From positions 1-40,660 of IMG/VR virus record IMGVR_UViG_3300042731_010106: DNA of 40,660 nucleotides; one strand, given 5' to 3'. Made by a program: the position numbers and the translations under genes. The stretch is from a virus. The notes below the pieces were generated by a model. The model was not told the DNA's origin and searched no databases. It saw nothing but the letters and a program-made list of their open reading frames with translations. Shown in pieces: positions 1 through 40,660 of this stretch (positions are counted from its first letter, which is position 1; each line of letters begins with the position of its first letter).

Positions 1-13
1 ATGTTACATATTG

Positions 14-42
14 TTGGAATTTGTGATATATTATAGTATATA
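14..42 (+). promoter_or_regulatory. Possible promoter of the ASCH gene
   Basis: TTGGAA at 14-19 and TATATA at 37-42 are 17 bases apart, a sigma-70-like arrangement ahead of the ASCH gene. Each hexamer matches consensus at about four of six positions and the region is AT-rich, so a chance match is possible. Confidence 0.3.
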
Positions 43-58
43 TATTTAACTCAAAAAA

Positions 59-69
59 GGGGGGGGGGG
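59..69 (+). promoter_or_regulatory. Poly-G (11) tract acting as ribosome binding site
   Basis: A run of eleven G, preceded by six A, ends five bases before the ATG at 75. It sits where a Shine-Dalgarno sequence should be and is the only G-rich sequence there. Homopolymers of this length are prone to slippage, so its length could tune translation of the ASCH gene, or could be a sequencing artefact. Confidence 0.5.
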
Positions 70-74
70 CAAAT

Positions 75-428
75 ATGAAAGTTCTTTCAATTCAACAGCC
101 CTGGGCGTGGGCTCTATCAACTGGTTTAAAACCAGTAGAGAATCGAACCTGGAAAACCGCGTTCCGAGGGGATTTTTTGATCCATGCCGGGAGAAAAATT
201 GATTATAGGGGGATAGATTTCATCAAATCGTTAAAAATTGATATCCCGAATGATTTTCAACTCGGCGGGATTATAGGGAGTGCAAAAATCACAAATTGCG
301 TGCAATCCTATGAGTCTAAATGGTTTTTTGGTCCCTATGGATTCCTGATAAAAAATGCAAAACCAATTGAGTTTATTCCACTCAGGGGACAACTCGGATT
401 TTTTAATTATTCCGGATTCAATTTGTAG
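75..428 (+). CDS. ASCH domain protein
   Basis: This 117-residue protein opens with MKVLSIQQPWAWAL, followed by a GxKPVENRTW segment at about residues 17-26 and FLIHAGRK at about 34-41. These are the hallmarks of the ASCH fold, a PUA-like beta-barrel that binds RNA or modified nucleosides. It is complete and single-domain, the usual size for phage ASCH proteins. Known ASCH proteins include RNA-binding factors and a ribonuclease/amidohydrolase for modified cytidine; nothing here tells which role applies. It is the only plus-strand gene at this end and converges on the ABC-ATPase/GNAT gene across a 190-base gap. Translation probably starts from the poly-G tract just upstream. The fold assignment is firm; the function is open. 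Confidence 0.8.
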   Translation: MKVLSIQQPWAWALSTGLKPVENRTWKTAFRGDFLIHAGRKIDYRGIDFIKSLKIDIPNDFQLGGIIGSAKITNCVQSYESKWFFGPYGFLIKNAKPIEFIPLRGQLGFFNYSGFNL

Positions 429-469
429 ATATAATAACGCAAGAAATTTCCCCTGTTATTTTCCTTTGT

Positions 470-497
470 CTATCCTCTTTTTATGAGAAGAGGATAG
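470..497. terminator. 10-bp inverted repeat between convergent genes
   Basis: CTATCCTCTT at 470-479 pairs perfectly with AAGAGGATAG at 488-497 around an 8-base loop. It lies between the ends of the ASCH gene and the ABC/GNAT gene, where a bidirectional terminator is expected. Neither side has a clear T-run, so it may instead be a transcript-stabilising hairpin. The rest of the 429-618 gap shows nothing recognisable. Confidence 0.45.
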
Positions 498-618
498 ATC
501 GATGCCTTTGAAAAATATTTTTCCAGTATTTTATAACCTAAATATTTTCCTGGGTTTTAATTTGATCTGCCTATAATCATTTCCAAATCACCATTTATTA
601 CTATCCGTTTGAACTCAG

Positions 619-1689
619 CTATTGATCCCCGATATATTCCCAAGAAAGCGTAATCCTGCTACATGATGTTGTTTTTACACACTCGCCAACAATAGGAGCT
701 ACTCTTCCCTGTCTAATCAGTTTCCATCTTTTATCTCTTAGCCTGCTATTTGTAAATGCAGGATTAGTAGTAGTAGAAAACACACGAAACCCCTTCGCTT
801 TATGGTAATCCGCAACAAAGCATGATAACCTATGCCCTAATCCTATCCCTTGGTAATCAGGATGTATTATTGTTCTGTGCATCCGTTTGGCATTTTTCAC
901 ACGAGGGGCCACTAAATGAAGCGAAGCACACATCCCACATGGAAAATCATCATGAGTAATGACGAATAAATGACAACTCTTATTCAGAACAGAGCTCAAA
1001 TAGTGATATTTCCCAAATAATCGCCAGATATAATCTTTCTCTTTTGTTTTAATGATTCTGAATTCAAGTTCTGGTTGCTGAAGATACCTCCTGGCTGAAT
1101 ATTTCATCTGCATTTCATTTGTATCAAACACCCAATCAGGCATGAGCCATTCCTCAATATCATAATGACAGGATATCGCAATGAATTTTGAATTCCTTTT
1201 TCTTACTGCTTTTTGTGTACACACGGAACTAATCTTAGCTACTTGCCTATCCACAACACTTGTAAACTCATCAAATACTATTAACTCTTTCCCAGATAAG
1301 AGAGCGGCTGCAAGATCAACACGCATTTTTTCACCATTTGATAACACATGATAGGGTTTTAACCATGAAGGAGGGGAAGAAAACCCTACCGAATTAAACA
1401 TTTTCTGAATATCCCCCACTGAAACACTGTTCGGCATGTCATCAAGAACGGATTGTCCTCGATATTGATTGGCATAAAAAGAATCTCCAAAAAGTTCTTT
1501 TGCTATTGTAGTTTTCCCGGTCCCACTTGATCCAACAATCAATCCTATATTCCATTTATCCGGTAATGATATGTTACCAATGAAATGCTCTTTAGTTTTT
1601 TCACTTTGAATCTCAAAACGATCTATTGTTTGTTTTACACGAAATGAATTCGAAGGAAAGCTTTCCCTTATAATGTCAAAAGCCGGCAT
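619..1689 (-). CDS. ABC-type ATPase fused to GNAT acyltransferase (Mom-like?)
   Basis: This 356-residue protein has two domains. Residues 1-200 form a soluble ABC-type ATPase with Walker A GSSGTGKT (53-60), an ABC signature LSNGEKMR (116-123), Walker B LIVFDE (136-141) and a switch histidine (H175). No membrane segment is present, so it is not a transporter. Residues 205-356 form a GNAT acyltransferase: WRLFGKYHYLS at 222-232 and the acyl-CoA loop HPDYQGIGLG at 276-285. Mu Mom, which makes acetamidoadenine in phage DNA, belongs to the GNAT fold; the HYLS segment and the ParB-like partner make a Mom-type DNA base modification enzyme a reasonable inference. It overlaps the ParB-like gene by 22 bases and is the last gene of the RusA-ParB operon. 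Alternatives are acylation of a protein or small molecule. Confidence 0.75.
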   Translation of the reverse strand: MPAFDIIRESFPSNSFRVKQTIDRFEIQSEKTKEHFIGNISLPDKWNIGLIVGSSGTGKTTIAKELFGDSFYANQYRGQSVLDDMPNSVSVGDIQKMFNSVGFSSPPSWLKPYHVLSNGEKMRVDLAAALLSGKELIVFDEFTSVVDRQVAKISSVCTQKAVRKRNSKFIAISCHYDIEEWLMPDWVFDTNEMQMKYSARRYLQQPELEFRIIKTKEKDYIWRLFGKYHYLSSVLNKSCHLFVITHDDFPCGMCASLHLVAPRVKNAKRMHRTIIHPDYQGIGLGHRLSCFVADYHKAKGFRVFSTTTNPAFTNSRLRDKRWKLIRQGRVAPIVGECVKTTSCSRITLSWEYIGDQ

Positions 1690-2192
1690 TTAAAGCCCCT
1701 TTCCGTCATCTCATTATAGATTTTTTCTTGTGTGGTTTCATCATTACAGTCTATTTCTATTTTATGTACTTCTTTTAAATCAAGGCCATCGTCTTTACCC
1801 GATCCCTCAATCCCAAAAGCACCGGTATCAAATCCCCAATCAATAAGCAAGTCCTGATCCCAATCATTCGCAAGCATTGACCAATCCCATTCACCACCAG
1901 GAATATTGTCCTTAATAATAAATTCTTGAGCCTGATCATCAGTGAAACTATCCGCTCGAATAACAGGAATTTTCTTTTTACCAGCAGCTATACATCCCTC
2001 ATATCGCATATTACCGCCAATAATCATATCCCCGCGAACCACAATTGGTCGGATAAACATCATTTGCGGAAAGCCCTTTATTGATTTAACCAATTTCTTG
2101 AAATTTTCATCTTTGATAATACGTGGGTTATTTGGGTTCTTCCTAATGGAATCAATAGGGACTATTTCAATTTTTGGTATTTTAATTGGCAT
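1668..2192 (-). CDS. ParB/sulfiredoxin-fold protein
   Basis: The N-terminal 100 of 174 residues match the ParB nuclease/sulfiredoxin fold: VPIDSIRKNPNNPR (12-25), then a GG-containing GDMIIGGNMRYEGCIAAG segment (54-71) that corresponds to the nucleotide-binding GxHR-type motif, here GGNMR. The tail is acidic (DGLDLKEVHKIEIDC). Chromosomal ParB is longer, with HTH and dimerisation domains; phage versions like this one are short and often travel with DNA methylases or modification enzymes. The start codon lies four bases past the RusA-like stop, and the 3' end overlaps the ABC/GNAT gene, so the three are probably translationally coupled. CTP/ATP-dependent DNA or base-modification work is possible; partitioning is unlikely without a ParA. 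Confidence 0.75.
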   Translation of the reverse strand: MPIKIPKIEIVPIDSIRKNPNNPRIIKDENFKKLVKSIKGFPQMMFIRPIVVRGDMIIGGNMRYEGCIAAGKKKIPVIRADSFTDDQAQEFIIKDNIPGGEWDWSMLANDWDQDLLIDWGFDTGAFGIEGSGKDDGLDLKEVHKIEIDCNDETTQEKIYNEMTERGFKCRLLTL

Positions 2193-2195
2193 ATG

Positions 2196-2576
2196 TTATC
2201 CCTCATCCGTATCCGTAATTACAATTATCGTTTTTTCTTCTTCCCCGATTTCCGGTTGGTGGACCTGGTATGACTTGACATAGTCGGGCGAATCATCTTT
2301 AAATATTCCGCTTTTAACGCAGCCATCGAGTACAGCTTTCCCCGATATATTGTCAATGTCGGTCTTTCGTTTTCGGGTAGAATAAATATCAATGTGAACA
2401 GGTGCAACAAATTTCGGACCCGCATACGCTGGAATGGGTTCATTGCCAAAAGAGCATTCCAGGTGGGCAGAGGGATTGGGAGCTCTATTCTGATTTGCAT
2501 CAAACGCCTTCCTTATTTGCTGTTTTGCAAATTCTCCGAATGTAGATTTTTCAAGTTCGGCGAGTGTTCGGATCAT
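2196..2576 (-). CDS. rusA: RusA-like Holliday junction resolvase
   Basis: The second half of this 126-residue protein carries the RusA active-site pattern: RKRKTDIDNISGKAVLDG (about 68-85) followed by FKDDSPDYV (about 92-100), supplying the conserved aspartates. RusA is a small homodimeric endonuclease that cuts four-way junctions, in phages resolving recombination or packaging intermediates. The N-terminal half looks unlike the usual RusA beginning, so that part is unassigned. The ATG sits inside the first copy of a 25-bp tandem repeat, and no strong SD is visible before it. It heads the RusA-ParB-ABC/GNAT group, with its stop only four bases from the ParB start. Confidence 0.7.
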   Translation of the reverse strand: MIRTLAELEKSTFGEFAKQQIRKAFDANQNRAPNPSAHLECSFGNEPIPAYAGPKFVAPVHIDIYSTRKRKTDIDNISGKAVLDGCVKSGIFKDDSPDYVKSYQVHQPEIGEEEKTIIVITDTDEG

Positions 2577-2657
2577 GATTATTGCTTAATCCCATAAACA
2601 TGATTATTGCTTAATCCCATAAACATGATTATTGCTTAATCCCATAAACATGATTAT
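2574..2657. repeat. 25-bp tandem repeat, three copies plus a partial
   Basis: Three perfect 25-bp units lie at 2574-2598, 2599-2623 and 2624-2648, followed by nine bases of a fourth. On the minus strand each unit ends in ATG, and the last of these is the RusA-like start codon. The perfect identity points to recent expansion by slippage or to selection as an iterated binding site. Confidence 0.95.
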
Positions 2658-2681
2658 AGCTATACTTATAGCTATACTTAT
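2655..2681. repeat. 12-bp tandem repeat, two copies
   Basis: TATAGCTATACT occurs twice in a row (2655-2666, 2667-2678) with a partial third copy. It abuts the 25-bp repeats, so the two arrays make one repetitive control region upstream of the RusA-like gene. Confidence 0.9.
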
Positions 2682-2734
2682 TTCTAGGATTCTATATCCT
2701 TTATGTATATGACAAGATTGGAGCTTCCGGCAAA

Positions 2735-2791
2735 CCCCCCCTACCCCCCCATAGGTTTTACTCTATGGGGTTAAGGGTTTTAGGGGCCCTT
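2735..2791. other. Poly-C runs and hairpins in the RusA-DUF2800 gap
   Basis: Two runs of seven C (2735-2741, 2744-2750) lead into a perfect 8-bp stem, CCCCATAG (2747-2754) with CTATGGGG (2763-2770), around an 8-base loop. AAGGG...CCCTT follows at about 2773-2791. On the minus strand this lies between DUF2800 and RusA and could attenuate readthrough, but no clean T-run follows. The gap from 2660 to 3200 otherwise holds a GC-rich island and an AT-rich stretch. Confidence 0.45.
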
Positions 2792-2803
2792 CCGGAGGCA
2801 TTT

Positions 2804-2917
2804 ATGACCGAGACCATCGCATCCGCCGGGTTTAACCTCACCAGATCCCAACCTGGTTACAAAAGCACCCGGAGCGTCATTTCTACCCCACCACGCCGCT
2901 CGGTGGCATATAAATAA
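2804..2917 (+). CDS. Candidate 37-residue ORF in a GC-rich island
   Basis: A GGAGG motif eight bases ahead of ATG begins a 37-codon frame starting MTETIASAGFNLTRSQPGYK and ending RRSVAYK. It has no recognised domain. The stretch is clearly richer in GC than its surroundings. An opposing 64-codon frame (2780-2974, minus) starts only with TTG and lacks an SD, so the plus-strand frame is favoured. The island could equally be a structured or transferred element with no protein product. Confidence 0.3.
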   Translation: MTETIASAGFNLTRSQPGYKSTRSVISTPPRRSVAYK

Positions 2918-3200
2918 AAAATCCGAATCATATTTCTGGTGGTCTCTTTGCCCGTAACACAATAAACCAGACAAGAAGCTGTAAATATAATCCGGATTAT
3001 GAATTCCGAATAACTATTGTGTTATGTGCCAAATAGATCTGGAACAACCAGAACATCAAATCTATAACAGATATACAATAAAACAAATATAAAAGGCAAT
3101 AATTTTTTAATTATTTTTTCAGACCCTGTTTTTATCCCCTCATGCAACCCGTTAGATGAAATCATCCTTTTTCTTTACGTCAGGAATATAGGCGAGTCGT

Positions 3201-3923
3201 TTATCCGATTCGGGCGCAATCACTGGTTTTGGATAGGCAAAAATTTTGCAATTCTTTACAGTCACCTTTTGCAGGGCAAAATCGGCATTGCTTTTTACCC
3301 GGTACAAGTGCAGATTCAGGAATTTTCCCGGACTCATAAATTTTCATTACTTTTGCGGTCTGTACTTTAATAAATTCACCAAATTCAAGCAATTCTTCAG
3401 TGGTATAAACGCACTCGTCTACGTGCCCTAAACGTGGTTGATGAATTATTAAACGAACCCTTTTAATGCTGTCCGAGATCCATAAAGCCTGTTCAAGCGC
3501 TGCCAAAGCATAAATAATTAATTGCCAATTACGTTTTGCAAAAACTTTTACACCTTTACCGTACTTCAAGTCATTTACAATTAATTCTGCAGGTTGCAAA
3601 ATAATACAATCCCCGGTACCCTTTTGATCTGGTACGCTTAAAACATTAGATGTGTCAAGTGTCTCTTCAATCCATACATGCTCAGCACCAGCACGCAAAC
3701 TATCAATTGTAAGAACATACTCTTCGACAGGTTCATGCATGTCTATTGGTATGTTATCCGGTTCTTTTTCATTGCGCAGTATCGCGGCGGCCAAAGAATG
3801 CGCGAGGTTACCTTCATCAGCATATACCGACGTTTTTGATTTGTAGTTTTTGCACCGCGCCAATGACCCAGGGCAAATTAACCATCTATGCGCCGATGAA
3901 GGCGATAAAATAGAGTGTTCCAT
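3201..3923 (-). CDS. DUF2800 family PD-(D/E)XK nuclease-like protein
   Basis: The 240-residue protein starts with LSPSSAHRWLICPGS (6-20) and continues EGNLAHSLA, GTGDCII, DLKYGKGVKV and QLIIYALAAL, the ordered signatures of phage DUF2800 proteins, which resemble RecB/Cas4 nucleases. The acidic residues in GTGD and DLKYGK form the predicted metal site. The early CPGS cysteine and C-terminal CRFCPAKGDC could hold an iron-sulphur cluster as in Cas4. DUF2800 proteins are usually found in phage replication/recombination blocks. A strong SD (AAAGGAGGAG) precedes the start. The C-terminus is doubtful: just after the cysteine cluster, a one-base shift in a run of five T gives a longer, more natural tail ending at 3152. 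Confidence 0.8.
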   Translation of the reverse strand: MEHSILSPSSAHRWLICPGSLARCKNYKSKTSVYADEGNLAHSLAAAILRNEKEPDNIPIDMHEPVEEYVLTIDSLRAGAEHVWIEETLDTSNVLSVPDQKGTGDCIILQPAELIVNDLKYGKGVKVFAKRNWQLIIYALAALEQALWISDSIKRVRLIIHQPRLGHVDECVYTTEELLEFGEFIKVQTAKVMKIYESGKIPESALVPGKKQCRFCPAKGDCKELQNFCLSKTSDCARIG

Positions 3924-4036
3924 TGTTACTCCTCCTTTGTCAAATTTTCCAGAAAACTCTTAAATTCTGACAGACCGTCTATGATTTCAAATCGATAACA
4001 TATGCAGCATTATTTATACAATTTCCGGTTGTCCAG

Positions 4037-4084
4037 CCTGCGTGCAGGTAATGTCTGATTGCCCTACATAACTACTGTAGTAGG
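4037..4084. other. Small hairpins in the gpF-DUF2800 gap
   Basis: The 200-base gap contains CCTGC/GCAGG with a 2-base loop (4037-4048) and CCTAC/GTAGG (4063-4084) enclosing a second CTAC/GTAG stem. They lie upstream of DUF2800 and downstream of the head protein gene and may end late transcription or act as operators. No promoter is convincing. Confidence 0.3.
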
Positions 4085-4124
4085 CCTCCTTAACCGATTG
4101 ACAGGGTCGTTCATTTTTGAATCT

Positions 4125-5348
4125 TCATGGATTTATATCAGCGCCGATCCATTTACTCGCGGCTACGGCCTCTTTTAGTTTTAATTTTGGATGTTCAGCT
4201 TTAACCGATTTTTTGATTTTTCTTTGTATGATATTTTTTCGTTTGGCCTGTGTTTTCGTTTTTCCAGTAGATTTTATTCCTGATTTTTTCTCTCCGACGT
4301 TTGCAGGAATCCAGGCACAACGACAATTCGGATGTCGCGGAATAAGCCCTCGTGCCTCTTTAATGGGCAACACCATCCCTTCAAGAGGTGCACATAGAGG
4401 ACAAACCAGATCATCCCCTGCTGTTGACCATTCAGCCATAACCCCAACCTCTTCCACACCTAGCCGCTCAAACCCGTCGAGCTGCCCCTCCGCATGGGCA
4501 TGAATAATCTCCGTACGAGCAAGCGTCCATGCCCGCTTTTTCTCAATTGTGGTGAGGGCTTTATTTAGTCTACCAGCAATTACCCGGGCACCCTTGCCCT
4601 GTGCAATACCATCAGCAAGAATACGACTCATTTCTTTATCAATATCAGCGGAGATTCCTTTTAAACCGGAATATGCCCTGGTATAAAGTGTCTTTATTTT
4701 TGATTGCCCAATCGGGCTATTGAAAGCCATATTGAGAAAAGATTCTTTCCCACCCTCTACAAAGGAGTATTCTTTCGCTATTTCGGCAAAATCCTCTTTA
4801 TGTGTGTCAATATATGACCGAATGAGACCTTTCCGGTATGCACTTGTAATATATTGTGCACACCACGGCGTGCCTTCATTATCAACCGTTTCGAGTATTC
4901 CGGCGTTGATCTGCTGTTGTAACCATTGCCGATAGGCATCCAGTTTGCTGGAATCAGTTTCAAAACGCCAGCGGGTATTTATTGTTATTTGATTTGCCGT
5001 TTGTTTATGTTTAAAATATTCAATTTGACGTAATCGACGAGCCGCTGCTTTTCTTGTAATATACCCTTTTGATAATTTTCTGCCTTTTTTACTATAAACA
5101 TACCAGAAATCCCCTTTTTTCCTGATTACATTGGTAATAAGCCCGGAATCGTTTAAAATAGATTCGGACACCCTGGAATCTGCACGAATGCCAAAGGCAT
5201 CCTCATTGATAATTAGTTCAGTTACTGCTTTTCTGATTATTCTGAAACGTTGCTGTATATCAGATATAAACTGTTTCCTGAGTGTTATAGTTCGTGTAGG
5301 ATCAATTTTCAGGGGGTTGTTCTTCATAGTATTGCCCGGATTTTTCAT
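4125..5348 (-). CDS. Minor head protein (Mu gpF / SPP1 gp7 family)
   Basis: This 407-residue protein has the phage head morphogenesis domain at about 205-350: LARTEIIHAHAEGQ (276-289), CPLC at 316-319 and the diagnostic HPNCRC at 339-344. Such proteins are minor components of procapsids, are ejected with DNA or help assembly, and lie just downstream of portal, as here. Residues 82-117 form a separate basic segment (WYVYSKKGRKL ... RRLRQIEYFK) that I regard as an additional small module. The C-terminal tail (355-400) is very lysine-rich. The ATG directly follows the stop of the 111-residue gene, indicating coupling. The family assignment is firm. Confidence 0.88.
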   Translation of the reverse strand: MKNPGNTMKNNPLKIDPTRTITLRKQFISDIQQRFRIIRKAVTELIINEDAFGIRADSRVSESILNDSGLITNVIRKKGDFWYVYSKKGRKLSKGYITRKAAARRLRQIEYFKHKQTANQITINTRWRFETDSSKLDAYRQWLQQQINAGILETVDNEGTPWCAQYITSAYRKGLIRSYIDTHKEDFAEIAKEYSFVEGGKESFLNMAFNSPIGQSKIKTLYTRAYSGLKGISADIDKEMSRILADGIAQGKGARVIAGRLNKALTTIEKKRAWTLARTEIIHAHAEGQLDGFERLGVEEVGVMAEWSTAGDDLVCPLCAPLEGMVLPIKEARGLIPRHPNCRCAWIPANVGEKKSGIKSTGKTKTQAKRKNIIQRKIKKSVKAEHPKLKLKEAVAASKWIGADINP

Positions 5349-5684
5349 TTAATCATCTTTTTTGTCATCATTGTTTATTTTAAAGCCAAAAACACTACGA
5401 TAGCAATCAATGTTTTTTGTGTTTGTTAATATTATGGAAATAATATTACACAATAAATCAATCACAGCTGTTTTTTCAGTTGATCCAATACCAAGAGGTC
5501 TATCGTCAGGCAATGCTCCTGCAACTGCAAAAATCTCTCCCGCAGGGTTTTCCCTGATTGCTATTTTCAGTTTTTTAATCAACGGGTTCTTGCTGAAATC
5601 CATTTTTTCCGTTGTGTAATTGAATATTTTCATTATATCCCGGATAGTGCTTTTGTCTACAGGAACCTTGAAATTGATATTCAT
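5349..5684 (-). CDS. Hypothetical protein in head gene cluster
   Basis: I do not recognise this 111-residue protein. It starts MNINFKVPVDKSTIRDIMKI and has a central GEIFAVAGALPDDRPLG stretch, a hydrophobic helix (about 75-92) and a charged KINNDDKKDD end. Its ATG overlaps the stop of the small membrane protein gene as ATGA, and its stop touches the gpF-like start codon, so it is translated as part of the portal-to-gpF group. A structural or assembly role is inferred from location only. Confidence 0.7.
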   Translation of the reverse strand: MNINFKVPVDKSTIRDIMKIFNYTTEKMDFSKNPLIKKLKIAIRENPAGEIFAVAGALPDDRPLGIGSTEKTAVIDLLCNIISIILTNTKNIDCYRSVFGFKINNDDKKDD

Positions 5685-5839
5685 TCCACACCCCTTACAT
5701 ACATAAGAAATAATATGATAAACAGACAGATCATATATACCATGAAAAGTATCAATGTGTTCCGTACTTTTCTCCAGTAGTTCTCGATATTAATCCGGCT
5801 TTTCAGTGTGCTTTCCATAAATTTTCTATCTTTTCGCAT
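5681..5839 (-). CDS. Small single-pass membrane protein
   Basis: This 52-residue frame starts MRKDRKFMESTLKSRI and has one strongly hydrophobic segment at about residues 28-47 (LILFMVYMICLFIILFLMYV), preceded by basic residues. That pattern predicts a membrane anchor with the N-terminus in the cytoplasm. AGAGGA stands seven bases before the ATG. Its stop overlaps the next start as ATGA, strong evidence that it is a real gene although short. Being in the head cluster, it might be a holin-like or superinfection-exclusion peptide, but neither can be shown. Confidence 0.65.
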   Translation of the reverse strand: MRKDRKFMESTLKSRINIENYWRKVRNTLILFMVYMICLFIILFLMYVRGVE

Positions 5840-5964
5840 TTATATCCTCTGATATTTTTACAGAAAAATGATCCTGCCAAATCGGCATTTCTGGTTTTTA
5901 CAAATGTAGAATACAGGACCCCTGCATATGAATACAAAGAACCATTCAAAAATTTTATATACAT
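5803..5964 (-). CDS. KTSC-like small protein, possibly truncated
   Basis: A 53-residue frame beginning MYIKFLNGSLYSYAGVLYST and continuing AGSFFCKNIRGYKCEKI resembles the KTSC domain, a small fold common in phages and associated with RNA or nucleic-acid proteins. The usual preceding strand is also visible upstream in the same frame (LGYDQDTET) without a start codon, so the ATG used here would cut the domain; a lost start or one-base shift is possible. It overlaps the membrane peptide gene by 37 bases. No strong SD is present. Confidence 0.4.
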   Translation of the reverse strand: MYIKFLNGSLYSYAGVLYSTFVKTRNADLAGSFFCKNIRGYKCEKIENLWKAH

Positions 5965-6052
5965 TGTTTCTGTGTCCTGATCATATCCTAATTTATTTTA
6001 TAAAAAGTATTCTGATATGAATTACTATACTTGCTTATCAACGATGCTGTAT

Positions 6053-7492
6053 CTATATACTCTCTGATTCAATATCAATTTCTTCTTTCACAGCAGATTC
6101 AATAATGGAGGTTGCTATGTCTTCATCAAACCCGCATACAACGGTAAGGAACTCCATCAGTGGAATTATTGCATCCACTCCCCCGGCGACATACTTTGCA
6201 AGCGCCTCAGTGCGCTTTGCTGCCACTTCTGCTTTATCTTTTTCACCAGGAACTGTAATATCCGGCCATTCTATAGTCCAATCACACGGTTCTTTTGTAG
6301 GAGCTATCACACCATAATCAATAAGCCGTTGAATAACCGGATCGATAATCATTGGAGAAACATATCTTTGTTGTCTACTTGCAATGCGAGAATCCCATGC
6401 TTTTGTTGCCTGATCCCCGCTCACCACACCCTCTTCAATACCCATGAACACACGGTAGGGCACACAGATATTAATACATATCGCTTTTATTTGTACTTCA
6501 AAACTAGCTGTCGGATCAACTATCTGTGGAGCCAGACTTTTAGCTGACATTCCAGTCAACGCAAGATATCGTTGTAATCCATTCATATAATCACTCATCA
6601 TTGCACGGGTCTTTTCAATATCAAGTTCAGCATTTTCAAGCCCTGGTTGCGTTTCCAGAGATATCCCCGGAAATCCTCCGCGCCAGAACATCTCCCCGTT
6701 TCCCCCAAGAATTTTTCGCAGATCGCAAAGACGATTCCAGACTGGTTCCATACGCGGAGTACCAAAAACTTCACTTGTTTTTCGATTATCCGCAATATGT
6801 GTCACACGTGTCCAATGTACGTTTGTCCGTGTGATATTCGGAGGAGTGGAAGATGCTCCAGTTTCCAGTGTTCGAGGGTCCGCAAGTGTCAGAGTGTACA
6901 TTGTCGGCATCCCGTAACGCGGATTTTTTATATCTTGTTCATATCCTGAGATGTTTACAAGACTTGCATCTAATACCCTGATATATAATAATTTATGTAT
7001 AGGGTGTTTTTTAGTGGCAGAAACGCCTCCTGTGGATTCTCCCCATCCATCAAACCCGTCAACCGGTTTGTCAAGTGTTTTCCCGTCATTGATTCCCCAT
7101 AGAATAATGCCGTATTGCCCAATCCCGGATAGTTCATCCGCTCTTTGTAAATAATGGAGAAGATGAAATCTTTTTTTAATCAGATCAAGACTTTCCTCAA
7201 ACGGAGTGTTCTTTTCAGGATCTGGGTCTTCATAAATTTCCGGTAGTTTTTTCCATGTTTCTTCCGGATAAACATTCACTACTCGATGACCGATTTCCCG
7301 TCCATACATTTCCCGATATTGTGTTTCCGTTATTGTTTTTGGATATCCGCATTCAATATCAATATCCCGGCGAGGATCAAATAATTTTTGCAACAAATCT
7401 GCCCTGGTTGTCATTATGTTGGCAACAAGCTCAGGATTTTTAAGAATAGTGTTGAAAATCATCTCATTTGTCATTTTTTCTTCTTTGTCCAT
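6053..7492 (-). CDS. Portal protein (DUF1073-like)
   Basis: The 479-residue protein follows terminase in the minus-strand block and has the order of a DUF1073-type portal: YREMYGREIGHRVVNVYPEETW (58-79), LQRADELSGIGQYGIILWG (about 115-133), a long stem region and a C-terminal crown rich in acidic residues (about 415-479). Portals form the dodecameric DNA channel at one capsid vertex and dock the terminase. The length is typical. AGGAG lies 6 bases ahead of the start. Some members of this domain family are now named after Acb1-type anti-CBASS proteins, but position and length argue for the portal role. Confidence 0.85.
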   Translation of the reverse strand: MDKEEKMTNEMIFNTILKNPELVANIMTTRADLLQKLFDPRRDIDIECGYPKTITETQYREMYGREIGHRVVNVYPEETWKKLPEIYEDPDPEKNTPFEESLDLIKKRFHLLHYLQRADELSGIGQYGIILWGINDGKTLDKPVDGFDGWGESTGGVSATKKHPIHKLLYIRVLDASLVNISGYEQDIKNPRYGMPTMYTLTLADPRTLETGASSTPPNITRTNVHWTRVTHIADNRKTSEVFGTPRMEPVWNRLCDLRKILGGNGEMFWRGGFPGISLETQPGLENAELDIEKTRAMMSDYMNGLQRYLALTGMSAKSLAPQIVDPTASFEVQIKAICINICVPYRVFMGIEEGVVSGDQATKAWDSRIASRQQRYVSPMIIDPVIQRLIDYGVIAPTKEPCDWTIEWPDITVPGEKDKAEVAAKRTEALAKYVAGGVDAIIPLMEFLTVVCGFDEDIATSIIESAVKEEIDIESESI

Positions 7493-7542
7493 ATATATCT
7501 CCTGTTTTAAATATCATTATATGTAATGGATTCCTAATAAAA

Positions 7543-9024
7543 TCACAGAGCACCTACTTTTTTTATCGGGTCTGATAGCACCGCAAAAGCAACGGAACCG
7601 GCATCCACTTGATCTTTATACTTTGAATACGGGAAATATTTTATTTCATCCAGTAATGTATCATTCCATATAGCAGATTTCATTTTAAAACAGCCCTGAT
7701 TTACCAAAGTGCTCCACTCATCAGCCCGTGTCTCTTTACTGCCAATAGCAGGGATTACACGTGTACGAAACCCGACAAGCCGTTTTACTGTTCTTTCTGC
7801 ACTTTCTTTACCCCCACTTCCTGGTTCCTGCTCAATCCCTACGATACAACGCTTCCCATCCCGTTCTGCAATGTTTCGTATGAGTTTCTCACGTTCCCCA
7901 CTGTCAAGTTGCTCCCGTTGTATATCCAGTATCCACCAATCATCTTCGGAACCGTCTACAGGGGCGCCAGCAGGGCGCCAGCGGCCCATAAGGAACCCGA
8001 CAGTAAAGGCTCCTCCCCCCTTGGTACCAGCTTTATCCCATCCCCGACATAACCCTACCCATTGTTTGCTTGTAAGAGGGGGAGGAACATCTATTCCAAT
8101 TCTATACGTTTTAAACATCCCCCCGCCACGAGGAACAGGATTTTGATCATATTGACTGGCGTATCCATATTCCCCCATTGTATTTCTTGCTTCGTCAAGC
8201 ACTTTCTGAGACAAACGTATTGGGTCAAGAAGCCCTTCTGAATCATACATCTTTCGCAAAGACACGGGTTTTATTTTTGAGCTTCGAGTTGCGGGCAAAC
8301 AAATATGCCTTATTCTTACACCTTTCTTGTTTAACATATATCCACTTGGATCATTCTGGTGCAGTCGTTGCATGATGAGCCATGAAACCGTTGTTTCTTT
8401 GTCTACTTTTCGACTTGGTAATACCTCAGTCATGAAATTGTTTGCCGTTTCCAGTTCGGTTTCTGTCATACGGCTTGCCTGTTGCGGATCAATTGGATCA
8501 TCCACAAAATGAAAATGCGCATGGAATCCGGTAGGAGACATACCACCAACAGTAGCGGCAAGGCGTCCCCCACCTTTTGTATTGATAAACATTCCTTTAG
8601 TCCACTGATCGTGACTTGGAATTATTTCCGGAAATGATGCTTGATATTGTTCACTTTCTTCCAGTAGCCGACATTTACGAGCAAGATCAAATGTAAGTTG
8701 TTGTGTATGACTCGCACACAAAATCCGTGCAGTGGGCATTCTGGTATGTATCCATGCCGGAGCACAAATACTCAATATTGTTGATTTAGTGGTTCCAGGA
8801 GGGATGTTTATAATCGTAAGATCGTATTTTTTCGGGAGTCCAGCAAAAACCCGCTCTGCATCCTCCTGAAATAAATCACATAAATATGGAATATGCCAGT
8901 TCCATATTGGTATTTCCGGAATAATTACAGACCAGAACTCCTGTACAAAACGGAAAAAACTCTGCTGGCAAATCTCCCGAACAAGCTCGGGTTCTGAGAC
9001 CGATATACTGGAAAGATCAGTCAT
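7543..9024 (-). CDS. terL: Terminase large subunit
   Basis: This is the DNA-packaging motor. In its 493 residues, the ATPase domain has a variant Walker A, IPPGTTKST (74-82), and Walker B HFVDDP (172-177). The RNase H-like nuclease domain has D330 (GWDKAG), E399 (GIEQEPGSGGK) and D471/D474 (KDQVDA), which can form the two-metal centre that cuts concatemers. The length is normal. Its start is two bases from the terminase small subunit stop and the portal follows, the classic TerS-TerL-portal order. The mode of packaging (cos or headful) cannot be read from the sequence. Confidence 0.93.
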   Translation of the reverse strand: MTDLSSISVSEPELVREICQQSFFRFVQEFWSVIIPEIPIWNWHIPYLCDLFQEDAERVFAGLPKKYDLTIINIPPGTTKSTILSICAPAWIHTRMPTARILCASHTQQLTFDLARKCRLLEESEQYQASFPEIIPSHDQWTKGMFINTKGGGRLAATVGGMSPTGFHAHFHFVDDPIDPQQASRMTETELETANNFMTEVLPSRKVDKETTVSWLIMQRLHQNDPSGYMLNKKGVRIRHICLPATRSSKIKPVSLRKMYDSEGLLDPIRLSQKVLDEARNTMGEYGYASQYDQNPVPRGGGMFKTYRIGIDVPPPLTSKQWVGLCRGWDKAGTKGGGAFTVGFLMGRWRPAGAPVDGSEDDWWILDIQREQLDSGEREKLIRNIAERDGKRCIVGIEQEPGSGGKESAERTVKRLVGFRTRVIPAIGSKETRADEWSTLVNQGCFKMKSAIWNDTLLDEIKYFPYSKYKDQVDAGSVAFAVLSDPIKKVGAL

Positions 9025-9026
9025 AA

Positions 9027-9743
9027 TTAGTCTTTTGTAATTTGTTTATGTTTTCGAACCGCTATCAATATTTTGCCCAAAGTTTCCGTGTCAAGATTCA
9101 ATTGAGCAATCGAAATAGTGTGCTGGTGGTTTATAGTCCCGGTGTGCTCAATCTCGATTTTTTCATTATATCCCCGGTCCCGACATTTGGTTTTTACTGC
9201 ATGTATCACAGCTGACGTATCCCCGGCTGCAACACGAGTGACAAAAGCATGCTCAAAAAAATTCTTCTGGTGCCATTCAACCTCATCTATCAATTCCGCG
9301 AAATCCGGATCAGTTCGGCACCAGTTTATAAAACGCTTCCTTGGAATCCCTATTTTTCGTAACGCACGACTGGCATTAAATCCGGATTGTGTCAGTGCAT
9401 GGATAAAAAGCCGCTGCATCGTTTCTTTCCCGTTATTAGCAAGCAAGAGCCGGGTTCGTTCTACTCCATTTTTTTCTTTTTCGAACTCATGAATCTGATC
9501 CCAGAGATCCTGAAGATCGGGTGACAGGTGCATATAAATATATTCATGGAATGCAGTTTCACCTGTTTTATTATGCACACCGCGCCCGCGAGAAACAGCG
9601 TCAGCCAATGCCGGTTTCCGACGACACCAGTTTTTAAAAGTATTCCCTGTAACCCCAAGAGAACGGCCGATAAAATCATCGGCAAAGCCATCACGCGCCA
9701 GCTCATAAGCAGTGACATACATTGTTGCATTAAATTTAGCCAT
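9027..9743 (-). CDS. terS: Terminase small subunit-like DNA-binding protein
   Basis: The 238-residue protein sits immediately before the large subunit. Its N-terminal region includes a helix-turn-helix (FADDFIGRSLGVTGNTFKNW, about 20-39) followed by ADAVSRGR, typical of terminase small subunits that recognise the packaging site. A second similar unit appears at about 125-160 (SGFNASRALRKIGIPRKRFI ... DPDFAELIDE), so the protein looks like a tandem of two HTH modules. Small subunits are usually shorter and have one such domain. No strong SD is seen at the ATG. The call rests on HTH content and gene order. Confidence 0.75.
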   Translation of the reverse strand: MAKFNATMYVTAYELARDGFADDFIGRSLGVTGNTFKNWCRRKPALADAVSRGRGVHNKTGETAFHEYIYMHLSPDLQDLWDQIHEFEKEKNGVERTRLLLANNGKETMQRLFIHALTQSGFNASRALRKIGIPRKRFINWCRTDPDFAELIDEVEWHQKNFFEHAFVTRVAAGDTSAVIHAVKTKCRDRGYNEKIEIEHTGTINHQHTISIAQLNLDTETLGKILIAVRKHKQITKD

Positions 9744-9797
9744 ATATCAAATATATAACAAAAAAGGAAACTGTACAATGTAACATTTTCTACCCGC

Positions 9798-9968
9798 CTA
9801 GCTTAAATTTTTATTAAGTTTCAGGGCTTTCTTCTTTTCTTTTCGAATCCATTCTTTAAGAACGAGTCGATATGTATCTATAATGCTCCTACAATTCTTT
9901 TTTGCATGGACTTTCACGAATTCTTTATCATCTGTATCCACACGAATTGATATGAATTTATCTTTCAT
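9798..9968 (-). CDS. Small ribbon-helix-helix-like protein
   Basis: A 56-residue frame runs from an ATG eight bases after AAAGGA: MKDKFISIRVDTDDKEFVKV, then a helix, then a strongly basic end (EWIRKEKKKALKLNKNLS). The FISIRVD strand followed by two helices is the pattern of CopG/Arc-type ribbon-helix-helix DNA-binding proteins. It is the first minus-strand gene after the divergent control region, a good position for a regulator of either arm. It is close to minimal in size for the family. Confidence 0.6.
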   Translation of the reverse strand: MKDKFISIRVDTDDKEFVKVHAKKNCRSIIDTYRLVLKEWIRKEKKKALKLNKNLS

Positions 9969-10270
9969 AAAATCCTTTCGTTTTGAAGTGGTTAATATTT
10001 TTCGGATCTTTTAATAAATAGAATAATTTTTCCGCTAACCTACTGTTTTAAATTCATAATTAATTGCTATTATAATATATTACAAACCACAACAATAAAC
10101 AACATGTTTACTGATTATTTTTATCTTCGTTTTTATTTAGATCATAATTCATTGAAAAATAAAAAGCTACAAAACGTACTCCCATTTTATTAAAAATAGT
10201 TGTTGCCTTTTGTTATCTTTTGTGCTATATTACCTTTATCCTGTAGTTTTTAACCAATAAGGAGCACAAA
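9969..10270. promoter_or_regulatory. Divergent control region between packaging and replication arms
   Basis: About 300 AT-rich bases separate the leftward packaging genes from the rightward replication genes. The plus-strand promoter is listed separately. On the minus strand a TATAAT (reverse complement of 10069-10074) lies about 100 bases ahead of the RHH-like gene but without a good -35 box. Operators are expected here, but no clear repeat is visible. Confidence 0.5.
10203..10231 (+). promoter_or_regulatory. Probable early promoter of the replication block
   Basis: TTGCCT (10203-10208) and TATATT (10226-10231) are separated by exactly 17 bases. AAGGAG at 10259-10264 then precedes the first ATG at 10271. 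This is the best sigma-70-type promoter in the window and is placed to drive the rightward genes. Confidence 0.65.
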
Positions 10271-10594
10271 ATGGACCAACAAATCACGAGCAACGGAAAT
10301 CAATACCCTATCTATGAGGTAATCGGGAAAGCCATTACTGATCAGGAGGAACCCAAAACAAAGGAATTTCGTGAAATTAATACTAAGGCACAAAGTGGAA
10401 TTTCAGGTTCGGATATTGAATCTTTACAGGCATTCGAAGAGCAAATTGCGGCAGATACATTCCGAAAAATGGCTGCCTATGGAAGAAAAAGAGCAAGACA
10501 TTATTCAGAATTAAATCCCAAACTATCATCAACATGGGGGACATGGGCACACTATAAAGAGCTCGAAGCAGAATACCACGAATCACAAATATAA
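10271..10594 (+). CDS. Hypothetical protein, first gene of replication block
   Basis: I do not recognise this 107-residue protein. It is hydrophilic, with an N-terminal ITSNGNQYPIYEVIGKAIT segment and a helical C-terminal half (FEEQIAADTFRKMAAYGRKRARHY). AAGGAG lies six bases before the ATG, directly behind the likely early promoter, so it should be among the first proteins made. That position often holds host-takeover or regulatory proteins, but there is no direct evidence. Confidence 0.7.
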   Translation: MDQQITSNGNQYPIYEVIGKAITDQEEPKTKEFREINTKAQSGISGSDIESLQAFEEQIAADTFRKMAAYGRKRARHYSELNPKLSSTWGTWAHYKELEAEYHESQI

Positions 10595-10642
10595 AATTTT
10601 TCTTGCCTATTTTTGTTACGTTTGTTACATTTAGGAGATAGA

Positions 10643-11197
10643 ATGCAGGAATATGAAGTAACAACCATGACACCAACAACAGTTCCAAAAAACCTGAAAA
10701 TCGGGTATGATCTTGTCAAAAATCTTATTTTCTATCAGGTTCATTCATTTCATCGTCGCTATGGTGGCATTGTAGATGATTTAATTGGTGAAGCAAATCT
10801 CGCTTTTGTAAAAAGCCATAATCAATATATTACTGGAAAAGGAAAGGGGGGAAAAATAATATATGATTATGCATCATATATCAAGAACGACATCTGGTAT
10901 CGTTTATTTGATATAATGCGTCTACATATAAGAAGAAAACATATTTTAAAAATGACGTCGATTGATGATGCTATTGATATTCCTGACAAAAATCTTGATT
11001 TATTTGCCCTGAGTCGTGACGCTAGATTCGTCGTGGCTCTGGCATTGGACCCACCTGATTATATTACATCAATAGCTGAAGCAAAGGGGGGAGAAAATAA
11101 AAATTACCGGAGTACTATACGTAAATTTTTACATGATCAGAAATGGTCTTCAGCAAGGATAAAACGTGTTTTTACTGAAATCAGATCCATTGTATAA
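10643..11197 (+). CDS. Sigma factor-like protein
   Basis: The ATG at 10643 is chosen over an upstream in-frame codon at 10613 because AGGAG stands seven bases before it, giving 184 residues. Residues about 38-95 resemble sigma-70 region 2: YGGIVDDLIGEANLAFVKS, then YASYIKNDIWYRLFDIMR, as in the core-binding helices. The C-terminal part (IRKFLHDQKWSSARIKRVFTEI) could be an HTH like region 4. Phage proteins of this type redirect host RNA polymerase to later promoters. The match is by pattern only and the -10-recognition residues are not obvious, so a helical DNA-binding protein is the alternative. Confidence 0.55.
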   Translation: MQEYEVTTMTPTTVPKNLKIGYDLVKNLIFYQVHSFHRRYGGIVDDLIGEANLAFVKSHNQYITGKGKGGKIIYDYASYIKNDIWYRLFDIMRLHIRRKHILKMTSIDDAIDIPDKNLDLFALSRDARFVVALALDPPDYITSIAEAKGGENKNYRSTIRKFLHDQKWSSARIKRVFTEIRSIV

Positions 11198-11281
11198 ATG
11201 GATTTTAGATATCAGGAAAGGTAAAGGAAGACGCAAAAATCTGACAAAACTGACAAGAGAAATATATTGAAAGTGGAATGA

Positions 11282-13672
11282 ATGAAACCGTATAAATATC
11301 AAAAAGAAGGAATTCTACAAATGGAATCCTTTCTTGAAAAAACAGGTGGGGCCCTTCTTGCAGATGATATGGGCCTCGGGAAACGAATTATTTGTGAAGA
11401 AAACCTGGTAACTCCGGAAGGCTTTACTAAAATGAGGGATATAAAATGCGGTGACAAGGTTATCGGTTGCAATGGAGAGCCTACTACTACGATAGGTGTT
11501 TATCCAAACGGAAAGCAAGATGTTTATGCCATTGATTTTAGCGATGGTGTTTCTATTGAATGTGGTCCTGAGCATTTATGGGCGGTTCGTGATTATAACT
11601 GGAAAAGATATAAAAAAAATCACAATAACAATGGCTGGTATGTGCTTTCCGTTGAAGACATGTTAAAGAGAAAACCAATAAAAACACATAGTAAACAACC
11701 GCTATTCTGGATACCGCGACAAAAACCAACACGTCACACAAAAAAACCGCTTCCTGTTGATCCCTACTTTATCGGTGTTATAACAGGAAATGGCTTTTAT
11801 TATGGTAAAAATCTTTATATTACTTTGGGAAACAAGGATCATGAGTCAATAGGTACAAATATTCCAAAACCACAAAGAATAAAAAATACAAAAGGATGTA
11901 AAAAATATTATTATAATGCAGAAATGAAATACCTTTTCAATAAAACAGGACTATATGGTAAAGGCGTAAATAAAACAATTCCAGAAATTTATATGGTTGG
12001 ATCCATTCATCAAAGAACAGAACTTTTAAGAGGGCTAATGGACATAAATGGATCTTGTCATAGAAACAGGACAGTATTTCATACGCATTCAAAAAAACTT
12101 TCGTATCAAGTAAAGCAGCTTGTAGACAGTCTCGGTGGATACGCTACAATATGTTTCCATGCCCGAAACGATTTACAAGAAACAGATATTCAAGTAAGAA
12201 TGGAGCTTGATTTTTGTCCTTTTAATATAAAAAGAAAATCAAAAAAATGGAAACCCAAGAACAGGAAAAGAAAAAGAGGAATTATAAATATTCGATATGC
12301 AGGAAAGAAGGAATGTCAATGCATTGCTGTTGATTCTCCTGACCATCTATATCTTGTTGGTACTGGATATGTTCCAACACATAACACAATACAGACGCTA
12401 TGGCTTTTGAAACGATCAAAAGTGTCCCTCATGTTCCCCGCACTGATAATATGTCCAGCAAATGTAAAATACGCCTGGGAACATACTGCTCTTACTCATA
12501 TAAACACCAGAGCCCAGGTACTCGAAGGGAGAACGCCTTTACCCAATACTTTTGGAATCATCCCTAAAATTATCATAATAAATCCTGATATTCTGATAAA
12601 CTGGTTATCATTTTTATTAAATATAAATATAAAAACATTGATTTTTGATGAATGCCAGTATTACAAGGAACTGGCAGCCATACAGACAAAAGCTGCTCTT
12701 ACTCTGGCAAGGAATATTCCATACAAAATTGCATTGAGCGGGACCCCTCTTTTAAACCGACCTTATGAACTATGGCCTACTTTACATATGATCCAACCGG
12801 AGAACTTCCCTGCGTTCTATTCATTTGGAAAGGCTTTCTGTAAACCAAGAAAAAAGTATGGAAAGTGGGAGTATAAGGGGGCAGATAATATTCCGGAACT
12901 TCATAAACTATTGAAAAAAACCTGCATGGTCCGAAGGCTTAAAAATGAGGTAATCCCTGATCTTCCAAACAAGATACGACAGGTAATTCCTGTAAAGCTA
13001 ACCAATGAAGAGGAATATAAAAAAGCAAATGCTCATTTTACACAATGGTTACGTGAGAACTATTCAGGACAAAATGTTGAAAAAGCCCTGAGAGCTGTTG
13101 CTATCACTAAAATAGGGTATCTTCTCAGATTGTCTGCACGACTTAAATGCAAAGCAGTGATTGAATGGATAAACAGGTTTCTTGCTACATACCCGGATAA
13201 AAAAATTGTAACATATGCAATTCATCATAAAATGATACATGTACTTCAGAAACACATTAATTGTAAACATATAACTGTTGATGGTTCAGTCATTGGAAGA
13301 AAACGCCAGTATGCAGTAAACAAGTTCCGCAAGGATAAAAACACAAAAGCCTTTATCGGAAATATCAGAGCCGCAGGAATAGCAATTGACGGACTGCAGG
13401 AAGTATGTGCTGATATGGTTTTTGTAGAAATGTACTGGAGACCGGGTGATCATACACAAGCGGAAGATCGACTTTATCGTGTTGGACAAAAAAAACATGT
13501 GAAGATTACCTATCTCATTGCTGGAGGAACAATTGAAGAAACCCTGTGCAGGATAATTCAGGAAAAACAGAAAATAATCCGCGGGATTCTTGACGGGGGA
13601 GCTACTCCTGATGATATTAACGTTTTTGATCAGCTACTAAAGGCTTTAAACAATGAATCGAAAAAACTTTAG
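11282..13672 (+). CDS. SNF2-family helicase interrupted by an intein
   Basis: The mature helicase is about 462 residues once the intein is removed. It begins YKYQKEGILQM with ADDMGLGK (27-34) as the first half of Walker A; TIQTLWLLKR continues after the intein. Then come IIINPDILINW, a DECQ box (motif II), IALSGTPLLNRPYELW (motif III) and the C-terminal RecA lobe ending in AEDRLYRVGQ (motif VI). Such short SNF2 proteins in phages remodel DNA or displace proteins at forks. The intein sits exactly in the ATP-binding site, so the enzyme is inactive until splicing. The stop overlaps the following ribbon-helix-helix gene by 20 bases. Confidence 0.92.
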   Translation: MKPYKYQKEGILQMESFLEKTGGALLADDMGLGKRIICEENLVTPEGFTKMRDIKCGDKVIGCNGEPTTTIGVYPNGKQDVYAIDFSDGVSIECGPEHLWAVRDYNWKRYKKNHNNNGWYVLSVEDMLKRKPIKTHSKQPLFWIPRQKPTRHTKKPLPVDPYFIGVITGNGFYYGKNLYITLGNKDHESIGTNIPKPQRIKNTKGCKKYYYNAEMKYLFNKTGLYGKGVNKTIPEIYMVGSIHQRTELLRGLMDINGSCHRNRTVFHTHSKKLSYQVKQLVDSLGGYATICFHARNDLQETDIQVRMELDFCPFNIKRKSKKWKPKNRKRKRGIINIRYAGKKECQCIAVDSPDHLYLVGTGYVPTHNTIQTLWLLKRSKVSLMFPALIICPANVKYAWEHTALTHINTRAQVLEGRTPLPNTFGIIPKIIIINPDILINWLSFLLNINIKTLIFDECQYYKELAAIQTKAALTLARNIPYKIALSGTPLLNRPYELWPTLHMIQPENFPAFYSFGKAFCKPRKKYGKWEYKGADNIPELHKLLKKTCMVRRLKNEVIPDLPNKIRQVIPVKLTNEEEYKKANAHFTQWLRENYSGQNVEKALRAVAITKIGYLLRLSARLKCKAVIEWINRFLATYPDKKIVTYAIHHKMIHVLQKHINCKHITVDGSVIGRKRQYAVNKFRKDKNTKAFIGNIRAAGIAIDGLQEVCADMVFVEMYWRPGDHTQAEDRLYRVGQKKHVKITYLIAGGTIEETLCRIIQEKQKIIRGILDGGATPDDINVFDQLLKALNNESKKL
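11384..12385 (+). mobile_element. Class 3-type intein with decayed LAGLIDADG endonuclease
   Basis: The 334-residue insert spans residues 35-368 of the precursor. Splicing blocks are clear: LVTPEGFTKMRDIKCGDKV (block A), GPEHLW (block B, W100), CQCIAVDSPDHLYLV (block F, C347) and VPTHN before T369. Residue 1 is Arg, not Cys or Ser. Missing nucleophile at position 1 together with W in block B, C in block F and Thr at +1 is the signature of class 3 inteins. The endonuclease motifs are FIGVITGNG (163-171) and LRGLMDING (249-258 region). Both lack the final Asp, replaced by Asn (170 and 257), so homing activity is probably lost. Confidence 0.88.
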
Positions 13673-13988
13673 AAGAATGACAACCTTGAACATTCGTAAA
13701 GTTCCAGTTGACATAAAATCACAATTCAAGGCATATTGCGCCCGGCATGGCTATACAATCCAGGAAGCCATAATTGCCCTGCTGAAATATTCAGCACGAC
13801 AGGATATCATTCTTCCTGGAATACATTCAATGCATCTACCTAAAGTAAATAGAAAATGTATAACAGGTGAATATATGGAGTTATGGAAAAACGGGGAAAA
13901 TGAAAAAATCAGCCAAACCACAAATCCGCCCAAAGAGATAATAAAAATTCTCCGGAAAATGAGTACAATCAAGACGAAATCAATATGA
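13653..13988 (+). CDS. Ribbon-helix-helix-like protein
   Basis: The 111-residue protein has TLNIRKVPVDIKSQFKAYCA followed by GYTIQEAIIALLKYSAR at about 10-48, matching a ribbon-helix-helix DNA-binding fold, with an unassigned C-terminal half ending in basic residues. A second possible start is the ATG at 13677, which removes eight residues and still keeps the domain. It overlaps the helicase gene upstream and shares ATGA with the primase downstream, so the three are co-translated. It may repress the operon or aid primase loading. Confidence 0.65.
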   Translation: MNRKNFRRMTTLNIRKVPVDIKSQFKAYCARHGYTIQEAIIALLKYSARQDIILPGIHSMHLPKVNRKCITGEYMELWKNGENEKISQTTNPPKEIIKILRKMSTIKTKSI

Positions 13989-14857
13989 TATCTATTCGGG
14001 ATATTTTAACAGAATATGATGTTGACCATGTTGGGGAGGAACATCCCCGCGGGCGTCCGGGATGGATCCAAATTGACTGTCCTGACTGCAACCCGGATAC
14101 CAAGAAATTCTATTTCGGTATCTCCCTTATTTCTGGGGCTTCAAACTGCTGGAAATGCGGAAGGAAAAGCACTAGCCGAATCTTGTCAATTGTAACCGGA
14201 CAACCGATACAGACGATCCAGTCTTTATTGAATACCGCGATACCGGAACCCCTGAGAAAACAAAAACGCGGAAAGATAACGATCCCGAAAGGAGTTGGTA
14301 GTCTGCTCCCTGGTCACCGTGATTATATTGAAAGCCGGGGATTTGATGTAGATGAAATTATCCGGTTTTGGGGAATTCAAGGAATTGGACAAACAACACA
14401 TTTAAAATGGAGGCTCTTTATTCCGGTATACCATCATGGGATTATTGTTTCATGGACTACACGGACAATAAACCCGAATGAACGGAAACGATACATATCA
14501 GCACCACCAGAAAGTGAAACGATTCCCATTAAAAATATTTTATATGGATCTGATTATGCCCGGATGAGCATTATTATTCATGAGGGACCAGTAGACGTAT
14601 GGGCAACTGGTGCTGGGGCTGTAGCAATCTGCGGTATTCCCTACACCCCGGCACAAGTAAAAGAGATGCTCCGGTATCCAGTGAGGGTCGTATGTTTTGA
14701 TTCAGGGCCGGAAGCACAGGCACAGGCACAAGAATTGACGCGGACCCTGAGCCTGTATCCCGGCGTGACATGGAATGTAAAACTTGAAAGCGGGGAAGAC
14801 CCGGCATCTGCAGATCGGGAGGAGATCCATGAAATGAGAAAAAAGTTCCTGGAGTAA
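13985..14857 (+). CDS. Phage DNA primase (zinc ribbon plus TOPRIM)
   Basis: This 290-residue protein has an N-terminal CHC2-type zinc ribbon (C32, C35, C55, C58) and a TOPRIM domain (about 192-260) with E200 in IIIHEGPVDVW and D239 in VVCFDSGPEA. It makes RNA primers for the phage fork. There is no fused helicase domain; the separate DnaB-like gene further on supplies this. It is shorter than host DnaG and lacks the helicase-interaction domain. The start overlaps the preceding gene by four bases (ATGA). Confidence 0.82.
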   Translation: MISIRDILTEYDVDHVGEEHPRGRPGWIQIDCPDCNPDTKKFYFGISLISGASNCWKCGRKSTSRILSIVTGQPIQTIQSLLNTAIPEPLRKQKRGKITIPKGVGSLLPGHRDYIESRGFDVDEIIRFWGIQGIGQTTHLKWRLFIPVYHHGIIVSWTTRTINPNERKRYISAPPESETIPIKNILYGSDYARMSIIIHEGPVDVWATGAGAVAICGIPYTPAQVKEMLRYPVRVVCFDSGPEAQAQAQELTRTLSLYPGVTWNVKLESGEDPASADREEIHEMRKKFLE

Positions 14858-14860
14858 AAA

Positions 14861-14886
14861 CCCGTAACGATTAATAAATAAGAAGG
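14861..14886 (+). promoter_or_regulatory. Conserved intergenic TAACGATTAATA motif, copy 1
   Basis: CCCGTAACGATTAATAAATA follows the primase stop. Related sequences occur at 17992-18019 and 23435-23460, each shortly after a stop codon and ahead of a new gene. Its role is unknown; a protein-binding or RNA-processing site is possible. Confidence 0.5.
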
Positions 14887-14903
14887 GTATTTCTATAAAT
14901 TTT

Positions 14904-14928
14904 GTGTTTTTGATGAATTTGAAAACAC
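14904..14928 (+). other. Weak hairpin ahead of the 63-residue gene
   Basis: GTGTTTT (14904-14910) pairs with AAAACAC (14922-14928). A TATAAT at 14964-14969 stands before the next gene but has a poor -35 box. The 14858-14998 gap therefore may contain an internal promoter or attenuator; the evidence is slight. Confidence 0.25.
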
Positions 14929-14998
14929 CACATACAAAAATGATGTACAGATATCATTCGAATTATAATAAAATATTTTAACGAAAGGATATTTACTA

Positions 14999-15190
14999 AT
15001 GAACAATCAATTCAAACCATCAGATAGAAAAATCATTGATGCAATTGTTACTGCTGCAGAACATGTCGGCGGTGTGCATGCTCTTGAAATGATAGGCAAA
15101 CGTAAAAAATGGCGTACCCATGTTTCCAGTGGATATTTATGGTATAGCAACGCAGTAACCCATTCATCAGGAATCGTGAAAATAAAATAA
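14999..15190 (+). CDS. Small hypothetical protein
   Basis: I do not recognise this 63-residue protein (MNNQFKPSDRKIIDAIVTAA...). It is basic in the middle (MIGKRKKWRTHVSSG) and has no clear domain. AAAGGA lies about eight bases before the ATG, supporting translation. It lies between primase and the DUF4373 gene, and may be a small replication accessory or host-directed peptide. Confidence 0.6.
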   Translation: MNNQFKPSDRKIIDAIVTAAEHVGGVHALEMIGKRKKWRTHVSSGYLWYSNAVTHSSGIVKIK

Positions 15191-15224
15191 CGGCGCTCTT
15201 GTTTTTATATACTGAGGAATATGT

Positions 15225-16505
15225 ATGGCCCGACCACAAAAAGAAAACCTCGATTATTTCCCGCATGACTGCAGAGCTTCATCAAATGAACTCCTGGAAA
15301 TATTTGAAATGAAATATCCTAATGGGATTGGATACTCATGGTATTTTAAAACACTCGAACGGATTTATTTCCATCAAGGAAAACTGGATATTTCTGCATC
15401 AGAAACTAGACAAATATTATGCAAAAACTTATCTGTGAAACATGATGAAATAATTGAATATGCAATCAATATAGGATTATTCAGCAAAAAAGAGTATGAA
15501 GAAAACGGTGTATTAACCTCGGAAGAGATAAAAAATAATGTAAAACCTGTTCTACTGAAACGGGAAAAAATGGCTCAGAAATACAGTAAAGGAGTTTCTG
15601 AATCAGAAACCAAACAGAAACCTATCAAAAAACAGGGAAAAACACCCATAGTAGAGGAGAGTATAGGAAAGAAAAGGAAAGTAAATAATACTTTGTCCGC
15701 TTCTTCAAAGGCGGACATCGGATTTAATCTTGAAAACAAAAAACAATCCATTACCGAATTCGACAAACACGCTGCAGCACATCTTGAAAAAGCAGTGCGG
15801 AAACTCCCACCAAGAAAAACCGGTATCACAAATGCAAAACCGACATTATGGGCAAGACACATTTTATTGCTTCGTACAAAAGACAATATTGGAGAACAGG
15901 AAATAAAACGGACATTGAAATGGTACTGTCAACATATCGGGGAAGAATACGTTCCGGAGGCATTCAGCGGGGAAGCTTTCCGCAAAAAGTATCCAGCGAT
16001 TGTCCGACAATGTGAGAAAGCCAATATGGAGCCCATTAAAATCTCACAGGAAGCCCGTGAACTTGTTAAAGATCTTAGTACTCTATCATGGCCTGCTCCG
16101 GCTCTGGAAAGTCTGCCAGCAGCAATACAAATGAGTCTCACAGCTTTTGATAAGTGGTACTGGGATTTGATTTCCTATTCAAAAAAACTTACTGCAGACT
16201 ATGAAGCATGGATTAAAAACAACCTTCCACCGGGAAGGAAGAAAACCGCACCAGGAAATATCCGGTTTGTCGAATGGTTAGTTTCTACCGTTCCTGGAAG
16301 GATTCATTTTATTCGCGGTTGGTTCATAGAACTCAATCGGATTACTGTTAACTGGTTCCAATGGAACGGTGATTTGACTAAATTTGCTTTCCGTATTGAG
16401 AATAAGAGGTTCCAGAAGATCGGAGAACAATGGGCAATTGAGTTTACCGGCAATGCGGACAGATGGACGGAATTTTACAATGCAATGATGACAGAAATGA
16501 AATGA
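15225..16505 (+). CDS. DUF4373 (Lin1244/Lin1753-like) replication protein
   Basis: The 426-residue protein opens MARPQKENLDYFPHDCRASS, the hallmark of the Lin1244/Lin1753 N-terminal domain in phage replication initiators and helicase loaders. Residues about 1-105 are that winged-helix-like part. A hydrophilic Lys/Glu/Ser-rich linker (about 105-190) follows, then a C-terminal region rich in Trp and aromatic residues that I cannot name (about 190-426). Its place between primase and the DnaB-like ATPase fits origin recognition or helicase loading. No ATPase motif is visible, so a DnaC-type loader is unlikely. Confidence 0.7.
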   Translation: MARPQKENLDYFPHDCRASSNELLEIFEMKYPNGIGYSWYFKTLERIYFHQGKLDISASETRQILCKNLSVKHDEIIEYAINIGLFSKKEYEENGVLTSEEIKNNVKPVLLKREKMAQKYSKGVSESETKQKPIKKQGKTPIVEESIGKKRKVNNTLSASSKADIGFNLENKKQSITEFDKHAAAHLEKAVRKLPPRKTGITNAKPTLWARHILLLRTKDNIGEQEIKRTLKWYCQHIGEEYVPEAFSGEAFRKKYPAIVRQCEKANMEPIKISQEARELVKDLSTLSWPAPALESLPAAIQMSLTAFDKWYWDLISYSKKLTADYEAWIKNNLPPGRKKTAPGNIRFVEWLVSTVPGRIHFIRGWFIELNRITVNWFQWNGDLTKFAFRIENKRFQKIGEQWAIEFTGNADRWTEFYNAMMTEMK

Positions 16506-16526
16506 GAGAATTACTATTATTTACTG

Positions 16527-17969
16527 ATGATAGGAAATGTTCTTCATGAAGAAAGAAAAGGCAAAAGGATTATTTTGAAAACAACCAGATGTGATAGCAA
16601 TATTGAAAAGCAGATCCTTACCGGGATGATAATGTCAACTACAGTACTTGGACATATTGTTTCAAAATGGAGACCAGGCGGATTATTCCGGAGTAAATGG
16701 GCGAATCTTGTTTCCAAATGGTGCATCAGGTACTATAAAAAATACACAGTCTCTCCATGTGAAAATATTGTCGGGTTGTTCAAACAATGGGCTGAAAGAG
16801 TTAATGATGAAGACACAATCGATCTTGTTGACAAATTCCTTTCCGGTCTTAGCAATGAATATGAAACCGGTGTAGAAAAAATAAATCCGGAGTATCTCCT
16901 TGATCTTGCTGGACAGCATTTCAATTCTGTGTTACTTGAAAATACTGCTGAAGCAATAAAAGCACATATTGACCTCGGAAACATAGACAAAGCAGAAGCT
17001 ATTGTAGCTCAATGGAATCGTGTTGAGATGGGGGTTGGTGCCGGGATAGATGTTCTTCATGACATAGAAGCCATACGAAGTGCCTTTGAATCAAATGAAA
17101 AACCATTGATCCGGTATCCGGGAGCTCTCGGAAAGTTTTTCGGCTCCCAGTTTGCCCGTGATGAATTTGTCGCCTTCATGGGAGCAGCAAAAAAAAATAA
17201 AACCTGGTGGCTCATGGATGTAGCATGGCAAGGAATGCTGCAGGGGAAACGGGTCGCATTTTTTGAGGTGGGAGATATGAGCCAGAATCAAATCATGAAA
17301 CGTTTCATGTGCCGAACAGCAGGACACCCGGTAAAACCTCCATTCGAATTTGATATTCCGATAAGTATTTCTCGTGAACAGAATCAGGAACAGGCGATAG
17401 TTGAAACTGATTTTAGGGTGTTTGGTTCAGCTCTTGATTGGAAAACCGCATGGGAGGGTTGCCAGAAGAAATTGAGGCGCCATAAAAAATCATTATTGAA
17501 ATTATCCGTTCATCCGAATGGAACGATAAACGTTGAAGGGATTCGGGCAATACTTGATATATGGGAACGTGATGAGTGGATTCCTGATATTATAGCTATC
17601 GATTATGCAGATATCCTCGCTCCACCAACGGGACAAAAAGCTGGAGAGCGGGAATCAATAAATGAAACATGGAAGCAGCTTCGAAGCCTGAGTCAATCAA
17701 AACATATCCTTGTCATAACAGCTACTCAGGGGGATGCCGGGAGTTATAATACGCGAGTGATACGTAGTAGCAATTTTTCTGACGACCGCCGGAAAAACGA
17801 TCACGTGACAGCAATGATTGGAATAAATGCAACTGATGAAGAAAAGAGGTATGGGATTTGTCGGTTGAACTGGGTAATTCGACGGGAGGAAGCCTTTTTT
17901 GAAAACCAGTGTGTGCATGTTGTTGGATGCCTTGGGATCGGTCGTCCTCATATGTTTTCAACTTTTTAA
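16527..17969 (+). CDS. DnaB-like replicative helicase with altered Walker A
   Basis: Residues 195-480 form a RecA-type motor of the DnaB family in this 480-residue protein: FVAFMGAAKKNKTWWLMDVA with the P-loop at 219-226, Walker B IIAIDYADIL (355-364), QLRSLSQSKHILVITATQ and RSSNFSDD near the C-terminus. The N-terminal ~170 residues are helical, as in DnaB's collar region. The P-loop is GAAKKNKT instead of GxxxxGKT: the Lys and Thr remain but the preceding Gly is Asn. Similar loops occur in some phage helicases. The enzyme should unwind the fork with the adjoining primase. The start at 16527 lacks a strong SD. Confidence 0.75.
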   Translation: MIGNVLHEERKGKRIILKTTRCDSNIEKQILTGMIMSTTVLGHIVSKWRPGGLFRSKWANLVSKWCIRYYKKYTVSPCENIVGLFKQWAERVNDEDTIDLVDKFLSGLSNEYETGVEKINPEYLLDLAGQHFNSVLLENTAEAIKAHIDLGNIDKAEAIVAQWNRVEMGVGAGIDVLHDIEAIRSAFESNEKPLIRYPGALGKFFGSQFARDEFVAFMGAAKKNKTWWLMDVAWQGMLQGKRVAFFEVGDMSQNQIMKRFMCRTAGHPVKPPFEFDIPISISREQNQEQAIVETDFRVFGSALDWKTAWEGCQKKLRRHKKSLLKLSVHPNGTINVEGIRAILDIWERDEWIPDIIAIDYADILAPPTGQKAGERESINETWKQLRSLSQSKHILVITATQGDAGSYNTRVIRSSNFSDDRRKNDHVTAMIGINATDEEKRYGICRLNWVIRREEAFFENQCVHVVGCLGIGRPHMFSTF

Positions 17970-17991
17970 AAAATTTCATTATTTTGAACAA

Positions 17992-18019
17992 CCCATAACG
18001 ATAATTATAAGAGAAAGGG
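17992..18019 (+). promoter_or_regulatory. Conserved intergenic TAACGAT motif, copy 2
   Basis: CCCATAACGATAATTATAAG follows the helicase stop by 22 bases, just before the SD of the next gene. It shares CCCRTAACGAT and the AT-rich tail with the copies at 14861 and 23435. Confidence 0.45.
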
Positions 18020-18026
18020 AATCAAT

Positions 18027-18719
18027 ATGATTAATATTACCAGAGACGAAGCAGTCAGACTCTTTATTGCGCTTGGAAGTAAAACGGCGGATAAATGGGG
18101 TCGAAAACAAATGACGGAAAAAATTTATAAAATCGATGAAATGATTGACACAAAAATCAAAATTCCTCCTGATATTAAACCTTTACTGAATTCTGTTCTC
18201 ATAGCAATAGAAAACAAAGAAGTAATTACACTTACAAAAAACCGGATTGAGCTGGTTACTCCTGTTTCTAATGAACAGGAAACTATCGCAGAAACATATT
18301 CAGTGTATGTGCATCCTGAATCTGATTCTGTTTTTGTTGCTCCTGACAATAGTATTGATGACGGATTGACACAGGCTGTTATCGACAAGCTTTCGAAAAA
18401 GGAGGCTGAAGAACAGAAAAAAGTTATTGAAAAAAAGTATCTTGAAAAGAATGCAAAAAGCAACATCGAACAGGGAATAGAATTAGAACCACCACAGGGA
18501 GTGCAGATCAAAAAACCGGATAGTGTTCGAATACTCAAAAGCCGCTCCTATTGTGCTGGGGTGGTGATCCGAAAACATGGAATATCTGCCGGGATAACGG
18601 AAGCCATGGTGAACGAAGTTGACAAGATGCATAAGAAAAGAAACAGACAAGAAAGTATGTATCGTCTACGTCTCGCCTGGCATGCAATTTACGGATTTTG
18701 TGGTCTTGAGACCAGATAA
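18027..18719 (+). CDS. Hypothetical protein of the replication block
   Basis: I do not recognise this 230-residue protein. Two compact ends flank a charged middle: residues 1-70 (ITRDEAVRLFIALGSKTADKW) and 170-230 (SYCAGVVIRKHGISAGITEA, then RLRLAWHAIYGF), joined by a Glu/Lys-rich linker (about 125-160). AGAAAGGG lies before the ATG. It precedes the clamp gene with a 22-base gap. A replication accessory role is inferred from position only. Confidence 0.65.
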   Translation: MINITRDEAVRLFIALGSKTADKWGRKQMTEKIYKIDEMIDTKIKIPPDIKPLLNSVLIAIENKEVITLTKNRIELVTPVSNEQETIAETYSVYVHPESDSVFVAPDNSIDDGLTQAVIDKLSKKEAEEQKKVIEKKYLEKNAKSNIEQGIELEPPQGVQIKKPDSVRILKSRSYCAGVVIRKHGISAGITEAMVNEVDKMHKKRNRQESMYRLRLAWHAIYGFCGLETR

Positions 18720-18741
18720 CATATAGCAATAAGGAGTCAAA

Positions 18742-19746
18742 ATGAAAATCAATCGCGAACAGTTTCTCAGGAAACTTGAATCTGTAATGCTAAGAATTGA
18801 TGTGCGGGAACCCATTGAACAGAGCAGCTGTTTCATTTTTAAAGAAGGGAAAATAATAACTTTCAATGATGAAGTTTTCCGCAGTATTGAATCCAATATT
18901 GATATTGAAGGAGCTGTTGCTGCAAAACCTCTTCTTGCTATTCTCAGAAAACTTGTTGAAGAGGAAATCGATATCAGATTGAAAGACGGGGGTGGACAAC
19001 TTCTTATCAAGGGCAAAGGACGTCGGGCGGGGGTTATGCTTGAACCAGTAACTAATCAGTGGGTTGGTGTGATTGAACCCCCGGAAAAATGGATTAACCT
19101 CCCCGCTAATTTTACTGACGCCATAGAGATCGTACAACAATGCACCGGGAAGGACGTGAACAATTTTCAGTTGACATGCGTTCATATTACAAATGAGTAT
19201 CTGGAATCCTGTGATAATTTTCAGGTGATCCGGTTTCCGGTTGAACTCAGTCTCAATGAATCATGTCTTATTCGTGGAGATAGTATAAAAGATATCGTGG
19301 GTCTTGGAATGATAAAGATCAGTGAAACAAAATCATGGCTTCATTTCCAGAATTCGGATGGACTGATATTTTCCGTTCGCCGTGATATTTCAGAGTATCC
19401 CGATCTTGGAAGAATCCTTGATGTAAACGGAGAAAAAACCAGTCTTCCGGGCGGGCTTTCCGAAGCAATAAGCAGGGCAGAAGTATTTAGTTCTGAAAAC
19501 AGCGACAACAATATAGTAATTGTAAAACTATCTCCTGGAAAGCTTTGTATTACTGGAACAGGGGTAAACGGATGGTATGAGGAACATCAGAGAATAAAAT
19601 GGGAAAGCGAGTCAATTTCTTTCTCCATCTCCCCGAAACTTCTCAGTAACATTTCCAAGAAATCTACTGATTGTCTTATTGGAAACAAACGTCTAAAAGT
19701 AGACAATGGAAAATACCAGTATGTGACTGTTCTTGGGGGAGTATGA
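18742..19746 (+). CDS. dnaN: DNA polymerase sliding clamp (beta clamp-like)
   Basis: At 334 residues it is close to bacterial DnaN in size, with the same look: MKINREQFLRKLESV, CFIFKEGKIITFNDEVFRSI and AKPLLAILRKLVEEEIDI in the first ~75 residues, a middle domain (VHITNEYLESCDNFQVIRFP) and a C-terminal domain ending KVDNGKYQYVTVLGGV. The C-terminal tail replaces the usual YVLMPM-like end. Clamps have no catalytic motifs, so the call rests on layout, on the nearby AAA+ clamp loader and on the polymerase. The clamp would tether the polymerase to DNA. The stop overlaps the next start as ATGA. Confidence 0.68.
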   Translation: MKINREQFLRKLESVMLRIDVREPIEQSSCFIFKEGKIITFNDEVFRSIESNIDIEGAVAAKPLLAILRKLVEEEIDIRLKDGGGQLLIKGKGRRAGVMLEPVTNQWVGVIEPPEKWINLPANFTDAIEIVQQCTGKDVNNFQLTCVHITNEYLESCDNFQVIRFPVELSLNESCLIRGDSIKDIVGLGMIKISETKSWLHFQNSDGLIFSVRRDISEYPDLGRILDVNGEKTSLPGGLSEAISRAEVFSSENSDNNIVIVKLSPGKLCITGTGVNGWYEEHQRIKWESESISFSISPKLLSNISKKSTDCLIGNKRLKVDNGKYQYVTVLGGV

Positions 19747-20042
19747 TGCAGCCTTTGTTTGCTGAAATTCTGACAACTGATGAAAAATCCACTTATGCTG
19801 TGGCTTGGGTTTTCAGTAAACCGGTACTACGAAAATATACTGGTGAGAATCATTATAAAAGAGCCTGTGAATGGATAACAAGCTGGCAGCAACATTTTGA
19901 CCGTGAATGGTTTTTTGTAAAAGATGTCTTTACGAAAACCATGGATGAATTCATTAATGTCCTTTCTCTACATGGTGTCAAAAGTGACATGCTTTTAAAA
20001 GTCAAAAAAACCATTCTGGAGCATTCCGTTTTGTATGAATAA
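19743..20042 (+). CDS. Hypothetical protein between clamp and UDG-exonuclease
   Basis: I do not recognise this 99-residue protein. The ATG at 19743 (or 19746) is preferred over in-frame codons inside the clamp gene because GGGGGAG lies just before it and it forms an ATGA overlap. It starts MMQPLFAEILTTDEKS, is rich in Trp and aromatics (WVFSKPVLRKY, WITSWQQHF) and overlaps the UDG-exonuclease gene by eight bases. The tight packing shows that it is translated with the polymerase-associated genes. Confidence 0.6.
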   Translation: MMQPLFAEILTTDEKSTYAVAWVFSKPVLRKYTGENHYKRACEWITSWQQHFDREWFFVKDVFTKTMDEFINVLSLHGVKSDMLLKVKKTILEHSVLYE

Positions 20043-21267
20043 AGGATTTTTTAGTACCACAAAAATAATCCCGCAGCGACGCACCAGAAGCATTCCGCAA
20101 TGTGGGGCTTGTGGGTTGTATCGGGGATGCATATCCCCCCGTATGCCAGTAACTGGTGATGGGGGTCGGAAAGTATTATTTGTTGCAGAAGCCCCCGGAA
20201 GGAATGAAGATGAACAAGGAATCCAGCTTATTGGAAAAGCAGGTCAGTATCTACGTCGAGTTCTTCTACATCTTGATTTTGATTTGGATGAAGATGCATG
20301 GAAAACAAACGCTATCATTTGTCGGCCACCCGGGAACAGGAGTCCTACTTCCGCCGAAATATCCTATTGTGAACCGAATCTATTTTTAGCAATAAAGGAA
20401 TACCGGCCAAATGTGATAATTCCTCTCGGGGGAGCTGCAATTTCAGCGGTAATCGGGCCTTTACGTCCTGGCGATGATATTGGGCAAACTGGTCGATGGA
20501 TAGGATGGAATATACCGGATCAGACGCTTAACGTCTGGATATGCCCGACATGGCATCCATCATATCTTCTCCGACAATCCGATAGTGTATTAAACAGACA
20601 ATTTAAAGAGCATTTAAAAACCGCTATTGCACATAATGAACGCCCATGGACAGAAGCGCCTCCAGACTGGAAAAAAGATATAAAAATAGTACTTGATCCA
20701 GAAGCCGCCGTAAAGTGGATTAAAAAATGTGCCAAAATGAAAACTGGTGCGATTGCATGGGATTACGAAACAAATTGTTTGAAACCCGACTGGCAGGAAT
20801 CAAAAATAGCTTCCTGTTCAATAGCATGGGGACGATATGAACCAGAGAAATGTATTGCTTTCCCATGGAGCAAGTCGGTTGTTCCAGCAATGCAAAAATT
20901 ATTAAGCAGTCCTGTTCCCAAAATCGCCTCAAATCTGAAATTTGAAAACCGATGGACAAAAAAAGAATTTGGACATTGTGTCCGGACGTGGGTGTGGGAT
21001 ACAATGCTTGCTGCTCATGTGTGTAATAACCGGAGTGGGATTACCAGCGTAAAATTTCAGGCATATGTCCGTCTTGGTGCGCCATTATGGAACCAGAAGA
21101 TTGATCCATTTTTAAAATCAAGTAAAAACTCACATTTTAACAAGGTTTTTGAAGCTGATATTGAAGATTTGCTGCTTTACAATGGGCTTGATTCCATTCT
21201 GGAATTCCGGGTTGCATGTGATCAAATAAAGGAATTAGGTGAGGAGTTGCCATGGTATAACGGTTAA
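20035..21267 (+). CDS. Family 4-type uracil-DNA glycosylase fused to DnaQ-like 3'-5' exonuclease
   Basis: In 410 residues there are two enzymes. The N-terminal glycosylase (about 15-205) has the four cysteines of the 4Fe-4S family (C23, C26, C96, C112), motif 1 EAPGRNED (52-59) and motif 2 HPSYLL (174-179). It removes uracil from DNA. The C-terminal part (about 236-400) is the proofreading exonuclease seen at the front of family A polymerases: D243 and E245 (WDYETN), N300/E304 (SNLKFENRW) and Y382/D386 (YNGLDS). The second-motif Asp is Glu, a conservative change. The polymerase is a separate gene 73 bases on. Uracil excision, proofreading and synthesis are thus linked. Confidence 0.85.
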   Translation: MNKGFFSTTKIIPQRRTRSIPQCGACGLYRGCISPRMPVTGDGGRKVLFVAEAPGRNEDEQGIQLIGKAGQYLRRVLLHLDFDLDEDAWKTNAIICRPPGNRSPTSAEISYCEPNLFLAIKEYRPNVIIPLGGAAISAVIGPLRPGDDIGQTGRWIGWNIPDQTLNVWICPTWHPSYLLRQSDSVLNRQFKEHLKTAIAHNERPWTEAPPDWKKDIKIVLDPEAAVKWIKKCAKMKTGAIAWDYETNCLKPDWQESKIASCSIAWGRYEPEKCIAFPWSKSVVPAMQKLLSSPVPKIASNLKFENRWTKKEFGHCVRTWVWDTMLAAHVCNNRSGITSVKFQAYVRLGAPLWNQKIDPFLKSSKNSHFNKVFEADIEDLLLYNGLDSILEFRVACDQIKELGEELPWYNG

Positions 21268-21340
21268 TAGAAATGATATTATTCTGTAACTAAAGAAAAG
21301 TATTTTCATCAAAACGAATAGCATGCTAAAGCAGGAATAA

Positions 21341-22711
21341 ATGAAAAAAATTGACGGATATAGGCTCCTTCATCAGGGTGTTATTGCTTTATCGGAAATG
21401 GAAGCGAATGGAATGCGTATTGATATTTCATATCTTGATAAAGCTACCAAGGAAATAACAGACAGAATAAAAAATCTTGAGGAGAAATTACGTGGATGTA
21501 AAGAGTATAAACTCCAGCGCCGGAAATATGGAGCAAAAACCAATTTGAATAGCCGCCTGCAACTTGGTTCTGTTTTGTTTAATGATATGGAATATGAACC
21601 CCTTTCCCGTACTGCCACTGGTCGTACACAGGTCAATGAAACCGTTCTGGAAAAGATAAACACAAAATACACACGGGGGTTTATTCGACTTGAAAAGCTC
21701 AATAAACTGCTTTCTACTTATTTGTATGGTATAAAACATGAGCTATGCGGAGAATATGTTCATGCTTTTTTCGGTCTCCATCTCGTTACTAGCTACCGGG
21801 GACAATCTGATAGCCCGAATCTGCAGAATATTCCGATTCGTGATCCAGTACAAGGGCCTATTATAAGAAAAGCTTTTATTCCTGAAAGCGGATCCGCTCT
21901 TGTGGAAATAGATTACTCATCTGCAGAGGTTCGGGCTGCATGTGCATTATCTGGTGATGAAAAATTAACATATGACGCAATACAAGGAGATATGCATCGG
22001 GATATGGCAGCAGAATGTTACATGTTAAATAAAAAAGATGTGACTAAAAAAGTGAGGCAGGCAGGGAAGAATAGTTTTGTTTTCCCTGAGTTCTATGGTG
22101 ATTATTATAAACAGGTTTCAGCAAATCTTTGGGAAGCTATTGAACGGAATAAATTGACCACTGCTTCTAAAACGTCTCTTTATGATCATTTACTTTCAAA
22201 GGGAATAACCAGTTGCGGAAAATGTGATCCCGATGAAAAAGCAATTCCCGGAACCTTTGAATTTCATATTCAGCAAGTCGAGGACCGATTCTGGAATAAA
22301 CGATTCAAAGTATATAATGCAAAGCGCAAGCAATGGATCGAAGACTATAATAATCAGGGATATATTGATCTTGTAACCGGATTCAGATGTAATGGACCTA
22401 TGACAAAAAATCAGGTGATAAACATGCCTATTCAGGGACCCGCTTTTCATTGCCTTCTCTGGTCCCTTGTTAAGCTAACAAAAGAACTAAAACGCAGGAA
22501 AATGAAAACAAAATTAATATGCCAGATTCATGATAGCATAATTGCCAACGTTCCTCTTGTAGAACTTGATGATTATTTGATACTTGCCCAAGAAATAACA
22601 ACCAGGAAAATACGGGAAGAGTGGAACTGGATAACCGTACCACTGGTTGTAGAAGCTGAAGTATCCACAACAAATTGGTATGAGAAGAAACATATTAACA
22701 TAGGAGTATAA
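21341..22711 (+). CDS. Family A DNA polymerase, catalytic domain only
   Basis: The 456-residue protein holds the palm, fingers and thumb of a PolA enzyme: SYRGQSDSPNLQNIPIRDP (151-169), motif A VEIDYSSAEVRAA with D191, motif B with R239, K243 and YG at 252-253, and motif C QIHDSI with H397 and D398. It has no exonuclease domain; that lies in the gene before. An insertion with SCGKC (291-295) follows motif B. GCAGGA stands seven bases before ATG. This is the likely replicative polymerase, working with the clamp and clamp loader. The split falls exactly between the exonuclease and polymerase domains. Confidence 0.92.
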   Translation: MKKIDGYRLLHQGVIALSEMEANGMRIDISYLDKATKEITDRIKNLEEKLRGCKEYKLQRRKYGAKTNLNSRLQLGSVLFNDMEYEPLSRTATGRTQVNETVLEKINTKYTRGFIRLEKLNKLLSTYLYGIKHELCGEYVHAFFGLHLVTSYRGQSDSPNLQNIPIRDPVQGPIIRKAFIPESGSALVEIDYSSAEVRAACALSGDEKLTYDAIQGDMHRDMAAECYMLNKKDVTKKVRQAGKNSFVFPEFYGDYYKQVSANLWEAIERNKLTTASKTSLYDHLLSKGITSCGKCDPDEKAIPGTFEFHIQQVEDRFWNKRFKVYNAKRKQWIEDYNNQGYIDLVTGFRCNGPMTKNQVINMPIQGPAFHCLLWSLVKLTKELKRRKMKTKLICQIHDSIIANVPLVELDDYLILAQEITTRKIREEWNWITVPLVVEAEVSTTNWYEKKHINIGV

Positions 22712-22712
22712 T

Positions 22713-22904
22713 ATGCAAACACCGAACGAAATGAGGCAGGAACTGGAATCTGCACTCAGTAATATTGATATCAATCAAGAACATATGAAAATGCTTACAG
22801 ACAAACAATCAAAAATGTTTTATGAAAGATATAAATCCCTTATTGATTCCGGTTTCAGCAAGGAACAGGCTTTTGAACTTGTAAAAGATCGCGGATTATC
22901 ATAA
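22713..22904 (+). CDS. Small helical hypothetical protein
   Basis: This 63-residue protein (MQTPNEMRQELESALSNIDI...) is mostly helical and charged, with a C-terminal GFSKEQAFELVKDRG segment like a UBA-type or helix-hairpin end. AGGAG lies nine bases before the ATG, and the gene begins right after the polymerase stop. I cannot assign a role. The location suggests a polymerase or replication accessory. Confidence 0.6.
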   Translation: MQTPNEMRQELESALSNIDINQEHMKMLTDKQSKMFYERYKSLIDSGFSKEQAFELVKDRGLS

Positions 22905-22905
22905 A

Positions 22906-23433
22906 ATGCTATTAATTCCAAAATACACACATGGTGGTTTTCCTACTTCCCAGGCTTTACATTGGAACAAGGAAACATACCAGAGACTCGGTAAGATAAT
23001 TGTTTCCATGATGACCGGCACACCAGAAGTGGCAAAACGCGCGTATTGTGAATATTATGAACTGAAACGATATTTTCTTGCTGATGAATTTGAAGAGAAA
23101 ATTAATGAACTGGATCGTTTCAGAAAAAATCTTGGGGCTGAAACTGTTCATAATGTACTGGAAATAATAAAGGAACAATTGATTGTAAATGGTGATCTTG
23201 AATTTAATATAAACCAACAACCTATTATCCCTGATTTCGAAAAATCAGAAAATGGAAAGGAGCTAGATTTAATGAAATCAAGAATCATAGAGATAAGTTT
23301 TTCACGTGTAAAAAATTTGGGTAACTATGAAAATTGTAGGGTTGGGGCCAAAGCAGAAATTCATCCTGATGAAAAACCGGCAAACGTCATGAAAAAATTA
23401 CGCACTTGGGTAGAAAAACAAACAGAAGAATAA
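22906..23433 (+). CDS. Hypothetical protein
   Basis: I do not recognise this 175-residue protein. The N-terminal part has MLLIPKYTHGGFPTSQALHW and a helical stretch (about 20-95). The C-terminal third (about 120-175) reads MKSRIIEISFSRVKNLGNYENC ... PDEKPANVMKKLRTWV, a beta-strand layout seen in phage proteins that sit beside replication genes. The start is one base after the previous stop. It precedes the clamp-loader gene by 37 bases. Confidence 0.6.
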   Translation: MLLIPKYTHGGFPTSQALHWNKETYQRLGKIIVSMMTGTPEVAKRAYCEYYELKRYFLADEFEEKINELDRFRKNLGAETVHNVLEIIKEQLIVNGDLEFNINQQPIIPDFEKSENGKELDLMKSRIIEISFSRVKNLGNYENCRVGAKAEIHPDEKPANVMKKLRTWVEKQTEE

Positions 23434-23434
23434 A

Positions 23435-23460
23435 CTCATAACGATTAATACATAAAGGAG
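23435..23460 (+). promoter_or_regulatory. Conserved intergenic TAACGATTAATA motif, copy 3
   Basis: CTCATAACGATTAATACATA begins one base after the preceding stop and is followed by AAAGGAG, the SD of the clamp-loader gene. It is nearly identical to copy 1 at 14861 over 17 bases. Confidence 0.5.
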
Positions 23461-23470
23461 ATAAAAATTT

Positions 23471-24385
23471 ATGCGTGAATTTCATTTGGAAGAACGCCCG
23501 AGAACTTTTAAAGAGGTGATCGGGCAAAAAGAGGCCTGTCAACAATTGATTAAACTATCACAGGGGCCTGGAGGGATTCCTCATTGCCTTTTGTTTACCG
23601 GGCCTTCAGGTTGCGGAAAAACAACACTCGCACGTATTGTTCGAAAAAAACTTGGATGTTCCAATTATGATTTTTATGAAATCAATGCTGCAAATAATCG
23701 CGGGATTGATATGGTCCGTGATATTCAAATGCGGGCAGGTCTATCTCCTATTGCCGGGAAAACAAAAATATGGCTTATTGATGAATGCCACCAGACAACG
23801 CCAGATGCCCAAGGAGCGTTTTTAAAACTTTCGGAAGAGCCCCCACCACATGTGTATTTTATGTTGGCCACAACCAATCCAAAAAAACTCAGGAAAGAGA
23901 TTTGGACTCGTTGCACTGAAATCACTGTCCGGGAATTAACCAGTGAAGAAATATTCGGACTTGTTCGAACAATTGCAGAAAAACACGGGAGCAATATCAG
24001 TTCAGAGGTCGGAACAAAACTTGCTGAGATTGCGGAGGGAAGCGCACGTAAAGCCCTCGTTTTGCTGCAACAAATCATTGGGTTTCCTGACGATAAAACT
24101 AGAATTGAAGTCCTCCGAAAAAGCAATACTCAACAAGCGGTAATTGAAATCGCCCGGGCGCTCATGGCAGGGAAACCATGGTCCGTAATTGCTGAACTTC
24201 TCCGGAATTGTGAAGAGGAACCGGAAAGAGTCCGACATATAATCCTTTCCTATTTTTCGAAAATTGCTTTTAAAGGGATAGGCGCAAAGCGAGCAGTACA
24301 GATTATGGAAGAGTTTCAATATGATTACTTTGACACCAAAAAGGCCGGTTTAGTAATGAGTTGTTATCGGGCCTGTAATAGTTAA
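23471..24385 (+). CDS. AAA+ clamp loader (DnaX/RFC small-subunit-like)
   Basis: The 304-residue protein has the clamp-loader order: RPRTFKEVIGQKEA (9-22), Walker A GPSGCGKTT (about 44-52), Walker B IWLIDECHQ (about 99-107), sensor 1 region YFMLATTNP (about 128-136), an arginine finger region (WTRCTEI) and sensor 2-like SARKALVLLQQ (about 190-200). The C-terminal collar is short. It loads the sliding clamp onto primed DNA. Bacterial DnaX is much longer; phage and archaeal small subunits are this size. Only one loader gene is seen, so the pentamer may be a homomer or include host subunits. AAAGGAG precedes the ATG. Confidence 0.85.
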   Translation: MREFHLEERPRTFKEVIGQKEACQQLIKLSQGPGGIPHCLLFTGPSGCGKTTLARIVRKKLGCSNYDFYEINAANNRGIDMVRDIQMRAGLSPIAGKTKIWLIDECHQTTPDAQGAFLKLSEEPPPHVYFMLATTNPKKLRKEIWTRCTEITVRELTSEEIFGLVRTIAEKHGSNISSEVGTKLAEIAEGSARKALVLLQQIIGFPDDKTRIEVLRKSNTQQAVIEIARALMAGKPWSVIAELLRNCEEEPERVRHIILSYFSKIAFKGIGAKRAVQIMEEFQYDYFDTKKAGLVMSCYRACNS

Positions 24386-24396
24386 AGTATTCTAAA

Positions 24397-24533
24397 ACAA
24401 AAGGAGAAATTATGGCTCCAACAAAAAAACAGAGGGAACATACCCGCAGAGTCCGACGGGGAAATCGTCATGAACAACGACAACAACATGTTGATGAAAG
24501 CGAATGGAAGAACTGTATCAAGCGTCCTGAAGG
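24397..24533 (+). repeat. Direct repeat, copy 1 (5' end of SSB-like gene)
   Basis: About 137 bases, including the SD AAGGAG, closely match 24911-25047, with scattered substitutions and two compensating small length differences. The two copies are 514 bases apart and enclose the DUF4406 gene. Confidence 0.9.
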
Positions 24534-24561
24534 ACCGTGTCACTGGTTATGGAAACTATAA
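24412..24561 (+). CDS. 49-residue duplicate of SSB-like N-terminus
   Basis: The frame starts MAPTKKQREHTRRVRRGNRH, nearly the same as the SSB-like protein at 24926 for its first ~40 residues, then diverges and stops after GPCHWLWKL. It keeps the same SD at the same distance from ATG. Its stop shares bases with the DUF4406 start (TAATG). It may be a relic of the duplication that left DUF4406 here, or a working basic peptide made in its own right. Confidence 0.6.
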   Translation: MAPTKKQREHTRRVRRGNRHEQRQQHVDESEWKNCIKRPEGPCHWLWKL

Positions 24562-24911
24562 TGATCTATATTGCAAGCCCTTACACAATAGGGGACGTTA
24601 CTCAAAATGTGAAGCAACAGATTGATGTTGCAAATGAGCTTATGGATATTGGGATCTGTCCTGTTCTTCCCCTCCTTTCTCATTTCCAGCACATGGTGCA
24701 CCCGCGATCGTATGAAAACTGGATAGAAATTGGCAAAGAAAAACTGCGGAGATGCGATGGGGTTCTTCGGCTTCCCGGTAAATCAAAAGGGGCAGATATG
24801 GAAATTGCTCTTGCAAATGAATTAGGTATCCCGGTTTTTTATTATGATATTCAACAGATCAAAGTTTATTTCAGTAATGAGTTATCAAAACATGAAGCCA
24901 TAAAACATTAA
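24561..24911 (+). CDS. DUF4406/nucleoside 2-deoxyribosyltransferase-like protein
   Basis: From the ATG at 24561, 116 residues start MIYIASPYTIGDVTQNVKQQ, the normal beginning of this family, so longer upstream starts are rejected. The core has PVLPLLSHFQHM (about 34-45) and CDGVLRLPGKSKGADMEIALA (about 69-90). The Glu in DMEIALA is where deoxyribosyltransferases have their nucleophile. It may salvage or exchange nucleobases in the phage pool, which would be relevant if the phage uses altered bases. It sits inside a duplicated stretch between the clamp loader and SSB, suggesting it was acquired there. Confidence 0.7.
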   Translation: MIYIASPYTIGDVTQNVKQQIDVANELMDIGICPVLPLLSHFQHMVHPRSYENWIEIGKEKLRRCDGVLRLPGKSKGADMEIALANELGIPVFYYDIQQIKVYFSNELSKHEAIKH

Positions 24912-25047
24912 CAAAAGGAGAAATTATGGCACCAACAAAAAAACAGAGGGAACGCATCCGCGGAGTCCGACGGGGAAATCGTCATGAGCGACGACAACAA
25001 CAACATGCTGGTGGGAGCGAATGGGACTGCATCCGGATTCCTGAAGG
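24911..25047 (+). repeat. Direct repeat, copy 2 (start of SSB-like gene)
   Basis: Partner of 24397-24533. It covers the SD and about the first 40 codons of the SSB-like gene, which is intact, so this is probably the original copy. Confidence 0.9.
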
Positions 25048-25951
25048 GATAAAAAATTTTAAACCGGAGGCCGGGAAAACATATCATCTAGATGTTATTC
25101 CCTACATTGTTGGCAGTCATAACAAAAATGCTGAAAAAGGGGATGAATATTTTGAACTTTCTTATGCTGTGTATAGTAATATCGGACTTGAAAGCAAACG
25201 ATTTATTGCGATTGGAGAGATGCTTGGAGTACCTGATCCAATAGCAGAACAGTTTGCAACGCTCAGGAAACAGGGAGCTGATTGGGAAGATATGAAAATG
25301 TTCAAACCCACCTGGCGACAAATCTTTCTTATCTTTGTTCATGAGGAAAGTGAAAACGGTTTACAGTTTTTTGAAGGCGCATATGGTGCTTTTGGAGAAC
25401 TTCTTGACGAGGAGCTTGCCGGTGAGGAGACAGACTATATTGATAATTTTGATGATCCAGAACATGGATCTACACTTGAGGTCCGATTCAAATCAAAAAA
25501 CATCGGGAAAGCAAAGCCCTGGATTCTCGCTTCAAAAATCAACTTCATTGAACGTGAAAATGGCTTTACAGCAGATGGAAATAAAAAACTTGCTGCTGCC
25601 ATTCTCGACCAGGCCTCCGAAATCTGTCTCGATGATTGCCTGAAAATAGTTGATTATGATATGCTTAAATCTGTACTTGATGGACGACCGATGGAAATCA
25701 ATGAAACCCCCAGTGAAGAAAAGAAAAAACCGAAAACCGGGAAGGAAACTAAAAAGAAAATTGACAAAAACCCCTCTACAGAAGAAGAATTTGAAGATGA
25801 TTGGGAGTTCCCGGAAGAACCGGAAGAACCACAAAAAAAAGATGAAGAGCTTGAATCTGAAACGGACACTCCTTCATTTGACACTTCAAACGAAGACATA
25901 AAAACAGAGGAAAAGTCGGGGGATGATGAGGACTGGGACGAGGACTGGTAA
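24926..25951 (+). CDS. Single-stranded DNA-binding protein (gp32-like)
   Basis: This 341-residue protein has a basic N-terminus (TKKQRERIRGVRRGNRHERR, residues 4-23), a beta-rich core (about 45-235, beginning KTYHLDVIPYIVG) and a long acidic tail ending DDEDWDEDW. A basic start, OB-like core and acidic aromatic tail are the layout of phage T4 gp32-type SSBs; the tail recruits replication partners. The zinc cysteines of gp32 are absent here. It is the last gene before a strong terminator and closes the main replication operon. Its 5' end is duplicated upstream. Confidence 0.72.
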   Translation: MAPTKKQRERIRGVRRGNRHERRQQQHAGGSEWDCIRIPEGIKNFKPEAGKTYHLDVIPYIVGSHNKNAEKGDEYFELSYAVYSNIGLESKRFIAIGEMLGVPDPIAEQFATLRKQGADWEDMKMFKPTWRQIFLIFVHEESENGLQFFEGAYGAFGELLDEELAGEETDYIDNFDDPEHGSTLEVRFKSKNIGKAKPWILASKINFIERENGFTADGNKKLAAAILDQASEICLDDCLKIVDYDMLKSVLDGRPMEINETPSEEKKKPKTGKETKKKIDKNPSTEEEFEDDWEFPEEPEEPQKKDEELESETDTPSFDTSNEDIKTEEKSGDDEDWDEDW

Positions 25952-25971
25952 AATCAATTTATCCAAAAATG

Positions 25972-26005
25972 CAGGGATGACTGGAGCACCCAGCCATCCT
26001 GTTTT
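25972..26005 (+). terminator. Rho-independent terminator after SSB-like gene
   Basis: CAGGGATGaCTGG (25972-25984) pairs with CCAGcCATCCTG (25990-26001), with one bulged base, around a 5-base loop, followed by TTTT. The hairpin is GC-rich and immediately follows the SSB stop, so it probably ends most replication-block transcription. Confidence 0.75.
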
Positions 26006-26063
26006 AAACATGATAAAAATATAACAAAAAGCAATAATTATTAACACAGGATGGGTGCTTCTT

Positions 26064-26375
26064 ATGAATAAAATTAAAGTATGTACAGCATTCGAAACAA
26101 AAGTATTCAAAATAGGGGATATTGTTCAAGCTTCTCCGGAACTAAAAAAACGTACGTTGCTTGAACATGGATTCAAATTCAGAATAATATCCATTGTTAA
26201 TAATTGGCAAGTAATAGTACGGGTTGTTGAGCATGACAAGTTTTCTTTATGCCCTTCCATTATAGATTACAAAAAAGATGAACTCAAAAGATTTGAATTT
26301 AAAATAGCAGCAGAATTTCTTGATCATATAAAAATAGAAACAAATATTTCCAGCATATCCGGTTTCGGTTTTTAA
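26064..26375 (+). CDS. Hypothetical protein after the terminator
   Basis: ATG at 26064 gives 103 residues; a GTG at 26055 would add three. The sequence (FKIGDIVQASPELKKRTLLEHG ... FRIISIVNNWQVIVRVVEH) looks like a small beta-barrel with alternating strands, of the sort found in SH3- or KOW-like proteins, but I cannot name it. SD is weak. It lies beyond the SSB terminator, so it may depend on readthrough or its own promoter. Confidence 0.55.
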   Translation: MNKIKVCTAFETKVFKIGDIVQASPELKKRTLLEHGFKFRIISIVNNWQVIVRVVEHDKFSLCPSIIDYKKDELKRFEFKIAAEFLDHIKIETNISSISGFGF

Positions 26376-26385
26376 AAGAAATAGT

Positions 26386-26580
26386 ATGAGAAAAGAAAAT
26401 CCTGATTGGTGGAAAATCTACCCCCTCACGTTCGGAAAATATAAGGGGGAAACAATATATAATATTATGATAAATGATTATTCGTATATTAAATGGCTGG
26501 ATTCTGTACAACTTGATAAAACAACCCGTGCTGCAATAAATGAAGCCATCAAATATTATAGCATCCATTTTACACATTGA
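26386..26580 (+). CDS. DUF3820/ExoX C-terminal-like protein
   Basis: The 64-residue protein has LTFGKYKGETIYNIMI (14-29) followed by YSYIKWLDSVQ (32-42), the short FGKYKG...YxxWL motif of DUF3820, also found at the end of exonuclease X. That small domain is thought to bind nucleic acid. It is the last plus-strand gene before the convergent junction. No strong SD is visible. The motif is clear though the function is not. Confidence 0.65.
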   Translation: MRKENPDWWKIYPLTFGKYKGETIYNIMINDYSYIKWLDSVQLDKTTRAAINEAIKYYSIHFTH

Positions 26581-26687
26581 AGAGCCATGCTTGAAGAATT
26601 GTTAATTCAGAATTTTCAAACTTATATCAAAAACCCGTATTTCATTTGATGCCGGAAACACTTGCATTATTAATAAATGATGTGCTT

Positions 26688-26696
26688 TGATATAAT
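26688..26696 (+). promoter_or_regulatory. Extended -10 promoter of candidate small RNA
   Basis: TGA followed by a perfect TATAAT (26691-26696) makes an extended -10 element. No -35 box at normal spacing was seen. Its predicted start, about 26702-26703, falls in the first bases of the hairpin element. Confidence 0.35.
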
Positions 26697-26698
26697 AA

Positions 26699-26780
26699 AG
26701 CCGTGAAGTATACATGTAAGATCATCCGGGAGACTGAAGTCGGATTAATTCCTCCTATACATACTATCACGGCTGTTTTA
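26699..26780 (+). ncRNA. Structured RNA candidate or bidirectional terminator
   Basis: AGCCGTGA (26699-26706) pairs with TCACGGCT (26767-26774), extended by AGTAT (26707-26711) with ATACT (26761-26765) and one bulged A. Inside, ATCCG (26724-26728) pairs with CGGAT (26741-26745) and the loop GGAG can reach CTCC at 26752-26755, making a possible pseudoknot. TTTTATTT follows on the plus strand. It lies between two convergent gene blocks, so terminator function is likely; the internal structure and extended -10 suggest a short independent RNA as well. It is not a standard tRNA, having no T-loop consensus. Confidence 0.5.
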
Positions 26781-26784
26781 TTTA

Positions 26785-27405
26785 CTAAGCCCCAATTTTT
26801 TTGAGCACATATGTCCCTATGCTCTCTCTACCGAGTTGCGTTTCCATGTCATTGTGGTCAATAATTTCAAACCCTTGTTCATAAAACCAGTCCACCAGAC
26901 CTGCATGGGTAAAATACCAGTAATGTTCATCCTTTTTATAGTGCTTGCTTTTTAAAATATTATTAATATCTGTAAAAATTGGAATAGAAATAAACACCCA
27001 TTTCTTAACATGCCGTAGTGCAACATTCGGTTCTTTTATATGCTCAAGAGAATCCCAAAATGTGGCTGCTATATGTTCCCCCTCATATAAATTGCAATAT
27101 CTGTTTTTTTCTTTAAGCCAGTTAACAGCATCAGAGTTCACATCAAATCCAGTTGCATTTCCATGTCTTTCAATAAAATGACCGCTTCCTATCCCCACAT
27201 CAACAACAAGTCCGTCATAATATTTACGCACCAAATTAACTCTTACTTGTGTTATCAATTCCCCTTTGGTAGACGAAGCAAGATTTCCATATTCTATAAA
27301 GTAATTTTTAAGACATTTCCCTTCTTTAACTGGATAATACCCAACCCCTTTCTCAGGAAACCATATCAGATTATTTTTTAATAAATCATTAATTTGTCTG
27401 CACAT
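26785..27405 (-). CDS. SAM-dependent methyltransferase
   Basis: This 206-residue protein has a class I methyltransferase core: motif I VVDVGIGSGHFI (about 67-78), then ATGFDVNSDAVNWL and FWDSLEHIKEP (about 115-125), followed by WVFISIPIF. It resembles enzymes that methylate sugars or small molecules more than DNA methylases, since no DPPY or PC motif is present. AGGAGGG lies eight bases before the start. It overlaps the glycosyltransferase-like gene and ends the right-hand operon at the convergent junction. Capping a glycan by methylation is a likely role. Confidence 0.72.
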   Translation of the reverse strand: MCRQINDLLKNNLIWFPEKGVGYYPVKEGKCLKNYFIEYGNLASSTKGELITQVRVNLVRKYYDGLVVDVGIGSGHFIERHGNATGFDVNSDAVNWLKEKNRYCNLYEGEHIAATFWDSLEHIKEPNVALRHVKKWVFISIPIFTDINNILKSKHYKKDEHYWYFTHAGLVDWFYEQGFEIIDHNDMETQLGRESIGTYVLKKIGA

Positions 27406-28249
27406 TTAATAAAACCCTCCTGAATCTATTTTCAAACTCCGTTATTGTTTTGTTGCATTGATGCATCTTATTTACACAACGACAAAAATTATCAGGATAA
27501 ATCCACTGCACCTTTTCAAGGCACATTGGTTTCCCCGTTATTTTTTCCGGTGCATTATACCCGCCTTGCCCCCCAAGTATTACTATCAATGGAACTCCTG
27601 CAGCAATTGCTGCAGGAACTATCCACCCAACACCGCCAACAACAACAGAAGCGCCTCGAATCAATCCCATTAATTCATCAAATACCAATTCACCATTATT
27701 GTATATAATATCACATTCCGGTAATAACGGGGACCACTCTATACCATTTTGCAAATCAGCAACCGAAATAGTGGTAAACCCGCTTTTCTTTAATTCAATG
27801 GCGGCATTTACTATATACTGTGGTTCCGGATTACGAGCGGGATTTTTCCACTCTTCCCGTATGGTAACCGGGCGTACTACAGCATACGGTTTTTTTATTG
27901 GTAATAAATCAAATACCGGGAGATCAAATTTTTTAGCATCAATACCAAAACATATTCTCATTTCATCAAGTATAGATCTCCCCCGCAAAAGAGCATTTCC
28001 ATATCTTATTTTCTTTGCCGGTCTTATAATAGGAGAACTATTCCATATATAGCCGGGTTGTCGATCAATGTTGGTTTTTTGTGTCCGTAATCGTGTATTT
28101 TGTTTTACAGGCAGCACATTAGACAAATCACAATACAATTGCGGCCAACATGTTCGTAAGTAAACAGTATCCTTTATCTCACGAATAAAAGCACGTTGAT
28201 AGATATTATCACCGAGACCATGCATGCCATCAATCAATAACATATTCAT
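27389..28249 (-). CDS. Glycosyltransferase-like protein (GT-B, GT9-like)
   Basis: The 286-residue protein begins MNMLLIDGMHGLGDNIYQR, the GxGD start of heptosyltransferase-type (GT9) enzymes, and ends with a nucleotide-sugar-binding half holding GASVVVGGVGWIVPAAIAAGVPLIVILGG (about 207-235), in which the usual GxxH appears as GVGW. It is somewhat shorter than host enzymes. It overlaps both neighbours, forming one set with the methyltransferase, a second such protein and the DUF115-like protein. The substrate cannot be read; virion or host-surface glycans are candidates. Confidence 0.62.
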   Translation of the reverse strand: MNMLLIDGMHGLGDNIYQRAFIREIKDTVYLRTCWPQLYCDLSNVLPVKQNTRLRTQKTNIDRQPGYIWNSSPIIRPAKKIRYGNALLRGRSILDEMRICFGIDAKKFDLPVFDLLPIKKPYAVVRPVTIREEWKNPARNPEPQYIVNAAIELKKSGFTTISVADLQNGIEWSPLLPECDIIYNNGELVFDELMGLIRGASVVVGGVGWIVPAAIAAGVPLIVILGGQGGYNAPEKITGKPMCLEKVQWIYPDNFCRCVNKMHQCNKTITEFENRFRRVLLNVQTN

Positions 28250-29069
28250 GTTTTCTATTTATATGTTCTGTTGCATCATTAATTATTGATTCCAAGGAAT
28301 CACCAAAAAAACAATTTTTGAATAACCCTGTATCGAGATTTTCTTTTCTTAGCCATGTATGGATTAATTTCCTGTTTTCAGGAAAATAAATCATCAATGT
28401 AGGAACATTAAATTCTTCTGCAATAACACTCAAACCACTTTGATAAGAAATAAAATATCCTGCTTGTGATATTATGCCCATTGTCTGACTAATACTTGCC
28501 TCTGTGATGACAGATACATCAATACACGTATTGAAAGCCTGTTTCGTTTCCACCAATTTATCTCTATCATACGGAGCACCAATAAGAATACATTTATTCA
28601 ATCCAAGCATACTGCACACTTTTTCCGTAATTTTTGCCCAGTCACTTGATGACATCTGATGGTACAAATCAATATGCCTGCATCCACTAATATAAAGCAG
28701 AAGATATTCTTTTTTGTTGTTAAATAATTCCGGCCTCAAACCAATATCCCAATTGACAGGATTACTGTCTATTGATGCAATATGAATCCCTTTTTCCAAC
28801 CAGGCGTTTACAGAATATTCTCTGTCTATTTTATCTGTAGTATAAAAACCACTTGCCACCCTGCTATACACAGCTGAACGCACTTTTTTAAAGGAAATAC
28901 TTCCTGTTTTATCAAGGATCCGTAAAAAATCACCGGCTCTTCTTTGTACATCATCGTGTTTTGTTACCAGAACATTGAAATTTATTTTATCATATAACAA
29001 GGAAAGTTTCCTATAAACCCATATCAGATCACCTATTCCCTGAACAGTGTTAATTGTAATCTCTTTCAT
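28230..29069 (-). CDS. Second glycosyltransferase-like protein
   Basis: These 279 residues start MKEITINTVQGIGDLIWVYR, again the GxGD opening of GT9-like enzymes. The C-terminal half has KCILIGAPYDRDKL and ISQAGYFISYQSGLSVIAEEFNVPTLMIYF (about 200-230), the position of the sugar-nucleotide site; a typical His is replaced here by the SYQSG segment. It is divergent from its neighbour, so this is not a simple recent duplication. The start overlaps the DUF115-like gene by four bases. Confidence 0.6.
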   Translation of the reverse strand: MKEITINTVQGIGDLIWVYRKLSLLYDKINFNVLVTKHDDVQRRAGDFLRILDKTGSISFKKVRSAVYSRVASGFYTTDKIDREYSVNAWLEKGIHIASIDSNPVNWDIGLRPELFNNKKEYLLLYISGCRHIDLYHQMSSSDWAKITEKVCSMLGLNKCILIGAPYDRDKLVETKQAFNTCIDVSVITEASISQTMGIISQAGYFISYQSGLSVIAEEFNVPTLMIYFPENRKLIHTWLRKENLDTGLFKNCFFGDSLESIINDATEHINRKHEYVID

Positions 29070-29617
29070 TTCATACCCAGAACTTCTTCAAGCGATTTTT
29101 TTTCAAAACACCCTAATTCAGTATAACGACTGCAATTATAAATAACAACACCTTGCTTTTTAAGTTGTGGTTTAATAGAAGCAAATTGGGAATGCCATTT
29201 TTTCATTTTCAGCTCAGTAGGGTTTCTTAATCTCGGTCCGGTATGGGCCCCGTGCCAATGTAATCCGTTTTTCAAGGAACAATCATATCCAAGTAAAGCT
29301 ATTGTTTTATATCCAATAAACGCACCAAATTGAATAGCTCTCATGCCTGAATTATACGCTGCCCCAGTTACCGGATGATACTTCACACCATACATTCTGT
29401 TAGCTGAGATTGCACTGGACCATCTTTCCGCCTCAATAGTAATTTTATTATGATAAGCAACCCACCATTTGTAATCACCGGCATAAATGTAATCACAACG
29501 TAGAAACATTTGCCACGAATTATTCACTGCACATATTTTTTTCCCTGATTTTGCTACAACAGCACAGTCTTCCGCCGTAAGACTTGGACCAGAAGCAATA
29601 CAGAATAAATCTACCAT
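29066..29617 (-). CDS. DUF115-like/'norphogenetic' phage protein
   Basis: This 183-residue protein starts with LFCIASGPSLTAEDCAVV (4-21), followed by AVNNSWQMFLRCDYIYAGDYKWWVAY (about 30-55) and later IALLGYDCSLKNGLHWHG (about 107-124). These motifs occur in a phage protein family often labelled 'norphogenetic', related to the DUF115 group with GT-A or sialyltransferase-like folds. The GPS motif probably binds a nucleotide-sugar phosphate. It is the first gene of the glycan cassette, just after the membrane-protein genes. Confidence 0.65.
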   Translation of the reverse strand: MVDLFCIASGPSLTAEDCAVVAKSGKKICAVNNSWQMFLRCDYIYAGDYKWWVAYHNKITIEAERWSSAISANRMYGVKYHPVTGAAYNSGMRAIQFGAFIGYKTIALLGYDCSLKNGLHWHGAHTGPRLRNPTELKMKKWHSQFASIKPQLKKQGVVIYNCSRYTELGCFEKKSLEEVLGMK

Positions 29618-29618
29618 A

Positions 29619-29897
29619 TTATCTTCTTTTCCTTAGATAAACCATTTCAGTTTTAAGTGCGGCAATATCATTTCCAATCGTTGCAACTGCTTTCATGATT
29701 TCCTTATTGCTTTCTATTTGTTCTTTTAGCAAATTCTCCTGTTTTTGAGAAAGAGTTTCAATTTTTTTATCACAACTTTCCACCTGTTTTTTCGCACCTC
29801 TAACAGTTTCTGCTTGCTGCCCGCTTGTATAGGAGTAAGTGATTAATAAAACAACCACTGTAATTACATTCCCGATTATCCATCCGTATGACTGCAT
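29619..29897 (-). CDS. Membrane-anchored coiled-coil protein (spanin/Rz-like?)
   Basis: Of 92 residues, 5-25 are a membrane segment (GWIIGNVITVVVLLITYSYT), and most of the rest is a charged coiled coil (about 32-85) ending in LRKRR. This is the topology of an inner-membrane spanin, which links the membranes in the last stage of lysis of Gram-negative cells. No lipoprotein partner was found. A tail-linked membrane peptide is the alternative. It overlaps the upstream gene by 22 bases, and the DUF115-like gene starts one base after its stop. Confidence 0.5.
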   Translation of the reverse strand: MQSYGWIIGNVITVVVLLITYSYTSGQQAETVRGAKKQVESCDKKIETLSQKQENLLKEQIESNKEIMKAVATIGNDIAALKTEMVYLRKRR

Positions 29898-30247
29898 TGT
29901 TCACCCTGTTGTTTAATGATTTTCTCAAATTCCTGCAAAATACCCCCATTCCTTGATAAATATTTTGCCGCTTCCTTTTTCAATTCTTCCTTTGTTTTTA
30001 TATCTTCTGGAATTGCATTATAGAATAATGTGGTTTTCCCGAATAGCCCTGAAATAATTTTTGATATAATAGAAACTGTGAGTTTGTTGTTCACCCATTT
30101 CCATTTTGTCGGGAGCTTCTGAAGCATTTTCTGCACAACTCTGAATAGAAACCCCCCACATATCATAATAACAGGAACAGTGATTGGTCCCAATTCCGGT
30201 ACTTTTTCAGTAATCAGGTTCCCTATAAATCCAAGCGAATCAACCAT
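29876..30247 (-). CDS. Small membrane protein (holin candidate)
   Basis: The 123-residue protein has one hydrophobic segment at about 20-37 (GPITVPVIMICGGFLFRV) with an amphipathic region at 55-70 (TVSISKI-like helix) and a charged C-terminal half. It lies between a DUF5675 gene and a spanin-like gene with overlaps on both sides, so a holin or lysis accessory function is suggested by context. Only one clear membrane span is seen, and the C-terminal domain is large for a holin. Confidence 0.4.
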   Translation of the reverse strand: MVDSLGFIGNLITEKVPELGPITVPVIMICGGFLFRVVQKMLQKLPTKWKWVNNKLTVSIISKIISGLFGKTTLFYNAIPEDIKTKEELKKEAAKYLSRNGGILQEFEKIIKQQGEQCSHTDG

Positions 30248-30668
30248 TTTTTATCTCCTTTACAATATCTTTTATTGATATATGAACTGGATTCAATCCA
30301 ATTTTTTTATCAAGTAGATCATAAAAAAGTATTACCGCTTCTTTGCTTTTTTGGATCATGTTCAACTTTGCATTATATATTAATCCTCCAGCAAGGCATC
30401 CGTCAACATCTTTATGCGTGTTACCAATATGCATGAATCGAAATGCACCACGATCCCGGATATTCTCATTAATCGCATAACAAAAACCCAACCCGGCTTT
30501 CAGATTAGTTGTGGATTTTACAAGATGGCAATCGTACTCCCCGACAGGAAGTATTTTTGCGGTGTCCTCTACAGTAAAGAACAGAGTATTATATACTATA
30601 AACATACCAAATGTGTTATTATCTTTTTCAAAGAATCGCGCAATAGTGATATCAAGAAAAGTTTTCAT
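30240..30668 (-). CDS. DUF5675 family protein
   Basis: The start at 30668 is chosen because it forms an ATGA overlap with the lipase stop; 142 residues follow. The sequence has FFTVEDTAKILPVGEYDCHL (about 31-50), FMHIGNTHKDVDGCLAGGLI (about 97-116) and a later SKEAV helix, the order of DUF5675 phage proteins. Such genes often sit beside lysis genes, and the conserved His, Asp and Cys could form a hydrolase-like site, although activity is unproven. No classical endolysin is visible in this cassette, so this is one candidate for wall cutting. Confidence 0.7.
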   Translation of the reverse strand: MKTFLDITIARFFEKDNNTFGMFIVYNTLFFTVEDTAKILPVGEYDCHLVKSTTNLKAGLGFCYAINENIRDRGAFRFMHIGNTHKDVDGCLAGGLIYNAKLNMIQKSKEAVILFYDLLDKKIGLNPVHISIKDIVKEIKNG

Positions 30669-31474
30669 ACTTTCGCAATCCATTTCGTATTGTTAAGCCA
30701 TTTCACTTCTTCCTTTAGTCCTACTTTTTTACAATATTTTATCAGGGCTGCAAAAACGCTTGAATAAGCATGCCCATAAAAAAGACGTCCGATTATTCCT
30801 CTTTGAACAATTGCAGCGAATCTGCCGCGTGGCAGCTCTAATGACATACCAACATGTTTTAAAAACGGGAGACCTAATATATCAACTGGATCATTGTACA
30901 TTACCGGTCGAATTGTAATTGATCCGAGACCACACTTATCATATTCATCTGCAGCGCTATGATTAAAAACCGGAGGAGAACAAAATGGGAGAATGCGTTC
31001 AGGTAGTATTCCTATATTCCGATAAATCCATCTACCGGCAGACATGCATCGCGGTCCCCCGCGAGAATGACCTATAAATGTTGTTTTTCTCCCATATATC
31101 TTTACTAACTCTGCAAAATAATTGGCGGCCTTTTCACCAGCTTCTATAAAATCAACATGTCCTCCAAGCCTCTTAAATGCTTTGGTTTCTATTTGTGGTG
31201 AAAAATCAGATTTCCATCCTGCATCCCTGATACCTCCCTCCGTTCCAAGAAAACAGATCAGTAATTTCCCTTCATGCTCAATTGTATATGTAAAATCAAG
31301 TTTATCGGTAATAGGCATTCTTGTTATTTTAGCTCCAGGAAGCCATTTTGGAACCAGATCCTCGATAAAATCCCAACTATGCTCATCACCATCACCAGAA
31401 TCATCTTTATGTCTTGCAGCTAATGCACAATAAGGCCAGCAATACGCTACTACCCACATGTTAAGCTTGTTCAT
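30665..31474 (-). CDS. Lipase-like alpha/beta hydrolase
   Basis: From the ATG at 31474, with GAAAGGG before it, the protein has 269 residues. CFLGTEG (about 74-80) matches the oxyanion region of class 3 lipases, and GHSRGG (135-140, nucleophile Ser137) is the GxSxG elbow. Asp and His partners are probably in the C-terminal part (YNDPVDILGLP and a later YGHAYSS). Phage lipases or esterases are known to attack outer lipid layers during lysis, as LysB does in mycobacteriophages. It precedes DUF5675 and two membrane proteins, a likely lysis group. No signal peptide is obvious. Confidence 0.75.
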   Translation of the reverse strand: MNKLNMWVVAYCWPYCALAARHKDDSGDGDEHSWDFIEDLVPKWLPGAKITRMPITDKLDFTYTIEHEGKLLICFLGTEGGIRDAGWKSDFSPQIETKAFKRLGGHVDFIEAGEKAANYFAELVKIYGRKTTFIGHSRGGPRCMSAGRWIYRNIGILPERILPFCSPPVFNHSAADEYDKCGLGSITIRPVMYNDPVDILGLPFLKHVGMSLELPRGRFAAIVQRGIIGRLFYGHAYSSVFAALIKYCKKVGLKEEVKWLNNTKWIAKV

Positions 31475-31526
31475 TATTATTCCCTTTCTGTATATAATAA
31501 CCAAACAAATCATCTAACAATAAAAA

Positions 31527-34067
31527 TCAGGACGACATTGGAGAGGATGGTTCTACCCATGTTGCTTCCAGAGCTTCACCGGTTTCCAACGAGCTCCCAT
31601 CATATGGCGTAACACGAACTGAAATCGTAACAGTTTCCGGTGCAACCATAAATAAAATGCTATAGCTTGTAAATTCATCGACAAGTTCAGTATATCCACT
31701 ACCAGTGTCAAATTCAATAAAGACCATTTCAGCATCACCAACCCATGTCAATCTAAACCAGCGTCCGGGAGGAGGTATGACTGATTCCCCAGTGTAAATA
31801 AGATTTATGGAATCAAGTAATTCCTGCTCCCATACCAGTTCTTCTATTTCAGGAACTGTTCCGGGATTATCATAAACCGAGTGATCAACAATTGTACCGG
31901 ATATCCTGACAGAATCACGACCATTCGGTGTTATGCTGCCTACTCTGACAAGTAATTTATCAGTTGCATCAACCCCGAATAAAAATCTGCTTGCTTTTAA
32001 ACCATCTGCAGTCAGTGTGCTCAAAATCTCTATCGAACCAGTAACGGCATGTGCATAGCTTGTCGGCTCAACAGTATATGGTCCTCCTGTTGTCCCGTCT
32101 TCAAGAACAACATAAAGCAACCCTTCCTCCTCACCATAAAAGTCAACCGGCTCAGATAACCAGATCGTTTCCCTGTCCACTGAAACAATCAATCCTGACG
32201 CTCCCCAATTAGTCATCTTGTTTGGGACAAGAATTTTTGATAAAAGCTGTGGAATATATCCAGCGGCATTAGTAACAAAACTCACAGAAACACGCTCAAG
32301 CTTATTTTGATAATATAAAAACATACCTATCTCATATGCCTGTTGTCTACTCGTACAGCCTTCCAATGAGATTTCATTCGGGGTATCTTCACTGCCATCC
32401 TCATCATAACAGGAAACAATCTCGTCATCCCATGTATCGGGGTTTGTATATATAACATTTACACACGTTGGATTATCAGCAGTTCTGGGATTTGTAACAA
32501 TAGCAAGATCGGTAATATTATCATTAGTATAAACGCATGATGGAACTTCCTGATCCACATCCTGAACAACAGAAAACAACCCCCCCGGCATACAAGGTGC
32601 AGCACGTCCACACGCTGCAGCCTTTGCAACAGCGTCCATTACTGAAACCCTGCTGGTAAAGCTATAATCAAAATGATATCCGGCTGTTTCAAATGTTGCC
32701 CTGAGTTCATCAAGAGATTCCCAGTCAACCAGATCAATGCTTTGCTGCCCACAATTAGCAGATGTTACCAAATATCCTATTGCATCAATAATAGACCTGG
32801 TAGCCAAAAGAGTAACACCCACACCAGTAGATGTTACCTCCCCAAGCTTTCTTGTTGCAACAATATTTATCTGGGAAGCAACGTTCCCGTTCAACTGATC
32901 GGTAGCTTTTATCCTTGCAAAAAAGATCGTAACATCTCCATAATCAGGATGAGGAGCACCATATCCGCGAAGCCCGGTCAGTGTTGGTCTTGTCGTTTCA
33001 GTTGCAGCATCAAGTAAAGACTGGTATGATGGATCTGACACAGCAAAATCATTCACCTCAATACGTTTGATTCTTATCTGGTATCTCCCTTTTCCAAGTG
33101 GTGTCGGAACTTTATATGAAAATCTCAACGGATCCCTTATTACATAAGAGCTGTCCCACTCAGACCAGATATCACGAATATCAAGTATAAACCAATCTGA
33201 TGTAGAAGTGCCCACTTTATCAACAGTACGACATTCCACCCTTATTCTCACCAATGCAGGAAGGTCAGAACCTGAAGTCGGACAATAAAGCCCGTTTTCA
33301 AAAACTATATCATATTCTATCTGATTTATTTCGGTTCCAGGAGGATCTACTATGTAAAAAATCCACTCATAATAAACAACTTCCTGAACAGATAATTCAT
33401 TACACGTCCATACAATTTCAGGGGCAATCCCGGATATGCCTGTTTCAAATTCACCTGGTCCAAACAGGAAATACTCCGAGTTTTCATATTGTAATAATGG
33501 AGAATTATTTATGTAAACTTCTTCAACATCATACTCCCCTACTCCTATAACTCCGAGAAAATATAAATATTGATAATTCCTATCATCATCATATCTCTTT
33601 ATATTTCGTACATAAGATTGCTGAATAAGATCAGGGTAAATACGACATCTGCCGAAATGTTCTGCAAACGGGTTCCCGACATTTATTTTATTTGTTCCAT
33701 CAGAAAAAGAGTAAGTTGATTTTTGATCATAAACCGTTTCGGGGATATCCGTAACAGGGGTCAATCGTGAAGCAATAAAAGAGTATGCAAGAGAACCAAC
33801 AGCAATAATGATGCTTATAACAGTGAAAGCACCTGCCCCTTGGGGACATTCCATAAAAAGAACATGGCTGTTTTTAGACAACCTGCTATCCCATTGTATA
33901 CGTCCCCATGGGTGGCCATCCACCAAAAGAATTGTTGGACGGACAAACCGGAAACCAAGCAAATGTATGATCTGATTCGGGGAGACTTCTTCAGGTACAG
34001 TATACACACGGCTTCCCGCAATAATGTTTAACGGATTTGTGCTATACATTACTTGCATGGTGTCCAA
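31527..34067 (-). CDS. Tail tip / host-specificity protein (J-like)
   Basis: The largest complete structural gene encodes 846 residues. Its N-terminal portion includes a hydrophobic segment (AGAFTVISIIIAVGSLAY, about 78-95), as in many tail-tip proteins linked to gpI-type domains, then YSFSDGTNKINVGNPFAEHFG (about 118-138) and a long beta-rich body. The C-terminal ~80 residues look like fibronectin-type III material (WVGDAEMVFIEF ... ISVRVTPYDGSS). By lambda gene order (L-K-I-J) it is the tip protein that contacts the host receptor. It overlaps the NlpC/P60 gene by 19 bases. Confidence 0.75.
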   Translation of the reverse strand: MDTMQVMYSTNPLNIIAGSRVYTVPEEVSPNQIIHLLGFRFVRPTILLVDGHPWGRIQWDSRLSKNSHVLFMECPQGAGAFTVISIIIAVGSLAYSFIASRLTPVTDIPETVYDQKSTYSFSDGTNKINVGNPFAEHFGRCRIYPDLIQQSYVRNIKRYDDDRNYQYLYFLGVIGVGEYDVEEVYINNSPLLQYENSEYFLFGPGEFETGISGIAPEIVWTCNELSVQEVVYYEWIFYIVDPPGTEINQIEYDIVFENGLYCPTSGSDLPALVRIRVECRTVDKVGTSTSDWFILDIRDIWSEWDSSYVIRDPLRFSYKVPTPLGKGRYQIRIKRIEVNDFAVSDPSYQSLLDAATETTRPTLTGLRGYGAPHPDYGDVTIFFARIKATDQLNGNVASQINIVATRKLGEVTSTGVGVTLLATRSIIDAIGYLVTSANCGQQSIDLVDWESLDELRATFETAGYHFDYSFTSRVSVMDAVAKAAACGRAAPCMPGGLFSVVQDVDQEVPSCVYTNDNITDLAIVTNPRTADNPTCVNVIYTNPDTWDDEIVSCYDEDGSEDTPNEISLEGCTSRQQAYEIGMFLYYQNKLERVSVSFVTNAAGYIPQLLSKILVPNKMTNWGASGLIVSVDRETIWLSEPVDFYGEEEGLLYVVLEDGTTGGPYTVEPTSYAHAVTGSIEILSTLTADGLKASRFLFGVDATDKLLVRVGSITPNGRDSVRISGTIVDHSVYDNPGTVPEIEELVWEQELLDSINLIYTGESVIPPPGRWFRLTWVGDAEMVFIEFDTGSGYTELVDEFTSYSILFMVAPETVTISVRVTPYDGSSLETGEALEATWVEPSSPMSS

Positions 34068-34453
34068 AACCCTTTCCAGAACAAACCGTTTGCTTTCAAT
34101 CCACGATAATCACTTGCAACCACCCCGGAACCCTTTAATGCATGCAATACCATAAGATGCCCTTTTACAAAAAAGACAGTCCCAATATGAGTATTGAATT
34201 TTTTACTTCTACTGAGAAACACAGCATCCCCCTCTTTCGGATCGATAGTTGCTCTCCATCCCCATAACTCCGCATTTTCCTTTGTCAAAAGCCTGGATGC
34301 AATCTGCAACGAACGATCATAACCAGCACACACTACCGGAATATCACGACCAAATTCATTTTTCATTATCTCCCGAAACCACCAATAGCAATCATTTTCC
34401 GGCATCCATGGTTTACCGATATATTTATTTGCCCAATGATTCATATTTGACAT
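34049..34453 (-). CDS. NlpC/P60 tail-tip peptidase (lambda gpK-like)
   Basis: The ATG at 34453 is preferred because AGGGAG lies eight bases before it; it gives 134 residues instead of the longer 146. NDCYWWFREIMKNEFG (catalytic Cys, about 19-34) and NTHIGTVFF (catalytic His, about 83-91) match NlpC/P60 proteins. In lambda-like phages this subunit opens peptidoglycan locally during DNA entry and belongs to the tail tip. It sits between the DUF1833 protein and the J-like protein, in the normal order. Of the genes seen, it is the only clear peptidoglycan hydrolase, and it probably does not serve lysis. Confidence 0.78.
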   Translation of the reverse strand: MSNMNHWANKYIGKPWMPENDCYWWFREIMKNEFGRDIPVVCAGYDRSLQIASRLLTKENAELWGWRATIDPKEGDAVFLSRSKKFNTHIGTVFFVKGHLMVLHALKGSGVVASDYRGLKANGLFWKGFWTPCK

Positions 34454-34920
34454 CCCGGAAGCTCCCTTGCTGTCATTAACCTCCTGCATATATTTATATT
34501 CATGAGATCAGGATATAGTGCATTTAATACCACCAATTCATCAGTAAATTCCATGGTATTTATTGTCAATGCTACCGGTAGTTCCGCCTGCGGGTCTGAA
34601 TCCCCGCTGATATATTGTCTATAATACATATACACAGGATCACTTGTTTTTGACGAAGCATATAGTAATTCGCGGTATGCCATAAGCAGAAACCGGATTG
34701 ATACTTTCATTTGTCCTCGCACTGAACTTTCAGTTTCAGGTAAAGTTACCTCAAAATTTACTGGCTGAAAGCTACCCTGTGTAACAACGAGAATGTGTGG
34801 AGAATCAACGAGCTTTATTGATGGCACAAAAGAAGTATGTGTTAATTCAAGCGTTTCGTAAATCGTGATATTATGATCAGCATAGGCATATGCTTCCTGA
34901 ATTGCTTCACTCATGTTCAT
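34441..34920 (-). CDS. DUF1833 minor tail protein
   Basis: In 159 residues, ITIYETLELTHTSFVPSIKLV (about 18-38) is followed by GSFQPVNFEVTLPETESS (about 49-66) and later ALTINTMEF, the ordered strands of DUF1833 proteins. These lie near the L/K tail-tip genes of lambda-like phages. The 3' end overlaps the NlpC/P60 gene and the start is beside the preceding structural gene. A tail-tip structural role is likely. Confidence 0.7.
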   Translation of the reverse strand: MNMSEAIQEAYAYADHNITIYETLELTHTSFVPSIKLVDSPHILVVTQGSFQPVNFEVTLPETESSVRGQMKVSIRFLLMAYRELLYASSKTSDPVYMYYRQYISGDSDPQAELPVALTINTMEFTDELVVLNALYPDLMNINICRRLMTARELPGCQI

Positions 34921-35565
34921 TTATTCAATTTCTCCTATTGCTGCAATCGCCGCATCGCGGGCAATAATCACCTCTTCACCTGTTTCAGCTATATTGATAT
35001 TCCTCATACCAGACATTCGTTGTGAAAATATTGAAGTAACAGTAAGAGCCTGTTTTTCAAACTGTGCAATAAACTGTGCCGCCAGATTTTCAACATTCCC
35101 GCCCATCACCGAAATATAGGCATTCAGAAATAAGTAATCCTTAACGCTAGCATCAGAATCCCTACCAATTGCCTCAAAATAATTCTTGATATCCTGCCAT
35201 ATCAATTGACTTGTAGATTCAAAACCATTAACAAATAAATCATTGTTCCCCATTTTTTTCGTTACCGCTGCATTCACCGCCTTTTTCGCATCACGTTTTA
35301 TTGTAAATAATTCAACACCAACAGCCTCAAAAACAAATTGTTTGTTCTCAGTATCATATATCGGGGTTGTTGCATATTTATATAATTCCCGATTGCGTAT
35401 AGTAGCATAGACAACAGGCACCCATCCTAACCCATAAAGTGCTTCCCGTGTAAGCAAATTAAAATTAATTATTGTAGCTCCAGCCTCTGTCGTCCAGCGT
35501 TTCGGCAGGTCGGAATAAACTTTCCCCTGCATTTGATTTGTCTCGAAATTTATTTGTGCATACAT
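34921..35565 (-). CDS. Tail-region hypothetical protein
   Basis: This 214-residue protein begins MYAQINFETNQMQGKVYSDLPKRW style, with NFNLLTREALYGLGWVPVVY (about 34-53). Such LPxxW and GWxxV motifs are frequent in small phage proteins tied to tail fibres or their assembly. The middle is helical and the end (about 165-214) has NIAETGEEVIIARDAAIAA. I cannot name a family with certainty. It is one base upstream of DUF1833 and follows a probable fibre gene. Confidence 0.6.
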   Translation of the reverse strand: MYAQINFETNQMQGKVYSDLPKRWTTEAGATIINFNLLTREALYGLGWVPVVYATIRNRELYKYATTPIYDTENKQFVFEAVGVELFTIKRDAKKAVNAAVTKKMGNNDLFVNGFESTSQLIWQDIKNYFEAIGRDSDASVKDYLFLNAYISVMGGNVENLAAQFIAQFEKQALTVTSIFSQRMSGMRNINIAETGEEVIIARDAAIAAIGEIE

Positions 35566-35580
35566 GGTATTTCCTGCCCC

Positions 35581-36309
35581 TTACGTATCAATTACTGAAA
35601 AATCCATTGCCAGAATATAATTTACAGTTAGAAGTTGTGTGGGGGCTACAGTAATAGGGGTTGCAAGCACATCCCTTGCTGTGAGAAAAGGATGAACGCC
35701 GGTGGCAAAAACAGCACCGTTCCACATAAGCCCAGTCTCTCTCACAACCGGGCTCTCCGTATTATTGTTTTTAAATTCTCTTGAAATTGTTGATGTCCAT
35801 ATTTTTGTCCCTGAGTCATACTCCATACTTGCAGCGGATTGCCCGCGATATTCTAGCGTACCATCGGTAGTCCCTCCTGCTGAGTGTTCGATAGCAGTAT
35901 CAAGCATATAATCTTCCACACTAAACGCAGTATTTCCACTTCCAACTACAATACCAACACCTGAGGCACCAGCAACACCCCAATAACCATAACCATAGTA
36001 AGGATTTTCTCTACTCACAGCACGATCATCCCTTGCATAAACAGAACCGTCTGGTTCCTTTGCTGACATATGCCCTACACCAAAGGAAGTTTCTACAACA
36101 GGATTCATAGCATCAGTCATCATGCCAAAATTTATATTCCATCCATTACGTGTCCATGAATGCCCCTCTTCAACTGCTTCGTAAAGCACTCCCCCTTCAG
36201 CAGTTTCAAGCCGAAGGCCAATATTAAACGATGGTGGTGTCGGAACACCGAGCGCTTCGGCGGAATCATAAAGAGAGTCCCACAATGCCTGTCTTTCTTC
36301 TTCAGTCAT
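35581..36309 (-). CDS. Probable tail structural or fibre protein
   Basis: The 242-residue protein is rich in Gly, Ser, Tyr and Thr and looks beta-structured: GYGYWGVAGASGVGIVVGSG (about 107-126) and AIEHSAGGTTDGTLEYRGQS. The end reads PTQLLTVNYILAMDFSVIDT, a pattern seen in phage appendage proteins. It has no enzyme motif. It is placed between minor tail genes and DUF1833. A fibre or tip subunit is likely, but the family is unknown to me. Confidence 0.6.
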   Translation of the reverse strand: MTEEERQALWDSLYDSAEALGVPTPPSFNIGLRLETAEGGVLYEAVEEGHSWTRNGWNINFGMMTDAMNPVVETSFGVGHMSAKEPDGSVYARDDRAVSRENPYYGYGYWGVAGASGVGIVVGSGNTAFSVEDYMLDTAIEHSAGGTTDGTLEYRGQSAASMEYDSGTKIWTSTISREFKNNNTESPVVRETGLMWNGAVFATGVHPFLTARDVLATPITVAPTQLLTVNYILAMDFSVIDT

Positions 36310-36321
36310 GATAATAACTCC

Positions 36322-36873
36322 TTATTCTGTTATCAATGATGTCCCAACATTTATTGTTGGCATACCTATTGTTGTCAATTCATTTGTCACATTGCGTAAA
36401 ATACTATTTCCGGGATCCACATTTGCCCAAACAAAACAAACAAGTGGGGTCGGCCATGTCGGAGGCCCCGGCGGAGCTTCCCCGGACGCCTCACTCGGCC
36501 ATGCGTCATAATCAACACAAAGTGAAGAATCCTGAACAAGCAAAGCAAATGAGAAATCCATCATACTTTTAGTCACACCTTTACGTTTCGGATAACCAAG
36601 AAACCGTGCTTTGCAATTAGTATAACCCATACTTGTAAGCCAGTCTGCCGTAAACCATGTGCCATCAAGACCGATACGATGCCAAAAATAATTAAACACA
36701 GGCTCTTCTGCTGACATGATCCGAAGCTGTACTATAATTTCATCCGCCGGAATTCCTCCCCAATTCCGTACAATCCGACGACCGGAAGCGTATTCATTCG
36801 ATACTGCATTTCTTCCAGGGATTATTGACACCGTTTTCATTGGTGCGGGCAGTGTTAGAGGCCATACACTCAT
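36322..36873 (-). CDS. Minor tail protein
   Basis: This protein of 183 residues starts MSVWPLTLPAPMKTVSIIPG and has ASGRRIVRNWGGIPADEIIV (about 29-48) followed by FNYFWHRIGLDGTWFTADWL (about 60-79). The WPxxLP opening, a reactant-strand RxxR/W stretch and the GxWF motif recur in the following protein and in phage minor tail proteins near tape measure. A Pro-rich loop (GEAPPGPPTWPTP) occurs at about 130-142. It overlaps its neighbour by four bases (ATGA). Confidence 0.62.
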   Translation of the reverse strand: MSVWPLTLPAPMKTVSIIPGRNAVSNEYASGRRIVRNWGGIPADEIIVQLRIMSAEEPVFNYFWHRIGLDGTWFTADWLTSMGYTNCKARFLGYPKRKGVTKSMMDFSFALLVQDSSLCVDYDAWPSEASGEAPPGPPTWPTPLVCFVWANVDPGNSILRNVTNELTTIGMPTINVGTSLITE

Positions 36874-37280
36874 GAACTTTCCTCCGGTGGATAATAGTCA
36901 ACATAACCACTGCTATCAGTTTCCGCAAGCATAATAACATCAAGCGGTAATTTCAAAAGCCATAATCCCTCAATATCACTCTGACTCCATGACGGACCTT
37001 CTTCGGTAAACTGGACAAAATAAAACCCGAATCCAAGTGCATCAAGCCATGGCACAATAAATGGCCCACTCTGCTTTATCGTATTGTCATAAAATGTCCT
37101 GAACGTGGCAAGCTCAATATCCGATACATACATGCTAAACATTGCAGACCATTCCGGATAGGTACGATTACGTACTGGACATCGTCGTTCATCAAAATCC
37201 AATAAACCAGTACGCGGCTGCATTTCATAATCCTCCCGCACAGATTGCGGCAAATTATTGCTAGTAGGCCATGTGTCCAT
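36870..37280 (-). CDS. Minor tail protein, related to neighbour
   Basis: The 136-residue protein begins MDTWPTSNNLPQSVREDYEM and has PEWSAMFSMYVSDIELATF then FYDNTIKQSGPFIVPWL (about 60-80). The W-P opening, aromatic FxxFY stretch and G-x-F-x-x-P-W resemble the 183-residue neighbour, so the two are probably distant paralogues. The 3' end is FVQFTEEGPSW and an acidic tail. It follows the tape measure gene with a one-base overlap. The position is that of lambda gpM-like proteins. Confidence 0.6.
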   Translation of the reverse strand: MDTWPTSNNLPQSVREDYEMQPRTGLLDFDERRCPVRNRTYPEWSAMFSMYVSDIELATFRTFYDNTIKQSGPFIVPWLDALGFGFYFVQFTEEGPSWSQSDIEGLWLLKLPLDVIMLAETDSSGYVDYYPPEESS

Positions 37281-40200
37281 CAGTATCGCCTCCCGTAACG
37301 GTTATCAAGATATTTCGCAAGCCCGGCACCGCGATTTATTCTCTGGGCCATTTGATTTTCTATGAGTTCAATTTGTATATCTACTCCACCATCGCTACGT
37401 TGTGTCACTTGTGCTGATGTTCCTGGAGCCTCATAAATATTCACGTTCATTGGTGCAATAACAGCATTTCTATCATTTTGTATATCATCAAGAGTTCGAT
37501 CAAGTTTCGCTGACGTGTTTTCAGTAGTAATGCGTTCGCCTTTTTTCAGATACCAACTCCCCGATTCAGGAATATTTTGTACCCCATCATCAGCCATTCC
37601 AATCGCCATAACAGAAGAAACGATTCTTGCCATTTCCGCACCGACTTTTGCTATGGCAGCCAGATTTGCCGGGAATGGCTGTGTTCCCGCTTCTGATATC
37701 GCTTGCTGCATATTAAGCATTGCTTCTGCAATCGTAAACGATTTTGATGCAGCAAATAGAACTTTATATAAAATCGTCTGTTTACCACCATATTCAGCCA
37801 TAAGATCTGCCATCTGACCAAATGATGATGCTGCTGACTCAACAGTATATCTATGCCGCGCTGTTTCTATTGCGCTAAGTGCATTTGCATGCTGTTGCGT
37901 GAGCTGCTCCTCCTTTGCATCCCATGTTTCCATCATATCAGAACGGGAGTTCCGGAATTCCTGGAGCATTTCTATTTGTTCATCATACCATGCATTCAAT
38001 TCCTTTTTCTGCGCATCAAATCGACCAAACTCACTATCAGTATTTATGCCAATTGACGGGGTTTCAGTGATGTTTTTATCAGCCATTTCCGTTACAGCAG
38101 TATCATATATTTCCTTGCTGTCAAAACCACCCGCGGCATAAATAGCTTTCAAATATTCAAGACTGTCAGCCAGTTTCTCGGTTTCAGTACGCATTCCTTC
38201 AGTGAGTTGTCGTCCCTCATCAATCAATTTCTGTTGCTTTTCGAGAGCATTTATTTTCTTGATGATAGCTTTCGCCGCGAGAATTTCACCTTCTTCTGCT
38301 CCGCGCAATTCAAGATTATATACTGCAATCTGATTCGATGTCATTCCATAAGTATCATATTGAACAAGAAGTGCAGATATCAAGCTGTCAACATCCTTAG
38401 TTAATGCCTTTTCGGCCTCCGCCTGCTTTCCAGCTTGTTCTACGGCGTCTTTGCGGACCATATACCCTTCATAAACAGCTTCAGCCAGTCTCAATTCAGC
38501 CTGTGATGCTCCGTCTATCTGTAACTTGTAAAGGAATGCGGCCTTTTCGGACAAACCAAGTAATGCGGTTTCCTCTTTGAGACTCTGAATAGTTTCTTTT
38601 CTTCGTTCCGTTGCCGCAGCTGCTTTTTCAAGAGCATCTATTTCCTCAGCAATGGCTTTTGCAAAACTGATTTCGGTTTCAGTGGCTCCCTTTAATTTCA
38701 AATCGTATTCAACAAGCTCCGCTGATGTTTTTCCATATATATCACGCTGTTCAATTAAAGCATCAATTTGTTTGTCAATCTGTTCTGTCTGTCTTTTTAT
38801 TCCTCCCCCTGTTTGCCCCTTCATTATATTTTGACTTTGGGCATTTAATTCCTTGATACTTTCTGTTATGATTTCAATATTACTGGAGGCCTGCTTAAGT
38901 TCATCAGGATCATACCATTTACCAGCGTCCTTTAACTGTGTCTGACGGATAACAATACTCTCTTGTTCCTTTTGCAAAGCAACAAGCTCTTGCATCTCCT
39001 TTGTAATTGCAGATAATGCTTCCTGTTTTTTCTTTTCCCCGGAAATTTTATTCAAATCCCTATTAAGATCAAGGACTGATTTTGTCGCGACTCCGAGAGC
39101 AACCATTGCGGCAGTTACTGCTAATATAACAGGTAATGTCGTACCCAGCGCTGCAACAAAAGTGGCAAAAACACCTGGAGCAAACGCCATCCCGATAACA
39201 GATACCAATCCCCCGATAGCTATCATTATAGCACCTATTACAGTGAGCACAGGAGCAAGGGCAGCAGCAACACCAACTATGATAGCAATTATATTTTTCA
39301 TGCCATCCCCTAAACCGCGCCAATATTCAAGCATTTCCTTGATAAGATCCCCAACTTTTTTGATATACGGAGCAAGAATTTTACCTATTTCAATACCAAG
39401 ATCAGTTATGTTATTCTTCAGTATTTTCATTTGTGAGGAGAATGATTTCAATTGCTTTTCAGCAACTTCTTTTGTAGTTCCTTCCATTTCCTGAAGCCGT
39501 TCATCATAATATTTTATTGCTTCTGTCATACCAAGAAGAGGTAAAATAGCTTGCTGTATACGAGCCTGGAAACCAAGTGTTTCAAGAGCTGCAGCCTTTT
39601 CCGCCGGACCAAGTTCCTTCGTTGCTTTTGTAATGCCTTCGATCACGCTCGTTATGTTTTTTCCGGTGCGTGAAAATTCCTCTATCGGAATATTCATGGC
39701 TTCGAACGCATCTCTATTGTCATTCGCGCTTTTGATAAGAAGACGCACCATGCGCCCAAACATGCTTCCGGCAACTTGCCCCTTTATCCCCTGATCAGCA
39801 TACGCAGCCAATATTCCAACGCCTTCATTTAAATCAATATTATACTGCTTTATTGCCGCCCCAGCCTCATTTGTTAATGCCTCACTAAACTGTTGAACGC
39901 TGGCATTTGCAAGCGTATTAGCTTCAACAAGGGTATCTGATACTGCAAGCATCCCCTGCATATTTTTTTTAGCATCTTTACTACTTAAACCAAGCGCAGA
40001 TTGTGCATCTGTAAGGAGATCCGTTGCTTGTGCCATATCAAAAGCGCCAGCAGTTGCAAATTTTTCCACAACTGGAAGTGCCATGATACTCTGCTTAGCG
40101 TTCATTCCAGCGGAAGCAAGAAAATAGTATGCCTCGCCGAGCTCGGTAGCACCTGTCTTTGTTGACAAGGATAAAGTACGGGCAGTCCGTTCCATTTCTG

Positions 40201-40660
40201 CCCGCATACCTGCAGACATGTTGCCCATTATTGCAGTGGATTGTGTCATTGCATCATCAAACGAGGCAAATGATTTTACCATCCCAGCAACAGGAACAGT
40301 TATAGCTATTGTCGCTATTGCAGCAAAATTTCTTATCGAACGGCCTACAGATGCAATATTTTTGCCGTATGTAGAAACGGCGTGTGAACCTTGATTAAAT
40401 TCTTTACTGAGATTTCTTACAGTACGGGTATATGTTTCCCCATTTACCTTCCCACTTTTGTAAAGCCTTTCAACCTCGGCAAGTCGTTGTTTATATTGCT
40501 CTGCAGGAGTTGCTGCAGCAGTTGTGAGGCTTTTCGCTCTTTCTAATTCTTCATTATATTTTTTGTGGGTAGACTGTACAGCCGGAAGGACAGAGGAACA
40601 TTGTTTGATTGCTCTATTATACGTTTCCTGGGAAATCATCCCGTTTTTAAGAAGAGCATC
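37280..40660 (-). CDS. Tail tape measure protein (5' end beyond the window)
   Basis: At least 1126 residues are visible and the frame stays open to the right edge, so the real start is outside. Counting from the first internal Met at 40639, residues 100-400 match the TP901-type tape-measure core (FASFDDAMTQSTAIMGNMSA, LAYYFLASAGM-like and GVGILAAYADQGI). Hydrophobic segments lie at about 447-520. Three related ~52-residue repeats are at 621-801. A coiled-coil region (about 870-930) and an acidic, low-complexity C-terminus follow. The protein sets tail length and is ejected into the host envelope. Confidence 0.9.
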   Translation of the reverse strand, partial: DALLKNGMISQETYNRAIKQCSSVLPAVQSTHKKYNEELERAKSLTTAAATPAEQYKQRLAEVERLYKSGKVNGETYTRTVRNLSKEFNQGSHAVSTYGKNIASVGRSIRNFAAIATIAITVPVAGMVKSFASFDDAMTQSTAIMGNMSAGMRAEMERTARTLSLSTKTGATELGEAYYFLASAGMNAKQSIMALPVVEKFATAGAFDMAQATDLLTDAQSALGLSSKDAKKNMQGMLAVSDTLVEANTLANASVQQFSEALTNEAGAAIKQYNIDLNEGVGILAAYADQGIKGQVAGSMFGRMVRLLIKSANDNRDAFEAMNIPIEEFSRTGKNITSVIEGITKATKELGPAEKAAALETLGFQARIQQAILPLLGMTEAIKYYDERLQEMEGTTKEVAEKQLKSFSSQMKILKNNITDLGIEIGKILAPYIKKVGDLIKEMLEYWRGLGDGMKNIIAIIVGVAAALAPVLTVIGAIMIAIGGLVSVIGMAFAPGVFATFVAALGTTLPVILAVTAAMVALGVATKSVLDLNRDLNKISGEKKKQEALSAITKEMQELVALQKEQESIVIRQTQLKDAGKWYDPDELKQASSNIEIITESIKELNAQSQNIMKGQTGGGIKRQTEQIDKQIDALIEQRDIYGKTSAELVEYDLKLKGATETEISFAKAIAEEIDALEKAAAATERRKETIQSLKEETALLGLSEKAAFLYKLQIDGASQAELRLAEAVYEGYMVRKDAVEQAGKQAEAEKALTKDVDSLISALLVQYDTYGMTSNQIAVYNLELRGAEEGEILAAKAIIKKINALEKQQKLIDEGRQLTEGMRTETEKLADSLEYLKAIYAAGGFDSKEIYDTAVTEMADKNITETPSIGINTDSEFGRFDAQKKELNAWYDEQIEMLQEFRNSRSDMMETWDAKEEQLTQQHANALSAIETARHRYTVESAASSFGQMADLMAEYGGKQTILYKVLFAASKSFTIAEAMLNMQQAISEAGTQPFPANLAAIAKVGAEMARIVSSVMAIGMADDGVQNIPESGSWYLKKGERITTENTSAKLDRTLDDIQNDRNAVIAPMNVNIYEAPGTSAQVTQRSDGGVDIQIELIENQMAQRINRGAGLAKYLDNRYGRRY
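38237..38779 (-). repeat. Three protein repeats in tape measure
   Basis: Repeats at residues 621-671, 684-735 and 748-801 share YG-x-T/S-S, Y-x-L-x-L/I-x-G-A and E-x-x-x-A-K/E-A-I. For example, the first has YGKTSAELVEYDLKLKGA and the third YGMTSNQIAVYNLELRGA. They are diverged at DNA level, which points to old duplications rather than recent slippage. Confidence 0.8.

Follow-up and report, generated by a model that had tools for sequence, protein, structure and literature searches.

Class 3 inteins are marked by a tryptophan at position B:12, a cysteine at F:4, and a threonine at G:5 (PMC5050341, PMC7664689, PMC5222942), a combination abbreviated here as W-C-T. Two solved inteins with this signature, MsmDnaB (6bs8) and MchDnaB1 (6rix), share the splicing fold of the phage intein described below (Z about 20, 30–32% identity) but are nuclease-free mini-inteins hosted by DnaB. 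A class 3 intein in the Snf2 protein of Deinococcus radiodurans has been characterised (Brace et al. 2010, as cited in PMC5222942). The present intein likewise belongs to class 3 and sits in an SNF2 protein, a likeness drawn from that citation. The TerL inteins of mycobacteriophages resemble it in being carried by phages, in including class 3 members, in interrupting ATPase motifs, and in possessing a LAGLIDADG nuclease (PMC5050341), but their host protein is the terminase. These inteins are splicing-competent, and the two tested nucleases cleaved their intein-free sites, with those of Bethlehem and Baka among the TerL nucleases tested (Kelley et al. 2016, PMC5050341).

Two further inteins serve as references for the nuclease domain. 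PhoVMA, like the present intein, has a full-length LAGLIDADG domain without the catalytic Asp residues, and its nuclease was shown to be inactive (PMC8966425). In contrast to the present intein, it starts with Cys1 (class 1 type), resides in an archaeal VMA, and has its block E Asp deleted rather than replaced by Asn (PMC8966425). PI-SceI, the yeast VMA intein, has the same two-domain fold, with D218 and D326 at the positions of N136 and N222 in the present intein, but belongs to class 1, is an active nuclease, and contains an extra DNA-recognition region.

Intein insertion in the SNF2 helicase gene

The window, by which we mean the whole stretch of DNA analysed (positions 1–40660; 40,660 nucleotides), is a phage record containing genes for the head, the tail, and replication. 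Its terminase is closest to that of Croceibacter phage P2559Y (40% identity), and no tRNA gene was found in window positions 1–40660. Two neighbouring ORFs, in different frames and with a 73-base gap between them, share the match to the PHROG DNA polymerase family phrog_17, with 20035–21267 covering profile positions 478–830 and 21341–22711 covering positions 837–1237. By eye, the former resembles a uracil-glycosylase-type part combined with an exonuclease and the latter a family A polymerase; a split gene and a frameshift are both candidate causes of the two-ORF layout.

The gene of interest, which like its parts described below lies on the + strand, is an ORF of 796 residues at 11282..13672 (stop included), identified from Pfam matches and its translation as an SNF2-family helicase containing an intein. 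The SNF2-rel_dom match is split over ORF residues 6–580 (E 2.2e-27), and Helicase_C falls under its Pfam cut-off (19.8 vs 23.5 bits). Alignment with intein-free homologues shows the N-extein (11282..11383) extending up to the first half of the Walker A motif, ...DDMGLGK. The class 3-type intein that follows (11384..12385), delimited by tblastn, alignments, and a structure model, is 334 residues long, with Arg first and Thr-His-Asn last. The C-extein (12386..13672, stop included) begins with Thr+1, which is the Walker A threonine, and contains the remaining helicase motifs.

An earlier note, made from the sequence, had placed an intein at 11384–12385 in the SNF2 Walker A motif, exactly between GLGK and TIQT, and had named a spliced product of 462 residues as the one to test for. 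The placement is borne out. Excising ORF residues 35–368 and joining the flanks in silico gives a 462-residue SNF2 protein with a continuous Walker A motif (DDMGLGK-TIQTL), and intein-free phage homologues, from Thermus phage MN1, a human-gut phage contig, and Cellulophaga phage phi13:1, run without interruption across the site, which reads GLGKTVQ, GLGKTLQ, or GLGKTFE. Cys38 was considered as an alternative first residue of the intein and rejected, as the alignment places the junction directly after GLGK, like in the relatives.

A tblastn search with the intein matches 661 phage records, in 483 cases across 80% or more of the intein, which is far beyond chance. Single-sequence searches of viral_contigs found no close relative of the intein or of the spliced helicase, and relatives in viral_contigs were found with alignment queries instead. 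Inteins are abundant in IMG/VR at this same SNF2 site, and the Walker A motif is the commonest target of related inteins, in many kinds of ATPases.

Splicing signature and predicted fold

We compared the intein with its relatives in a set of 113 inteins that are less than 80% identical to one another and that includes the window intein. In intein numbering, with ORF numbering in brackets, block B contains His64-Leu-Trp66 (H98 and W100; 11573..11581), block F contains Cys313 (C347; 12320..12322), and block G contains Thr332-His333-Asn334 (366–368; 12377..12385). Trp66, Cys313, and Thr332 occupy B:12, F:4, and G:5, respectively, with Cys313 the expected initiating nucleophile of class 3 and Asn334 the residue that would cyclise. 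These residues are nearly invariant in the set (His64, Cys313, His333, and Asn334 in all 113, Thr332 in 112, and Trp66 in 109). The earlier note had correctly identified R35, W100, C347, and T369, and its tryptophan and cysteine of the trio stand; the threonine of the published signature, however, is T366 in block G and not T369 at +1.

Class 3 splicing needs no Ser, Cys, or Thr nucleophile at residue 1, which in this intein is Arg. Residue 1 is Ala in 51 of the 113 inteins and mixed in the rest, including Gly, Ser, and Glu, while Arg occurs in two, the window intein and L014. Arg at residue 1 is unremarkable and is evidence neither for nor against class 3. The score of the splicing domain is typical of the family (rank 47 of 113). 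The signature residues support assignment of the intein to class 3, and from them we infer splicing by the class 3 mechanism.

An AlphaFold2 model of the intein (pLDDT 93) agrees with this assignment. Its splicing part has a Hedgehog/Intein fold near that of the solved class 3 inteins, matching MsmDnaB with Z 20.8 and an rmsd of 1.5 Å over 124 residues at 32% identity, and MchDnaB1 with Z 20.1. Taken as a whole, the model aligns with PI-SceI across 320 residues (Z 26), with two LAGLIDADG helices in a pseudo-symmetric arrangement, and a folded nuclease domain is predicted; the LAGLIDADG_3 match is under its Pfam cut-off, at 15 bits.

The class 3 inteins that have been tested suggest by analogy that Cys313, forming a triad with His64 and Thr332, would attack the Lys34-Arg35 bond (ORF numbering). 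The signature suggests that the acyl group would then move to Thr+1 and that cyclisation of Asn334 would release the joined 462-residue helicase. Because the intein splits the ATP-binding loop, the precursor should be inactive until it is spliced.

Asparagines at the nuclease catalytic positions

Catalysis by LAGLIDADG nucleases is understood to require acidic residues. In an alignment of PI-SceI with a profile built from 98 relatives, Asn136 (N170; 11789..11791) falls on D218 at the catalytic Asp site of motif 1, Asn222 (N256; 12047..12049) on D326 at that of motif 2, and the conserved Lys197 (K231; 11972..11974) on K301. Both LAGLIDADG helices of the window intein therefore end in Asn rather than in an acidic residue. 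The Asn reported in the earlier note at ORF residue 170 is present, and so is the second, although at position 256 and not at 257, which is Gly. A sequencing error may lie behind either of the two Asn codons.

Within the 113 inteins, motif 1 Asn occurs in seven and motif 2 Asn in the window intein only (1/113), frequencies that are rough because the set was partly gathered with patterns favouring Asp at motif 2. The closest relative of the window intein, L100 (42% identity), pairs with it in the tree with an SH-aLRT of 98% and shares N136, but keeps Asp at motif 2 (D222). L100 is also syntenic, with counterparts of the gene at 10613–11197, of the SNF2 gene, and of the primase at 13985. The tree needs six changes to explain motif 1 Asn, and its strongly supported branches force at least three. 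When viral contigs were scanned for DPYxxGxxxGNG, nearly all readable loci among the matches listed were class 3-type inteins, and among those matches the DxDG of motif 2 was mostly intact. Motif 1 Asn is widespread among class 3-type inteins (L208–L287 and L354–L473, among the matches listed), including a large family whose C-extein starts with SELAAA. The Baka TerL intein has Asp at both motifs. One contig, L211, has two inteins of class 3 type in separate genes, both on the - strand, and these differ in their nuclease-motif residues, with one having Asn at both.

The earlier description of the endonuclease as dead-looking thus holds in that both Asp sites are Asn, but motif 1 Asn alone is no sign of death because it is a recurrent class 3 variant, under purifying selection in relatives where this is measurable. 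Only the second Asn appears to add weight to inactivity, and the nuclease is probably inactive, less certainly than the earlier note implied. Judging from the PI-SceI equivalence and from PhoVMA, the second Asn probably abolishes double-strand cleavage, a loss that would leave this copy immobile or nearly so. The first Asn, common to L100, belongs to a recurrent natural variant. Overall, we favour, with a probability of about 0.75, a splicing-competent class 3 intein, carried by a phage in the SNF2 Walker A loop, with a nuclease probably inactivated by the double Asn.

Activity, decay, or regulation

A nuclease that is still alive, with Asn sites that nick or cleave slowly, either directly or after deamidation of Asn-Gly to Asp, would keep the intein mobile, and we consider this unlikely. 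Asn dominates the replacements of Asp at both motifs (35 Asn, 1 His, and 0 Tyr among non-Asp hits at motif 1 in genome contigs; 23 Asn, 2 Tyr, and 0 His at motif 2 in viral contigs), which counts in favour of this reading, but these scans set Asn against His and Tyr only, with the transition alternative Gly not counted on an equal footing, and the Asn counts are not independent events, as the one large SELAAA... family accounts for part of the excess and Asp-to-Asn is a transition. In the nuclease domain, the median dN/dS is 0.13 for Asn/Asp (GNG) inteins (47 pairs, 39 members) and 0.20 for Asp/Asp inteins (276 pairs, 48 members), with example pairs having 13 synonymous vs 3 non-synonymous codons. 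From the value of 0.13, the Asn/Asp type of domain is maintained by selection where this is measurable, which speaks for activity; that constraint, however, belongs to Asn/Asp and not to double-Asn inteins, and no informative dN/dS pairs were found for the Asp/Asn or double-Asn classes. Double-Asn copies do occur in a few other lineages, including L353 at the SNF2 Walker A site, and the nuclease half of the window intein is better conserved than its splicing half relative to L100 (95.8th percentile among 3324 similarly divergent pairs). Against activity stand the absence of the acidic residues and the inactivity of PhoVMA without them. Applied more widely, this reading would give many class 3 phage inteins a working, maintained nuclease with the motif 1 Asp replaced by Asn in an Asn-Gly pair, and a few lineages, including that of the window intein, an Asn at motif 2 as well, a picture that we consider unlikely. 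The Asn-Gly site may be a nickase, may hold metal through the amide, or may become active slowly as the Asn deamidates to Asp.

The late-stage decay put forward in the earlier note, with prolonged neutral drift of the nuclease alongside preserved splicing, is not supported. The nuclease score relative to the splicing domain is the second lowest of 113 (z −2.29), and with the catalytic columns masked in a larger set it is the 15th lowest of 190 (z −1.74), which counts in favour of drift. However, of the nuclease columns with at least 80% conservation just four are broken, by the two Asp changes, T221I, and L282I, the other signature residues are nearly all intact, the predicted fold is intact, and identity to L100 is higher in the nuclease (45%, with 57% in the motif 2 half) than in the N-terminal splicing part (32%). 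Long decay is thus distinctly unlikely. Because only the second Asn, with the adjacent T221I, looks lineage-specific, any loss of the nuclease was probably recent, and in our reading the window intein and L100 form a clade that has diverged yet is constrained, the second Asn being a recent change within it. A better example of decay is another SNF2-site intein, L152:2220-3026, in which the nuclease region is shortened and strongly eroded (residual z −5.8). Very unlikely, in our judgement, is the regulatory role also raised in the earlier note, with the window intein retained to keep the helicase off until splicing is triggered by a signal. Such a role would suit an insertion in the ATP-binding loop and an intein common to the syntenic L100, and a mycobacterial DnaB intein is described as an oxidative stress sensor (PMC6195587); but because so many ATPases are targeted at Walker A, the insertion site says nothing on regulation.

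Neither a class 3 intein in SNF2 nor an Asp-less, dead intein nuclease is new, as both are already published in the Deinococcus Snf2 intein and PhoVMA, respectively, and the window intein is one further case in a large, well-described class. The change of the motif 1 Asp to Asn is usually taken as death of the nuclease, and yet it recurs in class 3 inteins of phages, whose nuclease domains are under purifying selection wherever this is measurable. Either Asn-type sites are still partly active, or the domain is preserved for some other purpose, such as folding or DNA binding, and annotation from the motif alone would miscall Asn-type nucleases.
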